A stretch of DNA of 64,000 nucleotides. Source: Mesorhizobium sp. Its GTDB lineage: Bacteria; Pseudomonadota; Alphaproteobacteria; Rhizobiales; Rhizobiaceae. The stretch lies in NCBI GenBank assembly GCA_004020645.1, contig SAQL01000002.1:372001-436000 (forward strand), read 5' to 3'. Both the position numbers and the translations under genes were made by a program. The notes beneath the pieces were generated by a model, which was not told the origin of the DNA, made no database searches, and saw only the letters and a program-made list of their open reading frames with translations. Numbering within the stretch: position 1 is the stretch's first letter; each line of letters begins with the position of its first letter. Shown one piece after another: positions 1 to 64,000 of the stretch.

Positions 1-44
1 GTCGCCAGCGGACGCCCGCGAAACTCACCGCCGACGATCCGCAT
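1..44 (-). CDS. rsmD: RsmD 16S rRNA guanine methyltransferase, first 14 codons only
   Basis: Reading leftward from the ATG at 44, the window edge cuts off a protein beginning MRIVGGEFRGRPLA, the typical N-terminus of RsmD, which methylates guanine 966 of 16S rRNA. Its start lies inside the 3' end of rluB (stop at 25-27), so the two genes overlap by 20 bases on the same strand, which points to translational coupling of two rRNA-modifying enzymes. Only the first 14 residues are visible, so the call rests on that signature and on the common rluB-rsmD order in rhizobia. Confidence 0.8.
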   Translation of the reverse strand, partial: MRIVGGEFRGRPLA

Positions 45-2124
45 CGCCTCCCCTTGATCCCTTGGGACCACTGCGCGGCCGGTCGCCGCCTTTGGCACCG
101 TCACCCTCGGCACCACGCGGCCTGCCGAACGGCTTTGCGCCTCCGGGCTTTCCCCCTCCCGGTTTTCCATGGGCGGGCTTGCCATAAGACGGCTTGAACG
201 AAGCCTTGCGTTCCTTGGCTTCGGCCGCCTTGGCTGCATCGGCGTCCGCCCTGCCCTTGCCGATCGGCCGTGCGCCCGGCGCCATCCAGACATTGGCCTT
301 GCGCTGGCCCGGCGGCTCGATCGGCCGCTGCTCGCGTTCGGACTTTTTCCCGCCGCCCGGTTTGCCGCCAAAGCCGCCCGGCCTGCTGCGTTCAAATTTG
401 GGGCCACGCTCACCAAAGCTCTTTTCCGGCCCAAAGCTTCTGCCGGGACTTGTCGACAGCTTGCCCAGCGCCTCGTCGCGGCTGCCTTCGCGGCGTTTGC
501 GGTTCTTGATCAGCCCGCCTTCGCCGATCGGACGGCGTTCGCCGTCGCGGGTGAATTTCGGCCGCTCCTGTTCCTCTTCCCGCACCGCTTCGCGCCGCAC
601 CGGCCTGTTGGAAAACGGCTTGGTGATCTCAGCATCGAAATTGGCGCCGGACTCCTCGACCAGGCGTTCGCCGAGCTGGTCGCGCAGCACGCGGCCCTTG
701 ATCTCCAGCACATGGCCCTCGGGCAGGTCGTCGAGCTGGAACGGCCCGTAGGAAATGCGGATCAGTCGCGTCACGTCGAGGCCAAGCGAGCCCAGTATGT
801 TCCTGACTTCGCGGTTCTTGCCTTCACGCAGGCCGAGCGTCAGCCAGGCGTTGGTGCCTTGCTCGCGGTCGAGCGTCGCCTCGATGGCGCCGTAGAAGAC
901 GCCGTCGACGGCAATGCCCTCGCGCAAGCTGGCGAGCGCACTTTCCTCGACCTTGCCGTGGACGCGCACCCGGTAGCGCCTCAGCCAGCCGGTCGCCGGC
1001 AGTTCGAGCACGCGCGCCAGCCCGCCATCATTGGTGAGCAGCAGCAGGCCTTCGGTGTTGATGTCGAGCCGGCCGACGGTCATCAGCCGCGGCAGGTCGG
1101 CCGGCAGCACGTCGAAGACGGTCTTGCGGCCCTCGGGATCACGGTTGGTGGTGACGACGCCGGCCGGCTTGTGGAACAGGAACAGCCGGGTGCGCTCGAT
1201 CGGCGGGATCTCCATGCCGTCGAGGTGGACGATGTCGCCTGGCATCACATTGAAGGCGGGCGAGGACAGCACCCTTCCATTGACCTTGACGCGGCCGGCC
1301 GCGATCAGCTCCTCGGCATCGCGGCGCGAGGCAAGGCCGGCGCGGGCCAGCCGCTTGGCAATGCGCTCGCCAGCCTCTTCCGTCGCCTCGGCTGGACGCG
1401 GGCGCGGCTTGAAGCCGGCGCCCGATGCCCCTTGGGGCCGATCACCGCCAAAATCGCGCTTGGGCCGATCGCCGAAGTCGTGCTTGGGACGGTCGAAGCG
1501 CCTTTCGCTGCGCTCGCCTTCGGCAGCCGCCGGGCGGTCGCCGCGCGGCGCGTAGGGCTTGCGCGGACCTTCGCGCTTCTCATAAGGCTTGCCTTCCGGA
1601 CGCGGCCCTTTGCTGAACGGCCTGTCGCCGGCCTTGAAGTCGCGCTTCGGCCGCTCGCCGTCGGCCGCAATCGGCCGGTCGCCGCGTGGCGCATAGGGTT
1701 TTCGAGGCCCCTCGCGCTTTTCATAAGGCTTGCCTTCAGGGCGCGGCCCCTTGCTGATCGGCCGGTCGCCACTCTTGAAGTCGCGCTTCGGCCGCTCGCC
1801 GTCAGCCGCCATCGGGCGGTCACCGCGCGGGGCGTACGGCTTGCGCGGCCGCTCACGCTTTTCATAGGGCCTGCCTTCAGGGCGCGGCGCCTTGCTGATC
1901 GGCCGGTCGCCGCTTTTGAAGTCACGCTTCGGCCGCTCGCCGTCAGCCGCCATCGGTCGGTCGCCGCGCGGCGCGTAAGGTTTTTTTGCGCCGAAGGACG
2001 GCTTGCCGCCCTTGCCGGCAGCGGTATCGCGACCACGCGGGCTCGACGGTTTCGGGCCGTTCTTGCCCGGACCCTTTTGGCGCGGGCCCTTTTGGCGCGG
2101 GAATTTCTTGTCTTTGTCGTCCAT
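25..2124 (-). CDS. rluB: RluB-type 23S rRNA pseudouridine synthase with very long basic tails
   Basis: The core is an RsuA/RluB/E/F pseudouridine synthase: an S4 RNA-binding domain (about residues 250-300, GERIAKRLARAGLASRRDAE) followed by the catalytic domain with GRLDINTEGLLLL (catalytic Asp near residue 354). The family normally has about 240-300 residues; this protein has about 700. The N-terminal 245 residues and the C-terminal 215 or so are low-complexity, rich in Arg, Lys, Pro and Gly. The N-tail contains a 47-residue tandem repeat. I chose the ATG at 2124 (MDDKDKKF); a GTG at 2145 would add seven residues. It overlaps rsmD. The tails probably bind RNA non-specifically (inference). Confidence 0.9.
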   Translation of the reverse strand: MDDKDKKFPRQKGPRQKGPGKNGPKPSSPRGRDTAAGKGGKPSFGAKKPYAPRGDRPMAADGERPKRDFKSGDRPISKAPRPEGRPYEKRERPRKPYAPRGDRPMAADGERPKRDFKSGDRPISKGPRPEGKPYEKREGPRKPYAPRGDRPIAADGERPKRDFKAGDRPFSKGPRPEGKPYEKREGPRKPYAPRGDRPAAAEGERSERRFDRPKHDFGDRPKRDFGGDRPQGASGAGFKPRPRPAEATEEAGERIAKRLARAGLASRRDAEELIAAGRVKVNGRVLSSPAFNVMPGDIVHLDGMEIPPIERTRLFLFHKPAGVVTTNRDPEGRKTVFDVLPADLPRLMTVGRLDINTEGLLLLTNDGGLARVLELPATGWLRRYRVRVHGKVEESALASLREGIAVDGVFYGAIEATLDREQGTNAWLTLGLREGKNREVRNILGSLGLDVTRLIRISYGPFQLDDLPEGHVLEIKGRVLRDQLGERLVEESGANFDAEITKPFSNRPVRREAVREEEQERPKFTRDGERRPIGEGGLIKNRKRREGSRDEALGKLSTSPGRSFGPEKSFGERGPKFERSRPGGFGGKPGGGKKSEREQRPIEPPGQRKANVWMAPGARPIGKGRADADAAKAAEAKERKASFKPSYGKPAHGKPGGGKPGGAKPFGRPRGAEGDGAKGGDRPRSGPKGSRGGDADRRR
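1522..1983 (-). repeat. Coding tandem repeat, 141-base unit, about 3.3 copies
   Basis: Within the rluB N-terminal extension a 47-residue unit beginning KPYAPRGDRP and containing AADGERPKRDFKSGDRP recurs three times almost unchanged, then a diverged fourth copy starts. The period is 141 bases, a multiple of three, so copy-number change would keep the frame. The near identity of the copies points to recent duplication or gene-conversion. Confidence 0.9.
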
Positions 2125-2200
2125 GTGGCTTTTGCTCGTTTGCACTACAGCGCCGCGAGTCCGTACGGACGCGCAAAGGACGCTGTAGGACTTTGATTTG

Positions 2201-2246
2201 GCGCATGATCCCTTCCGAAACCGATTCCGGTTTTCGGGGTCATGCG
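2201..2246. repeat. Rhizobial intergenic palindromic repeat
   Basis: The stretch starts gcgcatgatc and ends ggtcatgcgc, with inner arms built from tccgaaacc and ggttttcgg. It belongs to the same family as the copies near 8571, 37318, 51953, 54660 and 59917. It lies between the divergent rluB and tadA genes. Transcribed, it would fold into a stem-loop. Confidence 0.75.
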
Positions 2247-2300
2247 CTAGATAACAGGATCACGCCGGAGTAGCGAGGAGATAATAGGAATGGAAACCGC

Positions 2301-2753
2301 TTGAAGCGGCCGGATTTCATGGCGCTGGCGCTGAAGGAGGCCGAAGCCGCCGCCCTGCGTGGCGAAGTGCCGGTCGGCGCGGTCATCGCCAGCGGCGATA
2401 CGGTCGTTGCCAGTGCCGGCAACCGCACCCGCGAGCTTTCCGACCCCACCGCCCATGCCGAGATGCTGGCGATCCGCGAGGCCTGCCGCAAGCTGTCGAG
2501 CGAGCGGCTCACCGGCCAGGATCTCTATGTGACGCTGGAGCCCTGCGCCATGTGCGCCGGCGCCATTTCCTTCGCCAGGCTGCGCCGGCTTTACTTCGGC
2601 GCCGCCGACGAGAAGGGCGGCGCGGTGGTCAATGGTGTGCGCTTCTTCGCCTCACCGACCTGCCACCATGTGCCAGATATCTATCCAGGCATGGCCGAGA
2701 GCGACGCGGCGCTGCTTCTGAAGGATTTTTTCAGGGAGCGACGCGAACCGTAG
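2301..2753 (+). CDS. tadA: tRNA-specific adenosine deaminase TadA
   Basis: TadA converts adenosine 34 of tRNA-Arg(ACG) to inosine. The protein (150 residues) has the zinc deaminase signature: HAEMLAIREA (His zinc ligand and catalytic Glu, about residue 52) and PCAMCAGAI (two Cys ligands, about residues 81-84). Length is normal. The start is uncertain: TTG at 2301 gives MKRPDFMALAL, and an ATG at 2319 gives MALALKEAE. An out-of-frame ATG at 2290 follows the best AGGAG. It is divergent from rluB. Confidence 0.93.
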   Translation: MKRPDFMALALKEAEAAALRGEVPVGAVIASGDTVVASAGNRTRELSDPTAHAEMLAIREACRKLSSERLTGQDLYVTLEPCAMCAGAISFARLRRLYFGAADEKGGAVVNGVRFFASPTCHHVPDIYPGMAESDAALLLKDFFRERREP

Positions 2754-2763
2754 CGTCGGCAGC

Positions 2764-3441
2764 CTACCACGGCAGCCAGTCGAACATGCCGCCGCTCTTG
2801 TTCTTGGCGGCCGCTTCCTTCTTGAGGCGGCGTTCTTTCTTGTACTCGTCCTCGCCGAGGTCGTCGACCGGCGCGGTGCCGGCAGCGGCGCGATATTGCA
2901 CCGGCGGCTCGCTCAGATATCTGCGGGTGTTCGGGTCACCCTGCTTTTGCTCGGCGAGGCGGCGCTTGACCTCGGCGGCGCGGCCCTTGTCCGAATCCGC
3001 CGGAGTCCAGGCCGGCGGATGGCTGGAAGCCGACTGCGCCATCGCAGCCTTGATCGCGGCTGGATCCGTCTGGACGTCATCGACGATCTGCGCCTGGTAG
3101 GACGGATCGTCCTGATTGAGCGTGGCCTCGGCACGCAGGCGAGCGCGGCGTTGCTCGGGCGATTCCGGCCAATCGGCGCTTGCCGTCGCGATGCTGTCCT
3201 GCGGCGGCGGCAGTTCCTTCTTACCCGGCGCCGGCTTCACCAGTTCGGGGCGCGGCTTGTAGTCGATCTTTTCCTTGTTCTTCGGCATGACTGAAAAAGC
3301 GCTGGTGAGATCGCCGGCAAGCTGGGCGGAGGCGGTCTTGTCGGTCCCGTAGGTCGGCGAGCCCATGCAGCCGGTCAGGGCCAAGCCAGATACGACAAGC
3401 GGCGTCAGCAGCGCAACGCGCGCGCAAGTTCTTTCGGTCAT
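2764..3441 (-). CDS. Putative lipoprotein of unknown function
   Basis: The product (225 residues from the ATG at 3441) begins with a lipoprotein signal sequence: a basic n-region, a hydrophobic stretch and the lipobox LTGC, placing Cys at about residue 24. The rest is hydrophilic, rich in Pro, Ala and Lys, with no domain I recognise; it ends KSGGMFDWLPW. An in-frame extension to 3573 would destroy the signal peptide, so I rejected it. It lies between the convergent tadA and the co-directional ileS. Probably a rhizobial envelope protein; function unknown. Confidence 0.7.
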   Translation of the reverse strand: MTERTCARVALLTPLVVSGLALTGCMGSPTYGTDKTASAQLAGDLTSAFSVMPKNKEKIDYKPRPELVKPAPGKKELPPPQDSIATASADWPESPEQRRARLRAEATLNQDDPSYQAQIVDDVQTDPAAIKAAMAQSASSHPPAWTPADSDKGRAAEVKRRLAEQKQGDPNTRRYLSEPPVQYRAAAGTAPVDDLGEDEYKKERRLKKEAAAKNKSGGMFDWLPW

Positions 3442-3689
3442 GCCAAAAAGTCCCACTCTAGACAGCCTCTCGATCGCCACCGGCCAAAGGTCCGGTCCCC
3501 ATCGCCTATGCTCTTCCGACGGAAATCCGGCGACAATTTGTCGTCCGGAGTTTCGCGTGTTTACCTCAACCACTCGTTAAGGGCAACGAGCGGGGGGCTG
3601 ATCAGCCGCCCGCCGTGGCATTTGTGCACCGATATGGTCTTGTGCATGTCGTTATCCCAAAACCGCTACACACTTTTGGGCGACATGCA

Positions 3690-6689
3690 TTAAATCCGAC
3701 CAAGCGCCTTCAATTCATGCAGGACCGCCGCGTCCCGCGCCGAAACGTCGGGGAATTCCCGGTCCTGCCCGACATCGGCCGTGTAGCGCCATGAGCGCGC
3801 GCATTTGACCAGGCCACGGTCCTCAGCCTTCTCGACCACCACGGCGACGCCCTTGACGTCGTCCAGCGTGAAGGCACCAGAAGGCGCGTCGCCATGCGCA
3901 ATGACCAGATCGCTGGTGATCGCCATTTCGGCCATATCGACGTCTGATATCGCTGCTTCGAGCGCCGCATCGTCGAGCGTGACGACCGGCACCGATTCCA
4001 GCGACGAGCCGATGACCTTCTGGGCGCGTGCGATCTCCAGCGCGCCCGTGACGACGCGGCGGACCTGCCGCACCTTGCGCCATTTTTCCGCCAACACCTC
4101 GTTCTTCCAGTCGAGCGGGATTTGCGGGAACTGGTCGAGATGCACCGAGACTGCGTCCGGATGACGGTCGAGCCAGGCCTCCTCCATGGTGAAGGGCAGC
4201 ATCGGCGCCAGCCATTTCACCAGGCAGTCGAACAGATGGCGCACCACCTGCACGGATGCCTTGCGCTTCACGCTGGACGGCGCTTCGCAGTAGAGCGCGT
4301 CCTTGCGGATGTCGAAATAGAAGGCCGACAGCTCGACCACCATGAAGTCGAGCAGTGCGCGGGTGATGCGCTTGAACTCGAAGGCGTCGTAGCCCGCGCG
4401 CACGACTTCATCGAGTTCGGAGAGCCGGTGCAGCATCAGCCGCTCCAGCTCCGGCATCTTGTCCAGCGGCACTTCCTCGCCATCGTCATGAGCAAGCGTG
4501 CCCAGCATCCAGCGGATGGTGTTGCGCAGCTTGCGGTAGGCGTCGATATTGGTCTGCAGCACGTTCTTGCCGAGCCGCTGGTCTTCCCAGTAATCGGTCG
4601 TCACCACCCATAGCCGCAGGATATCGGCGCCCGACTGTTTGATGACGTCCTGCGGCACGACGGTGTTGCCGAGCGACTTCGACATTTTCCGCCCCTCCTC
4701 GTCCATGGTGAAACCATGGGTGACGACTGTGTCGTAAGGCGCCCTGCCCCTGGTGCCGCAGCTTTCAAGCAGCGAGGAGTGGAACCAGCCGCGATGCTGG
4801 TCGGAACCTTCGAGGTAAAGGTCGGCCGGCCATTTCAAGTCCGGGCGATCCTCCAGAGTGAAGACATGGCTCGAGCCGGAATCGAACCAGACGTCGAGGA
4901 TGTCCATCACCTGCTGCCATTTCGAGGCATCGTGATTGCCGAGGAAACGCTCCTTGGCGCCGGCCGCGAACCATGCGTCGGCGCCCTCCTTCTCGAAGGC
5001 GTCCACGATGCGCTGGTTGACCGCCTCGTCGTTCAGCACATTTCCGTCGGCATCGGCGAAGACGGCGATCGGCACGCCCCAGGCGCGCTGGCGCGACAGC
5101 ACCCAATCGGGACGCTCCTCGATCATGGCGCGGATGCGGTTCTGGCCGGCGGCCGGCACGAAGCGGGTGTCGTCGATCGCCTTCAAGGCACGGCTGCGCA
5201 GTGTCGTGCCGTCGCCCAGATCCTTGTCCATGTAGACGAACCATTGCGGCGTGTTGCGGAAGATGATCGGCTTCTTCGATCGCCACGAATGCGGATAGGA
5301 GTGCTTCAGCCGGCCGCGCGCGAACAGCGCGTTGCGCTTTATCAGCTCGTCGATGACCGCCTGGTTGGCATCGCCCTTCTTGCCGTTGTCGTCGATGACG
5401 CGCGCCGCTCCGCCCTCGCGGTCCGCGCCGAAGCCCGGCGCGTCCTTGGTGAAGAAGCCGGCATCGTCGACAGGAAACGGGATGGCCGTGTCGATGCCGC
5501 GTTGGCGCAGTTCCGATGCAGCGTCCGTCCAGGCGTCGAAGTCCTCGCGGCCGTGGCTGGGCGAGGTGTGAACGAAGCCGGTGCCAGCTTCGTCGGTGAC
5601 GTGGTCGCCCGCAAGCATCGGCACGGGGAATTCGTAGCCGCCGTTCAAACCGTTGAAAGGATGAGAAAGTGTAAGGCTTCCAAGCTCTTCGGCCGAAACG
5701 TTACGGAGTCGATTCGTCGTCACTTTGGCTTTGACTGCAGCCTCTTCCGCCAGCGCGTCGGCAAAGATCAGCTTTTCGCCAGGTTGCGGGCCGAAAGCAT
5801 TCTCAGCTGCCGTGATCTCGTAGAGGCCATAGTTGATGCGGGGCGAATAGTTCACGGCGCGGTTGCCGGGGATGGTCCACGGCGTGGTCGTCCAGATAAC
5901 GACATGGGCCTCCAGCAAGTCCAGGGACGTCTGCGTCAGCTTTGGATCCAAGGCCGGCTGCCCATCTTCGACATTGGTGACCTGACGAGCGAGGCTGACG
6001 ACCGGAAACTTCGCCCAGATCGTATCACTCTCGTAGTCCTGGTACTCGACCTCGGCCTCGGCCAGCGCGGTGCGCTCGACAACGCTCCACATCACCGGCT
6101 TGGAGCCGCGATAGAGCTGGCCCGACATGGCGAATTTCAACAGTTCGCCGGCGATGCGCGCCTCGGCGTGGAACGCCATCGTCGTATAGGGATTGTCGAA
6201 GTCGCCGACGACACCCAGCCGCTGGAATTCTGCGCCCTGCACTTTGATCCAGTGCGCGGCGAACTCACGGCATTCCTTACGGAACTCGTTGACCGGGACC
6301 TCGTCCTTGTTCTTGCCTTTGGCGCGGTATTGCTCCTCGATTTTCCATTCGATCGGCAGGCCGTGACAATCCCAGCCGGGCACGTAGTTCGAGTCGTAGC
6401 CGCGCATCTGGAACGAGCGGGTGATGACGTCCTTGAGGATCTTGTTCAGCGCATGGCCGATGTGGATGTTGCCATTGGCGTAAGGCGGGCCGTCATGCAG
6501 CACGTATTTTTCGCGGCCAGCGGCGTTGTCGCGCAGCTTGCGGTAGAGGTCCATGTCCTGCCAGCGCTTGACCAGCAGCGGCTCCTTCTCGGGCAAGCCG
6601 GCGCGCATCGGGAAATCCGTCTGCGGCAGATAGAGCGTTTTGGAATAGTCGATCGTTTCAACAGTGTCGGTCATTGGGGTATCGGTCAT
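3690..6689 (-). CDS. ileS: Isoleucyl-tRNA synthetase
   Basis: This class I synthetase charges tRNA-Ile. The 999-residue product has the Rossmann-fold signatures [12 protein letters not shown] (HIGH, about residue 75) and KMSKSLGN (about residue 630), the CP1 editing region between them ([30 protein letters not shown]), and a C-terminal anticodon-binding domain. Length is normal for the bacterial enzyme. Two in-frame ATGs at 6689 and 6674 ([18 protein letters not shown]) are possible starts; upstream codons to 6719 are less likely. It is single-copy here and monocistronic by spacing. Confidence 0.97.
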
Positions 6690-6985
6690 TGGTCTGCCAT
6701 ATGCATAGCCCGGCGGCAAAGGAGCCCGGGCGTTGAACTATCATGATCTGGAAAAAGCGCGAGAGGCCGCGCGCAAAATTCCCGGCGGCTCCGGCGGCGC
6801 TCAAGCCGCCCGAAACACCGGGCTTGTAATTCGTATCGTCAGCGCGAAAAGGCGCGAAAAGCTCGTCATGGCTGGGCTTTTAACCGAGACAGCCGATATT
6901 GAAAAGCCCGAACTCTCGGTGCCTTCCCTGCAGCTTGTGACGTCACAATGCATCCGGCAGATACGTGATTGCCGGGCCAAGGCAC

Positions 6986-7798
6986 TCACATCGAGAAATC
7001 GAAGCGATAGGTCGTCGACACGCCGATCATGAACTGATCGCTTGAGCCGCGCTCCTTGACCAGGCTGGAATCGGCTGCCGGGCCCATCAGGCGCGAATAT
7101 TCGCCGAACAGGCTGGCCGTCATCGGCTCGGTCACTTTCCAGGTCACCGCGCCGCCAAGGCCCGCCGACTTCACGCCGCCGCCCGGACGGTACTGGCTGA
7201 GGCCCGAAGCCACGGCTTCCTCGGCGTTGACGCCGTAATAGGCGTCGAAATAGTCCGACGAGGCGAACGAAACGCGCGGCCCGCCCGAAATTCTGACGTC
7301 CGGCGTCACATCATAGAAGGCGTCGGCGGCGATGTCGGCGACAAAGCCGCTATGGGCGCGAATGCCATGCCGCAGTTCGGCGCGGGCGCGCAACCAGTCA
7401 AAAGGATAGAATTCGAAGAAGCCGCCGGCCTCGCCACCCCAGCGTACCGGGTCTAGGCCTTTCAGCTCGTCGGCGTCGTCGCCATCGCGCGAAAACAGCA
7501 ATTTTCCGGCCAGTCCGGCGCGGAGGCCGCCTTCGTCGATCAACCCCAGCGAGATGTTGTCGTTGCGCGAGGTGAAGCGGGCCGCAGGACCGGCCTTGCC
7601 GAGCGAGATGATCGGCGAGGCGCTGAGCAGGTACTTCTTGCCGCCCTCGAAATTCGGCGCGACCATGCCGGTGGCGCCGACCGTCAAATACCAGTCGCCG
7701 GACAGCCAGCCCAAGGCGCCCTCGCCGGCCTCGGCGGCACCGGGCGCGCCCAGCATGGAGCTGGCCAAGACCACCTGAAACACCCTGACAGAACGCAT
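6986..7798 (-). CDS. MipA/OmpV family outer-membrane protein
   Basis: The 270-residue product opens with a signal peptide (MRSVRVFQVVLASSMLGAPGAAEA) and then GDWYLTVGATGMVAPNFEGGKKY, typical of the MipA/OmpV family of outer-membrane beta-barrels. Alternating hydrophobic patterns continue to a C-terminal aromatic (RFDFSM). Family members serve as scaffolds for murein enzymes or as porin-like proteins; the role here is not determined. I chose the ATG at 7798 because it begins the signal peptide; the longer ORF from 7846 does not. Confidence 0.82.
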   Translation of the reverse strand: MRSVRVFQVVLASSMLGAPGAAEAGEGALGWLSGDWYLTVGATGMVAPNFEGGKKYLLSASPIISLGKAGPAARFTSRNDNISLGLIDEGGLRAGLAGKLLFSRDGDDADELKGLDPVRWGGEAGGFFEFYPFDWLRARAELRHGIRAHSGFVADIAADAFYDVTPDVRISGGPRVSFASSDYFDAYYGVNAEEAVASGLSQYRPGGGVKSAGLGGAVTWKVTEPMTASLFGEYSRLMGPAADSSLVKERGSSDQFMIGVSTTYRFDFSM

Positions 7799-8003
7799 CG
7801 TCACTCCATACGCACGAAACACCGGCGGAACAACCAGCCTGGCCAAGAGCCATGGCGCCGGTTCAGTAAACTTTGATTTAAATTGGAAGCGCTGCCTCGC
7901 TTTTTTGGGGTGCGTCCGGCGCGAGCTACTCGCTGGACGGGCAATGCCTTCGGCGCTAACCTCAAAATCGGCAAGTTGTCAGGCGACGATGGAGATGGCG
8001 GCA

Positions 8004-8558
8004 ATGACCCTGCAGGGCGACACTTTAAAGGATGCAATCGGTCAGACGCGGGCGAAATGGGGATGGTTCGTCGGGCTCGGCGTTCTGCTGCTGATCCTCG
8101 GCGGCATCGCCTTCGGCAATCTGTTCATCGCCACGGTCGCCTCGGTCTACGTCGTCGGCTGGCTGATGCTGATGGCCGGTGTCATCGAGATCATGCATGC
8201 CTTCGGTGTGAAGACTTGGAGCCGGTTCTTCTTCTGGCTGCTCAGCGGTCTTCTCTATGCCGTCGCCGGGTTCTTCGCCTTCTACAATCCGCTGCTGGCC
8301 TCGGCGGTGCTGACCTTCCTGCTGGCGGTCGCCCTTCTCGCTTCAGGCGTGCTCAGGGCCTGGGTCGGGTACAAGCACAGACCGGAAAAAGGCTGGGGCT
8401 GGCTGGTGGCGGCCGGCGTCATCAGCGCGCTGGCAGGCCTGGTCATCGCCATGGGCTGGCCAGTCAACAGCGTTTGGGTGCTGGGGCTGTTTCTCGCCGT
8501 CGACCTGATCTTCCAGGGCTGGGCGTTTATTGCGGTCGGCCTGGCGCTGAAAAAGTAG
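8004..8558 (+). CDS. HdeD-family (DUF308) membrane protein
   Basis: The product (184 residues) has about six hydrophobic segments in three similar pairs (for example WGWFVGLGVLLLILGGIAF and WLVAAGVISALAGLVIAMGW), the pattern of DUF308/HdeD proteins, which in E. coli contribute to acid resistance. The start at 8004 (MTLQGDTLKDAI) is preceded by GGAG at a good distance; upstream in-frame ATGs at 7989 and earlier are possible. The gene is convergent with ribF, separated by three palindromic repeats that may terminate both. Confidence 0.82.
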   Translation: MTLQGDTLKDAIGQTRAKWGWFVGLGVLLLILGGIAFGNLFIATVASVYVVGWLMLMAGVIEIMHAFGVKTWSRFFFWLLSGLLYAVAGFFAFYNPLLASAVLTFLLAVALLASGVLRAWVGYKHRPEKGWGWLVAAGVISALAGLVIAMGWPVNSVWVLGLFLAVDLIFQGWAFIAVGLALKK

Positions 8559-8570
8559 GCCCTTGTTTTA

Positions 8571-8723
8571 GCATGATCTTGTCCGAAACCGGTTCCCACT
8601 TTTCGGGATCATGCTTTGTTTTGGCATGATCTTGTCCGAAAGCCGGTTCCCACTTTTCGGGATCATGCTTTAGTTTTAGCATGATCTTGTCCGAAAACCG
8701 GTTCCCACTTTTCGGGATCATGC
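8571..8723. repeat. Three tandem copies of the rhizobial palindromic repeat
   Basis: Three nearly identical units (8571-8614, 8624-8668, 8679-8723) each run gcatgatcttgtccgaaa, ccggttcccacttttcggg, atcatgc, about 45 bases on a 54-base period. Each is an inverted repeat (gcatgatc/gatcatgc). They fill the space between the convergent hdeD-like and ribF genes and end one base before the ribF stop codon. Lack of spacer diversity and internal symmetry exclude a CRISPR array. Confidence 0.92.
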
Positions 8724-8724
8724 T

Positions 8725-9708
8725 TTAGAAAGCAATGGCCGCGTCGAGCTCGGAAAGCGGGCTGACGCCGGCAAGCAGCGCCCTCGCCTCGACCTCGTCG
8801 CGCTTCATCTGTGCGACCAGCGCGTCGAGCCCGTCGAACTTCACCTCGGTGCGCAGGAAACCAAAGAAGGACACCGCGCATATCTCGCCGTAGAGATCGC
8901 CGGAAAAATCGAAAACGAAAGTTTCCAGCAGCGGCGCGCCGTTGTCATCGACGGTCGGGCGGCGGCCGAAGCTGGCAACACCATCATGAAGCGTGCCGTC
9001 GGCGCGGCGGAAGCGGACGGCGTAAATCCCTTCCTTCAGAGTGGCTTCCGGCGAAAGCCTCATATTGGCGGTTGGAAAGCCGAGCGCCCGGCCAAGCTGC
9101 TGGCCGCCGATCACCTCGCTTTCGACCGTGAAGCGGTAGCCGAGCAGGCCGGCCGCCTCGGCCACCGCGCCTTCGCACAGCAGCGCGCGGATCCGGCTCG
9201 ACGACACCACCTCGGCGCCCTCGTCGCGAAACGCGTCAACCAGGGTGACGCCGAAGCCGTGGCGTTCGCCGGCCGCCATCAGATAGGCCGGGCCGCCTTG
9301 CCTGTCCTTGCCGAAGTGGAAGTCGAAGCCGGTCACGGCGTGAATGATGCCGAGATTCCTGTCCAGCACATCGGTCACGAACGCTTCCGCCGACAGTGCT
9401 GCGAAGTCGCGCGTGAACGGCTGCTCGACGAGTGCGGCAAAGCCCAGATACGACAACAGCCGTGCCTTCATCGTCGGCGGCGTCAGCACGAACAGCGGTA
9501 TCTCAGGCCGGAACACCTTTCTCGGATGCGGCTCGAAGGTCAGCACCAGAGCCGGCACGCCGCGCCGGCGGGCCTCGGCAAGCGCGCGCTCGAGCACCGC
9601 CTGGTGGCCGCGGTGCACGCCGTCGAAATTGCCGATCGCCACCACGCCACCCCGCAAATGGGCCGGCAGCGGCGAGATTGCAGAAACGCGTTCGAAGGCT
9701 TCCGTCAT
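8725..9708 (-). CDS. ribF: Bifunctional riboflavin kinase / FAD synthetase
   Basis: RibF phosphorylates riboflavin to FMN and adenylylates FMN to FAD. The 327-residue protein has the N-terminal nucleotidyltransferase domain with IGNFDGVHRGHQAVL (residues about 26-40) and SSSRIRALL, then the C-terminal riboflavin kinase domain with LGRALGFPTANM (residues about 205-216). Length is normal. It lies 9 bases downstream of the HAD hydrolase gene on the same strand, so the two are probably co-transcribed. Confidence 0.96.
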   Translation of the reverse strand: MTEAFERVSAISPLPAHLRGGVVAIGNFDGVHRGHQAVLERALAEARRRGVPALVLTFEPHPRKVFRPEIPLFVLTPPTMKARLLSYLGFAALVEQPFTRDFAALSAEAFVTDVLDRNLGIIHAVTGFDFHFGKDRQGGPAYLMAAGERHGFGVTLVDAFRDEGAEVVSSSRIRALLCEGAVAEAAGLLGYRFTVESEVIGGQQLGRALGFPTANMRLSPEATLKEGIYAVRFRRADGTLHDGVASFGRRPTVDDNGAPLLETFVFDFSGDLYGEICAVSFFGFLRTEVKFDGLDALVAQMKRDEVEARALLAGVSPLSELDAAIAF

Positions 9709-9717
9709 CGAGCGACC

Positions 9718-10578
9718 CTACTGCAGTCTCGGAATGACCGCGACCGGCCAGTAGCCGTGCCTTTCCAGAAAGGCAATTAGCCTGGCCGGATCCGGTTGTA
9801 GCGGATCGCCGTAGTCGCGGGCATGGATGCCGCCCGACACGTAGAGCACGTCGAAGCCATTGTCGGCAGCACCCTTGATGTCGGTCATCATGCCGTCGCC
9901 GATGGCCAGCACGTCCAAGCGCTCGACCGGCCGGCCGAGCAGGTCGGCGATCTCCTTCATCGCGACGTCGTAGACCGGGGCATAAGGTTTTCCGGCGACC
10001 AACGTGCGCCCGCCGAGTTGGGCATAGTCGCGAGCCAAGGCCCCGGCGCACCAGATCATCCGCTCGCCGCGCTCGACCACGATGTCGGGATTGGCGCAGA
10101 TGAAGGGCAGGTTCCTGGCGCGTAGCCGCCGCAGAAGATCGGCGTAGTCTTCCGGCTTCTCGACCTCGTCGTCGAACAGCCCGGTGCAGACCACGCCGGA
10201 TGCCTCGAACTCCTCGACGAGTTCGACATCAAGCCCGTCATAGAGCGTGAAATCGCGATCGGCGCCGATGTGGAAGATCTTTCGCGGACCCCCGATGATC
10301 AGGTCGCGGGTCACATCGCCGGAGGTGACGACGCGGTCGTAGGCCTCCGAGGGAACGCCGATCGCATTCATCTGTGCCACCACATCGGCGCTGCGGCGCG
10401 GCGAATTGGTAATCAGCACCACAGGTATCTTGGCTTCGCGTGCGGTCGCCAGCGCCAGGGCGGCGGCCGGAAAATGCCGTTCGCCATTGTGGACCACGCC
10501 CCAGACATCGCAAAGAATGGCAGAATAGGCTGTCGACAAATCCGCGAGCGAGCCGATGATATCGGGCGAATCCGCCAT
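9718..10578 (-). CDS. HAD-superfamily hydrolase (TIGR01459-like)
   Basis: The 286-residue product has HAD motif I in CDVWGVVHNG (nucleophile Asp about residue 23), motif II in LITNSPR, and the C-terminal GDGMMTDIKGA. It matches the NagD-like class IIA group often found next to ribF in alphaproteobacteria; the substrate is unknown, but adjacency to ribF makes a flavin-nucleotide phosphatase conceivable (inference). Start ATG 10578 (MADSPDIIG) is preferred over an ORF extension to 10668 that lacks family resemblance. Confidence 0.85.
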   Translation of the reverse strand: MADSPDIIGSLADLSTAYSAILCDVWGVVHNGERHFPAAALALATAREAKIPVVLITNSPRRSADVVAQMNAIGVPSEAYDRVVTSGDVTRDLIIGGPRKIFHIGADRDFTLYDGLDVELVEEFEASGVVCTGLFDDEVEKPEDYADLLRRLRARNLPFICANPDIVVERGERMIWCAGALARDYAQLGGRTLVAGKPYAPVYDVAMKEIADLLGRPVERLDVLAIGDGMMTDIKGAADNGFDVLYVSGGIHARDYGDPLQPDPARLIAFLERHGYWPVAVIPRLQ

Positions 10579-10931
10579 ATCGTTTCCCAGGTCATGATGG
10601 TTGCGAGCGCCGCCGCCGACGATCCGCAGCGACCGGACCGCATTAACCGAAGCTCTTGACCCTGTCACCAGCTTTCGCGGCGTTCAGCATCGCCGCCCTG
10701 AAGTGAAGGCACGTTCGCACGGCACAAAAACTCTCGTTTTCCAGAGCTTTAGCCCATTCTGGAGGGCTCCGCGGCGGTCCCGATCGCGGGCGGCATTGCC
10801 TCCAGCGGCGGCGTGATTAACCAAGCTTTGAAAAAGTGTGTCGATCTTGGACATATTTTAGCAATCTGAAATTCAAAGGATTGGTGGCATTCGTTCGCCG
10901 ACAGAGGGGCTCTGGCGGGGTGCTGAAGGCA
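10579..10931. other. Intergenic region, 353 bases
   Basis: The divergent promoters of the HAD hydrolase gene and the truncated tadG should lie here. A 37-codon open stretch on the plus strand (about 10757-10866, AVPIAGGIASSGGVINQALK) looks protein-like but has no start and I do not recognise it; it may be a gene remnant. Confidence 0.4.
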
Positions 10932-11240
10932 ATGATCCGAAAATTCGGTAGGGACCGGCGTGGCAACTATACGCTGATGACGGTCATCACCATGGTGCCG
11001 CTCATGGGCGGCTTGGCGCTCAGCGTCGACTACTCGGAACTGCTCCGCCAGAAGAACGCCACGTTGAATGCCCTGGACGGCGCCGGCCTCGCTACCGCGG
11101 CAGGACAGAGGGGGGCGCGAAGGATCGCGACCGAACAGCTTTGTTCTGGGCCGCTGCATTCTTCGGCTGTTAGCGCCGCTCTAGCCTACATCGGCCGCCG
11201 GTCCGGCTGCGCCCGCTCCGGTTCGACCACCCTGCGATAG
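10932..11240 (+). pseudogene. Truncated TadE/TadG-type pilus assembly gene
   Basis: Residues 1-52 (MIRKFGRDRRGNYTLM..., then VPLMGGLALSVDYSE and NATLNALDGAGLATA) match the N-terminus of TadG-like proteins: a short basic leader, one membrane helix and the DYS..L..KN..LN.ALDAA region of TadE/G and Flp-pilus-associated proteins. Full members have 400 or more residues with a von Willebrand-type domain. After residue 52 the similarity stops, the sequence turns Arg/Gly/Ser-rich and runs into a stop at 11240, overlapping the convergent DUF2189 gene. Most likely a deletion remnant. Confidence 0.75.
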
Positions 11241-12013
11241 AGATGCCACGTCGCATGGCCAAGCACGGGCATGACGACGGCGAGCCCGGCAAACAGCGGG
11301 ATCGAGCCGATGACCAGCAGCACGGCGACCATCAGGCCCCACAGCGCCATCTGCAGCGGATTTGTCATCACCGCCCGTGCCGATGTCTCGATTGCCGAGA
11401 CCGCGCCGACATCGCGATCGAGCAGCAGCGGGAAAGCGACGACGGTCGTCGCCAGCACGATCGCGGCGAAGACGAACCCAGCCGCATTGCCGAGCAGGAT
11501 CAGCGTCCAGCCCTTGGGCGTCGTCAGCACCTCGCGCACAAAGCCGCCGATCGAGGCCGGCGGCTGATTGCCGAACAGGCCGGTGTATATCGATTGCGCG
11601 GTGTATAGCCAGAGCAGGAACAGTGCCACCAGCATAGCGCCGATGACCGCAATCGCCGGCAGCGCCGGCGAGTGGCGCACGTCGAGCGCGTGCCACCAGG
11701 ACGTGTCCATGCCGAGCTCGCGGCGGCGGCTGATCTCGTACAGGCCGATAGCGGCGAAGGGTCCAAGCAGGGCGAAGCCGGACATCAGGGGATAGAGGAG
11801 CTGGATGGCGTTGGAGCCGGATGTCGTCCACTGCGCCAGGATCAATCCGACCACCGGATAGATCAGGCACAAAAACACGTAATGTGATGGCTTTGCCCAG
11901 AAATCCTCGACGCCGAGCCGCAGCACATCCATGAGATCCGCAGTGGTGATGCGCCGCACCCTGGGCTGCACGTGCATCCCACGCGCGTCCGACATGATAT
12001 GAAAGCTGGCCAT
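11186..12013 (-). CDS. DUF2189 integral membrane protein
   Basis: The 275-residue product has a hydrophilic N-terminus (VRRITTADLMDVLRLGVEDFWAKPSHY) and about six membrane segments, with FLCLIYPVVGLIL and LLYPLMSGFALLGPFAAIGLYE typical of DUF2189. Function is unknown; members are often near respiratory or redox genes. The ATG at 12013 is chosen because GGGAG lies seven bases upstream; the ATG at 12019 is too close to it. The gene's 3' end overlaps the tadG remnant on the other strand. Confidence 0.85.
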   Translation of the reverse strand: MASFHIMSDARGMHVQPRVRRITTADLMDVLRLGVEDFWAKPSHYVFLCLIYPVVGLILAQWTTSGSNAIQLLYPLMSGFALLGPFAAIGLYEISRRRELGMDTSWWHALDVRHSPALPAIAVIGAMLVALFLLWLYTAQSIYTGLFGNQPPASIGGFVREVLTTPKGWTLILLGNAAGFVFAAIVLATTVVAFPLLLDRDVGAVSAIETSARAVMTNPLQMALWGLMVAVLLVIGSIPLFAGLAVVMPVLGHATWHLYRRVVEPERAQPDRRPM

Positions 12014-12180
12014 AACCATTCTCCCGTATCCGGGGACGGCCACCGCCAGGATGGCCGCCCGTAGCTGCCACTTCAAGAGCGATGGCATGATAGCCGAACT
12101 TGATGTGCTTGTCGCGAATCGGGTGGTGTTGGAGCGAGTGCGGCGCGGCACAGGGCGTGTTCATGCCGCGCTAAAAGAGG

Positions 12181-12885
12181 CTAGGCAGCAAATCGTTGAA
12201 TGACCTCGGCCAGCGCAATATGGCCAAGGCAGGCGCCCGAACCCGCCGGCTTCTCGCCGTCCTCGATGGCCTGCGCATATCGCACGTCCGGATCGCTTTC
12301 GATCCTGCCGCGCAACGCCGCCAGCTTGGGGTAAGCCGCCCCGTCGACCGCCTGGTGGAATTCCGCCCAACGTGCCACGCCAATCAGCGTGGTGTCGGCA
12401 AGCGTCAGTCGATCGCCGACCAGAAAGGCGGTATCGGCGATCATCGCCTCGAGCCGGTCATGGCGCTCAGTAACGGCCTTGCGGCCGAAGTCGCGCAAGG
12501 TCGCCCGCAGGACCGGCTCGGCCGATTCCATTTCATATGCAGCCCAGAGCGGGGTGAAAGCGGCGGTGAAACCGGTGTTCACGAAAGCCATCAGCTGATG
12601 CATCCGGTCGGCTTCCGGCGAGCGCGGGTCGAAGCTGATGCGACGTTGCGTGTCGCGGGCTTCAAGCCACGCGGCAATCGCCATCGTCTCGGTGAGCACT
12701 CTGCCTTCGTCGGTGATCATCACCGGCGTTTCCTGACGGTCGTTGATGCGGGCATAGGCGTCGTTCTTCATTTCAGTGAACATGTCGACGCGGCACAGGC
12801 AGTAGGGCTGTCCGAGGCGTTCAAAAGCAGCGACGAGCCCCATCGAACTTCCCGCCGGGACGCCGTAAAGGAGGATAGGTTCCAT
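12181..12885 (-). CDS. Glutathione S-transferase family protein
   Basis: The 234-residue product has an N-terminal thioredoxin-like domain (PILLYGVPAGSSMGLVAAFERLGQPY, and TPVMITDEGRVLTETMAIAAWLE containing the cis-Pro and E-T motif) and an all-alpha C-terminal domain (LVGDRLTLADTTLIGVARW, the N-capping-box region). It should conjugate or bind glutathione-linked substrates in the cytosol. The ATG at 12885 follows GGAAGAGAC. It is divergent from an HxlR regulator that probably controls it. Confidence 0.88.
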   Translation of the reverse strand: MEPILLYGVPAGSSMGLVAAFERLGQPYCLCRVDMFTEMKNDAYARINDRQETPVMITDEGRVLTETMAIAAWLEARDTQRRISFDPRSPEADRMHQLMAFVNTGFTAAFTPLWAAYEMESAEPVLRATLRDFGRKAVTERHDRLEAMIADTAFLVGDRLTLADTTLIGVARWAEFHQAVDGAAYPKLAALRGRIESDPDVRYAQAIEDGEKPAGSGACLGHIALAEVIQRFAA

Positions 12886-12992
12886 TTCTTTGTCTCTTCC
12901 ATGTTTAGGGATCACGCTGCGCAGCGAAGCTTGACCCTAAACGCTGGTCGTCCCATGTAAATTACGCACTATTCTGTAACCAGGGACCCGCC

Positions 12993-13358
12993 ATGAAAGA
13001 TGTCGTCTCGCGCTGCCCGATCGAAGAGACCATGCGTGTGCTCAGCGGTCGCTGGCCGACCTTGCTGCTCTACTATCTCAAGGACGGGACCAAGCGCTTC
13101 AGCGACCTGAGGCGTGACAACCCGACCGTGTCGCACCGCATTCTGGCGCTGGAACTGCGCAAGCTGGAGGAAGCCGGGATCGTGCGGCGAACGGCATATG
13201 CCGGCTATCCGCTACGCGTGGACTATGATCTCACGGCAGCGGGTCTCAAGCTTGTGCCGCTCATCGACGCCCTGGGCGACTGGTGGGAAGATACCGAGGA
13301 CGATCGGGCCGGCGGGGTCTCATCGTCGGCGGAAACGCGGCTCGTGGCGGCGGAATAA
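12993..13358 (+). CDS. HxlR-family winged-helix regulator
   Basis: The 121-residue protein is a typical HxlR regulator: a Cys near the N-terminus (CPIEETMRVLSGRWPTLLLYYL), then the winged helix RFSDLRRDNPTVSHRILALELRKLEEAGIVRR. Such proteins often sense electrophiles or oxidants through that Cys. The 107-base space to the divergent GST gene contains the likely control region, including tagggatcac/ttgaccctaa arms near 12907-12942. Regulation of the GST is inferred from position only. Confidence 0.88.
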   Translation: MKDVVSRCPIEETMRVLSGRWPTLLLYYLKDGTKRFSDLRRDNPTVSHRILALELRKLEEAGIVRRTAYAGYPLRVDYDLTAAGLKLVPLIDALGDWWEDTEDDRAGGVSSSAETRLVAAE

Positions 13359-13521
13359 GCAGCGGGGAAAACCTGACGGCTGCCCGAGGCTGGACAACCG
13401 CCTTGGGTTGGATCTGCCGGCCGGGCCGAATATCGGAATGCACGCGCAGCGCCAGAAGCCAGCATTGTCGAGCAGATACTCTAACGTCGCGTTCTGGGCC
13501 GACAGCGGGGCGTGAGGAAGT

Positions 13522-14601
13522 TCACCTCAAATTGCTCTTCGGAAACAGCACGCGATCGGGTTTTGCATTCATTCGCGCCAGCATTTCCTTGATCAAGCGT
13601 GTTTTGGTACGCCCCGCTTCCTTCGGCGGCACGAGGTAACGAACGATGGCCTCGAGCCAGGTGTTTTCACTGACGCGAAAATGAACCACTGGATGCTCCT
13701 TCACTTCGAGTTCGTCCACCGGCGTTTGCGACAGGATGTGCTTATAGACCTTCACCTTCCGGCTCATGATGTCGCCGATCTGCTCGTCAACGACCTCTCT
13801 CATGGTTTTCGCTACGAATTCCAGATCGCTTTCATAAGCGAGCTGGAACTTGATTTCGTTCCAGACATAGGGAAACAGCGGCCAGGAATAGTTGAAGACC
13901 GGCGTGTCAAACACGGTGGAGTTCGGAAACTTGATGACGCGTCCGCTCGGATGATCGGTCCAAAGATGTTCGCCGCCGAATTCCCATAACGTCGTGTCGA
14001 GATAGCTGACATCAATGACATCGCCATGGGCATCGCCGATGCGAATGCGGTCGCCAACGCGATAAGGCGCCCTGGCCAGAATATAAATCCATGCGATGAA
14101 ACTGGAGATCGGCATTTGCAGTGCAAAGCCGAGAATCAGTGAAATCAGGCCGAGTGAGACAACCGCGGCGTACCAGTTCACAAATAAGACTGAAATGGCC
14201 ACGAAGACGATGGCGACGACGACGACCAATCGAAAAATACGTTGCAGGTTGAAGCGCGAAACACGATTGGGAATTCGGCCAATGAGAAAGACTTCAATAA
14301 CATTCGCAACGGTCAGCATAACGAAAATGAGAAGGCCGCCCCTGACGTAGTTCAGCACGCGAACGCGCAAAGGCGCGTCAAGCCATTCCAAGCGCCAATT
14401 GATCAGGACTTGGATGCCAAAAAGCAGCAAGGCAGCGGCAGCGAAACCAACCGTCCACCAGACGTCTTGCTTGCGAAGGCTGAAGCGGAATTTTTCCTCG
14501 GGCTTTTTCGCCTTCTGTTCCATAGTTTTTGGATCAGCAGTCTGTTGCGCGGCCCGTTCGAGTCGGGAAAGGTTCTCCTGTTCCTTGGCGCGCGGTTCCA
14601 T
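13522..14601 (-). CDS. MscS-family mechanosensitive channel
   Basis: The product (359 residues) has a charged N-terminus, three or four membrane segments (about residues 45-160), the MscS beta-domain (YRVGDRIRIGDAHGDVIDVSYLDTTLWEF) and a C-terminal alpha/beta region. It would open under membrane tension or act as a small-conductance anion pathway. I chose the ATG at 14601 because GGGAG lies seven bases upstream; the ATG at 14664 has no such site. Its upstream side faces the IS256-family element. Confidence 0.87.
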   Translation of the reverse strand: MEPRAKEQENLSRLERAAQQTADPKTMEQKAKKPEEKFRFSLRKQDVWWTVGFAAAALLLFGIQVLINWRLEWLDAPLRVRVLNYVRGGLLIFVMLTVANVIEVFLIGRIPNRVSRFNLQRIFRLVVVVAIVFVAISVLFVNWYAAVVSLGLISLILGFALQMPISSFIAWIYILARAPYRVGDRIRIGDAHGDVIDVSYLDTTLWEFGGEHLWTDHPSGRVIKFPNSTVFDTPVFNYSWPLFPYVWNEIKFQLAYESDLEFVAKTMREVVDEQIGDIMSRKVKVYKHILSQTPVDELEVKEHPVVHFRVSENTWLEAIVRYLVPPKEAGRTKTRLIKEMLARMNAKPDRVLFPKSNLR

Positions 14602-14830
14602 GGGTTCACTCCCGATGTGGCCATCAACCCCAGCCAGTGCCTGCTCGTTCCTCGACGGCGGCATTCCGGCAAACGACCAGTCGCTGACTGGCTCCTTGCC
14701 GGTTCACGAAAGCTGGCCTTCATTCCGGCGGCCCCGTCCCTGGTGAAATAGGGCGGCAAGGAGAAGATGCGACGTCGCCACCATATTCGGCAAATGCCTT
14801 ATAGCCCGATCGGAAATTTAGGTTGGGATA

Positions 14831-16254
14831 GTGTCCTGAAGGTTCTGCAAAAAGCTCTGGAGAGAGAACAGCCCTTGCCTTGAGGCGAGGGGCGGCCATG
14901 GCACGCTGGTGGCGTTGCGACCACCGATTCCCGTGGAAGGGGAGTGCCATGACCAAGCGAGACGTTAGACTGAGCAGAGGCGAGTTGAAAGCGTTGCTGC
15001 TGTCGGATGAGGACGGCTTTCGCAAGGTATTGCAGACTGTGGTGCAGGAGGCTTTGGAAGCCGAGATGACGGAGGCGATCGGGGCCGAGAAAGGCGAGCG
15101 GACGACGGAGCGGGTTGGTTACCGGTCCGGCTATTATGAACGCAAGCTTGTGACGCGGGTTGGGGTGCTGGAGCTTCGCGTTCCGCAGGATCGGGCCGGC
15201 CGGTTCTCGACGGAGTTGTTTGAGCGTTATCAGCGCTCGGAGAAGGCATTGGTGTCGGCGCTGGTCGAGATGTACCTGCAAGGCGTGTCGACCCGCAAGG
15301 TCAAGGCGATCACCGAGGAGCTGTGCGGCCATTCCTTCTCGGCCTCGACGGTGAGCGAGGCGACGGCGCGGCTGGATGAGGCGCTGCAGGCGTTCTTTGA
15401 GCGGCGGCTTGCCGAACCTTACCCGTACCTCATTCTGGATGCGCGCTATGAGCGGGCGCGCGAAGCCGGCGTGATCGCCAGCCAGGCGGTGCTGGTGGCG
15501 ATCGGCGTCGACTGGGAGGGCCGGCGCCAGGTGCTCGGTGTCGAACTGGCCAACCGGGAAAGCCATTCGAGCTGGCGCGCGTTCGTGGCAGGGCTCAAGC
15601 AGCGCGGGCTCGCCGGCGTCGAGTTCGTCGTCTCCGACGACATCCGGGGCTCAGGGCAGCGATCTGCGAAGTCCTGCCCGAGGCAGTCTGGCAGCGCTGT
15701 TACGTGCACTTCCTCAGAAACGCGCTCGATTATGTGCCGCGCAAGGTCGATGACGACTGCCTGATGGAGCTCAGATGGTTCTATGACTGGCGCGACCTGG
15801 CCGAGGTCAAGCGCGACCTGGCGCAGTGGATCGTCAAATGGCAGGCCAAATACCCGAAATTAGTGAACTGGGTAGAGGACAATCTCGAGGAGACGCTGAG
15901 CTTCTATCGGCTGCCGCTTGCCCATCACAAGCACATGAAGTCGACGAACATGCTGGAGCGGCTGAATCAGGAGATCAAGCGGCGCACCCTGGTCGTGCGC
16001 ATCTTCCCCAGTCCGCAGAGCTGTCTGCGGCTGGTTCGGGCACTGGCGGTGGAGATCCACGAGAACTGGCTCGAGGCGACCCGCTACCTCAACATGGAGC
16101 ATTTGCGCGAGCACAAGAAGGAGAACCTGAAGGCATTGGCCGCCTGAGACGCGGCCGCCATGTCCGCCGCTCCGCTAAACACGGGGGCTGCGCGGCGGAC
16201 ACGCCAACGTCACCGCTGAATGCCACGCCATTTTTTGCAGAACTTGACGCACAC
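14831..16254 (+). mobile_element. IS256-family insertion sequence (about 1424 bases)
   Basis: A Mutator-type (IS256) transposase gene is flanked by imperfect terminal inverted repeats: left from 14831 (gtgtcctgaaggttctgca) and right ending at 16254, whose complement reads gtgtgcgtcaagttctgca; both continue into an A-run. The inner 12 bases match perfectly. I could not find the 8-9 base target duplication expected of this family (ttgggata against aactcagg), so the insertion may be old or followed by rearrangement. Confidence 0.85.
14949..16147 (+). pseudogene. IS256-family transposase, single-base frameshift
   Basis: The first reading frame (from ATG 14949, MTKRDVRLSRGELKALL) covers the N-terminal region and first catalytic Asp (YLILDARYERAR). 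At 15639-15642 the sequence gacgacatccgg lacks one C compared with the expected gacgaccatccgg; reading on in the other frame restores SDDHPGLRAAICEVLPE, the second Asp and QRCYVHFLRNALDYVPRK, then the catalytic Glu region (NMLERLNQEIKRRT). The rejoined protein would have about 400 residues, the usual length. As written it is inactive unless a recoding event or a base-calling error explains the gap. Confidence 0.9.
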
Positions 16255-16290
16255 AACTCAGGGTCTTTATCGAAATGGCTTCGTTGATGC

Positions 16291-17079
16291 TCAGGCGACC
16301 GTGCGGTACCGCTCGGCGGGATGTTCGTTCCGATAGTTCGGAAGCATGGCCTGGCGTGCGGCCTGAAGCGCGTCCCACTGCCCGGCATCGGGTAGCGGCG
16401 GGATGGTCACCAGTTCGCGGCGGTCGAAGCCGACCAGCGCCGCATCCACCAGATCGTCCACCTCCATCACGTTGGAAAGCGTGTTGACGTCGGCGCCGAC
16501 ATGTTCCCAGATCTCCGTTCGCGTCGTGGCGGGAAGCACGGCCTGGACGTAGACACCCTTCGGCGCGAGCTCGAGGCTGAGTCCCTGCGACAGAAACAGC
16601 ACGAACGCTTTGGTTGCGCCGTAGACCGTCATGCCGAACTCCGGCGCCAGGCCGACCACCGAGCCGATGTTGACGATCGCCCCTTCGCCGGCCGCCGCAA
16701 GACGCGGGGCCATGGCGCTGGCTAGCCGCAGAAGCGCGGTCGTGTTGAGCGCAACCAGCCGCGCAACGTCATCGGTGCTCTGCTCGATAAAGCTTCCGCC
16801 GATGGCCGTTCCGGCATTGTTGACGAGGATCCCGATGCGGGCGTCATCGCGCAGCCTCGTCTCTACCGTTGCAAGCTCGGCAGGCTGCGTAAGATCAGCC
16901 TGGATGATGTCGATCGCCACGCCATTTTCCTGACGCAGACGGGCCGCTACAGCCTCCATTCGCGCCATGTCACGAGCAACCAGCACGAGGTCGTGCCCGC
17001 GGCGAGCGAAGCGCTCGGCATAGGCGGCTCCGATGCCGGTGGAGGCGCCGGTTATGAGGACTGACGGAATGGTGGTCAT
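16291..17079 (-). CDS. Short-chain dehydrogenase/reductase
   Basis: The 262-residue product is a classical SDR: cofactor motif TGASTGIGAAYAERFA (residues about 10-25), NNAGTAIGG, the catalytic Ser in NIGSVVG and YGATKAF (Tyr-x-x-x-Lys, about residue 156). It would act on an unknown alcohol or carbonyl with NAD(P)H. The start ATG at 17079 is preferred over an extension to 17127. It is divergent from a TetR regulator with a palindrome between them, the usual arrangement of a TetR-controlled oxidoreductase. Confidence 0.9.
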   Translation of the reverse strand: MTTIPSVLITGASTGIGAAYAERFARRGHDLVLVARDMARMEAVAARLRQENGVAIDIIQADLTQPAELATVETRLRDDARIGILVNNAGTAIGGSFIEQSTDDVARLVALNTTALLRLASAMAPRLAAAGEGAIVNIGSVVGLAPEFGMTVYGATKAFVLFLSQGLSLELAPKGVYVQAVLPATTRTEIWEHVGADVNTLSNVMEVDDLVDAALVGFDRRELVTIPPLPDAGQWDALQAARQAMLPNYRNEHPAERYRTVA

Positions 17080-17141
17080 GGCATTGCTCTTTTCTCTGAT
17101 GGAATCTATATTCATGACGATCATCATGATTGCAGCTAAAT

Positions 17142-17155
17142 ATGATACCTATCAT
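17142..17155. promoter_or_regulatory. Candidate TetR operator in the SDR/TetR intergenic region
   Basis: The palindrome ATGATA-CC-TATCAT is perfect over 14 bases and lies between the divergent SDR and TetR genes, 36 bases before the TetR start. A related element (atgacgatcatcat) sits at 17114-17127. Position and symmetry suggest autoregulation and control of the SDR. Confidence 0.6.
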
Positions 17156-17190
17156 GTAAATGTCAACTGGGGCCGGCGGAGAATTTTGAA

Positions 17191-17754
17191 ATGAAGGTCA
17201 GTCGAGAACAGATGGCGGAGAACCGTCGCCGAATTTTGGATGCTGCCAGCCGGCTGTTTCGCGACAAGGGATTCGACGCGGTCAGCGTGGCGGAGGTGAT
17301 GAAAGCCGCCGGGCTCACCCATGGCGGCTTCTATGGCCATTTCAGCTCGAAGGACGACCTGATCGCGCAGACCCTTGCCCATGTCCTCGCCGCGGACTCA
17401 AGCGGAGGGGGCGACCTTCGCGCTTATGCAGACGCTTATCTTTCGCCCCGGCATCGCGACAATGCCGCCGGTGGTTGCCCGACAGCGGGCCTTGTTGCGG
17501 ACATCCGCCATCAGACCCCGGCTGCCCGCGCGGCCATGACGGAAGGCCTTCGCTCACAGATCGACCGTATCGGCAAGGCGCTGCCGGAGTTGGATCCGGC
17601 AGACAGACGCCGCGCAGCGATCGGATGCTGGGCAGCGATGGTGGGGGCAGTGATCCTCGCCCGGGCTATCGACGATCCCGCGCTTTCGGATGAAGTTCTG
17701 GAACAGACGCGTGCCTGGATCGATACCGGGATCAGCCAAGTGTCTGCCCGATAG
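17191..17754 (+). CDS. TetR/AcrR-family repressor
   Basis: The 187-residue protein has the TetR helix-turn-helix (RRRILDAASRLFRDKGFDAVSVAEVMKAAGLTHGGFYGHFSSKDDL, residues about 12-55), the motif of the group with GGFYGHF, and a ligand-binding C-terminal domain with Cys about residue 96. It probably represses itself and the divergent SDR gene through the palindrome at 17142-17155. Confidence 0.9.
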   Translation: MKVSREQMAENRRRILDAASRLFRDKGFDAVSVAEVMKAAGLTHGGFYGHFSSKDDLIAQTLAHVLAADSSGGGDLRAYADAYLSPRHRDNAAGGCPTAGLVADIRHQTPAARAAMTEGLRSQIDRIGKALPELDPADRRRAAIGCWAAMVGAVILARAIDDPALSDEVLEQTRAWIDTGISQVSAR

Positions 17755-17921
17755 GCGGCAGGAGTGATCTTGTCGAGACCCATGCGGCCATTGGCGGAAG
17801 TTGGGCGGCTAACGCGCCGTAGCGTGCATCAGCGGGGTTCGCGGACGGCTAAGGGAGCAGCGAGGGAGATTTTTGAGCGCCTGCCCGGCAAAAGCCATGA
17901 TCGCGCTTATGTCAGGCGGGC

Positions 17922-18437
17922 ATGACCGCTGCGAAAATCGAAAATTCCGAAGCCCGATCAAGCCTTAACAGGCGAATGCTGCTTAGAGCTGCCGGCCTTG
18001 CCGCGCTGGCCGGGCTTGCCGCTTGCGCCACTGTGCTGCCCACCGGCGAAGGCGCCGGTGTCTCCGCCTCTGCCGTCGGCACGCTGGCGGGCATCCGCGC
18101 CTCAGCCGGTCTCGAACCGCTTGTCCCCGATCCTCAGCTCGAACAGGCAGCCCTGCAGCAGTCCGGCTATATGGCGCGCGGCGGCCGCATGACCCACTCC
18201 ACCGGCTGGGGCAAGGGGTTTGCCTCGCGCGTCAAGGGCAACGGTATTGCCGGTGCTGCCGCCGAAAACATCGCCGAGGGCCGTTTCGATCAGCAGAAGC
18301 TGTTCGACATCTGGATGCACTCGGCCGGCCACCTCCGCAACATGCTCGACCCGCGCTTCACCCGCTTTGGTCTGGCCTATGTGCGGGACGGCCGCGACAG
18401 CTCGCTGCGCTACTGGAGCCTTGTTCTGGGCAAATAG
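17922..18437 (+). CDS. CAP-domain (SCP-like) lipoprotein
   Basis: The 171-residue product has a signal region with RRMLLRAAGLAALAGLAACA, so it is likely a lipoprotein with Cys about residue 35 (the double Arg also allows Tat export). The mature part is a CAP domain: IRASAGLEPLVPDPQLEQAALQQSGYMA, MTHSTGW, AAENIAEG and WMHSAGHLRNMLDPRFTRFGLAYV, with the conserved His and Glu residues. Function of bacterial CAP proteins is poorly known. It is followed by an 800-base non-coding stretch. Confidence 0.87.
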   Translation: MTAAKIENSEARSSLNRRMLLRAAGLAALAGLAACATVLPTGEGAGVSASAVGTLAGIRASAGLEPLVPDPQLEQAALQQSGYMARGGRMTHSTGWGKGFASRVKGNGIAGAAAENIAEGRFDQQKLFDIWMHSAGHLRNMLDPRFTRFGLAYVRDGRDSSLRYWSLVLGK

Positions 18438-19234
18438 AAGGGGTGACCGGCCCGTCGACGAGCCGTCAGTCCATATGCGCGGCGTGCTCATGATGTGGAA
18501 CTTCCGGCAGGAACAAAAACGTGTACACGAGGTTTCCAGGCGGCGCGGGCTTTCGTATGGAGAGACCCTGATCGCGGTGGGACGCGACTATCGATGTGGG
18601 GTTACATCGACCGAGCGTCTCGATAAAACGGGCGCCTGCCACCCTGAAACCTGAGGACCGAAGGGGTCTGCGTCGAGTTGTTCAGGCTTCGGTCAGGCCG
18701 CAACGCAGCCCGGTCCAAACCCAACCCTTACCGCATCTCCCATCAGACCAATCCTGTAATCTGCATTCCTCTCGCCGGCCTTCATTCTGGTTGTTACGTT
18801 TTCCGGCGGTCAATATGCCGCCCGTGAAGGCCGCGATCGGCAACGTCCAGATGCCGAAACGGTCGCCAAAGATGGTGATGACGGAAACCGCGCCGGCCGC
18901 GGCACCGGATGACAGGCCGAACAGGAACGGATCGGCGAGGTCGTTGCGCGTTAGCGTCTGCGGCAGGCAGACCAGTGCTCTGGTTTTTCCTGGATGCCCA
19001 ATTCGAGGACCTTCCAATGGGCCAGCATGGAAGAGGTCGGTCGCCAAAACATCGGAAAATTTTCAGAATCCGATCGGGATTTCAGCGCCCGAAAAGCCGA
19101 ATGAAAGCGTGCTGGTGAACGGGCCAATTGACCTATGTTTTCGCACCAAGGCGCCCGGCCCCGTCTCCAGTCAAGGATCATTACCGGCTGTCGCGCCCGT
19201 TCCGGCGCCGGCCGCAACATGGATAGGAGACAAC
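18438..19234. other. Decayed region upstream of the efflux operon
   Basis: About 800 bases without an intact gene. It contains the FecCD permease fragment at 18805-18972, and a short plus-strand reading frame near 18490-18654 (MMWNFRQEQKRVHEVSRR...) that I do not recognise. The promoter of the efflux operon should be near 19100-19230. The region reads like a scar of several deletions. Confidence 0.55.
18805..18972 (-). pseudogene. Fragment of a FecCD-type iron-siderophore permease
   Basis: Read leftward, this stretch encodes QTLTRNDLADPFLFGLSSG and AAAGAVSVITIFGDR, then LPIAAFTGGILTA. The pattern QxLxRNxLADPxLxGxSSGAAxGA is the signature of BtuC/FecCD permeases. About 55 residues remain of a normal 330 or so; sequence on both sides has no family resemblance. 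No neighbouring ATPase or binding protein is left, so a siderophore or cobalamin uptake locus was probably lost here. Confidence 0.75.
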
Positions 19235-20368
19235 ATGACTGCCGTATCCAACAGCAGGTTGAAACGTGGCCTCGTCGGCGTATCGATCGCGGCGCTCGCC
19301 TGCGCCGCCGCCGTCACCTGGTACGCTGCCAAGGGCGAGGCCGCGAGCGCAAAGCCGGATGTGCCGGAAGCGAAGTTGGTCAAGGCCGTGACGGTGAAGC
19401 CGGCGCCGCAGGCGGATAGCCGCCTCGCCATCGGCGAGATCCGCCCGCAGCGCGAAAGCGATCTCGGCTTCCGCTTGTCCGGCAAGCTCGTGCAGCGCAC
19501 GGCAGCAGTGGGCCAGATGGTCAGGAAAGGCGAAGTGCTCGCCCGCATCGAGGACCAGGACTATCGCAACCGCTTGCGCAGCGCCGAGGCCGATGTCGCG
19601 GCGGCGCAGGCCGTGCTGGTCGAGGCGAGTGCCGCAGAGGTCCGCCTCGGAGCGCTGCTCGCCAAAGGCTTCACGACGCGCGCCAGCTATGATGCGACGC
19701 TGAAGAACCTCCGCTCGGCGCAGGCCAAGCTGGACTCGGCAAAGATTGGCTTGGAGATGGCCAGGGATCAGCTCGCCTATACCGAACTGCACGCGGATTT
19801 CGACGGCGTGGTGACGGCGACCGGCGCTGAGGAAGGCCAGCTCGTCAATGTCGGGCAGATGGTCGTGCGCATCGCCGATCCGCAAGCCCGCGACGCCGTC
19901 TTCTCGATCGCCGAGGCAGCTTTCTCGAATGGCCGCAGGGCCGGGCATCGGCCGGAGATCATGGTCTCGCTGCTCAGCAACCCGACGATCTCGACATCCG
20001 GCGTCATCCGCGAGGTATCGCCGGTGGCCGATGCCGCCACCCGCACCTTCCAAGTGAAGGTTTCGCTGCGCAACGCCCCGGATGAAATGCGCTTTGGCAG
20101 CAGCGTAGCGGGCCGTGTCAACGAATCCAGCGCGCCTGTCGTGGTGCTGCCGGGAACTGCGCTGTTCGACAAGGACGGCAAGCCGGCCGTGTGGATTGTG
20201 AGCGCTTCGTCGGCCGTCGAGCTGAAGCCCGTCGTCATTGCCCGTTACGAGACCGAGCGGGTCGTCGTCAGCGGCGGCCTGGCCGAAGGCGACGTTGTCG
20301 TAACCGCCGGCATCAACCGGTTGCGCGAACACGAAAAGGTTCGCATCGCGGCAGGAGAAGCCAGATGA
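19235..20368 (+). CDS. RND efflux membrane-fusion (periplasmic adaptor) protein
   Basis: This 377-residue HlyD/AcrA-family adaptor joins an inner-membrane RND pump to an outer-membrane channel. It has one N-terminal membrane anchor (GLVGVSIAALACAAAVTWYAA, residues about 10-30), the lipoyl half-motifs (GFRLSGKLVQRTAAVGQMVRKGEVLARI and FDGVVTATGAEEGQLVNVGQ) around an alpha-hairpin, then beta-barrel and membrane-proximal domains. The start at 19235 follows GGAGA. The stop overlaps the next start as ATGA, so the monooxygenase gene is translationally coupled. Confidence 0.93.
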   Translation: MTAVSNSRLKRGLVGVSIAALACAAAVTWYAAKGEAASAKPDVPEAKLVKAVTVKPAPQADSRLAIGEIRPQRESDLGFRLSGKLVQRTAAVGQMVRKGEVLARIEDQDYRNRLRSAEADVAAAQAVLVEASAAEVRLGALLAKGFTTRASYDATLKNLRSAQAKLDSAKIGLEMARDQLAYTELHADFDGVVTATGAEEGQLVNVGQMVVRIADPQARDAVFSIAEAAFSNGRRAGHRPEIMVSLLSNPTISTSGVIREVSPVADAATRTFQVKVSLRNAPDEMRFGSSVAGRVNESSAPVVVLPGTALFDKDGKPAVWIVSASSAVELKPVVIARYETERVVVSGGLAEGDVVVTAGINRLREHEKVRIAAGEAR

Positions 20369-21939
20369 GCCCGTCACAAACGAAAGTCCTGATCGCCGGC
20401 GCCGGACCAACCGGGCTGACGCTTGCCCTCTGGCTCACCCGTCTCGGCGTGCCGGTCCGCATCTTCGACAAGGCCGCAGGTCCGGGCGAGACATCGCGCG
20501 CGCTCGCCGTCCAGGCCCGCACGCTCGAGTTCCACCGCCAGATCGGCATCGTCGAGGACGTGCTTGCCGCCGGCGTGCGGCTGGAGCAACTCACTTTGCG
20601 CACGCCGGCCGGCATTGCTGCAAAGCTGCCGCTCTCTGACTTCGGCCGCGGCATCAGCCCGTACTCCTTCGCATTCGCGCTGCCGCAAGACATTCACGAG
20701 CGCATCCTGATCACGCATCTCGAGCGGACCGGGGTTCGAGTCGAGCGCAACACCGAGCTGGTCGCCTTCGAGGACAGGACCAGTTCGGTTGTCGCTACAT
20801 TGCGCAATGGCGGTGCGACCGAGACTGTCTGTGCCGCCTATCTCGTCGGTTGCGACGGCGCACGCAGCGCCGTGCGGCATGGGCTAAATATCGGCTTCCC
20901 GGGTGGCACCTACGAACAGGCCTTCTACGTCGCCGACGTGACAGGCAGCGGCGCGGTCACCCGCAACGGCATGGACACCACGGTCAGCGCTTACGGTTTC
21001 GCGATCGCCATGCCGGTCAGGCAATCCGGTTCACTGCGTCTGATCGGCATCGTGCCGAAGGCGCATGAAGCCGACGAGACGATCACCTTCGAGGCAATTC
21101 GCGCCGATGTCGAGCGCGACACCGGCATCAAGGTCAACGAAGTCAACTGGTTCTCGACCTACCGCGTCCACCACCGCGTTGCCGAACGCTTCCGCGTCGG
21201 CCGCGTGTTCCTCTGCGGCGATGCCGGCCACATCCACAGCCCGGCCGGCGGCCAGGGCATGAACACCGGCATGGGCGATGCGGTCAACCTGGGCTGGAAG
21301 CTCGCTGCCGTGGTTCAAGGCCGTGCTGATCAGCGCCTGCTCGACAGCTACGAGCCGGAACGCATCGCCTTTGCCCGGAAGTTGATCGAGAGCACCGACA
21401 CGGCGTTCCGCTTCATCACCAGCCGCTCGCGCCTGGTCGGCCTGTTTCGCCGCTATCTGATGCCAAAGATCCTGAAAGTCCTGTTGCACACGTCGTTCGG
21501 CTCGCGCGCCTTCTTCGGCCTGATATCGCAGGCCGCGATCCAGTACCGCTCCGGGCCGATCAGTTCCGGCACCGCCGGGAAAATCAGCGGCGGCGACCGC
21601 CTGCCCTATGTCCTTACCGCCGGCGGCAACAATTTCGAGCCGCTGCGCTCGCTGGACTGGCAGGTGCATGTCTATGGCGAGGCGAATGCCGAGTTCCGGG
21701 CGATGCTGGCCCCGACCGGCATACCGATCCACAGCTTCGCCTGGTCCGACATGGCCAAGGCAGCGGGCCTGCATCGCGACGGTGCCTATCTGGTGCGGCC
21801 CGACGGCCATGTCGCGCTGGCCTCGCCGGTGCAGGAGGCAGCAGCGTTCCAGCGCTATCTCGCGGCGCTCTCGCTCCGGCCAAGGCTGGCCGAGCGCGCG
21901 CCCTACCGGGTTGCAGGCACCATGCACAGCCTGGCCTGA
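20365..21939 (+). CDS. FAD-dependent monooxygenase, PHBH family
   Basis: The 524-residue product has all three class A flavin hydroxylase motifs: GAGPTGLTLALWL (dinucleotide binding, residue about 9), the DG motif YLVGCDGARSAVR (about residue 160) and GDAGHIHSPAGGQGMNTG (about residue 286), plus a C-terminal extension like the thioredoxin-fold tail of aromatic polyketide or rifampicin hydroxylases. It would hydroxylate an aromatic compound with NAD(P)H and oxygen. It overlaps the adaptor gene by four bases and precedes the RND pump, suggesting a drug- or phenol-modifying step tied to export (inference). Confidence 0.88.
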   Translation: MSPSQTKVLIAGAGPTGLTLALWLTRLGVPVRIFDKAAGPGETSRALAVQARTLEFHRQIGIVEDVLAAGVRLEQLTLRTPAGIAAKLPLSDFGRGISPYSFAFALPQDIHERILITHLERTGVRVERNTELVAFEDRTSSVVATLRNGGATETVCAAYLVGCDGARSAVRHGLNIGFPGGTYEQAFYVADVTGSGAVTRNGMDTTVSAYGFAIAMPVRQSGSLRLIGIVPKAHEADETITFEAIRADVERDTGIKVNEVNWFSTYRVHHRVAERFRVGRVFLCGDAGHIHSPAGGQGMNTGMGDAVNLGWKLAAVVQGRADQRLLDSYEPERIAFARKLIESTDTAFRFITSRSRLVGLFRRYLMPKILKVLLHTSFGSRAFFGLISQAAIQYRSGPISSGTAGKISGGDRLPYVLTAGGNNFEPLRSLDWQVHVYGEANAEFRAMLAPTGIPIHSFAWSDMAKAAGLHRDGAYLVRPDGHVALASPVQEAAAFQRYLAALSLRPRLAERAPYRVAGTMHSLA

Positions 21940-21944
21940 CAGTT

Positions 21945-21970
21945 GCTGCGCCCACCGATCGGGGCGCAGC
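21945..21970 (+). promoter_or_regulatory. Intra-operon hairpin between monooxygenase and RND genes
   Basis: GCTGCGCCC and GGGCGCAGC form a perfect nine-pair stem with an eight-base loop in the 113-base gap between two operon genes. No U-run follows, so it is more likely a processing or stability element than a terminator. Confidence 0.5.
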
Positions 21971-22052
21971 ACCAACAGACCTTCAACAGCACAACGTAGC
22001 CGGCGTCGGCCGGCCGCGCGCCAGACGGCGCGCGCCATCAAGGAGTTGCATC

Positions 22053-25000
22053 ATGACCAGCTTCAACCTTTCCGAATGGGCGCTTCGCCACAAGAGCTTC
22101 GTCATCTACCTGATGATCGCGGCCGCGCTCGCCGGTATGTTCGCCTATACGGGCCTCGGCCGCGAAGAGGACCCGCCCTTCACCATTAAGACCATGGTGG
22201 TCAAGACTTTATGGCCGGGCGCCACGACCAGCGATACGGTCGAACAGATCACCGATCGCATCGAGAAGAAGCTCGAGGAGCTTCCCAATCTCGACTACGT
22301 CAAGAGCTACACCAAGCCTGGCGAATCCGTGGTCTTCGTCAACCTGAAGGACACGGTGGCGGCCGATCAGGTGCAGCCGCTCTGGTACCAGGTGCGCAAG
22401 AAGCTCGACGATATCAAGTCGACGATGCCTTCCAACGTCCAGGGTCCCTTCTACAATGATGAGTTCGGCGACACCTATTCGCTGATCTACGCGCTCACCT
22501 CCGACGGCATCAGCCATCGTGAGCTGAAGGACCTGGCCAGCAGCCTGCGCGCCGGGCTGCTGACGGTGCCCGACGTCGCCAAGGTCGACCTGATCGGCCA
22601 GCAGGACGAGAAGATCTATCTCGAATTCTCGACGCAGAAGGTCGCCGCACTCGGGCTCGACGTCGGCACGCTGTCGCAGGCGCTGCAGGCGCAGAACGCG
22701 CTGACCCCGAGCGGCACGGTCGATGCCGGCCCCGAGCGCATCGCCATCCGGGTCTCGGGCAGCTTCACCTCCGAGGACAGCCTGAGGGCGATCAACTTCT
22801 ATGCCAACGGCCACTATTTCAGCCTGGGTGATATTGCCGAGGTCAAGCGCGCCTATTCCGACCCGCCACAGCCAATGTTCCGCTTTAACGGCAAGCCGGC
22901 TCTCGGCATCGCCATCGCGATGACATCAGGCGGCGATGCGCTGGCGCTCGGCGAGAACGTCAAGAAGAAGGTGCACGAGATGGCGGCCGAACTGCCTGTC
23001 GGCGTCGAGCTCGGCCTGGTCGCCGACCAGTCGCATGTGGTCGAAGAATCCGTCGGCGAGTTCACCAAGAGCCTCGGCGAAGCCATCGCCATCGTGCTCG
23101 GCGTCAGCTTCCTGGCGCTCGGCTGGCGTCCGGGCATCGTGGTGGCCGTCGCCATCCCACTGGTGCTGGCTATCACCTTCGTCACCATGGAGTATTTCGG
23201 CATCTCGCTGCAGCGCATCTCGCTCGGCGCGCTGATCATCGCTCTCGGCCTTCTGGTCGACGACGCCATGATCGCGGTCGAGATGATGATTTCCAAAATG
23301 GAGGAAGGCTACGACCGGATCTCGGCCGCCACCTATGCCTACACCTCGACCGCTTTCCCGATGCTCACGGGCACGCTGGTGACGATTGCCGGCTTCGTGC
23401 CGGTCGGCTTCGCCAAGAGCGGCGCCGGCGAATACTGCTTCTCGCTGTTCGCGGTCGTTGGCATAGCGCTGGTCGTTTCCTGGGTCGTCGCGGTGCTGTT
23501 CACGCCGCTGACCGGCGTCGTCCTGCTGCCTGAGCGCATCAAGGGCCATGGCAGCCACGAGCCCTCGCGCCTGGCGCGCGGCTTCCAGGCGCTGCTCGAA
23601 ATGGCAATGCGGGCGAAGTGGCTAGTGCTGTCGGCGACCGCCGGGCTGTTCGCGCTCTCGGTCGTGGCCATGGGCTTTGTCGGTCAGGAGTTCTTCCCGA
23701 AATCCGACCGGCCCGAAATCATGGTCGATCTCACCTTGCCGCAGACGGCGTCGATCAAGGCGACCGACGAGGTGGTGGGCCGCGTCGAGAAGCTGCTCGC
23801 CGCCGATCCCGACATCGAGCACTGGAGCTTCTATGTCGGCCAGGGCGCGGTCCGCTTTTACCTGCCGCTCGATGCGCAGCTCGCTAACGACTTCTTCGCC
23901 CAGGCGGTGGTCGTGACCAAGGGCCACGCCGTGCGCCAGGCCGTGATCGATCGGCTGGAAAAGTCGCTCTCCAGCGGCTTCGACAACGTCATGACCCGTG
24001 TCACGCCGCTCGAACTCGGACCGCCAGTCGGCTGGCCGTTGAAGTTCCGCGTCAGCGGGCCGGATCCGGACAAGACGCGCAGCCTGGCACAGCAGTTCGC
24101 ACAGGTGCTGGGCAGCAATGGTGCCGTGCGCAATATCAACTACGACTGGAACGAGCCTGCCAAGGTCATCAAGGTCGAGGTCGACCAGGACAGGGCGCGC
24201 GCGCTGGGCATCTCCTCGCAGCAGCTTGCCGACACGATTAATTCGATCCTGTCGGGGTCGAAGATCACACAGATGCGCGACGAGACCTATCTGGTCGACA
24301 TCGTGGCTCGTGCCGTGCAATCGGAACGCGCCGACATCGACACGCTGCGCACGCTGACGGTCAGCGCGTCGGGCGGGCGCCGCGTGCCGCTCGACCAGGT
24401 CGCCTCGCTGTCCTACCAGACCGAGGCGCCGCTGATCTGGCGCCGAGGCCGTCTGCCGACAGTGACCGTGCAGGCCGACGTCGTGCCGGGCGCCGATCCC
24501 GCCTCCGTGGTGCACAAGCTCGACAGCGCGATCGCTGCGTTCAAGACGGAACTGCCGGCCCGCTACAGCGTCGAACAAGGCGGCGTCATGGAGGACAGCG
24601 CCAAAGCGCAAGCGAGCATCTTCGTCGTCTTCCCGCTGATGCTGTTCATCATGACCACCGTGCTGATGATCCAGCTGATGAGCTTCCAGCGCCTGGTGCT
24701 GGTGCTGCTCACCGCTCCGCTGGCGCTGATCGGCGTTGCCGGCGCGCTGCTGATGTCGGGATCACCGATGGGCTTCGTCGCCATTCTCGGCGTCATGTCG
24801 CTGATCGGCATGGTGATCCGCAACTCGGTCATCCTGATCACGCAGATCGACCAGCACATCGCCTCCGGCGAGGAGCCGTGGTCGGCGGTGATCAGCGCCA
24901 CCGCGCATCGGCTGCGGCCGATCCTGCTGACGGCGGCGGCGGCCATCCTCGGCATGATTCCGATCGCGCCGACGGTGTTCTGGGGCCCGATGGCCTATGC

Positions 25001-25181
25001 GGTGATGGGCGGCCTGATGGTGGCGACGGTGCTGACGCTGATCTTCCTGCCGACCCTCTACGTCGCGTGGTTCGGCATCAAGGCACCGGCAGGGGACGCG
25101 GCGCCGGCGAGCCGAGCTCTGCCGGACACCACGCCCTGGTCCGGCGACGCCGTCCCAGAGCTTCCGGGTGCGCCGGCCTGA
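22053..25181 (+). CDS. RND-family efflux permease (AcrB-like)
   Basis: This 1042-residue inner-membrane pump exports hydrophobic compounds by proton exchange. It has the family topology: one N-terminal helix, a large periplasmic loop, helices 2-7, a second loop (from about residue 555) and helices 8-12. The proton-relay pair is visible in helix 4 (GLLVDDAMIAVEMM). It works with the adaptor encoded two genes upstream. No outer-membrane channel gene is present in the window, so a TolC-like protein must be encoded elsewhere. Start ATG 22053 follows AAGGAG. Confidence 0.95.
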   Translation: MTSFNLSEWALRHKSFVIYLMIAAALAGMFAYTGLGREEDPPFTIKTMVVKTLWPGATTSDTVEQITDRIEKKLEELPNLDYVKSYTKPGESVVFVNLKDTVAADQVQPLWYQVRKKLDDIKSTMPSNVQGPFYNDEFGDTYSLIYALTSDGISHRELKDLASSLRAGLLTVPDVAKVDLIGQQDEKIYLEFSTQKVAALGLDVGTLSQALQAQNALTPSGTVDAGPERIAIRVSGSFTSEDSLRAINFYANGHYFSLGDIAEVKRAYSDPPQPMFRFNGKPALGIAIAMTSGGDALALGENVKKKVHEMAAELPVGVELGLVADQSHVVEESVGEFTKSLGEAIAIVLGVSFLALGWRPGIVVAVAIPLVLAITFVTMEYFGISLQRISLGALIIALGLLVDDAMIAVEMMISKMEEGYDRISAATYAYTSTAFPMLTGTLVTIAGFVPVGFAKSGAGEYCFSLFAVVGIALVVSWVVAVLFTPLTGVVLLPERIKGHGSHEPSRLARGFQALLEMAMRAKWLVLSATAGLFALSVVAMGFVGQEFFPKSDRPEIMVDLTLPQTASIKATDEVVGRVEKLLAADPDIEHWSFYVGQGAVRFYLPLDAQLANDFFAQAVVVTKGHAVRQAVIDRLEKSLSSGFDNVMTRVTPLELGPPVGWPLKFRVSGPDPDKTRSLAQQFAQVLGSNGAVRNINYDWNEPAKVIKVEVDQDRARALGISSQQLADTINSILSGSKITQMRDETYLVDIVARAVQSERADIDTLRTLTVSASGGRRVPLDQVASLSYQTEAPLIWRRGRLPTVTVQADVVPGADPASVVHKLDSAIAAFKTELPARYSVEQGGVMEDSAKAQASIFVVFPLMLFIMTTVLMIQLMSFQRLVLVLLTAPLALIGVAGALLMSGSPMGFVAILGVMSLIGMVIRNSVILITQIDQHIASGEEPWSAVISATAHRLRPILLTAAAAILGMIPIAPTVFWGPMAYAVMGGLMVATVLTLIFLPTLYVAWFGIKAPAGDAAPASRALPDTTPWSGDAVPELPGAPA

Positions 25182-25278
25182 CCGGCGCATCCCGCGAGAA
25201 CCCGAGCCCGGCCGGGGCAATGCGCGGCGCCGGTCACCAGCAATGCAACCCAACGATACCCGCAAAGGAGAAACGAGA

Positions 25279-25635
25279 ATGACCAGACATGCCGATGCGT
25301 TCAGCGGCGAGCGGCCCGGTGCCGCCGCCCCTTCCCGCCGCCAGGCGATCCAGTCGATCAGTATCGCCGCGATCGGTCTGGCGGTCGCCGCTGCCGACCT
25401 TGCCGGCCTTGCCCCGCTTTCCGTCGTCGGCGAGGCGCAGGCCCGCGTCGGCCAGCCGTTGACGCCCGGCAGCGTCGCCGGCGTGACGCGGCGCACGACA
25501 CGACGTGTGCTTCGGCACACCGCCGTTTACGTCGCCACCTTGCCTCCAGGCTGTGTGCGCACCAATGTCGACGGCTTCACCGTCTGGCGGTGCGGCACCA
25601 CCTATACCGGTCCTATCATGGTCGTTACGTCGTAG
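25279..25635 (+). CDS. Small exported protein of unknown function
   Basis: The 118-residue product has a twin-Arg-like n-region (SRRQAIQSISIAAIGLAVAAA, residues about 15-35) and a small mature part with two Cys (GCVRTNVDGFTVWRCGTTY) that could form a disulfide. Similar short C-x-VDG-x-W-C proteins occur in rhizobia without a known role. The start follows GGAG within AAAGGAGAAACGAGA. It lies 97 bases after the RND gene and may be the last operon gene. Confidence 0.65.
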   Translation: MTRHADAFSGERPGAAAPSRRQAIQSISIAAIGLAVAAADLAGLAPLSVVGEAQARVGQPLTPGSVAGVTRRTTRRVLRHTAVYVATLPPGCVRTNVDGFTVWRCGTTYTGPIMVVTS

Positions 25636-25676
25636 TCCGTGTCGACTGAACGCAGCACCGATGGACGCAATTCGCG

Positions 25677-25708
25677 GCAGGCGCCGCCCGCCTCATAGCG
25701 GCGCCTGC
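25677..25708. terminator. Inverted repeat between convergent genes
   Basis: GCAGGCGCCG and CGGCGCCTGC form a ten-pair stem with a twelve-base loop that overlaps the last codons of the minus-strand regulator. It may end transcription from both sides; no clear U-run is seen. Confidence 0.45.
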
Positions 25709-27201
25709 TGCCCGAGGGCAAGCATGACGCCTTCGGCGAGATGGTCCGCGTCGGCCTGGTTCTCGAACGGGACGCCGCGCAGCGCATAGTCGACCGGCGA
25801 AAACGGATCGCCCTCGTCAATGAGGGTGATCTGCCGCCTCGCCTGCTCCATATCGCCAAGCTGCGCGTAGCAGGCGGCCAGCCTTGTCCTGATCCATGGC
25901 GCCGGGCGCGTGGCCAATTCCAACGCCTCGGCGGCCGGCCGATACTCTCCCATCATGTAGAGCGCCAGCGCGCGGTCGAACTGGTACCAGTGCGGATGCA
26001 AGGGGTCGACGCGGATGGCGCGTGCCAGCCAGGTCAGCGCGTCGAGCGGGCGCCCACGCATGGTCAAGAGCATGCCCATCTGCTCGATGCTGTCGGCGTC
26101 ATAAGGGTTGAGCTGCAGCGCGATGCGCATGTGGTGTTCCGCCGCCTCATGTTCGCGCATATAGAGTCGCACCAGCGACTGCACCCTGTGGCCGGTCGCC
26201 TGGTCCGGTGACAGCGAAAGACCCTTGTCGGCAAGGTCGCGGGCGTTTTCCAACACCGCGTCGCTGGCGCGTCCGAATTCTCCATCCAATGCGCGAGCCA
26301 AAGCGAGGTAGGTGTAGGCAAGACCATAGGTCGGGTCTTTGGCGATGGCTGCCCCGAACAACGCCTCGGCGCCTCGCTGGTCGGTCTGGGCAGGATCGCG
26401 CAACAGCGCGAAGCCGCGCAGCGCCAGCTCATAGGCGGCGAGGCTGGTGATAGGCTTGCGCGAAGCCTGCTCCAGACCAGCATTGGTGACCCGCGTGACC
26501 AGCCGGCTGACGATCTGCTCGACGATCTCCCGCTCGATCGCGAACAGGCCCGTACCGCGCGACTGGTAGCGGTCGCCCCAGAGCTGGCTGGCGCTCGCGG
26601 TATCGACCAGATTTACGGCCGCCACCACCTGTTCGCCCTGACGGCGCACCGAGCCTTCGACGAGGAAGTCCGCGCCGATGCGCGAACGGATCTGCGGCCA
26701 CTCCGTGCGCGCGAAAGAGGCGAAGGAAAAGCTCGAATTGCGCGCCAGGACGGTGACCGTTCCGAAGCGTGCCAGCCCGTTGATGATATCCTCGGCGAAG
26801 CCATCGACAATCGCCTCGTCCGCCGGATCGCCGCTCTCATTGCGGAAGCGCAGCACCGCCACAATCGGTTGAGCGCCGATCTCTGGCGATTGTTCGGCTT
26901 CGGCCGCCAGCATGTAGCCGCGTTTGGAGACGGTGCGAACCATATCCTCGCCGATCGCCTTGCGGATCTCGCGGATCGATTGCGTCAGCGAATCCTCGGT
27001 GACGAAAATGCCGGGCCAAGCAACTTCCATCAGCTCTGATTTCGGCACGATGCGGCCCATGTTGCGGGCGAGATGTGTCAGCAGGGTATAGGCTTTGGGG
27101 CGAAGGAATAGCGGCTCATCGGGGCCGCGTAGTGTCCCCCTGGCCAGATCCAGAGTGAATCCGCCAAATCGAAAGATCTGATCGGCAGTCGCGATCGCCA
27201 C
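25693..27201 (-). CDS. Winged-helix transcriptional regulator with TolB-like and TPR domains
   Basis: The 502-residue product begins with an OmpR/CadC-type winged helix (FRFGGFTLDLARGTLRGPDEPLFLRPKAYTLLTHLARN, to about residue 100), without a receiver domain. A FlgO/TolB-N-like segment follows (VAVLRFRNESGDPADEAIVDGFAEDIINGLARF...ADFLVEGSVR), then TPR-like repeats to the end. Such proteins are common in rhizobia, sometimes fused to adenylate cyclase. The start is a GTG at 27201, chosen because GGGAGG lies seven bases upstream; the ORF extends to 27294 with no ribosome site. Targets unknown. Confidence 0.82.
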   Translation of the reverse strand: MAIATADQIFRFGGFTLDLARGTLRGPDEPLFLRPKAYTLLTHLARNMGRIVPKSELMEVAWPGIFVTEDSLTQSIREIRKAIGEDMVRTVSKRGYMLAAEAEQSPEIGAQPIVAVLRFRNESGDPADEAIVDGFAEDIINGLARFGTVTVLARNSSFSFASFARTEWPQIRSRIGADFLVEGSVRRQGEQVVAAVNLVDTASASQLWGDRYQSRGTGLFAIEREIVEQIVSRLVTRVTNAGLEQASRKPITSLAAYELALRGFALLRDPAQTDQRGAEALFGAAIAKDPTYGLAYTYLALARALDGEFGRASDAVLENARDLADKGLSLSPDQATGHRVQSLVRLYMREHEAAEHHMRIALQLNPYDADSIEQMGMLLTMRGRPLDALTWLARAIRVDPLHPHWYQFDRALALYMMGEYRPAAEALELATRPAPWIRTRLAACYAQLGDMEQARRQITLIDEGDPFSPVDYALRGVPFENQADADHLAEGVMLALGQQAPL

Positions 27202-27402
27202 TGGGATGCCTCCCTGACGAGCGTCATTGACATACCGTATGCGCGTCACGTCAAGAGCCGTGTTAGGGCGAGCAGGAATTTGCGCGGGGCGCAATTTCGA
27301 TCAAACTGGCGATGCCACGAGACGGCACCATCCTCGTGCCAAATGCGAGGCCGTGCCAATGAGGGCATGTCGGATACCAGGACTGCCAATGCGAGGAGCG
27401 AT

Positions 27403-28236
27403 ATGAACCCGACCGAGAAAGCGCTGTGGTTCGTGGAAAGCCATTTGCCGGAAGCAATCTCGCTCGACGATGTCGCCAAGAGCAGTGGCGTGTCGCGCTT
27501 TCACGTGACGCGGGCTTTCGGTGCGGCGACCGGCCGTTCGGTGATGGGCTACGTCCGTTCTCGCCGGCTGACCGAGGCGGCGCGCAAGCTCGCCGCCGGC
27601 GCACCCGACATCCTCTCGGTCGCGCTCGACGCCGGCTACGCCTCTCACGAGGCCTTCACCCGCGCCTTTCGCGACCAGTTCGGCACCACGCCGGAACTGG
27701 TGCGCGCTCAAGGCTCGCTCGACAACCTCGATTTCATGGAGCCGATCCTGATGGACCAGTCCTTCCTCACCAATCTCGAGCCGCCGCGTTTTGAGACCAG
27801 CCGGCCGTTTCTCATCGCCGGTCTCGGCGAACGCTACAGTTGCGAAACCAGCGCCGGCATCCCGATGCAGTGGCAAAGGTTCGGCCCCTATATCGGCAAC
27901 ATTCCAGGCGAGGTCGGCGACGTCGCCTATGGCGTCTGCGTCAACGGCGACGATGCAGGCAATTTCGACTATATCGCCGGCGTCGAGGTGTCCGATTTTT
28001 CGGACTTGCCGAGGGAGTTTTCGCGCGTGCGCGTGCCGGCCCAGAAATACGCCGTGTTCGCCCATCGTGACCACATCTCGACCATCCGCCGCACGGTCAA
28101 TACGATCTGGAACAGATGGCTGCCGGCCTCCGGGCACGAGGTCGCCGATGCGCCCGAATTCGAGCGCTACGGCCCCGAATTCGATCCGCGCAGCGGCAAT
28201 GGCGGGCTGGAAGTCTGGATACCGGTCAAGGGGTGA
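27403..28236 (+). CDS. AraC-family regulator with GyrI-like effector domain
   Basis: The 277-residue protein has two helix-turn-helix motifs at the N-terminus (EAISLDDVAKSSGVSRFHVTRAFGAATGRSVMGYVRSRRL and ILSVALDAGYASHEAFTRAFRDQFGTTP, residues about 17-100) and a C-terminal GyrI/Rob-like small-molecule domain. This Rob/SoxS-type architecture usually senses hydrophobic drugs or cationic ligands. The ATG at 27403 follows AGGAG; upstream ATGs lack one. It is divergent from the winged-helix regulator. Confidence 0.87.
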   Translation: MNPTEKALWFVESHLPEAISLDDVAKSSGVSRFHVTRAFGAATGRSVMGYVRSRRLTEAARKLAAGAPDILSVALDAGYASHEAFTRAFRDQFGTTPELVRAQGSLDNLDFMEPILMDQSFLTNLEPPRFETSRPFLIAGLGERYSCETSAGIPMQWQRFGPYIGNIPGEVGDVAYGVCVNGDDAGNFDYIAGVEVSDFSDLPREFSRVRVPAQKYAVFAHRDHISTIRRTVNTIWNRWLPASGHEVADAPEFERYGPEFDPRSGNGGLEVWIPVKG

Positions 28237-28250
28237 GGAAGGGCCAGTTT

Positions 28251-29114
28251 TCACTTGTGTTGGTGACTAGTGTCGAAGCCGGCTGCGCCTTGTCTTGCCT
28301 TCTCCCCTTGTGGGAGAAGGTGGCCGAGCCCAGGGTCTTGCCTTCGGCAAGCCCGAGGAGAGGCTCCGCTCGGTCGGATGAGGGGTGCTCCAGCTTGGCC
28401 GCGACAGCACTCCGTCCAACACCCCTCTTCCGTCTCGGCGCTGCGCGCCGATCCACCTTCTCCCACAAGGGGAGAAGGTAAGGTGCAGCCTAGATCAGCC
28501 CCGTCGGAAAACGCCATCGCCTTGCGCAGCACGTCGGCAAAGCGCTCGCCGGCCGCTTCGCGCGGGCCGCTATTGTCGATCGAGGTGACACCTGGTCCGG
28601 ACAACGCCACATTGGCGCTACGCGCCAGCCGCGCCAGCACTTCGCCGCGCGACTCGCGGCCGCGCATCGCCAGCCGCTCGGCCAGGATTTCCGGTGCAGC
28701 GGTGATCTCGACGATCGCCAGATTGGCATAGCGATCACGCAGCGCCGGGATGATCGCGCGGGAGACATTGGCGATGGCGACGCGGCCGTTGGCGACCGAC
28801 CGGTCGACTTCAGCCGGGATGCCGTAGCGCAAGCCATGCGCCTCCCAGGAGATGGCGAAGGCGCCATCCGCTTCCGCCTCGACAAAGGCCGCGTCGGCAA
28901 GCGTGTCGTGATCCTCGCTTGCCGTGTCGCTCGGCCGGGTGATGACTCGGCGGACGAACTCCAGCCGCGTCTCGTCGACAAATCGCGACCGGGCGTAGCC
29001 GATCACCGTGTCCTTGCCGGCGCCGCTCGGGCCGACGACGGCGACGAAGACCCCGTCGCGGATCGGAAACGCCGCGGCCGACAATTCACGCTCGATCAAC
29101 GCCGACGCCATCAT
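28251..29114 (-). CDS. phnN: Ribose 1,5-bisphosphate phosphokinase PhnN with repeat-derived tail
   Basis: PhnN makes PRPP from ribose 1,5-bisphosphate in phosphonate breakdown. Residues 1 to about 207 are the normal enzyme, with the P-loop VGPSGAGKDTVIG (residues about 27-39) and TRPSDTASEDHD. The usual length is 185-200. From GADLGCTLPSPLVGEGG onward the reading frame runs through the inverted repeat at 28298-28478 and stops at 28251, adding about 80 residues of repeat translation. The start ATG overlaps the phnM stop (ATGA). The tail may be unstructured. Confidence 0.88.
   Translation of the reverse strand: MMASALIERELSAAAFPIRDGVFVAVVGPSGAGKDTVIGYARSRFVDETRLEFVRRVITRPSDTASEDHDTLADAAFVEAEADGAFAISWEAHGLRYGIPAEVDRSVANGRVAIANVSRAIIPALRDRYANLAIVEITAAPEILAERLAMRGRESRGEVLARLARSANVALSGPGVTSIDNSGPREAAGERFADVLRKAMAFSDGADLGCTLPSPLVGEGGSARSAETEEGCWTECCRGQAGAPLIRPSGASPRACRRQDPGLGHLLPQGEKARQGAAGFDTSHQHK
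28298..28478. repeat. Large inverted-repeat element inserted in the phnN 3' end
   Basis: The ends, ccttctccccttgtgggaga and its exact complement near 28456-28478, form a perfect 23-base inverted repeat around about 135 bases; each end is itself a small hairpin. The interior has further complementary pieces (gaggggtg/cacccctc). A related shorter element is at 33267-33357. These look like a non-autonomous rhizobial repeat; its translation (LPSPLVGEGG) is familiar from many mispredicted rhizobial proteins. Confidence 0.85.
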
Positions 29115-30250
29115 GCGACCCGGCGTCCCTGCCGCCAGACGGTGCGGACAACCGGGACATGGTCGTCGAGACGTACACGAACCAGATCGGCGCGCCGGCC
29201 CTGTTCGATGACGCCGCGGTCGGAGAGGCCGACTGCCTCGGCCGGGTTCTTCGAGACCATGGCGACCGCCTGAGGCAGGGAAATGCTGTCGACCACGTCG
29301 CCAAGGAAAAACGCCGACTGGATCAGGCTGAAGGGAATGTAGTCGGATGACAATATGTCGAGCAGGCCGTCGCCGGCGAGTGTGCGGGCAGACACGTTCC
29401 CAGAATGCGAGGCGCCGCGCATGACGTTGGGCGCGCCCATCAGCACCCCGAGCCCTGCCGCCTTCGAAGCTTTTGCGGCCTCCTTGGTGGTCGGGAATTC
29501 GGCGACGCGGACGCCTTGTTCGATCGCCTCGTCGACATGGCCGGTCGTGGCGTCGTCATGGCTGGCCAGCACGATGCCGCGCTGATGGCAGGCAGCAGCG
29601 ATGAAGGCGCGGTTCGGCCCAGAATTCGTCGCCGACTCCGCCATCCGCTTCTCACAGAATTGCTGGAATTCGCGGTCCGTCAGCTTCAGCTTGCGCTGGT
29701 AGTAATAGGCATAGGTTTCCAAATCGACGAACTGGCGCTGTCCCGGCGCATGGTCCATCAGCGACGCCAGCTTGATCCTGTCATCGCCCTCAAAATGCGC
29801 GAAGGCTGCGAGGCAATCCGGCGCCGAAACCTCGCAGCGCAGATGGATGAAATGGTCGGCCCGCAGCCGGTCCTGCTGGACGCTGTCCTCGATCGCATCG
29901 GCCAGCTTGCGCATGTCGGCCGAATTCATGTCGGCGTCGTCGTCCATGCCGACGCGCAAGGCATCGAGCACGGTGGTGATGCCGGCGGTCGCCACTTGCG
30001 CGTCGTGAGCGAGTACCGCGGCGATCGGGTTCCAGCGCACTTTCGGCCGCGGCGCGTAATGGCCTTCGAGGTGGTCGGTGTGAAGCTCGACCAGCCCGGG
30101 AATGATGAAATCGCCGCCCATGTCCTCGCCGCTCCGACCGGCACCGGCATCGATCCCGGCGATCAAGCCGTCGCGCAGCACGATCGACCCTTCGACGATC
30201 TCGTCGGCAAGCACGATGCGGGCATTGTTGAGAACGGTCTCGGCGGTCAT
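29111..30250 (-). CDS. phnM: Alpha-D-ribose 1-methylphosphonate 5-triphosphate diphosphatase PhnM
   Basis: PhnM removes diphosphate from the ribosyl-phosphonate triphosphate intermediate of C-P lyase. The 379-residue amidohydrolase has the metal-binding GLVELHTDHLEGHYAPRP (residues about 50-67), HLRCEVS and SHDDATTGHVDEA. Start ATG 30250 (MTAETVLNNARIVLADE) matches the family; the ORF extends further upstream without similarity. It is followed with a four-base overlap by phnN and preceded by the DUF1045 gene. Confidence 0.94.
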   Translation of the reverse strand: MTAETVLNNARIVLADEIVEGSIVLRDGLIAGIDAGAGRSGEDMGGDFIIPGLVELHTDHLEGHYAPRPKVRWNPIAAVLAHDAQVATAGITTVLDALRVGMDDDADMNSADMRKLADAIEDSVQQDRLRADHFIHLRCEVSAPDCLAAFAHFEGDDRIKLASLMDHAPGQRQFVDLETYAYYYQRKLKLTDREFQQFCEKRMAESATNSGPNRAFIAAACHQRGIVLASHDDATTGHVDEAIEQGVRVAEFPTTKEAAKASKAAGLGVLMGAPNVMRGASHSGNVSARTLAGDGLLDILSSDYIPFSLIQSAFFLGDVVDSISLPQAVAMVSKNPAEAVGLSDRGVIEQGRRADLVRVRLDDHVPVVRTVWRQGRRVA

Positions 30251-30342
30251 TTCAGGCAGTCCTTGGAGCATTTTGCAGGCAATTGAAATCACCGATTGGG
30301 TGAATTGGCGTCGCACAAATGCGGTTAAAACAAATAGCCATT

Positions 30343-31050
30343 TCAGGCAGTTTTTCTGGCCGGGCGGCGCCCGAGCGCGTGATGGGAAAGCACCATGAAT
30401 GGGGCGCCAGGTTCGGTTTCGGCAAACAGGGTCAGTGCGTCCACCGGCACCGGCCGTTGCAGGACCTGCGCAAACAGGCTGTCGATTGCTGCGCGAAGAC
30501 GAGGGCTTTCCTGTGACGAGACACGGCCGGACAGCGTCATATGGAACCGGAAGGTCCCGAAGACATAGGGGTAGCCCCATTGGCAGAGATTGCGGAATTC
30601 ATCCGGCTTCAGCGAGTCAGGGCTGCGCCGTTCGATCTCAGCCTCGCTCAGCGGCGCGCGAAACCGGTCGAAGTCGCGCACAACGTCGTCGGCGAAGCGG
30701 TTGAGCGCCGGAAGCGGTCCTTCCGGCACCAGCGCGAAGAAGCCGTCGATCTGGCTGACGACCAGCCGTGGTATCGTCACCACCGGCGTCGTCTCGGCGA
30801 AATCGTCCAGTGCCGCGCGAAGCGCGCCTTCCGTTTCGTTCGAAGCCAGCCGGAAGGGCGCCTTCAGTGTCGCATGAAAGCCGTAGCGGCGTGCCGAAGC
30901 GGTGTGGAAGGCGACTTCCGCCGCCGACAGTTCGCCCACGGCCTCGACCGGCCTCGTGGCAGCGCCGAATGGGTCGCGGCCGAGCCAATTGGCGGCGATC
31001 CGCGCCAGCGGTTCGTCCTGCCGCGGTGTGAAATAGATAGCGTAGCGCAT
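30343..31050 (-). CDS. DUF1045 phosphonate-metabolism protein (2H phosphoesterase-like)
   Basis: The 235-residue protein MRYAIYFTPRQDEPLARIAANWLGRDPFG is the DUF1045 type often found in phn operons. Two His motifs of the 2H phosphoesterase fold are visible (RRYGFHATLKAPF about residue 57 and GTFRFHMTLSG about residue 168). It may cleave a cyclic ribose phosphonate phosphate like PhnP or process phosphodiesters (family inference). It lies 92 bases upstream of phnM on the same strand. No phnGHIJKL genes are near. Confidence 0.88.
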   Translation of the reverse strand: MRYAIYFTPRQDEPLARIAANWLGRDPFGAATRPVEAVGELSAAEVAFHTASARRYGFHATLKAPFRLASNETEGALRAALDDFAETTPVVTIPRLVVSQIDGFFALVPEGPLPALNRFADDVVRDFDRFRAPLSEAEIERRSPDSLKPDEFRNLCQWGYPYVFGTFRFHMTLSGRVSSQESPRLRAAIDSLFAQVLQRPVPVDALTLFAETEPGAPFMVLSHHALGRRPARKTA

Positions 31051-31203
31051 CGAAAGTCCTCGTCAACTCCCGCTGCCATAGGCGATTTGCATGACGAAAT
31101 GACGAAGCTGATGATCGCTCCTGATAACAAAGTTGTTCAGGCGGGTCATTAGCCGACGATTTTTTCGCCTTGGGCCAGTTTGCCGACCCGGACGGGCAGC
31201 GCC

Positions 31204-32016
31204 TCAAGCCTTCATCAGCCATTCGTGCTCGGGCGCGTTGTGGAATTTCCACGTCCGCTTCGGCCCGGCCATGACGTTGAGGTAGTAGAGGTCGTAGCCA
31301 TGGCAGGCGGCACAAGGGTGATAGCCCTTGGGCACCAGCACGACGTCGCCGTCCTCGATTGCCATCGCCTCGTCGAGCGAACGAGCGCCATTCCGATCGG
31401 CATCGGTGTAGACGCGCTGAAAGGCAAAGCCCTGCGGCGGATTGAGGCGGTGGTAGTAGGTCTCCTCGAGATAGGATTCGGCCGGCAGATTGTCCTGGTC
31501 ATGCTTGTGCGGCGGATAGCTCGATGTATGGCCGCCCGGCGTAATGACCTCGACCACCAGCAATGAATCGGCGGGCTTTCCCTCCGGCAGGATGTTGGTG
31601 ACATAGCGCGTGTTGGTGCCCTTGCCGCGAACCTCCTGGCCGAGATCTTTCGGCGCAATGACGCGGACCGGCAGGCCGCCGCCAAGCCCCGGCGCCGAGC
31701 AGACCGCGAGTTCGAGACCGGTGTCGGCGGTCACCGACCAGTCAGAGCCCTGCGGTACATAGACCGACCACGGCTTGCCTTCGAAAGGCGACATGCGGTC
31801 GCCGAGCAGGCCGAGATCCTTGCCGCCAGCCTTGGCCTTGCCCTTGCCGGTGACGAACACCAGGCAGACTTCACGGTTCGCGGTTTGTCCGGAGGCTGTT
31901 TCGCCTGGCCGCAGCCGATGCAGATCGAAACCGACATAGGTCCAGCCGGCGTTTTGCGGCGTCACATGGGCGACGCGGCCATGGCCCTTATCGGCTTTGA
32001 CCAGCAGTTTCGACAT
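31204..32016 (-). CDS. iolB: 5-deoxy-glucuronate isomerase
   Basis: IolB converts 5-deoxy-D-glucuronate to 5-dehydro-2-deoxygluconate in inositol breakdown. The 270-residue double-cupin protein shows GGHTSSYPPHKHDQDNLPAESYLEETYYHR (metal-binding His and Glu, about residues 160-190) and PKGYHPCAACHGYDLYYLNVMAG. The start ATG at 32016 (MSKLLVKADKGHG) is 4 bases from the stop of the small membrane gene. It is the last gene of the iol operon. Confidence 0.96.
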   Translation of the reverse strand: MSKLLVKADKGHGRVAHVTPQNAGWTYVGFDLHRLRPGETASGQTANREVCLVFVTGKGKAKAGGKDLGLLGDRMSPFEGKPWSVYVPQGSDWSVTADTGLELAVCSAPGLGGGLPVRVIAPKDLGQEVRGKGTNTRYVTNILPEGKPADSLLVVEVITPGGHTSSYPPHKHDQDNLPAESYLEETYYHRLNPPQGFAFQRVYTDADRNGARSLDEAMAIEDGDVVLVPKGYHPCAACHGYDLYYLNVMAGPKRTWKFHNAPEHEWLMKA

Positions 32017-32020
32017 CGCT

Positions 32021-32239
32021 TCATTCCTTTGGTTTGGTATCGGCCGGATCCTTGCCGCCGTCGGCCGGCTTGTAGAGATAGAAGAACTGCCAGACGGCAT
32101 AGCCGGCGAAGCCGAGCGCGATCGTGCCCCAGAACGGCGCGCCGGTGGCAAATTCGACCACGGCCCAGCCGAGGCAGACCGCGACGATGGCAACGCGCCG
32201 CCACAGTGGCCGAAAGAACAAATGCTCAGAGTCCTTCAT
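32021..32239 (-). CDS. Small two-helix membrane protein in the iol operon (DUF3329-like)
   Basis: The 72-residue product has a short charged N-terminus (MKDSEHLFFRPLWRR), two membrane segments (VAIVAVCLGWAVVEF and PFWGTIALGFAGYAVWQFFYLY) and a charged tail. It resembles the small DUF3329-type proteins found in rhizobial iol operons, but I give that family name with moderate certainty. It sits between iolE and iolB with 4 bases to iolB; a link to inositol use is by position only. Confidence 0.75.
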   Translation of the reverse strand: MKDSEHLFFRPLWRRVAIVAVCLGWAVVEFATGAPFWGTIALGFAGYAVWQFFYLYKPADGGKDPADTKPKE

Positions 32240-32286
32240 CGGATCAACCCCCGCACCGGATCAGTCCTTCGCCGGGAATACTGCAT

Positions 32287-33204
32287 TCAAGCATTGGGGA
32301 AGCCCTGTGTTGCAACCGTGTAGCCGGCGGCCGTCATCACCCGCATCAACTCCTTGTAGCCGACTTGCGCCATCTTGAGCGGCGGATTCTTCTTCGGGTC
32401 CTGCTCGGCTTCGACCACGAACCAGCCTTCATAGCCGTAGTTCGCCAGCCTTTCCACAATGGCACCGAAATCCAGCGAACCATCTCCCGGCACCGTGAAG
32501 GCGCCAAGCGCCACGGCATCGAGAAAGGATTGCTTCTGGCGATCCAGTTTTTCAATCACCCCCATGCGCACATCCTTCACATGCACGTGGTTGATGCGCT
32601 GGTGATGGTTGTCGATGGCGCGCAGAACGTCACCGCCGGCAAAGGCCAGGTGACCGGCATCGAGCAGCAAGGGAATGCCTTCTCCCGAATAGCGCATGAA
32701 GGCATCGAGCTCCGGCTCGGTCTCGACCACCGCCGCCATATGATGGTGATACGAGAGCGGCATGCCTTGCTCGGCGCACCATTCGCCGAACTGGGTGAGG
32801 CGCCTCGCATAGGCTTTCATCTCGTCATCCGAAAGCCTTGGCTTGGTGGCGAGCGGCTTCGAGCGGTCGCCCTGGATGGAGCGGCCGACCTCGCCATAGA
32901 CGATACAAGGCGCGTTCACCGCCTTGAACAGATCGATCATAGGCTGAATGCGATCCTTATTCCTGGCCATGTCTTCGTCGACCAGCGTCCCGGAGAACCA
33001 GCCGCCGCAAAGCGTCACGTCGGCCTCCTTCAGGATCGGCAGCATGATTTTCGGATCACTGGGAAAACGGCGGCCCATTTCCATGCCGGTGAAGCCCGCC
33101 GAACGCGACTGCGCCAAGCATTCCTCCAGCGACACGTCATCGCTGAGTTCCGCAAGATCGTCGTTCCACCATGCAATTGGGGACATGCCCAGTTTGGCTT
33201 TCAA
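32287..33204 (-). CDS. iolE: Myo-inosose-2 dehydratase
   Basis: IolE dehydrates 2-keto-myo-inositol to 3D-(3,5/4)-trihydroxycyclohexane-1,2-dione. The 305-residue TIM-barrel protein has KLGMSPIAWWNDDLAELSDD at the N-terminus, LLDAGHLAFAGGD and the metal-site region HVKDVR, typical of IolE. It starts with TTG at 33204, supported by GGAGC just upstream. A repeat element separates it from iolD. Confidence 0.96.
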   Translation of the reverse strand: MKAKLGMSPIAWWNDDLAELSDDVSLEECLAQSRSAGFTGMEMGRRFPSDPKIMLPILKEADVTLCGGWFSGTLVDEDMARNKDRIQPMIDLFKAVNAPCIVYGEVGRSIQGDRSKPLATKPRLSDDEMKAYARRLTQFGEWCAEQGMPLSYHHHMAAVVETEPELDAFMRYSGEGIPLLLDAGHLAFAGGDVLRAIDNHHQRINHVHVKDVRMGVIEKLDRQKQSFLDAVALGAFTVPGDGSLDFGAIVERLANYGYEGWFVVEAEQDPKKNPPLKMAQVGYKELMRVMTAAGYTVATQGFPNA

Positions 33205-33266
33205 GTCGTTGCTCCAATGTCAGATCGTTCAATTTTCATTCGTCGGCGCTGCCCCGCCTGCCGGCA

Positions 33267-33357
33267 CCTTCTCCCCGTAAGGACGGGGAGAAGGGACAAA
33301 CGCCAACGTTCGCGACCCCCTCTCCCCGCCTTACGGGAAGAGGGTAAGGGTGAGGGG
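33267..33357. repeat. Inverted-repeat element between iolD and iolE
   Basis: The stretch carries ccttctccccgtaaggacgg, ggagaaggg and then ctctccccgccttacgggaa, gagggtaagggtgagggg. The arms are imperfect complements. It is related in sequence to the element at 28298-28478. Inside an operon it would make a stable RNA hairpin that could uncouple iolE-iolB levels from iolC-iolD. Confidence 0.75.
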
Positions 33358-33368
33358 TAGCGCCGACA

Positions 33369-35219
33369 TCAATCACCAACACTCTGCATCCGCCGCTTTT
33401 CTTCATAGGCTTTGCGTGCGGCGCTGACCTGCGGCCGCGAAGAAACTTCCGGCACGGCGACATCCCACCAATGGCCACCGGCTTCGGTCGAAACCAGCGG
33501 ATTGGTGTCGATGACCAGCACTGTGGTCCTTGTATTCTTCTTCGCTTGCGCCAGCGCCGTTTCCAGCCCTGCGATCGACGAAACCTTCTCGGCGATGGCG
33601 CCGAGGCTTGCCGCATGCGCGGCGAAGTCGATGTCGGGCATAATCTCGTGGCGGGCGTCCTTCAGCAGATTGTTGAAGTTGGCGCCGCCGGTCGCCATCT
33701 GCAGCCGGTTGATGCAGCCATAGCCTCTGTTATCGAGCAGCACGACGGTCAGCTTGAGGCCGAGCATGACCGAGGTCGCGATCTCGGAATTGAGCATCAG
33801 ATAGGAGCCGTCGCCGATCATCACGACGACCTCCTCGTCGGGCTTGGCCATCTTCACGCCGAGTCCGCCTGCGATCTCGTAGCCCATGGTCGAGAAGCCG
33901 TATTCGGCGTGGTAGGAGCCAGGCGCGCCGGCTTGCCAAAGCTTGTGCAATTCGCCGGGCAGGCCGCCGGCGGCATGAAGCAGTATCACGCCCGAGCCCA
34001 TGGCGCGCTGCACGGCGCCGATCACCTGCGCGTCGGACGGATAGGCGGCATTGGTCGACGCCGTCACCTTGCCGGCATCGGCCTGCCAGTCCCTCTTGCC
34101 CCTGGCCGCATTGTCGGTCCAGGCAGCCGGCGCCTTCCAGCCGTTCAGCGCCGCGCCAAGCTCGGCGAGCCCTTCCGCCGCATCAGTGACCAGCGGCAGC
34201 GCCTGGTGCTTTCCCGCATCGAAAGGCTGCGTATTCAGTCCGATAATGGCCTTGCTGGAATTCTTGAACAGCGCCCACGAGCCGGTCGTGAAATCCTGCA
34301 ATCTGGTGCCGACGGCAAGCACGACATCGGCTTCCTCGGCCAGCCGGTTGGCCGCCGAAGTGCCGGTGACGCCGACCGCCGCCATGTTGAGCGGATGATC
34401 GTCCGGCAGCGAGGATTTGCCGCCCTGCGTCTCACAGACCGGGATGCCGGCGCCTTGCACCAGCTTCGCCAATTCGCCGGAAGCCTGCGAATAAAGCACG
34501 CCGCCGCCGGCAATCACCAACGGCTTTTTTGCCGCCTTCAGGGCTGCCACCGCGGCCGCCAGCTCCTGGCGGTCCGGGCGTGGCCGACGCTGACGCCAGA
34601 CCCGTTCGGCAAAGAAGCTCTCGGGGTAATCATAGGCCTCGGCCTGCACGTCCTGGCAGAGCGCCAGCGTCACCGGTCCGCATTCGGCCGGATCGGTAAG
34701 CACCTGCATCGCACGGTTCAGCGCCGGGATGATCTGCTCGGGCCGGGTGATGCGGTCGAAATAGCGCGACACCGGTCGGAAGCAGTCATTGACCGTCGCC
34801 GTGCCGTCGGAAAAATCCTCTGCCTGCTGCAGGACGGGGTCGGGGATACGATTGGAGAAGACGTCGCCGGGGAGAAACAGGACGGGTAACCTGTTTACAT
34901 GCGCAAGTGCCGCCGCCGTCACCATGTTGAGCGCGCCGGGGCCGATCGAGCTGGTCGTCGCCATGAACCGACGACGGAAATTGGCCTTGGCGTAGGCGAT
35001 CGCCGCATGCGCCATCGCCTGTTCGTTATGGGCGCGAAAGGTCGGCAATTCGTCGCGCACCTGAAAGAGCGCCTCGCCGACGCCGGCGACGTTGCCATGG
35101 CCGAAGATCGCCCAGACACCGCCGAAGATCGGCATTTTTTTGCCGTCGATCTCGGTCATCTGGCGAGAAAGAAAGCGGGTCAGCGCCTGCGCCATCGTCA
35201 GGCGGATTGTCTTAGTCAT
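33369..35219 (-). CDS. iolD: 3D-(3,5/4)-trihydroxycyclohexane-1,2-dione hydrolase
   Basis: IolD is a thiamine-diphosphate enzyme that opens the inositol-derived ring to 5-deoxy-glucuronate. The 616-residue product has the N-terminal pyrimidine-binding domain (GVWAIFGHGNVAGVGEAL), the central domain and the C-terminal motif GDGSYLMLNSEIATSVMLG with DNRGYGCINRLQ. Start ATG 35219 (MTKTIRLTMAQAL) follows GGAGG. It lies 35 bases downstream of iolC. Confidence 0.97.
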   Translation of the reverse strand: MTKTIRLTMAQALTRFLSRQMTEIDGKKMPIFGGVWAIFGHGNVAGVGEALFQVRDELPTFRAHNEQAMAHAAIAYAKANFRRRFMATTSSIGPGALNMVTAAALAHVNRLPVLFLPGDVFSNRIPDPVLQQAEDFSDGTATVNDCFRPVSRYFDRITRPEQIIPALNRAMQVLTDPAECGPVTLALCQDVQAEAYDYPESFFAERVWRQRRPRPDRQELAAAVAALKAAKKPLVIAGGGVLYSQASGELAKLVQGAGIPVCETQGGKSSLPDDHPLNMAAVGVTGTSAANRLAEEADVVLAVGTRLQDFTTGSWALFKNSSKAIIGLNTQPFDAGKHQALPLVTDAAEGLAELGAALNGWKAPAAWTDNAARGKRDWQADAGKVTASTNAAYPSDAQVIGAVQRAMGSGVILLHAAGGLPGELHKLWQAGAPGSYHAEYGFSTMGYEIAGGLGVKMAKPDEEVVVMIGDGSYLMLNSEIATSVMLGLKLTVVLLDNRGYGCINRLQMATGGANFNNLLKDARHEIMPDIDFAAHAASLGAIAEKVSSIAGLETALAQAKKNTRTTVLVIDTNPLVSTEAGGHWWDVAVPEVSSRPQVSAARKAYEEKRRMQSVGD

Positions 35220-35254
35220 GTTGTTGTCCTCCGCAGTCCTTATGCCGCGTCTTC

Positions 35255-37189
35255 TTATGCTGCTTTGCGGCCGCGCGCGGCAAGCCATGCCTCGGTCAGC
35301 CTCTCGAAGCGCGACGCCATGTCGGCCACTGCCTCGTCGTCCGACATCTTGCCGGCAAGCCATTGTTCGGCCGCGTTGATGAAGATGGTGCGTCCGACGG
35401 CGAAGCCCTTGACGATGGGCGCCTTGGCGGTGGCGGCAAAGGCCGCTTCCAGCTCGTCCTGTGGCGCTTCCAGGCCGAGCAGCACAATCCCGCGGCACCA
35501 CGGATCGTTCTTCAGGATCACCGCTTCGATCTTTGCCCAAGCCCCGGCTGAAGCCTGCGGTTCAAGCTTCCACCAGTCGGGCTTGATATCAAGCGCATAG
35601 AGTTCCTCCAGCGCCCGCGGGATCGTCGTGTCGTCGAGCTCGCCGTGCTTGCCGGCGATGATTTCGATCAGCAGTTCGCGGCCGACCTTACGCGCCGCCT
35701 CGAACAGGCTTCGCAGCTTCTGCTGCTGCTCGGTCTTCAGCGCCTCCGGGTCGTCGGGGTGATAGAAGCACAGGCACTTGATGCAATGGTCGACCGGCCA
35801 CTCGATCAATTGCGAGCCGATATCCTGCGAGAATTCGAAACGAAGCGGCCGAGATCCGGGCAATTCGACTGGCCGGCCAAGCCAGGCGAAGGAATGGCGG
35901 GCGAATTCGAACATCGCCTCGCGGCCGTATTTTTCGTCGAGCAGCATGCCGTAACCGGCTCGACCAGCGGCAACTTTTGCCGCCGCCTTGACCGTCAGCA
36001 CCTTGAAATCATGGATGCGCGACGGATCGGCGCCGGCTTTCGCGGCGACATCGTCGAGCTGGATACGGTGGTCGCAGGCCAGCGCCATCAGCGAGGGAAT
36101 ATCGCGCCGGCGCGTCGTCGCCCAATGGATATGGTTGATCGCCTCGTCCTTGCGCAAGGCCAGATGCTTGCTGCCGTTCTTCAGGAAGAATTGCAGTTCC
36201 TCGAAGGTCGGGTATTCCGGCGCGCAGAGCAGCCGCGACACGGCGAAGGCGCCGCAGGCATTGGCCCAGGTCGCCGCCGTCTCCAGGCTTTCCTCGCCGA
36301 GCCAGCCGCGCAGGAAGCCCGACATGAAGGCATCGCCGGCACCGAGCACATTGTAGACCTCGATCGGAAAGCCCTTGCCGACGATGCCGTCTTCGAGATC
36401 ATCGCTGATCGGCCCGTCATAGACGATGCAGCCCATAGCGCCGCGCTTCAAGACGATCGTGGCCTTGGACAGCGAGCGGATGGTCTTCAACGCGCTCAGG
36501 CAATCATCCGCACCGGAGGCGATCATGATTTCTTCTTCGGTGCCGACGACCAGGTCGCAGTCGGGCAGCACTGTCTTCAGCTGGGCGGAGACCCGGTCGG
36601 ATTTCACGTAGCGCTCGAAGCCTTCGGCATGGCCGGCGAGTCCCCAGAGATTAGGGCGGTAGTCGATGTCGAACACCACCTTGCCGCCTTTGGCCTTAAT
36701 AGTGCGGATCGCCTTCCGCTGCGCGGCGTCGCTGTTGGGCCGCGAAAAATGCGTACCGGTGACGACGATGGCGCGTGCCGAAGCGATGAACACTTCGTCG
36801 ATATCGTCTTCCGAAAGCGCCATGTCGGCGCAGTCGGAGCGGTAGAAGATCATCGGCGAGACGCCTTCGTCCTCGACCGACAGCAGCACCAGCGCGGTCA
36901 GCCGGTCCGGGTCGGTCCTGAGGCCGGCCACGGAAACGCCCTCGCGTGTCAACTGCTCGCGGATGAAACGGCCCATCTGCTCGTTGCCGACGCGGGTGAG
37001 CAGCGCCGAGCGCAGGCCGAGCCTCGCCGTGCCGACCGAAATGTTGGCCGGACAGCCGCCGACCGACTTGGCAAAGGAGGCGATGTCCTCCAGGCGCGAG
37101 CCGATCTGCTGGCCGTAGAGGTCGACGGAGGCGCGGCCAATGGTGATGACGTCGAGCGGCGCATGTTTCGCGTCCACGGCTTCGCCCAT
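35255..37189 (-). CDS. iolC: 5-dehydro-2-deoxygluconokinase fused to DUF2090 aldolase-like domain
   Basis: IolC phosphorylates 5-dehydro-2-deoxygluconate. Residues 1 to about 325 are a PfkB kinase (ITIGRASVDLYGQQIG, GGCPANISVGTARLG and the catalytic GAGDAFMSGFLRG near residue 285). Residues about 340-644 are a DUF2090 domain (TIM-barrel, class I aldolase-like), a fusion common in alphaproteobacteria that may contribute the next step, IolJ aldolase (inference). Start ATG 37189 follows GGGAGG. It is the first gene of iolC-D-E-x-B. Confidence 0.95.
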   Translation of the reverse strand: MGEAVDAKHAPLDVITIGRASVDLYGQQIGSRLEDIASFAKSVGGCPANISVGTARLGLRSALLTRVGNEQMGRFIREQLTREGVSVAGLRTDPDRLTALVLLSVEDEGVSPMIFYRSDCADMALSEDDIDEVFIASARAIVVTGTHFSRPNSDAAQRKAIRTIKAKGGKVVFDIDYRPNLWGLAGHAEGFERYVKSDRVSAQLKTVLPDCDLVVGTEEEIMIASGADDCLSALKTIRSLSKATIVLKRGAMGCIVYDGPISDDLEDGIVGKGFPIEVYNVLGAGDAFMSGFLRGWLGEESLETAATWANACGAFAVSRLLCAPEYPTFEELQFFLKNGSKHLALRKDEAINHIHWATTRRRDIPSLMALACDHRIQLDDVAAKAGADPSRIHDFKVLTVKAAAKVAAGRAGYGMLLDEKYGREAMFEFARHSFAWLGRPVELPGSRPLRFEFSQDIGSQLIEWPVDHCIKCLCFYHPDDPEALKTEQQQKLRSLFEAARKVGRELLIEIIAGKHGELDDTTIPRALEELYALDIKPDWWKLEPQASAGAWAKIEAVILKNDPWCRGIVLLGLEAPQDELEAAFAATAKAPIVKGFAVGRTIFINAAEQWLAGKMSDDEAVADMASRFERLTEAWLAARGRKAA

Positions 37190-37256
37190 TCGAACCTCCC
37201 ATCAGCCTTGTTGTCTTGGGTAACACGCGCGAGCGGCAGCGTGGCGCCGGCAATAT

Positions 37257-37270
37257 GAAATAATAATTCC
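37257..37270. promoter_or_regulatory. IolR-like box 1 upstream of iolC
   Basis: GAAA-taataa-TTCC, embedded in the 16-mer tgaaataataattcca (37256-37271). It differs in two central bases from tgaaatatttattcca upstream of the ABC transporter unit (46093-46108). It resembles the GGAA-N6-TTCC motif I recall for IolR in Sinorhizobium with one deviation. Confidence 0.6.
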
Positions 37271-37286
37271 AATCCATAGTCAATAT

Positions 37287-37300
37287 GGAACGCGCATTCC
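37287..37300. promoter_or_regulatory. IolR-like box 2 upstream of iolC (exact GGAA-N6-TTCC)
   Basis: GGAA-cgcgca-TTCC lies 98 bases before the iolC start and 30 bases (start to start) from box 1, about three helical turns, so both could be bound on the same DNA face. Confidence 0.6.
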
Positions 37301-37317
37301 TTTGCTGAAAAGTGCTA

Positions 37318-37387
37318 GACCATGATCCCGAACCGAAGGTCAGCGAAGCAAAAAAGTGGCGCCCGGTTTTCGGAAAAGATCATGGTC
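37318..37387. repeat. Rhizobial palindromic repeat, long variant
   Basis: The element runs gaccatgatcccgaaccgaa, ggtcagcgaagcaaaaaagt, then ggttttcggaaaagatcatggtc. It is the variant with a ggtcagcgaagcaaaa interior also found at 54660-54728. It lies between iolC and the convergent-side end of iolR. Confidence 0.85.
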
Positions 37388-37405
37388 AAACAAGAGAAAA
37401 GTTAT

Positions 37406-38251
37406 CTAGGCCTTGCGCTTCCTGCCCTCATCGCGCCGCTTTTCGCCAACCGCAACGGTCAGCGCCATGGCCAGCGCCATCGTTGCCGACAGCGAGCGGA
37501 AGCCGGCAAAATCGGCCTCGGCGACCTCGAACCAGACTTTGGCGAACTGGGCGAGTGGCGAAAAGGAACTGTCGGTGATCGCCACGATCGGCACGCCTTG
37601 CTCGGAAATGACGCGCGCCTCCTCGATGGCCGCCGGGGCATAGGGTGAGAAACTGATGGCGATGACGGCATCCCTGGGCGAGGCAAAGCTGATCATCTCG
37701 GCGTTGAGGCCGGCGGCCGATTCGATCAGCTGGTTGCGGATCTTGAGCTTGCCCAGCGCATAGGCGATGTAGGAGGCGACCGGATACGAGCGGCGCTTGG
37801 CCAGCACATAGATCGTCTCCGCCTTCGCCAGCAGGGCGATCGCATCTTCGAAATGGTCTTCGTTCAGCCTGCCTGAAATATCGTTGAGCGAGGTGCTGGC
37901 CGCGGCGACGAAGCCGTCGAAAATCGCCCGGTGACCGGCGCCTTCCTCCGCCTTGGCGCGCAATGCCGCCAGCCTTTCGTCATAGGACGAATTGCGCTCA
38001 CGCAGGCGCTCGCGGAACACCAGCTGCAGGCTGGTGAAGCCGTCGAAGCCGAGCTGCTGGGCGAAGCGGATCAAGGTCGAAGGCTGGACGCCGGCGGAGG
38101 CGGCAATGCTGGCGGCGGTGCCGAAGGCGATGTCGTCGGGATTGTCGAGCGCATAGGCAGCGATCTGCGCGATGCGCTTGGGCAGGCTATGGCGCCGTTC
38201 CAGGATCGTCGTACGCAGCGTCTCGAAATCGCGGGGCACCCGTTCGTCCAT
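37406..38251 (-). CDS. iolR: RpiR/MurR-family regulator, probable inositol regulator IolR
   Basis: The 281-residue product has an N-terminal RpiR helix-turn-helix (LPKRIAQIAAYALDNPDDIAFGTAASIAASAGVQPSTLIRFAQQLGFDGFTSLQ, residues about 24-77) and a C-terminal SIS sugar-phosphate domain (YVLAKRRSYPVASYIAYAL, VIAISFSPYAPAAIE). In Sinorhizobium the inositol repressor IolR is of this family and is adjacent to iolCDEB. I take the ATG at 38251 (MDERVPRDFETLR). It is divergent from a Gfo/Idh/MocA dehydrogenase gene. Confidence 0.88.
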   Translation of the reverse strand: MDERVPRDFETLRTTILERRHSLPKRIAQIAAYALDNPDDIAFGTAASIAASAGVQPSTLIRFAQQLGFDGFTSLQLVFRERLRERNSSYDERLAALRAKAEEGAGHRAIFDGFVAAASTSLNDISGRLNEDHFEDAIALLAKAETIYVLAKRRSYPVASYIAYALGKLKIRNQLIESAAGLNAEMISFASPRDAVIAISFSPYAPAAIEEARVISEQGVPIVAITDSSFSPLAQFAKVWFEVAEADFAGFRSLSATMALAMALTVAVGEKRRDEGRKRKA

Positions 38252-38341
38252 CGTCGCTCCGCCTAGGTCCATCAGTCGATGCCGTGTGTGCCCCATCATA
38301 GCGAGCCTGTGCAAGAAGGCCATAAAAAATGAGGCATGCGT

Positions 38342-38362
38342 TCCATTTCTGGATAAAATGGA
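38342..38362. promoter_or_regulatory. Inverted repeat between iolR and the divergent dehydrogenase
   Basis: TCCATTT-(7)-AAATGGA is a perfect seven-base-arm inverted repeat 45 bases before the dehydrogenase start and 91 before iolR. It lacks the GGAA-N6-TTCC form and may be a site for a different regulator or a variant IolR site. Confidence 0.45.
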
Positions 38363-38406
38363 CTAATTCATCCACACAAAAACTTTCCGATGGTGGAGGC
38401 AAGGAA

Positions 38407-39516
38407 ATGGTCGGAGTCGGTCTCATCGGCACAGGCTTCATGGGCAAGTGTCACGCCATCGCCTGGAACACGGTCGGCACCGTCTTTCCCGACGTGGCCA
38501 AGCCAAGGCTGGTCCATCTCGGCGAGGTCGACGAGGGGCTTGCCAAGCGCCGTGCGGCCGAATTTGGTTTTGCCAAAGGCTCCGGCGACTGGCGCGCCGT
38601 CGTCGACGATCCGGATGTCGATATCGTCTCGCTGACCACGCCGAACCAGTTCCATCCGGAAATGGCCATCGCCATCCTCGAAGCCGGCAAGCATCTGTGG
38701 TGCGAAAAGCCGATGGCGCCGAGTTTTGCCGACGCGCAAGCCATGGCGGCGGCGGCCAAAAAGTCCGGCAAGGTGGCCGCGCTCGGCTACAACTACATCC
38801 AGAACCCGGCCATCCGTCATATCGGTGCGCTGCTCGACGAGAAGATCATTGGCGAGGTCAACCATCTGCGCATCGAGATGGACGAGGATTTCATGGCCGA
38901 CCCGGAGGCGCAGTTCTTCTGGAAGCACGAGGCGGCGTCCGGTTACGGCGCGCTCGACGATTTCGCCGTGCATCCGCTGTCGCTGGTCGCCGTGCTGTTC
39001 GGCCGCGTCGCCCGCGTCATGTGCGACATGGCGAAACCCTATGCCGATCGCCGCGTCGCATCAGGCGGGCGCCGGGCGGTCGAGACCTACGACATCGCCA
39101 GCGTGCTGATGCATCTCGAAAACGGCATTGCGGGCACGCTGCTGGTCAATCGTTCGGCCTGGGGCCGCAAGGGCCGCATCGCCATCCAGATCTTCGGCTC
39201 GAAGGGCTCGATCCTGTACGATCAGGAGCGGATGAACGAGTTCCAGCTCTATCTCACCGCCGACCGGCCGACCGAGCAAGGCTATCGCACCATCCTGGTG
39301 GCGCCGCATCACAAGCCCTACGACGCCTTTCTGCCGGCACCCGGCCACGGTCTCGGCTTCAACGACCTCAAGATTATCGAATGCCGGGAGCTTTTGACGC
39401 GGCTGACCGGCAAGCCGGCGCGCATCATCGATTTCGACGAAGGACTTGAGATCGAGCGCACCGTGCATGCAATGGCGCGCTCGTTCGAGGAGCAGCGCTG
39501 GATCGCGGTGCGGTAA
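38407..39516 (+). CDS. Gfo/Idh/MocA-family dehydrogenase
   Basis: The 369-residue product has the NAD-binding motif GLIGTGFMGKCHAIAW (residues about 4-19), the cofactor-site Lys in LWCEKPMAPSF (about residue 100) and DDFAVHPLSLV in the substrate domain. It is likely an inositol- or sugar-type dehydrogenase distinct from idhA, since both occur here. Start ATG 38407 follows AAGGA. Control by the adjacent IolR is likely; its substrate (another inositol isomer or a methyl-inositol) is inference. Confidence 0.87.
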   Translation: MVGVGLIGTGFMGKCHAIAWNTVGTVFPDVAKPRLVHLGEVDEGLAKRRAAEFGFAKGSGDWRAVVDDPDVDIVSLTTPNQFHPEMAIAILEAGKHLWCEKPMAPSFADAQAMAAAAKKSGKVAALGYNYIQNPAIRHIGALLDEKIIGEVNHLRIEMDEDFMADPEAQFFWKHEAASGYGALDDFAVHPLSLVAVLFGRVARVMCDMAKPYADRRVASGGRRAVETYDIASVLMHLENGIAGTLLVNRSAWGRKGRIAIQIFGSKGSILYDQERMNEFQLYLTADRPTEQGYRTILVAPHHKPYDAFLPAPGHGLGFNDLKIIECRELLTRLTGKPARIIDFDEGLEIERTVHAMARSFEEQRWIAVR

Positions 39517-39604
39517 CGGTCGTATCCTCCGCCGCCCCGAGCCTCGCGCTACCGACGCCAGGGCGGGAGAACTTGTGCTGGCGAATGCCAATTGTCGATA
39601 TTGA

Positions 39605-39644
39605 CGCCGCCCCTCATTGCCCGGCAGGGCAATGAGGGGCGGCG
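39605..39644. terminator. Perfect 18-pair hairpin between convergent genes
   Basis: GCCGCCCCTCATTGCCC and its exact complement flank a GGCA tetraloop, with one more C-G pair at the base. It lies between the dehydrogenase gene and the convergent DAHP synthase gene. It has no long U-run on either side but should block both transcripts; the perfect stem suggests a bidirectional terminator. Confidence 0.7.
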
Positions 39645-39720
39645 CCGGCCTTTCAACCAAGCGGCAAGATAGCAACCGCCGCAGAATTTCCCTGCTTTCC
39701 ATCCAACTGCGCCAGCTGTC

Positions 39721-40812
39721 TCAGGCCGCTCCCGGACGGCTGGCGATCATGGCGCGCCGCGCCGACCGGCGCCGCTCGACGGCGTCGGCAAGGCCGCGCA
39801 GCACCGTCTCGGTGGTTGCCCAGTCGATGCAGCCATCGGTGATGCTCTGGCCATAGACGAGCGGCTTGCCGGGCATGACCTCCTGGCGGCCGGCGACGAG
39901 GTTGCTCTCGATCATCACGCCGATGATGCGCTCATCGCCTGCCGCGACCTGGCCCGCCACGTCAGCCGCCACCATCGGCTGGTTCTCCGGCTTCTTGTTG
40001 CTGTTGGCATGGCTGACATCGATCATCAGCCGAGGTGCGACGCCGGCCCGGCCGAGTTCCGCGCAGGCGGCAGCGATGCTCGTTGCGTGGTAGTTGGGCT
40101 GAATGCCGCCGCGCAGGATGACGTGGCAGTCCTCGTTGCCGGTGGTCGTCGCGATGGCGCTGCGCCCGCCCTTCGTCACCGCCATGAAATGATGCGGCTG
40201 GGCGGCGGATTTCACGGCTTCGGCGGCGATCCGCAAATTTCCGTCGGTGCCGTTCTTGAAGCCGACCGGGCAGGACAGGCCGGATGCAAGTTCTCGATGG
40301 ATCTGGCTCTCTGTCGTGCGCGCGCCGATCGCGCCCCAGGCGACGAGGTCGGCAATGTATTGCGGGGTCGCCATGTCGAGGAATTCGGTCGCCGCCGGAA
40401 GGCCGAGATTGTTGACAGCGGAGAGCACGTTGCGGGCCAGCCTCAGTCCTTTGTCGATGTTGAAGCTGCCGTCCAGGTCGGGATCGTTGATCAGGCCCTT
40501 CCAGCCGACCGTCGTGCGCGGCTTCTCGAAATACACGCGCATCACGATCTCCAGCCGGTCCGACAGACTCTCGCGCAACCCCGCCAGATGGCTGGCATAG
40601 TCTACGGCAGCGGCCGGGTCGTGGATCGAACAGGGGCCGACGACGACGATCAGCCGGTCATCGGCGCCGGTCAGTACGGCGTGGATGGCATTGCGTGACG
40701 CGGCAACGGTGCGCGTCGCCGTCAGCGTGCGCGGTATCTCCCGCATCACCTGGTCCGGCGTACTCAATTCCCTTATTTCCTTGACCCGAAGATCATCGGT
40801 GGTGGTCAACAC
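39721..40812 (-). CDS. aroG: 3-deoxy-7-phosphoheptulonate (DAHP) synthase, class I
   Basis: This enzyme condenses PEP and erythrose 4-phosphate, the first step to Phe, Tyr and Trp. The 363-residue protein is the AroF/G/H type: VVVGPCSIHDPAAAVDYA, VYFEKPRTTVGWKGLINDP, GARTTESQIHRELASGL, VGFKNGTDG and IDVSHANSNKKP. It starts with GTG at 40812, with AGGAG upstream. Paralogue letter (F, G or H) cannot be decided from sequence by eye. The gene is preceded by a transcription attenuator with an aromatic leader peptide, not an enzyme-independent constitutive leader. Confidence 0.95.
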   Translation of the reverse strand: MLTTTDDLRVKEIRELSTPDQVMREIPRTLTATRTVAASRNAIHAVLTGADDRLIVVVGPCSIHDPAAAVDYASHLAGLRESLSDRLEIVMRVYFEKPRTTVGWKGLINDPDLDGSFNIDKGLRLARNVLSAVNNLGLPAATEFLDMATPQYIADLVAWGAIGARTTESQIHRELASGLSCPVGFKNGTDGNLRIAAEAVKSAAQPHHFMAVTKGGRSAIATTTGNEDCHVILRGGIQPNYHATSIAAACAELGRAGVAPRLMIDVSHANSNKKPENQPMVAADVAGQVAAGDERIIGVMIESNLVAGRQEVMPGKPLVYGQSITDGCIDWATTETVLRGLADAVERRRSARRAMIASRPGAA

Positions 40813-40851
40813 GGCTTTCTGCTCCTGGTTGGGAGACCTGCCGGCTGAAAC

Positions 40852-40875
40852 AAAAAAGCCGCCAGGTCTGGCGGC
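40852..40875 (-). terminator. Attenuator terminator before the DAHP synthase gene
   Basis: On the minus strand GCCGCCAG and CTGGCGGC form an eight-pair stem followed by six U residues, 40 bases before the structural gene. The 3' arm sequence CTGGCGGC recurs exactly inside the leader ORF at 40923-40930, so it can pair with the 5' arm and prevent the terminator. Confidence 0.85.
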
Positions 40876-40900
40876 TGTTCGGATGTTGTTGCTGCAATCT

Positions 40901-40978
40901 TCAGATCGAGCGCAATCCTCCCGCCGCCAGCGAGCTGTCGTAGCTAAAGTACCAGAACGAGGCGGTCAGGTGGATCAT
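40901..40978 (-). CDS. Aromatic leader peptide of the DAHP synthase attenuator
   Basis: A 25-codon ORF (MIHLTASFWYFSYDSS..., ending LRSI) has Phe-Trp-Tyr-Phe-Ser-Tyr at residues 8-13, all three aromatic amino acids. Codons 17-19 form the antiterminator arm. Stalling at the aromatic codons would leave that arm free to pair with the terminator 5' arm; reading to the stop codon (26 bases before the hairpin) would cover it. The -10 box ends six bases before the ATG, so the RNA may begin at the A of the start codon, as known for the Sinorhizobium trp leader. Confidence 0.85.
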   Translation of the reverse strand: MIHLTASFWYFSYDSSLAAGGLRSI

Positions 40979-40984
40979 GTCAGC

Positions 40985-41013
40985 CCTATAGCTGAAGCCG
41001 GGGCGCTTGTCAC
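40985..41013 (-). promoter_or_regulatory. Promoter of the DAHP synthase leader
   Basis: On the minus strand GTGACA (41013-41008) and TATAGG (40990-40985) are separated by exactly 17 bases, a good sigma-70 arrangement. The predicted first transcribed base falls at or next to the A of the leader ATG at 40978. It lies 14 bases past the stop of the upstream SDR gene. Confidence 0.65.
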
Positions 41014-41026
41014 GCGTCCGATGATG

Positions 41027-41821
41027 CTACTCCGGAGACGACCCGGCAACGTTCTGGTCGTAGTCGACCAGCGATCCGGTCATGACGCCTGATTGCGGGC
41101 TGACCATATAGCTGATCAGCCGGGCAAGCTGGTCCGGCTTCACCAATTGGCCCATCGGCTGCGCGGCCTCGGCCTTTTCCAGCCAGTCGTCCGGCGCGTC
41201 GTGCCATTTCTTCTGCACGATCGCCTCGCCCTCGGTATCCATCCAGCCGGGCAGCACGGCGTTGCAGCGGATCCGATTGCTGCGGTAGGCATTGGCGACA
41301 TTCTTGGTCAGCGTCGCCAGTGCTCCCTTGCTCGACGAATAGGGCGCCAGGAACGATTGGCCACAATGCGCCGACATCGACAGCACATTGACGATCGAGC
41401 CGGGCGCCTTGCGGTCGAGCAGGTGTGCCACCACACCCTGCATCAGGAAGAAGGGGCCGCGCACATTGGTCTGGAATATCTGGTCGAATATTTCCTCGGA
41501 GGTCTCGACCAGTGAGCCGCGGGCCGAGGTGGCTGCAGCGTTGACCAGCGCATTGACGGTGCCGAAATGAGCGATCGCCGCTTCGACGACCCGCTTGCAG
41601 TCGGCCACCACTGAGACGTCGGCGCTGATGAAGATGGCGTCGACGCCGTTTTTCGCAAGTGCGGCGACCGCCTTGTCGCCCTTTTCCCTGGAACGGCCAA
41701 CCAGCGCTAGCGCCCGGCAGCCCTCGTCGGCCAGCGTCTCGGCGACGGCGAAGCCGATGCCCTGCGCGCCGCCGGTGACGATGGCGCGTGTTTCGGAATT
41801 GCGACCGGCGGAACCGTTCAT
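41027..41821 (-). CDS. SDR-family oxidoreductase of the inositol unit
   Basis: The 264-residue classical SDR has VTGGAQGIGFAVAETLA (residues about 14-30), NAAATSARG, catalytic Ser in NVLSMSAHCG, and YSSSKGALATL (Tyr-x-x-x-Lys, about residue 160). It starts 23 bases after idhA ends, with AGGAG before its ATG, so it is part of the same operon; a role as a second inositol- or inosose-type dehydrogenase is inference. Its 3' end abuts the DAHP synthase promoter. Confidence 0.88.
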   Translation of the reverse strand: MNGSAGRNSETRAIVTGGAQGIGFAVAETLADEGCRALALVGRSREKGDKAVAALAKNGVDAIFISADVSVVADCKRVVEAAIAHFGTVNALVNAAATSARGSLVETSEEIFDQIFQTNVRGPFFLMQGVVAHLLDRKAPGSIVNVLSMSAHCGQSFLAPYSSSKGALATLTKNVANAYRSNRIRCNAVLPGWMDTEGEAIVQKKWHDAPDDWLEKAEAAQPMGQLVKPDQLARLISYMVSPQSGVMTGSLVDYDQNVAGSSPE

Positions 41822-41844
41822 CGCCTTGCTCCTGTGCTTGATAT

Positions 41845-42846
41845 TCAGATGGTCTTGTCGAGGCGGATGGTCTTGCCTTCCCTAGCCGATTTCAGCGCCG
41901 CGTCCGCCAACCTCAGCGCGACGAGCCCGTCCTTGCCGCTCGGCGCCGCCTTCTTGCCTGACGTCGCTGCCGCGATGAAGGCGGCGATCTCGTTGGCGTA
42001 GGCGTCGAGATAGCGGGTCATGAAGAAGTCGTGCAGCGGCGGGCGCGTATAGCCCTTTTCGTTGGCCAGCTCGATCAACACCGGCCGCTGGTTCTCGGCC
42101 GCGACCATGCCTTTCGAGCCATGCACCTCGATGCGCTGGTCGTAGCCGTAAGTGGCGCGCCGCGAATTGGAGATGATGCACTGCTTGCCGGAGGCGGTTT
42201 CGAGGATGACGCTGACGCTGTCGAAATCGCCGGCCTGGCCGATTTGTTTGTCGACCAGCACCGAGGCATGGGCGCTGACCGCCACCGGCTCCTCGCCGAG
42301 CAGGAAGCGCGCCATATCGAAATCATGGATGGTCATGTCGCGGAAGATGCCGCCCGAGCGGCCGATATAGTCGAGCGGCGGCGGGCCTGGATCGCGCGAC
42401 GTGATGGTCACCATCTCGACGGTGCCGATGGCGCCGTCGTCGATCGCCTTGCGCACGGCGGCGAAATGCGGATCGAAGCGGCGGTTGAAGCCGACCATCA
42501 AAGTGGCGCCGGCCTTGTCGACCACGGCCAGGCATTCTTCCACTCTGCCGGCGTCGAGGTCGATCGGCTTCTCGCAGAAGATCGCCTTGCCGGCCTTGGC
42601 GAACCGCTCGATCAGATCGGCATGGGTGTCGGTCGGCGTGCAGATAATGACCGCATCGATATCCCCGGCTTTCTCGATGGCCTCGATGCTGCGTACTTCA
42701 GCACCATAGGCCGACGCCAGATCCGTCGCGGCCTTCTCGAAGGCATCGGCAACTGCGACCAGCCTGGCCTGCGGATTGGAGCCGACGGCACGGGCGTGGA
42801 CCTTGCCGATGCGGCCGGCACCGAGAAGAGCGAAGCGGAGAGGCAT
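41845..42846 (-). CDS. idhA: Inositol 2-dehydrogenase
   Basis: IdhA oxidises myo-inositol to 2-keto-myo-inositol (scyllo-inosose), the entry step for IolE. The 333-residue Gfo/Idh/MocA protein has ALLGAGRIGKVHARAV (residues about 6-21), the cofactor Lys in IFCEKPIDLD (about residue 93), and GGIFRDMTIHDFDMARFLLGEEP with catalytic Asp and His near residues 168-172. The sequence is typical of rhizobial IdhA. It lies 130 bases downstream of the ABC ATPase gene. Confidence 0.93.
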   Translation of the reverse strand: MPLRFALLGAGRIGKVHARAVGSNPQARLVAVADAFEKAATDLASAYGAEVRSIEAIEKAGDIDAVIICTPTDTHADLIERFAKAGKAIFCEKPIDLDAGRVEECLAVVDKAGATLMVGFNRRFDPHFAAVRKAIDDGAIGTVEMVTITSRDPGPPPLDYIGRSGGIFRDMTIHDFDMARFLLGEEPVAVSAHASVLVDKQIGQAGDFDSVSVILETASGKQCIISNSRRATYGYDQRIEVHGSKGMVAAENQRPVLIELANEKGYTRPPLHDFFMTRYLDAYANEIAAFIAAATSGKKAAPSGKDGLVALRLADAALKSAREGKTIRLDKTI

Positions 42847-42976
42847 GGGAATTTCCTTTGAGGATTGTTCGAAATGAAAGTGCGTCTTTACTGCACCGTT
42901 CAGGGCGAGGCGCAGTAGATTTTATTATCGCGGCTGATCGGCGACGGGCCGATGACCCGCCGCGCCGGCATCCGCC

Positions 42977-43745
42977 CTAGGCGGCAAGTTCGGCCTCCCC
43001 GGTCTTGGCGCCGGTGATGTATGAGACGACATCATTGCCGTCGGTGTCCTGCTTGCGCAAATTGGCGACGATGCGGCCGCGCCGGAAGACAACGATGCGG
43101 TCGCAAAAGGTCGAACACCTGGCGCATGTTGTGACTGATCAGGATCAGCGGCTCGCCATTGGCTTTTAGCGTGCGGATGATGTTTTCGACCTGCATCGTC
43201 TCCTGCACACCGAGTGCTGCCGTCGGCTCGTCCATGATGATGAGCTTGGAAGCGAACGTCGCCGTTCTGGCGATCGCCACGCACTGGCGCTGGCCGCCCG
43301 ACATATGGCGGATAGTGTTGTTGAGGTTGGGAATCTTGACCGCCGTGCGGATCAACGCCGCCTCGGTCGCCTTGCGCATGAATTTGCGATCGAGGATCGA
43401 GAATGGCCCGAGATTGAAAAGCACCTTTTCGCGGCCGAGAAACAGGTTCGACGGCACGTCGAGATCGTCGGCAAGCGCCAGGTTCTGGAACACCGTTTCG
43501 ATGCCCGCCTCGCGCGCCGCGATCGGGCCCGCGAAGTTCACTTCCTTGCCGTCGAACCAGACCTTGCCGCTGGTACGCTGCTCGACGGCGGTGATCTGGC
43601 GCACGAAGGTCGATTTGCCGGCGCCGTTGTCACCCATGATGGCGACATGCTCGCCCTTGCGCAGTTCGAAGTTCGCGCTTTCCAGCGCATGCACGCCGCC
43701 ATAGTATTTGGTCAGGTTTTCGGTCTTCAGGACGATGTCTGACAT
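42977..43745 (-). pseudogene. Sugar ABC transporter ATPase, +1 frameshift near the C-terminus
   Basis: Residues 1 to about 213 are an intact RbsA/IatA-type single ATPase: Walker A MGDNGAGKSTFVRQI, signature RHMSGGQRQCVAIARTA, Walker B LIIMDEPTAALG, and LISHNMRQVF. At 43106-43109 a run of four A (T on the coding strand) shifts the frame; with three, the protein reads FDLCDRIVVFRRGRIVANLR and ends TGEAELAA at the stop 42977-42979, giving about 255 residues, the normal length. As written it continues in the wrong frame to 43032. Either a real mutation or a homopolymer error. Confidence 0.85.
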
Positions 43746-43747
43746 GA

Positions 43748-44824
43748 TCAAGCCCTCATTGCTCGCAGGCGCTGGCGCCACTGGTCGAGAACGACTGCGC
43801 CGATGATGATCACGCCCTTGACCATCTCCTGGTAGTAGGCGTCGAGGCGCAGGAAGGTGAAGCCGGAGATGATGACGCCGAAGATCAGCGCACCGATCAC
43901 TGTTCCGATGATCGAGCCGCGGCCGCCCGACAGCGAGACGCCGCCAATCACAGCCATGGCGATCGCGTCCAGTTCGTACATCACGCCCATGCCGGCCTGA
44001 GCGGTGAGGTTCTTGGAGCTGAGCACCACGGCGGCGAGCGAGGCGAGGATGCCGGCAATGACGAAGACAAGGATCTTGTGGTTCTGGACATTTATGCCGG
44101 ACATGCGGGCGGCGTCCTCGTTGGAGCCGATGGCATAACAGTGCTTGCCGTACTTGGTGTATGACAGGATCAGCTGGAACAAAATCGCTAGCGATATGAA
44201 GATGATGACCGGCATCAGCCCCTTGCCGATGGCGGCGAAACTCTCGGTGGGAAACGAGATCGGCTGCCCCTTGGACCACCATTTGGCGACGCCGCGCGCG
44301 GTGACCATCATGCCGAGCGTGGCGATGAACGGCGGAATGCGGGTGTAGGCGACCAGCGTGCCGTTGATCAGGCCCGCCAGCAGGCCGCAGCCGATCGCGA
44401 CGAGCACCGGCACGATCACCGGCAGGTCGGTCCAGCCCTGCTCGATGAACACCGCCTTGGGGTTAGGGTTGCCGTTGACCGTCGCCACCTGGGCGAAGCT
44501 CATGGCGATCATCGCCGTGGCGCCGACGACCGAACCAGAGGAAAGGTCGATGCCGCCGGAAATGATGACCTGCGTCACGCCGATGGCGATGATGCCGACG
44601 ATCGACACCTGCAGGATGATGATCTGCAGGCGCGCTTCGTTGAAGATCGTATCGACATTGGCGCGCGTGTTGAACAGGAAGCTGTCGCCAAGAAAGACGC
44701 GGCCTATCAGCTCGAAGGCGCCGACGAGGATGATGAGCGCCAGGAAAACGTTGAATTCGGCAGGCCATGTGCGCTTCTTCGCATCATAGCTCAGTCCGCC
44801 GACGCCATGGGTTGTCTGTGACAA
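43748..44824 (-). CDS. Sugar (inositol-type) ABC transporter permease
   Basis: The 358-residue product is a RbsC/BPD_transp_2 permease with about ten hydrophobic segments and the conserved ISGGIDLSSGSVVGATAMIA, PPFIATLGMMVTARGVA and GRGSIIGTVIGALIFGVI. It would move a pentose- or cyclitol-type substrate. It starts at TTG 44824, supported by GGAGGAG upstream. It ends two bases before the ATPase start. Gene order and idhA downstream point to myo-inositol or a derivative as substrate. Confidence 0.9.
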   Translation of the reverse strand: MSQTTHGVGGLSYDAKKRTWPAEFNVFLALIILVGAFELIGRVFLGDSFLFNTRANVDTIFNEARLQIIILQVSIVGIIAIGVTQVIISGGIDLSSGSVVGATAMIAMSFAQVATVNGNPNPKAVFIEQGWTDLPVIVPVLVAIGCGLLAGLINGTLVAYTRIPPFIATLGMMVTARGVAKWWSKGQPISFPTESFAAIGKGLMPVIIFISLAILFQLILSYTKYGKHCYAIGSNEDAARMSGINVQNHKILVFVIAGILASLAAVVLSSKNLTAQAGMGVMYELDAIAMAVIGGVSLSGGRGSIIGTVIGALIFGVIISGFTFLRLDAYYQEMVKGVIIIGAVVLDQWRQRLRAMRA

Positions 44825-44972
44825 ATCTTGCTCCTCCGTCAGAAGTCGCCCTCCCGCCGCCTACGGCGATGAGGGAAAGAGGAGCGGCGCTGTTTCTATT
44901 TCGAAAATCGGATTCCTAAACCGGTCCGATGCTCTGACGCGCCGCTCCCCTATCGAAAAACGGTCCTCTGCC

Positions 44973-45914
44973 TCAGTTCTTCTGCAGAAACTTGTCGATG
45001 TTTGCCGGCGTGACCAGCTGGAAGGGGATGTAGACCTTCTGTTCAACCGCCTCGCCCTTGGAAAGCTTGAGCGCCGCGTCCAGCGCTCCGGCACCTTGGC
45101 CGGCCGCATCCTGGAACACGGTCACATCGAGGTCGCCCGCCTGCATCGCAGCAAGCGCGTCCTGGGTGGCGTCCACGCCGCCGACGACAACCGACTTCAT
45201 ATCGATGTTGGCAGCCTTCATGGCCTGGATCGCACCGATGGCGCTTTCGTCATTGTTGGCGATCACGCCGTCGAACGGCTTGCCGGTCGACAGCCAGTTG
45301 GTCATCAGGTTCTGCGCTTCCTCGCGTTTCCAGTTCGACGTCTGCTTGTCGATGATCTTGATGAAGCTGCATTCCGGAGTGGCGATCACATCGTCAATGT
45401 CCTTGGTGCGCTGCACAGCGGCCTGGTTCGACAGCTCGCCCATGATCACGTAGACATTGGCCTCGGTCTTACCGGCTTCCTTGAACAGGCGGCAGACTTC
45501 CTGGGTCTCGAGAGTGCCTGACTCAACTTCGTTCGAGGCGACGAAGGCCTGGTTGTCCGGCAGCGTGTCGACGTTGACCGGCTCGCGGTTGACATAGACC
45601 AGCGGAACATTGGCCGCAGCCGCGGCGTCCGACATCGCCTGGGTGGCCGAGGTGTCGACCGGATTGACGATGATCGCGTCGACCCCCGAGGCGACGAAGT
45701 TCTTGATCTGGTCGAGCTGCTTGGCGACGTCGTTCTGCGCGTCCTCGACCTGCAGTTCCACGCCGTCCATGCCCTTGGCCTGCTCGATCATGCCGTTGCG
45801 CAGCACGGTGAGAAAATTGTCGTCGAACAGCGCCATCGACACGCCGATTTTGGCAGCGAGGGCGGACGAGCTCATCAGCGCCAAGAATGCGGCGCCCAAA
45901 ATCAGTTTCTTCAT
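44973..45914 (-). CDS. Periplasmic sugar/inositol-binding protein
   Basis: The 313-residue protein has a signal peptide (MKKLILGAAFLALMSSSALA, residues 1-20) and the RbsB/peripla_BP_4 fold: KIGVSMALFDDNFLTVLRNGM, VDAIIVNPVDTSATQAMSDAA, VPLVYVNREP and GVIANNDESAIGAIQAM. It resembles the inositol- and rhizopine-binding group (IbpA/MocB). Start ATG 45914 follows GGAGGAGAG. First gene of the transporter-idhA-SDR unit. Ligand not provable by eye. Confidence 0.9.
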   Translation of the reverse strand: MKKLILGAAFLALMSSSALAAKIGVSMALFDDNFLTVLRNGMIEQAKGMDGVELQVEDAQNDVAKQLDQIKNFVASGVDAIIVNPVDTSATQAMSDAAAAANVPLVYVNREPVNVDTLPDNQAFVASNEVESGTLETQEVCRLFKEAGKTEANVYVIMGELSNQAAVQRTKDIDDVIATPECSFIKIIDKQTSNWKREEAQNLMTNWLSTGKPFDGVIANNDESAIGAIQAMKAANIDMKSVVVGGVDATQDALAAMQAGDLDVTVFQDAAGQGAGALDAALKLSKGEAVEQKVYIPFQLVTPANIDKFLQKN

Positions 45915-46289
45915 TTTATCTCTCCTCCACAGAATTGGTGTCCGGCTGCACCGATCTACCCGGAATCCCCGATCTCCCAGGGAATTTCTCCCGATTGCCA
46001 CTCCGTTCCCGATGGCGATTTCCGCGTGGGCTGGAACGCCGAGCCCTCTGCTTGAGATGTTCCGGAACGAAAGAACCAAAATACCTGCATGGTGAAATAT
46101 TTATTCCATTCTGCGTGCGGGCGTCAAGGAGATTCCGAAATCGGATGACGGATTTTCGGATAACGCGGCTGAGGGCCGGCAAATCTTCTGCAAGAATCCA
46201 TCAGCTTGATGGTTCACATCATTTCCGGCGCATCGTGGTGCCTGATCTGAACCTGGATGCCTGTCTGAGCCCAGACATTTTGCCCGAAC
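45915..46289. other. Control region upstream of the ABC transporter unit
   Basis: This 375-base gap holds the IolR-like box at 46094-46107. The half toward the LacI gene (46110-46289) shows no coding pattern or recognisable repeat to me. The promoter should be near the box, about 150-200 bases from the binding-protein gene. Confidence 0.5.
46094..46107. promoter_or_regulatory. IolR-like box upstream of the binding-protein gene
   Basis: GAAA-tattta-TTCC within tgaaatatttattcca (46093-46108). Its complement reads tggaataaatatttca, so it is nearly palindromic. The same 16-mer with two central changes is upstream of iolC, suggesting that one regulator, probably the RpiR protein, controls both units. 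Confidence 0.65.
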
Positions 46290-47321
46290 CTAGATGTTTT
46301 CCGGTAAATAGATGTCGAAGGGCAGAAAGGTCTGGCCCGGCGCATTGGCAGCGCCTGCCTCGATGGCATGCGCCATCAGCCCGACAAGCTCGCGACATAG
46401 TGCTGCCAGCGGCGTCGAAATCACCATGGTCAGGATGTTGTCGGCGAGCGCCGCGCGCGACTCGGCGTTGATCTCGTTGCAGACGACCACCGGCATATTT
46501 ACGGGCCTCGCTGCCCTGAGCGCCGAGAGTGCGCCTTCCATGCCGCCGCCGGCGACGTAGCAGCCGGCAAGATCCGGGTACCGGGCCAGAAGATCGATCA
46601 TCGCATCATGGGTCACCTGATTGGCCTCCAGATTGACCAGCGTCTCCAGCACCGTGAATTCCGGCGCATGCTCGCGGAAGAATGATCTGAAGCCGATCTC
46701 GCGCAGCTCATGGCCATGGAAGCGATGGCTGCCGACAAAAAGGGCGACCTTGCCGGGTTTCCTCGCCGCCCTGGCGATCATCCAGGCCGCGGTGCGGCCG
46801 ACCTTGCGGTTGTCGAGGCCGACATAGCCTTCGCGGATGCCGGCGGCAAAGTCGGATAGCAGGGAGAAGACGGGTTGCCCCCTTGCCTTCAGGGTCTCGA
46901 CGGCTGCCGTCAGCGTCGGATGGTCCGGACCGACAAGGGCGACGGCCCTGGATTTCGCCGCCAGCTTGCGCATCTGGGCAGCGATCTCGTCGGGGGCCAG
47001 CGAACTGGCGAAGTCGATGGTTGCGACGCCGCGGAAGCGCTGCGATTGCGACACCGCCAGTTCGAGCTCCCGCGCGAAATCGCTGTAGAAAACATCATTG
47101 CCCCTCAGCAGCAGAAAGCCGAGCCGGTATTCGGGCAGTTCCTGGCGCATCCGCTGCTTGATCAGTCCGGCGGCGTGGTAGCCGATGCTGGTGGCGGCCT
47201 CATAGACGCGACGCGCCGTTTCCTCGCGCACCGGCAGACGATTGTTTAGCACCCGGTCGACGGTGGCGACGCTGACGCCGGAGGCGCGCGCCAGATCGGT
47301 GATGGTCGGCCGTTTTGCCAT
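46290..47321 (-). CDS. LacI-family transcriptional regulator
   Basis: The 343-residue regulator has the LacI helix-turn-helix (RPTITDLARASGVSVATVDRVLNNRLPVREETARRVYEAA, residues about 3-42) and a periplasmic-binding-like effector domain (GVATIDFAS, GYVGLDNRKVGRTAAWMI). The VDRVLN variant marks the group with sugar-ABC-like effector domains. Start ATG 47321 (MAKRPTITDL). It is divergent from mocDEF with a palindrome between, and lies upstream of the transporter unit; either may be a target. Confidence 0.9.
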   Translation of the reverse strand: MAKRPTITDLARASGVSVATVDRVLNNRLPVREETARRVYEAATSIGYHAAGLIKQRMRQELPEYRLGFLLLRGNDVFYSDFARELELAVSQSQRFRGVATIDFASSLAPDEIAAQMRKLAAKSRAVALVGPDHPTLTAAVETLKARGQPVFSLLSDFAAGIREGYVGLDNRKVGRTAAWMIARAARKPGKVALFVGSHRFHGHELREIGFRSFFREHAPEFTVLETLVNLEANQVTHDAMIDLLARYPDLAGCYVAGGGMEGALSALRAARPVNMPVVVCNEINAESRAALADNILTMVISTPLAALCRELVGLMAHAIEAGAANAPGQTFLPFDIYLPENI

Positions 47322-47367
47322 GGCTGTCTCTCCGCTCGCCAAAGTTTACATCATTCTGATGGGAAAT

Positions 47368-47380
47368 GATAGAAACTATC
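47368..47380. promoter_or_regulatory. Candidate LacI-type operator before mocD
   Basis: GATAG-AAA-CTATC is a perfect 13-base palindrome, 47 bases from the LacI gene start and 112 bases before mocD. Position between a LacI regulator and divergent catabolic genes suggests control of mocDEF and autoregulation. Confidence 0.6.
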
Positions 47381-47492
47381 TTTGTGACATTGAGCCTATC
47401 ATGGCTTAGCGCTATTTCTAGCCTACGATGCTTGCGACCGCGGCCCGGTCATTGGCCGGGGCGGATCGCAGGGCGCTGGTGGAGGCACTACC

Positions 47493-48602
47493 ATGAACGC
47501 AACGATGGACGCAGCACCGTCCGGGCGCGACTACAGCCTGGTCGGCCGCGACGCGAAGCTCGCCGTTGAGACCGGGCTGGCGGCGGCCGAATGGTATCAT
47601 ACCGACGTGCCCCGCAAGCAGATGAAGGCGCTGATGCAGCGCTCCGACGGGCCGGCGATCCGCGACACCACCATCTGGCTCGGCGCCCTGATCCTGAGCG
47701 GAGCGGGAGGTGCCTGGTTCTGGGGCACATGGTGGTGCGTGCCGTTCTTCTTCGTCTATGGCGTCCTCTACGGCTCATCCACCGATTCACGCTGGCACGA
47801 ATGCGGTCACGGCACCGCGTTCAGGACGCAGTGGATGAATGATGCGATCTATCAGATCGCCTGCTTCATGATCATGCGCAATCCGGTGACCTGGCGCTGG
47901 AGCCATACGCGGCATCACACCGATACGATCATCGTCGGCCGCGATCCGGAGATCGCGGTGATGCGCCCACCGGACCTGTTGCGCGTCGTGCTCAATTTCT
48001 TCGGCATTGTCGATGCCTGGCATGCCATGACCGACATGGTTCGCAATGCGGCCGGTAACATCAGCCCGGGGGAAAAGACCTTCATTCCCGAGCAGGAGCA
48101 GCCAAAGGCGATCCGCATTGCCCGCGTCTGGACCGCGATCTATGCCGCGACCATCGCGCTGGCGCTTTATAGCGGCTCGTTCCTGTCCTTGATGCTGGTC
48201 GGTCTGCCCAGGCTTTACGGCGCCTGGCATCACGTCATGACCGGCCTGCTGCAGCATGGCGGCCTGGCCGAAAATGTCATCGACCATCGCCTCAACAGCC
48301 GCACCGTCTACATGAACCCGATCAGCCGCTTCATCTACTGGAACATGAACTATCATGTTGAGCATCACATGTTCCCGATGGTGCCTTATCACGCGCTGCC
48401 GAGGCTGCACGAACTGATCAAGCACGACCTGCCGACGCCGACGCCGTCGATCCTGGCCGGCTATCGCGAGATGGTGCCTGCCTTCGTGCGCCAGCTGCGC
48501 AATGAGGACTATTTCCTCAAGCGCGAACTGCCGCCGACCGCCAAGCCCTATCGCGAGGAATTCCACAACGACAACGATGCTGTCGCGGCAGCAGCAGAAT
48601 GA
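47493..48602 (+). CDS. mocD: MocD-like membrane di-iron oxygenase (fatty-acid-desaturase family)
   Basis: The 369-residue product has the histidine boxes of membrane di-iron hydroxylases/desaturases: WHECGH (residues 101-106), HTRHH (138-142) and NYHVEHH (286-292), plus hydrophobic segments near residues 60-95 and 210-240. With the ferredoxin and reductase genes downstream, it matches MocD of the rhizopine (3-O-methyl-scyllo-inosamine) locus, where mocDEF are needed for removal of the methyl group. GGAGG precedes the start. The homology call is from memory of that gene set, not a search. Confidence 0.85.
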   Translation: MNATMDAAPSGRDYSLVGRDAKLAVETGLAAAEWYHTDVPRKQMKALMQRSDGPAIRDTTIWLGALILSGAGGAWFWGTWWCVPFFFVYGVLYGSSTDSRWHECGHGTAFRTQWMNDAIYQIACFMIMRNPVTWRWSHTRHHTDTIIVGRDPEIAVMRPPDLLRVVLNFFGIVDAWHAMTDMVRNAAGNISPGEKTFIPEQEQPKAIRIARVWTAIYAATIALALYSGSFLSLMLVGLPRLYGAWHHVMTGLLQHGGLAENVIDHRLNSRTVYMNPISRFIYWNMNYHVEHHMFPMVPYHALPRLHELIKHDLPTPTPSILAGYREMVPAFVRQLRNEDYFLKRELPPTAKPYREEFHNDNDAVAAAAE

Positions 48603-48654
48603 CATGCGCCCGTGCCGGGCAAGTTGACCAAGCAAAATTCTACCGGGAGGACCA

Positions 48655-48969
48655 ATGAGCGACTGGGTCGAGGCCTGTGACGCCGAAGACATCGACGAAG
48701 AGGACGTGATGCGGTTCGACCATGGCGGCCGCACCTTCGCCATCTATCGCAGCCCCGACGACGAATATTTCGCGACGGACGGTCTTTGCACGCATGAGAA
48801 GGTGCATCTGGCCGACGGGCTGGTGATGGACGACATCATCGAATGCCCGAAGCACAATGGCCGCTTCAACTACAAGACCGGGGCGGCCAGGGGCGCGCCG
48901 GTCTGCGTCAATCTCAGGACATATCCGGTCAAGCTCGACGCCGGCAAAATCCTCATTCAGATCGGGTGA
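48655..48969 (+). CDS. mocE: MocE-like Rieske [2Fe-2S] ferredoxin
   Basis: The 104-residue protein is a Rieske-type ferredoxin with ligands in CTHEKVHL (Cys45, His47) and CPKHNGRFN (Cys64, His67). It should pass electrons from the MocF-like reductase to the MocD-like oxygenase. Start ATG 48655 follows GGGAGG. It lies 52 bases after mocD and 5 bases before mocF. Confidence 0.92.
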   Translation: MSDWVEACDAEDIDEEDVMRFDHGGRTFAIYRSPDDEYFATDGLCTHEKVHLADGLVMDDIIECPKHNGRFNYKTGAARGAPVCVNLRTYPVKLDAGKILIQIG

Positions 48970-48974
48970 CTGTG

Positions 48975-50204
48975 ATGACGAAAGGGATGGTCATCATCGG
49001 TGCCGGCGAATGCGGCGGGCGGGCTGCCCTGGCGCTGCGCGAGCTCTTCTATGACGGGCCGGTGACGCTGGTCGGCGACGAGCCGCATCTGCCCTATGAG
49101 CGGCCGCCGCTGTCGAAAGAGGCGATGGCCAGCGATGCGCCCGCAATCAAAGCGATCGCCAGCGACGAGGTCCTGGCCGGGAGATCGATCCGGCATATCC
49201 ATTCGGTTCAGGCGGTAGCGATCGACCGCGCGGCGCATCTCGTGCACCTGTCGGACGGCTCGGTCCTGCCTTACGACAAGCTCTTGCTGGCGACTGGTTC
49301 GACACCGCGCAGGCTGCCATTGCCCGGCCTCGGCGCGCGCTGTGTCTATCTCCGGACCTTCAACGACGCGTTGGCCATTCGCGCCCATCTCAGCGCCGGA
49401 AACCGCATTGCCGTCGTCGGCGGCGGCTTCATCGGCCTCGAACTTGCCGCCGCGGCGCGCAGGCTGGGGGCAACGGCTACCGTCATCGAGGCGCAGCCGC
49501 GCATCCTGATGCGCGGCGTGCCGGCCGAGATCGCCAGAACCATCCACGAGGCGCATGAAGCCGAAGGGGTCAAAATCCTGTGCGGCGACGGCATCGCTGC
49601 GATCGTCGACGACGGTGCCCAGGTGCGCATCGCGCTTGCCGGCGGACAGGAAATCGTCGCCGATCTGGCGGTGATCGGCATCGGCGCCGTGCCGGTGACC
49701 GGACTTGCCGCGGAGGCGGGGTTGACGATCGACAACGGCATAGCTGTCGATGCCGCGCTTCGCACCAGCGATCCGGATATCTTCGCCGCCGGCGATTGCT
49801 GCTCGTTTCCGCTTGCCGTCTATGGCGGCCGGCGCGTGCGGCTGGAAGCCTGGCGCAACGCGCAGGAGCAGGGCGCGCTTGCGGCCAGGAACATGCTTGG
49901 CGCCGGTGAGGCCCACGCGGCGGTGCCATGGTTCTGGTCGGATCAGTACGGCTTGACCTTGCAGATATCTGGGCTCGCGGACGAGGGCAGCAAGGTCGTG
50001 CGTCGCGATCTCGACGACGGCGCTTTCATCCTGTTTCATTTGGCGCAAGACGGCAGGCTGGTCGCGGCGAGCGGCATCGGTCCGGGCAACGCGGTCGCCC
50101 GCGACATAAGGCTGGCCGAGATGCTGATCGCAAGAAGGGCAAAGCCGGCGCCTGAGTCGCTCGGTTCGCAAACGATCAAGCTGAAGTCGCTGCTGGCGGC
50201 GTGA
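48975..50204 (+). CDS. mocF: MocF-like ferredoxin reductase
   Basis: The 409-residue FAD/NAD(P)H oxidoreductase has the FAD motif VIIGAGECGGRAALALRE (residues about 5-22), YERPPLSKE, the NAD motif IAVVGGGFIGLELAAAARRLGA (about residue 145) and DIFAAGDCCSFP. It is the class that reduces Rieske or [2Fe-2S] ferredoxins, completing the three-component mocDEF oxygenase. The start at 48975 is five bases after the mocE stop. Confidence 0.9.
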   Translation: MTKGMVIIGAGECGGRAALALRELFYDGPVTLVGDEPHLPYERPPLSKEAMASDAPAIKAIASDEVLAGRSIRHIHSVQAVAIDRAAHLVHLSDGSVLPYDKLLLATGSTPRRLPLPGLGARCVYLRTFNDALAIRAHLSAGNRIAVVGGGFIGLELAAAARRLGATATVIEAQPRILMRGVPAEIARTIHEAHEAEGVKILCGDGIAAIVDDGAQVRIALAGGQEIVADLAVIGIGAVPVTGLAAEAGLTIDNGIAVDAALRTSDPDIFAAGDCCSFPLAVYGGRRVRLEAWRNAQEQGALAARNMLGAGEAHAAVPWFWSDQYGLTLQISGLADEGSKVVRRDLDDGAFILFHLAQDGRLVAASGIGPGNAVARDIRLAEMLIARRAKPAPESLGSQTIKLKSLLAA

Positions 50205-50256
50205 TCTGAGGGCGCGGCTGTCGTGGAGATCCAGTGACGGCAGTGCTTCCAACCTG

Positions 50257-50566
50257 TCAGCTATCGCCTTCGTAAAAAATCGCCTCGATGTCGCGGGCGC
50301 CATGCAAAATTCGCTCGATGCGTATGGCAGCGCCTTCAACAGTGTAGAAAATCACATAACGTTGGAAGGCAACGGAGCGCAGACCGGACCACAGGGCAGG
50401 GCGGGGAACGTCGCCGTGCGGTGCGTCGACAATCCGGCTACAACGCGCCCTGATAGCCGTTACAAAGCCCATCGCGGCTGCGGGGTTTCAGCGTGAATAA
50501 AGTCGCGATTTCCTCAATATCCTGCGCGGCAGCAGGGGAGAATATGACGCCATTTATTTGCGGTTT
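50257..50566 (-). pseudogene. Decayed ParE/RelE-type toxin
   Basis: The 3' part (50257-50472) encodes MGFVTAIRARCSRIV and LRSVAFQRYVIFYTVEGAAI, then RILHGARDIEAIF, the C-terminal half of a ParE toxin. The N-terminal part is present but in another frame (FSPAAAQDIEEIA); two single-base losses between 50485 and 50520 would be needed to read FIHAENPAAAMGFV. No proper start codon is in frame. So toxin activity is probably lost while the antitoxin gene upstream is intact. Confidence 0.75.
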
Positions 50567-50577
50567 CCGCCGCTGTA

Positions 50578-50811
50578 CTAGGCTTCCAACCTGTCAAAAA
50601 TCGCGTCGGCTGGGATGCCGGGGCCGCTCTCAATACCGGCCCGGATTTCATCGCGAAGCGCGGCAAGCTTGGCTTTGCGCTGCGCCGCACGTTCCTCGAG
50701 CAGGCGTAAACTATCGCGCAGAACTTCGCTGGCGCTGGCAAAGCGGCCGCTCCCGACCAGTTCGCGCACCAGCGTCTCATAGTGAGCGCCAATATTGTAA
50801 CTTGAAGGCAT
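50578..50811 (-). CDS. parD: ParD-family antitoxin
   Basis: The 77-residue protein has the ribbon-helix-helix N-terminus (SYNIGAHYETLVRELVGSGRFASASEVLRDSLRLLEERAAQ) and a C-terminal tail that would wrap the toxin (GIPADAIFDRLEA). It should bind its own promoter and neutralise ParE. The partner toxin just downstream is frameshifted, leaving an orphan antitoxin. Confidence 0.88.
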   Translation of the reverse strand: MPSSYNIGAHYETLVRELVGSGRFASASEVLRDSLRLLEERAAQRKAKLAALRDEIRAGIESGPGIPADAIFDRLEA

Positions 50812-50975
50812 AAGTCAGACCCTTTCGATTATCGGATCATATCAGTCCAAGCCAAATCTGCTGGGTTGGCATGGATGCCATAGCCTGCCTCTCGGTGACG
50901 GATTTCAGGGCAATGGATCACAGCGGTGGGGCAGCGGACCGAGCTCGGAAAGGCTCTCCTTGACTCGTGGCGCAT

Positions 50976-51935
50976 CTAAAACAGCGCGTTCAGCTCCGGC
51001 AGTTTGTCGTTGACCAGCCAGCCATAGTAATTTTCCTCGGGCAGCTTCTCCGATTCGCCCGCGGCGCGACGCCTGTCGTTTTCGGCCTTCAGCGCATGCG
51101 CACGCTGTTCCGGATTGCCGACATTGTAGAGGGTCGATGTGATGCCGGGATTGCCCGATATGTCGAAGCCGGCAATGCTCTGATAGGCATCGATCGATTT
51201 CCGGATCGTCGCCGCGACATAGTCCAAGGTCAGGTCCGGATCCATTATGGTCTTGTAGACCGCGTTCGGATCGCCGACGTCGAGCTTCGGCAGGCCGGAA
51301 ACCTGGTGCACGAGATCGCTCATCTGCAAGGCGGTCAGCGGATTGAGCTGACCGAGGCCAAAAGTCTGGCCGGCATAATAGGGCTGGAAGAAGGTGGCGC
51401 CGAAGCGGTCGTCGGGGAAGCTCTCGCCGCCGACAGTCTTGCCGCGAAAGGACTGGTCCCACACCTGCTCGCGGCATTCCCAGAGCGCGTAACTGTCCGT
51501 TTTGCCGGCGCATTCCTGGAATTGCGGCCGCTGCACGAAATCGGTGATGTCCTCGCCTTCATAGGCGAAGGACAGCTTGCTCGACAAATAGGAGATCGCC
51601 TTGACGTAGTAGGTCTGCAGCCGGTCATAGGCGTCGACATTGTAGGTGTGCTCGCCGACGATGGCGCCGACGATATGCATCGGGTCGATGCCATAGGCCG
51701 CCGCCGCTTGGCTGATCTTGCCGCGAAGACCGGCGTCGTGCTGCAGCAGCGCATAGATCTTGCTGTATTTTGCCTGGAAGGTGGTGTTGGTGGCCTGGGT
51801 GCGCCGGTTTGAGGCGCCCGGTATGTTGGGCTGCTCGGCATGACTGTTGCCCGGCGGCACCATCGTCGCCGCTTCGGCGGCGAATATGGCTGTCGCCAGC
51901 GTCAGCCCGAGAATGACGAGGATCAGTTTTTTCAT
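50976..51935 (-). CDS. Secreted DUF1402 protein
   Basis: The 319-residue product has a signal peptide (MKKLILVILGLTLATAIFAAEA) and then DUF1402 sequence: SKIYALLQHDAGLRGKISQAAAAYGIDPMHIVGAIVGEHTYNV and FFQPYYAGQTFGLGQLNPLTAL. The AIVGEH and GLGQLNPLTAL elements recall lytic-transglycosylase-like folds, so a periplasmic cell-wall role is possible but unproved. Start ATG 51935. Confidence 0.83.
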   Translation of the reverse strand: MKKLILVILGLTLATAIFAAEAATMVPPGNSHAEQPNIPGASNRRTQATNTTFQAKYSKIYALLQHDAGLRGKISQAAAAYGIDPMHIVGAIVGEHTYNVDAYDRLQTYYVKAISYLSSKLSFAYEGEDITDFVQRPQFQECAGKTDSYALWECREQVWDQSFRGKTVGGESFPDDRFGATFFQPYYAGQTFGLGQLNPLTALQMSDLVHQVSGLPKLDVGDPNAVYKTIMDPDLTLDYVAATIRKSIDAYQSIAGFDISGNPGITSTLYNVGNPEQRAHALKAENDRRRAAGESEKLPEENYYGWLVNDKLPELNALF

Positions 51936-51952
51936 GCGCGCCGCCTGCAACA

Positions 51953-51989
51953 GCGCATAACCCCGGAATCGATTTTCGGGGTCATGCGC
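51953..51989. repeat. Short palindromic repeat upstream of the DUF1402 gene
   Basis: gcgcataaccccggaatcga then ttttcggggtcatgcgc is an imperfect inverted repeat of the gcgcatgaccccgaaaatcgg type also seen at 2201-2246. The remaining bases up to the hslU stop (52189) hold nothing I recognise. Confidence 0.7.
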
Positions 51990-52188
51990 AAAACCAACTG
52001 TATAACGCCCCTTGCACGTCGAACTGATGCGCGGCGCTGTAGTTGCCGGGCAAACTAGGTAAAGCTGGATGGGGAGTCGAGAGCCCCTGCGCCCGGCAAG
52101 ACAAAAGCTGGCCGGATGCTTCCATTTGGCCACACGTTTCAGAGCTTGCCGGCTCGCCCGGCCCATTTCTTGTAGGATGGATCGCCTG

Positions 52189-53502
52189 CTACAGGATGAA
52201 ACGCGACAAATCCGTGTTTCTGGACAGGTCGCCGACATGCTTTTGCACATAGGCGGCGTCGATGGTCACCGCCGTGCCATGGCGGTCCGGCGCGTCATAG
52301 GAGATCTCGTCCAGCACCCGCTCCATCACCGTCTGCAGCCGCCTGGCGCCGATGTTCTCGACGCTGGCGTTGAGATCGACGGCGATGCCGGCCAGCGAGT
52401 CGATGGCGTCGTCGGTGAAAACGAGATCGACACCCTCGGTCTTCATCAGCGCGATGTACTGCTTGATCAGGCTGGCCTCGGTCTCGGTCAGGATGCGGAC
52501 GAAATCGTCCTTCTCCAGCGCACGCAGCTCGACGCGGATCGGCAGACGGCCCTGCAGTTCGGGCAGCAGGTCGGACGGCTTGGCAACGTGGAACGCACCC
52601 GATGCGATGAACAGGATGTGGTCCGTCTTCACCGGCCCGTATTTGGTCGCGACCGTGGTGCCTTCGACAAGCGGCAGCAGGTCGCGCTGCACGCCTTCGC
52701 GGGAAACACCGGCGCCCATGCCGCCTTCGCGCGAGGCGATCTTGTCGATCTCGTCGAGGAAGACGATGCCGTCGTTTTCGGTCGATTCGAGCGCCCTGCG
52801 CACCACCTCGTCCTGGTCGAGCAACTTGTCGGACTCGTCGCCGACCAGCACCGCGTAGGACTCCTTCACCGTCGTCTTACGCGTCTTGGTCTTCTGGCCG
52901 CCCATCGCTTTCGACAGCATGTCGTTGATGTTCAACACGCCGATATTGGCGCCCGGCATGCCGGGGATCTCGAAGCCGGGCATGCCGCCAGTGCCGGTAT
53001 CGCTCACCTCGATCTCGATCTCCTTGTCGTCGAGCTCGCCGTCACGCAGCTTCTTGCGGAAACTGTCGCGCGTGGCCGGGCTCGCCGTCTTGCCGACGAG
53101 CGCTTCCAGCACGCGTTCCTCGGCGTTGATATGGGCCCGCGCCTTAACGTCCTCGCGCATCTTCTCGCGCACCAGCCCGATGGCGATCTCGACCAGATCG
53201 CGGATGATCTGCTCGACGTCACGGCCGACGTAGCCGACCTCGGTGAACTTGGTCGCCTCGACCTTGACGAACGGCGCACCGGCAAGGCGTGCCAGGCGGC
53301 GCGAGATCTCGGTCTTGCCGACGCCGGTCGGACCGATCATCAGGATGTTCTTCGGCATCACCTCTTCACGCATCTGGCCTTCGAGCTGCTGGCGGCGCCA
53401 GCGGTTGCGCAAGGCGATGGCCACGGCGCGCTTGGCGTCCTTCTGGCCGATGATGAAGCGATCGAGTTCCGAAACGATTTCGCGCGGCGAGAATGTGCTC
53501 AT
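52189..53502 (-). CDS. hslU: HslU, ATPase subunit of the HslUV protease
   Basis: HslU unfolds proteins and feeds them into HslV. The 437-residue AAA+ protein has [16 protein letters not shown] (Walker A, about residue 56), the I-domain insertion, Walker [11 protein letters not shown], the pore GYVGRDV and sensor-2 [14 protein letters not shown]. Start ATG 53502 ([20 protein letters not shown]). It is separated from hslV by a DUF2585 gene and a GNAT gene, all on the same strand. Confidence 0.97.
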
Positions 53503-53506
53503 ATTC

Positions 53507-54106
53507 CTAAATTCCACTTTGCCACTGCCGGATGGACTCGAACGGATGCAGCAGCATGATCACGTTGAGTGTCAGATTGTCCCGGATGATGTAGCCGACA
53601 CCGAATTCGAAGATGACGGCCAGGGTCACGATCACCCATATAGGAAGCCCGCGCGCCATCACAAATCCCACCACCATCGCCAGCGTGTCCGCCACCGAAT
53701 TGATGATGCTGTCGCCGTAGTAATCCAGGGAAATTGTGCCGGCGCGATAGCGCTCGATGATCAACGGGCTGTTCTCGAGAAGTTCCCAACCGCCCTCTAT
53801 GACGACCGCAAATGCCAGCCTGAGCCCGATCGGCGAGCGCGGGAACAGAGCCCACGCCAGCGCGTAGAACAGGAAGCCGTGGATGATGTGCGAGAATGTA
53901 TACCAGTCGGAAATATGCTGGGAATTCTCCGAGCTCTGCACGATGCCGTGCCACAGCTTGACATAGCCGCATTCGCAGATCGGCGTTCGGCCCATGCCGT
54001 AAAGGGATCCAGCCTGGAATATGATCAGGCCGAGGACGAGCAGAAGCCCCATCCGCCAGCTGTCTTCATAGGCCGAGACGGGTTTGTCGGCGCCGGTTGT
54101 GCTCAT
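53507..54106 (-). CDS. DUF2585 (UPF0314) membrane protein
   Basis: The 199-residue product has about five membrane segments ([54 protein letters not shown]) and the conserved [27 protein letters not shown] and [18 protein letters not shown] of DUF2585/UPF0314. Function unknown; it is common in alphaproteobacteria. Four bases separate it from hslU. Confidence 0.88.
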
Positions 54107-54127
54107 GCTGTTACTGCCCCTCTTCGA

Positions 54128-54172
54128 CGTCGCCTTATTCGGCGTCGCCCTATTCGATATCGCCCTCTTCGG
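54128..54172. repeat. Three 15-base direct repeats at the GNAT 3' end
   Basis: cgtcgccttattcgg, cgtcgccctattcga and tatcgccctcttcgg follow each other without gap. On the coding strand the units give Glu/stop-Gly-Asp patterns, and the GNAT stop codon lies within the middle unit, so expansion created or moved the C-terminus (AEEGDIE). Confidence 0.7.
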
Positions 54173-54665
54173 CGTCGATTGCCATCAGCACGGCGTCGCC
54201 ATATTCCGATTGCCTTCGATCGATAGCTCTGAAACCGGCCTTTTCATAGGCGCGGATCGCTCGTCGGTTGGATGGATCCGGGTCAATGATGACACGCGGC
54301 ACCCCTTCCTCGAACAGCTGTTCCACGAACTGCCGGACAATTGCCGAGCCGTGGCCGCGTCCGACAAGCTCAGGCCTGCCGATCGACAGATCGATGCCGA
54401 GCGTACCGAACGGCTGGTCGCTATAGGGATGGCCGTCCTCCAGATGCGGGTCGTAGCTCTGCATGTAGCCGATCGGCTCGCCGTCGAGCTCGATGATCAA
54501 CGGTTCGACGGAAATGCTGTCGATATGCTGGCGGATCTGCGCGATCTCCGTCTCGGGGTCATCCCACCACTCGGCGACATGCGGCTCGGCCAGCCATGCA
54601 GCGATCATCGGCAGGTCCGCCTCGGTCACCGGCCGAAAGTCATATCTATTTTCATGTTTGGCCAT
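54150..54665 (-). CDS. GNAT acetyltransferase, AAC(6')-like
   Basis: The 171-residue product has the GNAT fold with [28 protein letters not shown] (residues about 10-38), [24 protein letters not shown] (acetyl-CoA loop, about residues 94-112) and [13 protein letters not shown]. The pattern is that of aminoglycoside 6'-N-acetyltransferases and siderophore acetyltransferases; substrate unknown. The ATG at 54665 lies inside the palindromic repeat 54660-54728, so the repeat supplies the start codon. Confidence 0.85.
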
Positions 54666-54728
54666 GATCTTCTCCGAACCGAAGGTCAGCGAAGCAAAAA
54701 CCGGTTTCCACTTTTCGGGATCATGGCC
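54660..54728. repeat. Rhizobial palindromic repeat, long variant, over the GNAT start
   Basis: ggccatgatcttctccgaac, cgaaggtcagcgaagcaaaa, then ccggtttccacttttcggga and tcatggcc. It shares the ggtcagcgaagcaaaa insert with the copy at 37318-37387. It fills the gap between hslV and the GNAT gene. Confidence 0.88.
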
Positions 54729-54738
54729 AGCGGCCGGC

Positions 54739-55290
54739 TCAGCCGGCATCGAGGGTTTCGATGACGAAGTTGTTGTTGGTGTAGACGCAAATGTCGGATG
54801 CGATCTGCATCGCCTTGCGGGCGATTTCTTCGGCATCCTTGTCGGAGTCCATCAGCGCGCGCGCCGCGGCCAGCGCGAAGTTGCCGCCCGAGCCGATCGC
54901 CATGACGCCATGTTCGGGTTCGAGCACGTCGCCGGTGCCGGTCAGCGCCAGTGAGACCGACTTGTCGGCAACCAGCATCATCGCTTCCAGCCGGCGCAGA
55001 TAGCGGTCGGTGCGCCAGTCCTTGGCGAGTTCGACGCAGGCCCGCGTCAATTGCTCCGGATATTGTTCGAGCTTGGCCTCGAGCCGCTCCAGAAGCGTGA
55101 AGGCATCAGCGGTGGCACCGGCGAAACCGGCAATGACATTGCCGCTTTTGCCGATGCGGCGCACCTTCTTGGCGTTGCCTTTCATGATCGTCTGGCCAAG
55201 GCTGACCTGGCCATCACCGGCGATCACCACCTTGCCGCCCCTGCGCACAGTCAGGATCGTCGTGGCGTGCATGGTCAGTTCATTCGACAT
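54739..55290 (-). CDS. hslV: HslV, peptidase subunit of the HslUV protease
   Basis: The 183-residue threonine protease has the family N-terminus with [25 protein letters not shown]; Thr10 or Thr11 would become the N-terminal catalytic residue after processing. [22 protein letters not shown] and [14 protein letters not shown] are conserved HslV motifs. It is divergent from hisB, the usual arrangement in rhizobia. Confidence 0.97.
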
Positions 55291-55514
55291 CTTCTGCTCC
55301 GATCAGCACCGATCCCGATAAGGCGATTGGCGCGTTACGAGTGACTTGATCGACCATATGTATGCATAGGTCCGATGATTGCCAACCGGCCATCCGCCAG
55401 GCTCGATATCCCCTGGGATGGCAACTGGCAATCGCCGGATCATGCTGCTAGAAGGCTCTCGTTTTCAAGCACGTGAACGCTTGGAACGTCTGAACTCTGC
55501 ACAAGGATGAGGTC

Positions 55515-56114
55515 ATGCCGCCCCGTTCCGCCAACGCCAGCCGCACGACTGGGGAAACCGACATCTCCGTATCGGTCCAGGTCGACGGCTCGGGAAAATC
55601 CGATATTTCGACAGGCGTCGGCTTCTTCGACCACATGCTGGACCAGCTGTCGCGCCATTCGCTGATCGACATGACGGTCAAGGCCAAGGGCGATCTGCAC
55701 ATAGACGACCACCACACGGTCGAGGACACCGGCATTGCGCTCGGCCAAGCGCTTGCCAAGGCGTTGGGCGAGCGGCGCGGCATCATGCGCTATGCCTCGG
55801 TCGATCTCGCAATGGACGAGACGCTGACGCGCGCGGCGATCGACGTCTCCGGCCGTCCTTTCCTTGTCTGGAACGTTGCGTTCTCGTCGCCGAAGATCGG
55901 CACGTTCGACACCGAACTGGTGCGCGAATTCTTCCAGGCCCTGGCGCAAAATGCCGGCATCACGCTGCATGTCACCAACCACTACGGCGCCAACAATCAC
56001 CACATCGCCGAGACCTGCTTCAAGGCGGTGGCGCGTGCGCTGCGTTTCGCGCTTGAAAGCGACCCGCGCCAGCCTGACGCGGTTCCTTCCACCAAGGGAT
56101 CTCTGAAGGGATAG
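55515..56114 (+). CDS. hisB: Imidazoleglycerol-phosphate dehydratase
   Basis: HisB dehydrates imidazole glycerol phosphate in histidine synthesis. The 199-residue monofunctional enzyme has the two metal motifs [16 protein letters not shown] and [14 protein letters not shown] (residues about 35-80) and the C-terminal [12 protein letters not shown]. Start ATG 55515 is preceded by AAGGATGAGG. First gene of the his operon here, divergent from hslV. Confidence 0.97.
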
Positions 56115-56117
56115 GCC

Positions 56118-56594
56118 ATGGCCGTCTATGTCGTGATGGATCCGCCGGGCCGCGGCGGAAAGCCTGACACAACGGCCTTTGTCCGTGATGGGTTTTCCTG
56201 GCTCGGATTCCTCGTGCCGCCGCTGTGGCTGCTCTGGCACCGGTTGTGGATCGAGGCAGCACTGGCGTTTGTCGCCATGGCTCTGCTTTCGATGCTTGCC
56301 GAAGGGCTGAGCCTTGGGCTGGCCGGCCCGCTGCTGTCGCTGCTGGTATCGCTCTATGTCGGGCTGGAAGGGCAGGCCTTGCGGATCGCCGCACTGCGCC
56401 GTCGCGGCTGGCATGAATGGGGCGTCGTCGAGGCCGACAGGCTCGACGATGCCGATACACGCTATGTGCTGGAAGCCGAAGCGCATTCCGATGAGCAATT
56501 GCGCCCGCAAGGCATCGTTCCGGACGCCGCCCATGCCCGGCCAACGCATATGGGCATCGCGCTAGGGTTGAACCACACTCCGGGAAGACCCTGA
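56118..56594 (+). CDS. DUF2628 membrane protein in the his operon
   Basis: The 158-residue product has the DUF2628 pattern: [27 protein letters not shown] followed by two or three hydrophobic segments ([36 protein letters not shown]) and [14 protein letters not shown]. Function unknown. It is 3 bases after hisB and 1 base before hisH, so it is certainly co-transcribed; a membrane protein in this place is conserved in rhizobia as far as I recall. Confidence 0.85.
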
Positions 56595-56595
56595 C

Positions 56596-57246
56596 ATGCG
56601 GGTCGCGATCATCGATTATGGCTCGGGCAACCTGCGCTCGGCCACCAAGGCCTTCGAGCGCGCCGCGCACGAAGCCGGCATCGCCGCCGCCATCGACCTG
56701 ACCGCCGATGCCGAGCGTGTCAGAACCGCCGACCGCATCGTCCTGCCCGGCGTCGGCGCCTATGCCGATTGCGCGGCCGGGCTGCGCGCTGTGGCCGGCA
56801 TGTGGGAAGCGGTCGAGGAGGTCGCGATCGTCAAGCGGCGGCCGTTCCTCGGCATCTGCGTCGGTATGCAGCTGATGTCGGAGCGGGGCCTGGAAAAGAC
56901 TGTGACAAAAGGCTTTGGCTGGATCGCCGGCGACGTCAAGGAGATCACCCCGGCCGATCCTGCGCTAAAAATCCCGCAGATCGGCTGGAATACGATCGAG
57001 CTCACGCGCAAGCATCCGCTGTTTTCCGGCATTCCAACCGGCGCCAAGGGATTGCACGCCTATTTCGTCCATTCCTATCATCTCGACGCGCAGAAGCCGG
57101 AGAACGTGCTGGCGATTGCCGACTATGGTGGTCCGGTTACAGCCGCTGTTATCAGCGACAATCTCGCCGGCACGCAGTTTCATCCCGAAAAGAGCCAGGC
57201 GCTTGGCCTGGCGCTGATCACCAATTTCCTGCGCTGGAGGCCCTAG
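56596..57246 (+). CDS. hisH: Imidazole glycerol phosphate synthase, glutaminase subunit
   Basis: HisH releases ammonia from glutamine for HisF. The 216-residue class I glutaminase has [11 protein letters not shown] (catalytic Cys, about residue 89), the oxyanion region PGVGAYADC, and the His-x-Glu in GTQFHPEKS (about residue 195). It lies in the his operon before a DUF1330 gene and hisA. Confidence 0.97.
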
Positions 57247-57250
57247 GATC

Positions 57251-57541
57251 ATGAGTAAGAAAGGCTACTGGATGGCGATGGTCGATGTCCGCGATCCCGA
57301 GGGCTACAAGCAATATATCGAGGCGAACGCGGCGGCGTTTGCGAAATATGGTGCGAAGTTTCCCGTGCGTGCGGGGCGTTACGCGAACCCGGAAGGGCCG
57401 ACAGGCAACCGCCACGTCCTGGTTGAGTTCGAGTCCTATGACAGGGCGATAGAATGCTACGAATCGCCTGAGTACCGGGAGGCATTGAAGTACAGGCTTG
57501 CCGCCTCGACCGGTCACTTCGTCATTGTCGAAGGCGCCTGA
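57251..57541 (+). CDS. DUF1330 small ferredoxin-fold protein
   Basis: The 96-residue protein has the DUF1330 pattern (KKGYWMAMVDVRDPEGYKQYIEANAAAFAKYGAKFPVRAG, then RHVLVEFESYDRAIECYESPEYREAL), a dimeric alpha-beta barrel fold. Biochemical role unknown. It is 4 bases after hisH and 3 before hisA, so part of the operon. A link to histidine synthesis is by position only. Confidence 0.88.
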   Translation: MSKKGYWMAMVDVRDPEGYKQYIEANAAAFAKYGAKFPVRAGRYANPEGPTGNRHVLVEFESYDRAIECYESPEYREALKYRLAASTGHFVIVEGA

Positions 57542-57544
57542 ACA

Positions 57545-58294
57545 GTGATCCTGTTCCCGGCCATCGACCTCAAGGACGGCAAGTGCGTGCGCCTGAAGCA
57601 CGGCGATATGGCGACCGCGACGATCTACAATGACGATCCGGCCGCGCAGGCCAGGGCTTTCGAGCAACAAGGCTTTGAGTGGCTGCATGTCGTCGACCTT
57701 AACGGCGCCTTCAAGGGCCAGAGTGTCAACAGCGCCGCGGTCGGCGCCATTCTCAAGGCGACGAAAAACCCGGTGCAGCTCGGCGGCGGCATCCGCACCC
57801 TGGCGCAGGTCGAGGACTGGCTCGATCGCGGGCTGGCCCGGATCATTCTCGGCACGGTGGCGGTGCGCGATCCCGATCTGGTCAGGCAGGCCTGCAAGGC
57901 GTTCCCGGGAAAGATCGCCGTCGGCATCGACGCCAAGGGCGGCAAGGTGGCGGTCGAGGGCTGGGCAGAGGCCTCTAGCCTCGGCGTTATCGAACTGGCG
58001 AAGAAGTTCGAGGGCGCCGGCGTCGCCGCCATCATCTACACCGACATCGATCGCGACGGCGTGCTGACCGGCATCAACTGGGACGCCACCATCGATCTCG
58101 CCGACGCCGTGTCTATCCCGGTCATCGCCTCCGGTGGGCTTGCCTCGATCGCCGACATCGTGCGCATGACCATGCCCGATGCGCAAAAACTCGAAGGCGC
58201 CATCTCCGGCCGCGCGCTTTATGACGGGCGTATCGATCCGGCCAAGGCACTGGCGATCCTGGCGGCAGGACCGGAGAAGGCGAGGGAGCGATGA
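57545..58294 (+). CDS. hisA: ProFAR isomerase HisA
   Basis: HisA isomerises ProFAR to PRFAR. The 249-residue TIM barrel has [19 protein letters not shown] (catalytic Asp about residue 7), [24 protein letters not shown] (second Asp, about residue 129 region) and [13 protein letters not shown]. It starts with GTG at 57545. The stop overlaps the next gene start by four bases. Confidence 0.97.
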
Positions 58295-59127
58295 AACTCT
58301 CGATCATCCTCGCACCCTATGACAGCGGCCTTTACCACGCCGGCTTTGGTCAGGGCCCCGACGCCATCATTGCCGGCGGGCTTGTCGATGAACTTGCCTT
58401 GCGCGGCCATGATGTCATCGTCGAGGACATCGGCGATGTCGGCGATGCCCAGAGACGCGAAATCGCGACAGGCTTCGCGGTTTGTCGGGCAGTCGCCACC
58501 AAGGTCGACATGGCGCGCGACGACGAGCGTTTTCCCATCGTGCTCGCCGGAAATTGCCTGACCGCCGCCGGTGCGGTGGCTGGCGATACCGCGGATTCGA
58601 TCATCTGGATCGATCAGCATGGCGATCTCAACACGCCCGAGACGTCCGCCTACGGCTTTCTCGACGGCATGGCGCTGGCGACGACGCTGGGGCTCTGCTG
58701 GCGCCCGATGACGTCAGCGATTCCCGGCTTCCAGGCGATCGACCCGTCGCGGTGCATGCTGGTCGATGCGCGCGACCTCGATCCCGATGAAAGGCGGCTT
58801 CTAGAGACGTTGCCGATCATTCGCACCCAATGGGCCGATGCACTCGACAATGTCGGAAAGCTCAAGGCGGCCGGCGCGGCCCAAGTACATTTGCATCTGG
58901 ATCTGGACGTTCACGATCCGGATGTGCTGCAAGTGAACCGCTATGCACGGCCGGGAGGTCCAAATCCGGAGCAGCTGCGGCAACTGGTTTGCGGGCTGGC
59001 CAAGTCGATCCCGATAGTCGGCGTCACCCTGTCTGCCTACGATCCTGCCTTCGACGCCAAGGGCGAGGTTCCGCCTGTCGTCGGGCAATTGCTTGGCGAT
59101 TTTCTTGCCGCGCTTGGGAGGATCTGA
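58291..59127 (+). CDS. Divergent ureohydrolase (arginase/agmatinase superfamily)
   Basis: The 278-residue product follows the ureohydrolase fold: [14 protein letters not shown] in the place of [18 protein letters not shown] for DAHxD (Asp, His, Asp kept) and [11 protein letters not shown] for DxDxxDP. The first manganese-ligand His is therefore replaced by Cys (GNC), so activity on arginine is doubtful. It overlaps hisA by four bases and hisF by one, firmly inside the his operon. It may hydrolyse or bind another amidine or formamidine; unknown. Confidence 0.85.
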
Positions 59128-59918
59128 TGCTGAAAGCCCGTGTCATCCCGTGTCTCGACGTCAAGAACGGCCGCGTCGTCAAAGGCGTCAATTTCGTCGA
59201 CCTGGTCGACGCCGGCGATCCAGTCGAAGCGGCCAAGGCCTATGACGCCGCCGGCGCTGACGAGCTCTGCTTCCTCGACATCACCGCGTCGTCCGAAAAT
59301 CGCGAGACCATCTTCGACATCGTCGCCCGCACGGCCGAACAATGTTTTATGCCGCTGACCGTCGGCGGCGGCGTGCGACAGGTCGCCGACATAAGAAAGC
59401 TGCTTTTGGCCGGCGCCGACAAGGTGTCGATCAACACGGCGGCGGTGAAGAATCCCGATTTCGTCGCCGAGGCGGCTGACAAATTCGGCAACCAGTGCAT
59501 TGTCGTCGCCATCGACGCCAAGAAAGTGTCGGCCGAAGGCGAGGCCGACCGCTGGGAGATTTTCACCCATGGCGGACGCGAGAAGACCGGCATCGACGCG
59601 GTCGAATTCGCTCAGCAGATGGTCGATCGCGGCGCCGGCGAGATCCTGCTGACGTCGATGGATCGCGATGGCACCAAGGCCGGCTACGACATCGCGCTCA
59701 CCCGTGCGGTCGCCGACGCCGTGCGTTCGCCGGTCATCGCCTCCGGCGGCGTCGGCACGCTCGATCACATGGTCGAGGGCATTCGCGACGGCCATGCCGG
59801 CGCGGTGCTGGCGGCATCGATCTTCCATTTCGGCACCTACAGCATTGCCGAAGCCAAGGCGCATATGGCCCGCGCCGGCCTGCCGATGCGACTGGACACC
59901 CCAGGTGATCGGCTCTAA
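59127..59918 (+). CDS. hisF: Imidazole glycerol phosphate synthase, cyclase subunit
   Basis: HisF joins PRFAR and ammonia to give IGP and AICAR. The 263-residue TIM barrel has [19 protein letters not shown] (catalytic Asp about residue 11), [39 protein letters not shown] (second Asp, about residue 183) and VIASGGVG. The ATG overlaps the stop of the ureohydrolase gene (TGATG). A palindromic repeat follows. Confidence 0.97.
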
Positions 59919-59956
59919 AGCAAAGTGGGAGCCGGTTTTCGGGAAAGATCATGCTT
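59917..59956. repeat. Palindromic repeat, half copy, between hisF and hisE
   Basis: aaagcaaagtgggagccggt then tttcgggaaagatcatgctt matches the right-hand half of the family seen at 8571-8723. It begins on the last bases of the hisF stop and sits inside the his operon. Confidence 0.75.
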
Positions 59957-59978
59957 AAACAAGCAGATAGATGGCGCC

Positions 59979-60305
59979 ATGGCTGAGTTTTCGCTCTCCG
60001 ATCTGGAGACAATCATCAGGGAACGCGCGCATTCCGGCGATCCGGATTCGTGGACGGCAAAGCTGTTCGCGCGCGGCATCGACAAGGCGGCACAGAAGCT
60101 CGGCGAAGAGGCGGTCGAAACGGTGATCGCGGCCGTTGGCGGTGACAGACAGGCCCTCGTTTCGGAAAGCGCCGATCTCATCTATCATTGGCTCGTCGTT
60201 CTGGGCGTCGCCGGCATTCCGCTTGCCGATGTCCTGACCGAACTCGAACGCCGCACCGGTCGTTCGGGCATCGCCGAAAAGGCGTCTCGGCAGGACCGGG
60301 GCTGA
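59979..60305 (+). CDS. hisE: Phosphoribosyl-ATP pyrophosphatase
   Basis: HisE hydrolyses phosphoribosyl-ATP early in histidine synthesis. The 108-residue alpha-helical MazG-like protein has the motif [34 protein letters not shown] (residues about 42-75) with the metal-binding Glu and Asp residues. Start ATG 59979 ([10 protein letters not shown]). It lies 60 bases after hisF and 24 before coaA. Confidence 0.96.
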
Positions 60306-60329
60306 TCGCTGCGGAGGGTAGGAAACTCG

Positions 60330-61289
60330 ATGGACCAGCTCGCCCCCACCGAGAAATATTCGCCCTTCCGTTTTTTCTCGGCGGAGCAATGGTCGCAGTT
60401 TCGCGCCGACACGCCGATGACGCTCGGCGAGGACGAGATCCGTCGCCTGCGTTCGCTCAATGACCCGGTCGACCTTGAAGAGGTCAAGCGCATCTATCTT
60501 TCGCTGTCGCGGCTTTTGTCGGCCCATGTCGAGGCGAGCCAGCTTCTGTTCAGGCAGCGCCAGGCCTTCTTCAACGCGATGGATGTCGTCAAAACGCCCT
60601 TCATCATCGGCATTGCCGGCTCTGTCGCGGTCGGCAAATCGACCACGGCTCGCGTGCTCAAGGAATTGCTGGCGCGCTGGCCGTCGAGCCCCAAGGTCGA
60701 TCTGATCACCACTGACGGCTTCCTGCTTCCCAACGAAATCCTGCGCCGCAACAATCTGATGGAGCGCAAGGGCTTTCCCGACAGCTACGATGTCGGCGCA
60801 TTGCTGCGTTTCCTGTCGGGCATCAAATCGGCGCAGCGCAATGTCCGCGCGCCTGTTTACTCGCACCTGACCTACGACGTCGTTCCCGGCGAGTTCCAGA
60901 CTATCGACCGGCCGGATATATTGATCTTCGAAGGCATCAACGTGCTGCAGCCGGGCAAGCTGCCGAAGGACGGCAAGATCGTGCCTTTCCTGTCGGATTT
61001 CTTCGACTTCGCCATCTATATCGATGCCGAAGAGGAGCTGATCCATCAATGGTACATCGCCCGCTTCATGCGGCTGCGCGAGACCGCCTTCCGCAATCCG
61101 GACTCCTTCTTCCACCGCTATTCGCAACTTTCGCAGGCAGCGGCCCGCGCCATCGCCGAAGGCCTTTGGACCAACATCAATCTGAAGAATTTGCGCGAGA
61201 ACATCCTGCCGACGCGAGCCCGCGCCGATCTCATCCTGCGCAAGGGCGCCAATCATCTGGTCGAGGAAGTGGCGCTCAGGAAGCTGTAA
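60330..61289 (+). CDS. coaA: Pantothenate kinase, type I
   Basis: CoaA phosphorylates pantothenate, the first step to coenzyme A. The 319-residue product has the P-loop [17 protein letters not shown] (residues about 92-108), [21 protein letters not shown] and [10 protein letters not shown] of the prokaryotic type I enzyme. The start follows GGAGG. Probably transcribed with the his genes, as in other Rhizobiales. Confidence 0.97.
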
Positions 61290-61367
61290 CGAAGCGGTTA
61301 ACGGCGCTTTAGGCAGTGCCCGCTATCGTTCGATTGCCAATTCCAGAGCATTTGTCGGGAGCAGCCG

Positions 61368-61820
61368 GTGATCAATATGCCTGCATTGCGCCGGCCTGAC
61401 ATTTCCGCCTGGCGCGGAATACTTGCTCCGCGCCGGCTTCTCAAATTCGCCTCGGTGGGGCTTGCGGCCACAGTGCTCTACGCGCTTTGTGCCAGCCTCT
61501 TCACCAGTGCCGGGTCAACATACCTGCCGCCGGCCACAGCCTCCGTCGCCGCCTATGCGGTCGCGGCAATATTCTCCTATCTCGGCCACAAGTTCTTCAC
61601 GTTCATGTCGGCCGGCTCGCATCAATTCGAAGCGCCGCGTTTTGCTGTGCTGACCGGATTCGGCCTTGCCATCGCCTATCTCCTTCCGCTGCTCCTCGTC
61701 GGGCAGTTCGGCCTGCCGGTCGCAGTTCCGATACTGCTCACTTGCATTCTCATTCCTGTGGTCAACTTTGTCGTTCTCGAACGCTGGATCTTTTCCGGCA
61801 GCGTCAGGCCTGGACTGTGA
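61368..61820 (+). CDS. GtrA-family membrane protein
   Basis: The 150-residue protein has four membrane segments (FASVGLAATVLYALCASLF, ATASVAAYAVAAIFSYLGHKFFTF, FAVLTGFGLAIAYLLPLLLVG, VAVPILLTCILIPVVNFVV) and the GtrA landmark SYLGHKFFTF and NFVVLERWIF. GtrA proteins flip undecaprenyl-linked sugars for glycan modification. Start GTG 61368 (after GGGAGC) or ATG 61377. Confidence 0.87.
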   Translation: MINMPALRRPDISAWRGILAPRRLLKFASVGLAATVLYALCASLFTSAGSTYLPPATASVAAYAVAAIFSYLGHKFFTFMSAGSHQFEAPRFAVLTGFGLAIAYLLPLLLVGQFGLPVAVPILLTCILIPVVNFVVLERWIFSGSVRPGL

Positions 61821-61884
61821 CCCAGAGCGGGTAACGGTTTTTGCAAAAATCCGATGCTCAATACGGCGCGACTGGTCCGCCGTC

Positions 61885-62502
61885 CTAACCAGGATAGGTC
61901 ACCCGCCTCAGCGTAAGATTGATCCTCCCGCCATTCTTCAGCAGTGCCGAGGTCGACGGATAAATACGGTCGACGCCGTGGAAACAGAGGCGGCCTTCGT
62001 CGCCAAGCACGACTACGTCGCCGCTTTTCAGCCTGAACGATTTGGTGCCGCCCTCGCGCGTGCTCTGGCCGACCCTAAACAAGCAATCGTCGCCCAGGGA
62101 AACAGAGACGACCGGCGCGGAGAAATCGATCTCGTCGCGGTCTTGATGAAGGCCCATTTTCGCGTCGGGCGAATAGAAATTGACCAGGCACGCTTCCGGC
62201 GGATGCGGATAGGCAGATACGTCCCGCCACAGCTGCAGCAGTATGTCGGGGATCGGCGGCCAGGGCGTTCCGGTCACCGGGTGCGTCGACTGGTAGCGAT
62301 AGCCGAGCTCCTTGTCGGTCACCCAGCCAAGCGAGCCGCAATTGGTCATGCGCACGCTCATCTCCTTGCCGGTGCGCGGCATGGCCGGCACGAACAGCGG
62401 CGCTTCCTGCACGACCCGTCTCACATCCTCGACCAGCGCTTCCTGCACCGCACGGGACAGATAGCCGGGCATGTGGCGGACGCCTTTGGGCAGGACGAGC
62501 AT
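61885..62502 (-). CDS. alkB: AlkB-type 2-oxoglutarate/Fe(II) dioxygenase
   Basis: AlkB removes methyl groups from 1-methyladenine and 3-methylcytosine in DNA and RNA. The 205-residue product has NFYSPDAKMGLHQDRDE (His and Asp iron ligands, about residue 123), LCFHGVDRIYPS (third ligand His) and GGRINLTLRRV (RxNxTxR, 2-oxoglutarate binding). Length is normal. Start ATG 62502. Confidence 0.95.
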   Translation of the reverse strand: MLVLPKGVRHMPGYLSRAVQEALVEDVRRVVQEAPLFVPAMPRTGKEMSVRMTNCGSLGWVTDKELGYRYQSTHPVTGTPWPPIPDILLQLWRDVSAYPHPPEACLVNFYSPDAKMGLHQDRDEIDFSAPVVSVSLGDDCLFRVGQSTREGGTKSFRLKSGDVVVLGDEGRLCFHGVDRIYPSTSALLKNGGRINLTLRRVTYPG

Positions 62503-62610
62503 GGTCGCTTGATCCGTTGGTCTGGAAGAACCAGAATGCCACTGTCAAATGAAAACGGCGACCCGAAAGCCGCCATTGTCGATTGCTGTTGCCGATCTGG
62601 CCCGATCTGG

Positions 62611-62691
62611 TCAGGCCTGATCGAGATCCGGTATGCGCAGGACCTGCCCCGGATAGATCTTGTCCGGGTGGGTGTGGCGATACCGAACTTG
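62611..62691 (-). pseudogene. C-terminal fragment of a LysM-domain protein
   Basis: Read leftward, about 26 codons give RYRHTHPDKIYPGQVLRIPD and end LDQA before a stop. The pattern NPDxIYPGQxLxIP is the end of a LysM peptidoglycan-binding domain. A TAG stop lies just upstream in frame and no N-terminal part is seen, so this is a remnant. The rest of the 62503-62828 gap holds part of a palindromic repeat near 62738-62764 and nothing else I recognise. Confidence 0.6.
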
Positions 62692-62828
62692 CCCCTACAA
62701 CCTTGAATTGTAAGCCGCGCAATTGATGTCGCGCCTACCGATCGATTCGAAAACCGGAATCGCTCGCACGATGGGTAGTTACAAAAATGTCAGAGCGCAC
62801 TTGCGCGTCCAGGTGGAAGCGCGTCGCT

Positions 62829-63266
62829 CTAATCGTCGTCCACCCGACCGCGCAGTTTCTTGATAGTGCCGCGCCCAGCCTTGGTCTTCAGCCGCCTTTC
62901 GACCGCGCCTTTCGACGGCCTCGTCTTCTTGCGCGGCGGCGGCGGCGGTTCGGCGGCCTTGGCGACCAGTTCCGCAAGCCGTGCCCGGGCGTCCGCCCGG
63001 TTCTGCTCTTGCGTGCGGAAGCGCCCGGCCTCGATGACGATGACGCCGTCCTTGGTGGCGCGCTGGCCGGCCAGCTTTATGGTTCGCGCGCGGACGCGCT
63101 CCGACAGGCCCGGCGCATTCGCCGCATCAAAGCGCAATTGCACCGCCGTCGCCACCTTGTTGACGTTCTGGCCGCCAGGGCCGGACGAGCGGATGAAGTC
63201 CTCGTGCAGGTCATCCGGATGGATCACCGCATCGTCGGCAATGATGATCTTGTCGTCGGCGTTCAT
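62829..63266 (-). CDS. arfB: ArfB (YaeJ) ribosome-rescue peptidyl-tRNA hydrolase
   Basis: ArfB enters stalled ribosomes without a stop codon and releases the peptide. The 145-residue protein has the catalytic GGQ in FIRSSGPGGQNVNKVATAVQLRF (residues about 24-46) and the basic C-terminal tail (PPPPPRKKTRPSKGAVERRLKTKAGRG) that occupies the mRNA channel. Length is normal. It lies downstream of the pckA terminator, same strand. Confidence 0.95.
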   Translation of the reverse strand: MNADDKIIIADDAVIHPDDLHEDFIRSSGPGGQNVNKVATAVQLRFDAANAPGLSERVRARTIKLAGQRATKDGVIVIEAGRFRTQEQNRADARARLAELVAKAAEPPPPPRKKTRPSKGAVERRLKTKAGRGTIKKLRGRVDDD

Positions 63267-63290
63267 GCCGCAGTCATGGCGCGGCGGACG

Positions 63291-63322
63291 AAAAAAGAAA
63301 AGGCCCGATCCCGGGTCGGGCC
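63291..63322 (-). terminator. Rho-independent terminator of pckA
   Basis: On the minus strand GGCCCGA and TCGGGCC form a stem with loop CCCGGGA, followed by TTTTCTTTTTT. A second GC-rich inverted repeat at 63324-63345 lies just upstream. It ends the pckA transcript before arfB. Confidence 0.85.
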
Positions 63323-63388
63323 TTCCCGATACCCGGGTCGGGCCTTCTCGGCCTCCGGGCCCTTGAGGTGCAGGTATCCAGCCGGCGA

Positions 63389-64000
63389 CTATTCCGCGGC
63401 TTCGCGCATGCGTGGGGCGGCGCCGAGCACGATGGCGTCGACATGAGGTTCGAATTTTTCGAAATTGATGGCAAACATGCCGACCAGCCTCGCCGCCTGC
63501 AGGTCATAGGCTGAGGTATCGGCCCATGTCGATCTCGGATCGAGAATGGCGCTGTCGACGCCCGCAACCGCCACCGGCACATCGAAACCAAAATTGGCGT
63601 CGGTGCGGAAATCGGCCCCTTTCAGCGAGCCGTCGAGCGCCGCGGCAAGCAGCGCCCGCGTCGCCTTGATCGGCATCCGCTTGCCGGTGCCGTAGGCGCC
63701 GCCGGTCCAGCCGGTGTTGACCAGCCAGCAATCGACACCGTGATGAGCGATCAGTTCGCGCAGCAGATTGCCGTATTCCGACGGATGGCGCGGCATGAAC
63801 GGTGCGCCGAAACAGGTCGAAAACGTCGCTTCAGGTTCGGTGACGCCCTTTTCGGTCCCAGCTACCTTGGCGGTGTAGCCGGAGAGGAAATGGTACATCG
63901 CCTGCGCCGGGGTCAGCCGTGCGATCGGCGGCATCACGCCGAATGCGTCGGCGGTCAGCATGATGATGTTTTTCGGGTGACCGGCGCGGCCTGTCTTGCT
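63389..64000 (-). CDS. pckA: Phosphoenolpyruvate carboxykinase (ATP), 3' part
   Basis: PckA converts oxaloacetate to PEP in gluconeogenesis. The visible 203 residues are the C-terminal part: [75 protein letters not shown] and [11 protein letters not shown], typical of the ATP-dependent enzyme (about 536 residues in full). The 5' end lies beyond the window. A strong terminator follows the stop. Confidence 0.96.

Follow-up and report, generated by a model that had tools for sequence, protein, structure and literature searches.

A putative attenuator preceding the DAHP synthase gene aroG of Mesorhizobium and other Proteobacteria, with an aromatic leader peptide and, in Alphaproteobacteria, a probably leaderless RNA and a candidate fifth arm behind the terminator

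In Mesorhizobium sp., aroG, encoding a class I DAHP synthase, is preceded by what is very probably (at roughly 0.92) a ribosome-mediated transcription attenuator read from a leaderless RNA, as judged from sequence comparison and folding models. The locus lies on the minus strand of the 64,000-nucleotide stretch of DNA analysed here (contig SAQL01000002.1, positions 372,001 to 436,000; hereafter the window), and the aroG leader has the structural features that define a trp-type attenuator. An intrinsic terminator is present between leader and aroG, and a leader segment is predicted to pair with the 5′ arm of this terminator, excluding it. From the parts, their conservation and the exclusive pairings found in folding calculations, we infer where transcription would start, where it would terminate and to which amino acids it would respond. 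The elements are as follows.

41008-41013, minus strand: -35 element GTGACA, from direct reading of the sequence
40985-40990, minus strand: -10 element TATAGG, 17 bases from the -35 element and followed by 6 bases and then the ATG
40901-40978, minus strand: leader ORF, MIHLTASFWYFSYDSSLAAGGLRSI, with its ATG at 40978, 25 codons and TGA
40940-40957, minus strand: codons 8-13 of the leader (F W Y F S Y), the control codons, a core conserved in relatives
40961-40976, minus strand: arm 1, from the minimum-energy structure; predicted partner of arm 2 when no ribosome is stalled
40914-40930, minus strand: arm 2 (CTGGCGGCGGGAGGATT), from folding; predicted partner of arm 1, or of arm 3 (antiterminator)
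40869-40876, minus strand: arm 3 (AGCCGCCA), the terminator 5′ arm, from folding and a terminator scan
40857-40864, minus strand: arm 4 (TGGCGGCT), the terminator 3′ arm, from folding and a terminator scan
40876-40857, minus strand: terminator AGCCGCCA-GACC-TGGCGGCT, with arm 4 running into the T-run at 40857-40852
40836-40846, minus strand: arm 5 (AGCCGGCAGGT), partner ACCTGGCGGCT at 40867-40857, from pairing tests
40822-40826, minus strand: Shine-Dalgarno sequence AGGAG of aroG, identified by eye, 9 bases upstream of the GTG start
39721-40812, minus strand: aroG, class I DAHP synthase, GTG start, with Pfam and TIGR matches

The aroG product matches Pfam DAHP_synth_1 (E=6.7e-92) and scores above the cut-off of TIGR00034 (aroFGH); it is the single class I DAHP synthase match in the window's own genome, and its closest relatives among the matches listed are from Mesorhizobium (88-90% protein identity). 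Upstream on the same strand, a gene for an SDR-type oxidoreductase ends at 41027, 48 bases ahead of the leader ATG. Neighbouring genes at 41845-42846 and 37406-39516 encode IolG (inositol 2-dehydrogenase, TIGR04380 above cut-off), a Gfo/Idh/MocA oxidoreductase and an RpiR-type regulator, and the aroG unit seems to lie within an unrelated sugar/inositol catabolic region.

A preliminary description of this DNA had reported a 25-codon ORF with FWYFSY at codons 8-13, and reading of the minus strand bears this out. Among 991 small ORFs of 10-60 amino acids on both strands of the window, this leader alone has five aromatic residues in six. Related leaders have similar cores, including SYFWYFSYD in Bradyrhizobium, FYWYFSYP in a Devosia, FYFYFFWHL in Burkholderia and FYFWYYGFP in Xanthomonas, and the peptide sequence is variable outside the aromatic core. 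Every one of the 70 non-redundant leaders has both Phe and Tyr in its core, and Trp is present in 29 of the 34 cores from Alphaproteobacteria and 18 of the 36 from Beta- and Gammaproteobacteria. Codon choice for Phe is also distinctive: the rare codon TTT accounts for 60/80 Phe codons in alphaproteobacterial leaders, compared with 12/183 in the first 1050 bases of aroG (Fisher test, 1e-29), and for 108/144 in beta/gamma leaders compared with 53/234 in aroG. Tyr TAT is only slightly raised in leaders (p 0.04). The TTT bias could reflect slow decoding that makes sensing sharper, or a requirement for an unstructured loop.

A separate observation concerns the hexamer TTTAGC (Phe-Ser) that follows WY at 40943-40948 in the window, where the letters, and not the amino acids alone, are conserved. 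Where Phe stands after an aromatic residue and before Ser or Gly in alphaproteobacterial leaders, it is encoded by TTT in 27/28 cases and the next codon is AGC in 24/28; TTTAGC is found in Oxalobacteraceae loci too. Candidate causes of this conservation are a slow codon, pausing or structure.

The proposed mechanism is as follows. Transcription would begin at the leader ATG. When the leader is translated without delay, arm 1 would pair with arm 2 and arm 3 with arm 4, and polymerase would stop in the T-run. When tRNA for Phe, Trp or Tyr is uncharged, a ribosome would halt on codons 8-10 (in part also on 11) and cover arm 1, so that arm 2 would pair with arm 3 and polymerase would read into aroG. 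In Alphaproteobacteria, the read-through RNA may form one more helix, in which arm 4 pairs with an arm located past the T-run, arm 5.

Several lines of evidence from conservation and folding back this attenuation reading. Codons 17-19 hold CTGGCGGC (40930-40923), whose letters are, as first reported, identical to those of 40865-40858 in the 3′ half of the terminator hairpin, and folding calculations agree with the earlier suggestion that antiterminator and terminator are mutually exclusive. The folding check that had been proposed gave a 133-nt RNA, from the ATG to just past the terminator, that is more stable than 199 of 200 shuffles (z −2.94). Comparison with relatives, named at the outset as one of the tests that could overturn the reading, found the aromatic codons, the GGCGG element and the complement of that element all conserved. 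Across an alignment of 34 leaders, the GGCGG of arm 2 varies little or not at all, and it is kept even where the reading frame differs (e.g., LTGG in L129 and CHRRD in L081); across these sequences, arm 2 is conserved as RNA. Its mean pairing energy with arm 3 is stronger than that of synonymous recodings, at −14.4 versus −12.1 kcal/mol in Alphaproteobacteria and −15.6 versus −10.7 kcal/mol in the beta/gamma set, with p<0.05 reached by only 3/34 and 6/36 single sequences, respectively; the test is weak per sequence because the peptide residues L-A already dictate the majority of the bases. Applied to the alignment of 34 rows, RNAalifold recovered the terminator and a 3-pair stem with an invariant core. 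Only 1 of 10 pairs in the pairing core has changed on both sides, a degree of conservation that makes covariation unable to test the pairing of arm 2 with arm 3.

In the window, the equilibrium probability of the terminator with a simulated ribosome was predicted to be 0.95 with no ribosome, 0.05 with the ribosome at F8 or W9, 0.14 at Y10, 0.64 at F11, and again 0.95 at Y13 and at the stop codon. For the stage at which arm 4 has yet to be transcribed, the predicted pairing of arm 3 with the leader reached at least 0.5 under the most favourable stall in 34/34 alphaproteobacterial and 34/36 beta/gamma loci. Without a ribosome, the mean of this pairing was 0.42 and 0.44, respectively; a stall raised it by more than 0.2 in only 17/34 and 16/36 loci, and in the window it was 0.85 without a ribosome versus 0.87 with a stall. 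At equilibrium with the most favourable stall, the terminator often persisted (mean 0.78 and 0.76, respectively). In these models, the equilibrium values for the window show a clear ribosome-dependent switch; across the whole set it appears in part, and by neither measure throughout. Overall, the predicted switch is well supported as anatomy, and its dynamics are putative.

It is possible, although less probable, that only Phe, or one of the three amino acids, controls aroG and that the other aromatic codons are passengers. The leader of Corynebacterium glutamicum would be a precedent, as it is described in the available part of PMC11802643 as answering Phe limitation and not Tyr; the enrichment of TTT far above that of TAT points the same way, as does the lack of Trp from the core of 5/34 alphaproteobacterial and 18/36 beta/gamma leaders. 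However, stalls at F8, W9 and Y10 are predicted to have a near-equal outcome in the window, and every core retains Phe and Tyr, with Trp in most alphaproteobacterial cores. For this entry step of aromatic synthesis, a likely regulator is one that responds to two or three amino acids together.

The second part of the main reading, that the RNA is leaderless, depends on the promoter. The -35/-10 pair with 17-base spacing that had been said to place the transcription start at the leader ATG is present, and its geometry is conserved, which makes the ATG the probable start. By sigma-70 rules, the GTGACA/TATAGG pair appears weak, and it is its conservation that speaks for it; a strict promoter scan of the window listed no promoter at the leader, since the scan demands T at position 6 of the -10 element. 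In 72/78 alphaproteobacterial leaders, a -35 element GTGACA, TCGACA or ATGACA is found no more than 40 bases from the ATG, and in 72/78 as well the best -35/-10 pair stops 6-7 bases short of the ATG. (The 78 derive from 82 loci with terminator and ORF, less a copy of L127 (L138), a near copy of L126 (L130), and two loci, L055 and L143, with fewer than three aromatic residues in seven.) Among non-redundant alphaproteobacterial leaders, the gap of 6-7 bases from -10 element to ATG was found in 30/34, compared with 8% of shuffles. None of the 34 has a Shine-Dalgarno sequence before the leader at anti-SD binding of −4 kcal/mol or stronger, and the mean binding is as in shuffles. Among 29 Mesorhizobium-like loci, mean similarity is 0.45 above the promoter, 0.77 in the promoter and 0.89 in the leader. 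These comparisons indicate that leaderless geometry is conserved in Alphaproteobacteria, and the promoter spacing strongly suggests transcription from the leader ATG there. In such a form, translation can begin on the nascent RNA without a 5′ UTR.

Alternatively, the leader might be part of a longer RNA that has a 5′ UTR and originates at a promoter further up or in read-through from the upstream SDR gene, in which case the device would be an attenuator but not leaderless. The SDR gene is suitably placed, being on the same strand and ending 48 bases before the ATG; the -10 element TATAGG is weak and was passed over by the strict scan; and by eye, Burkholderia-type loci have TATAAA about 35-40 bases before the ATG, which makes a 5′ UTR likely in those loci. 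For the Alphaproteobacteria we consider this quite improbable, given the fixed 6-7 base gap in 30/34 leaders, the absence of Shine-Dalgarno sequences from all 34, and upstream DNA that diverges more than the promoter. The same promoter-to-ATG geometry is also kept, by eye, in Paracoccus. Leaderless transcription is the preferred reading for this class.

In the beta/gamma set the gap of 6-7 bases was found in 7/35 leaders; the geometry is not fixed, and a leaderless start would thus characterise the alphaproteobacterial branch. In Xanthomonadales the gap is often 7-8 bases by eye, and a leaderless start is perhaps present there too. A Shine-Dalgarno sequence above the same threshold preceded 1/36 beta/gamma leaders. 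Leaders of Burkholderiales (L052, L061, L071 and others) have no Shine-Dalgarno sequence, and a TATA-like box lies about 15-40 bases upstream of them. The trpE(G) locus of the window's own genome (L161:1249-1420) has a leader, MNMRSIKTVWWWAR, that looks leaderless by eye, with TATTGG 7 bases before the first ATG; a terminator is present and a fifth arm is lacking (p 0.565).

A locus was scored as carrying the attenuator when four of seven leader residues were aromatic (F, W or Y) and a terminator followed. The search across the window's order that had been proposed as a check (Hyphomicrobiales; 297 genomes sampled, E 1e-60) found leader and terminator in all 39 genomes that carry the enzyme, the window's own included. 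Elsewhere in the class, the enzyme was found in 8 of 336 other genomes sampled, with leader and terminator in 6 of the 8; one of the remaining loci was cut off by its contig and one was weak. In a wider set from named genomes, consisting of the best 80 loci of at least 591 confirmed, 57 have leader and terminator and two more are weaker, spread over Alphaproteobacteria, Betaproteobacteria and Xanthomonadales. In a phylum-wide draw, 225/398 genomes had the enzyme, and 13 of 14 newly fetched loci that were examined have an aromatic ORF and a hairpin; L156 has neither, and L159 comes from the same genome as L136. By eye, a copy on a Paracoccus plasmid is laid out in the same way, with its leader ORF missing from a gene table that is itself incomplete.

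No leader with terminator was found at the Erwinia, Pantoea, Citrobacter, Buttiauxella and Enterovibrio loci (L088, L091, L092, L094, L095, L098, L099), among them the Enterobacterales loci of the best 80, or in some of the Betaproteobacteria, namely Thauera (L089), Azoarcus (L093), Ferrovum (L101), Chitinimonas (L102 and L104) and Methylotenera (L103). The script returned no terminator-plus-ORF in 22 loci, including L059 and L140, which have too little upstream DNA; two that it failed, L064 and L079, have by eye an aromatic ORF and a terminator-like hairpin. The beta/gamma set comprised 42 loci with the required 4 of 7 aromatic residues. A search for a strict pattern of the element matched in 11/150 genomes, 10 of these lying by coordinates just upstream of an aroG match. 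Occurrence of the element before other genes was rejected: the sole match away from aroG, in G120, is probably due to chance, as a backward control also matched once. The likely regulator is spread over many Alpha- and Betaproteobacteria and Xanthomonadales.

Directly past the T-run, alphaproteobacterial loci carry a copy of the terminator 5′ arm (GCCGCCGG and variants), arm 5, that pairs with the 3′ arm. In the window its partner, ACCTGGCGGCT (40867-40857), consists of arm 4 and three bases of the terminator loop, and the helix has one G-G mismatch. Pairing of arm 4 with arm 5 is stronger than in dinucleotide shuffles at p<0.05 in 28/34 alphaproteobacterial loci, and falls short of this level in six (L022, L036, L126, L136, L145, L146). 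Since the helix extends into bases of the terminator loop, the terminator cannot explain them: 78/102 of these bases are paired with arm 5, compared with 42.6 ± 6.1 when loop flanks are permuted, and none of 500 permutations reached the observed value. When partners were swapped, 0/300 matched the mean energy of arm 5 with its own partner. Relatedness is partly controlled in the permutation tests by cuts at 90, 80 and 72%, with 2/400 and 0/400 permutations reaching the observed loop pairing in sets of 18 and 11 more distant sequences. The helix between arm 4 and arm 5 is therefore supported by covariation in Alphaproteobacteria. Outside this class, p<0.05 was reached in 3/36 beta/gamma loci, those of Rhodanobacter (L045), Xanthomonas (L065) and [Pseudomonas] boreopolis (L085), all Xanthomonadales; loop covariation with arm 5 was not detected in the beta/gamma set (138/400 permutations reached the observed value).

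We considered whether arm 5 might be a GC-rich accident, or a part of the aroG ribosome site, and so no element of the attenuator. It sits only 9 bases ahead of the aroG Shine-Dalgarno sequence in the window, and p<0.05 is missed by six of the 34 alphaproteobacterial and 33/36 beta/gamma loci. Nevertheless, an accident is improbable in light of the shuffles, loop permutations and partner swaps, and it is also opposed by comparison with other terminators. In a small control of 12 other terminators in the alphaproteobacterial loci, which left out everything up to about 320 bases upstream of aroG and includes one aroG terminator read on its opposite strand (L036) and a trp attenuator (L169), none had a fifth arm at p<0.05 (median 0.755). 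Among 14 trp leaders, those found among 24 trp loci of the window's order, one fell below p=0.05 and two lay at 0.050; most trp leaders are without arm 5, and the idea that it is general to rhizobial attenuators was rejected. A part in the ribosome site is likewise opposed by the predicted access to the aroG Shine-Dalgarno sequence, which is unchanged by arm 5 (mean 0.39 to 0.40). That arm 5 opens or closes this site was also rejected, as access showed no consistent change (up by more than 0.1 in 10/34 loci, down in 6/34).

A five-arm attenuator is rather probable, on balance: termination would use the pairings 1:2 and 3:4, and read-through 2:3 and 4:5, with arm 5 locking the terminator 3′ arm in read-through RNA. 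It would be kept in most of the aroG-bearing Alphaproteobacteria examined, with traces in Xanthomonadales, and seems peculiar to the aroG attenuator. Arm 5 is transcribed once termination has been decided, and its target is therefore probably the read-through RNA rather than that decision; candidate roles there are holding arm 4 off arm 3, a pause of polymerase, or an effect on RNA stability. For attenuator design, this arm past the T-run offers a new element that can be tested.

The released leader RNA or peptide could also act in trans, by analogy with rnTrpL and peTrpL of Sinorhizobium. The architecture of rnTrpL, as described in the available parts of PMC7298713 and PMC10117765, is shared: both are short, end in a strong terminator and are leaderless, in the window by its geometry. 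Such a role nonetheless seems quite doubtful here, as the peptide varies outside the aromatic core in the way expected for a role in cis, and we favour attenuation in cis of aroG.

Comparison with described RNAs returned no Rfam match at gathering score in the window and seven loci tested; Phe_leader (RF01859) scored 20 bits in the window, against a gathering score of 55. The alphaproteobacterial sRNA BjrC1505 was rejected as an identity, with 14.2 bits against 50 in the window and no match in Bradyrhizobium (L028). An open-access literature search, only partly aimed at aroG, returned no account of this aroG attenuator family, and the passages available of PMC2965389, PMC4842269, PMC5082802, PMC7143759, PMC4603805 and PMC5596092 do not mention the attenuator.

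The preliminary description had held that attenuation of the first shikimate step by all three aromatics, from a leaderless RNA, was not known to be described. Attenuation of that step as such is in print for C. glutamicum and, as a proposal, for Acholeplasma; the three-aromatic leaderless form was not found in print. In C. glutamicum, aroR-aroF is a ribosome-mediated attenuator in which an aromatic leader peptide is encoded ahead of a DAHP synthase gene, as proposed for the window (Neshat et al., 2014, as cited in parts of PMC11802643 and PMC4046766). It belongs to an Actinobacterium, however, and has Phe-Tyr-Phe only, and the available passages, which report a response to Phe limitation and not to Tyr (PMC11802643), mention neither a fifth arm nor a codon bias. 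In Acholeplasma, uORFC-13-1 upstream of aroF is a short ORF that contains one or more Phe codons and is accompanied by a terminator, and attenuation has been proposed for it (PMC8632094, in part). It resembles the window in having a short Phe-containing ORF and a terminator before a DAHP synthase gene; it differs in having a ribosome binding site, and is reported there only from Acholeplasma and environmental sequences. Attenuation of E. coli aroF was once hypothesised, according to the same source, and E. coli pheL-pheA and trpL use the mechanism proposed here (PMC11802643, in part). A further related system is trpL-trpE(G) of Sinorhizobium meliloti, an alphaproteobacterial ribosome-mediated attenuator with a leaderless leader ORF, and the source of rnTrpL and peTrpL, which in the passages available responds to Trp only and precedes a different gene (PMC7298713, PMC10117765). 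What appears new, as far as we have searched, is how widely the aroG attenuator is distributed, the three-amino-acid core in most alphaproteobacterial leaders, the conservation of a leaderless promoter, the preference for TTT and the fifth arm.
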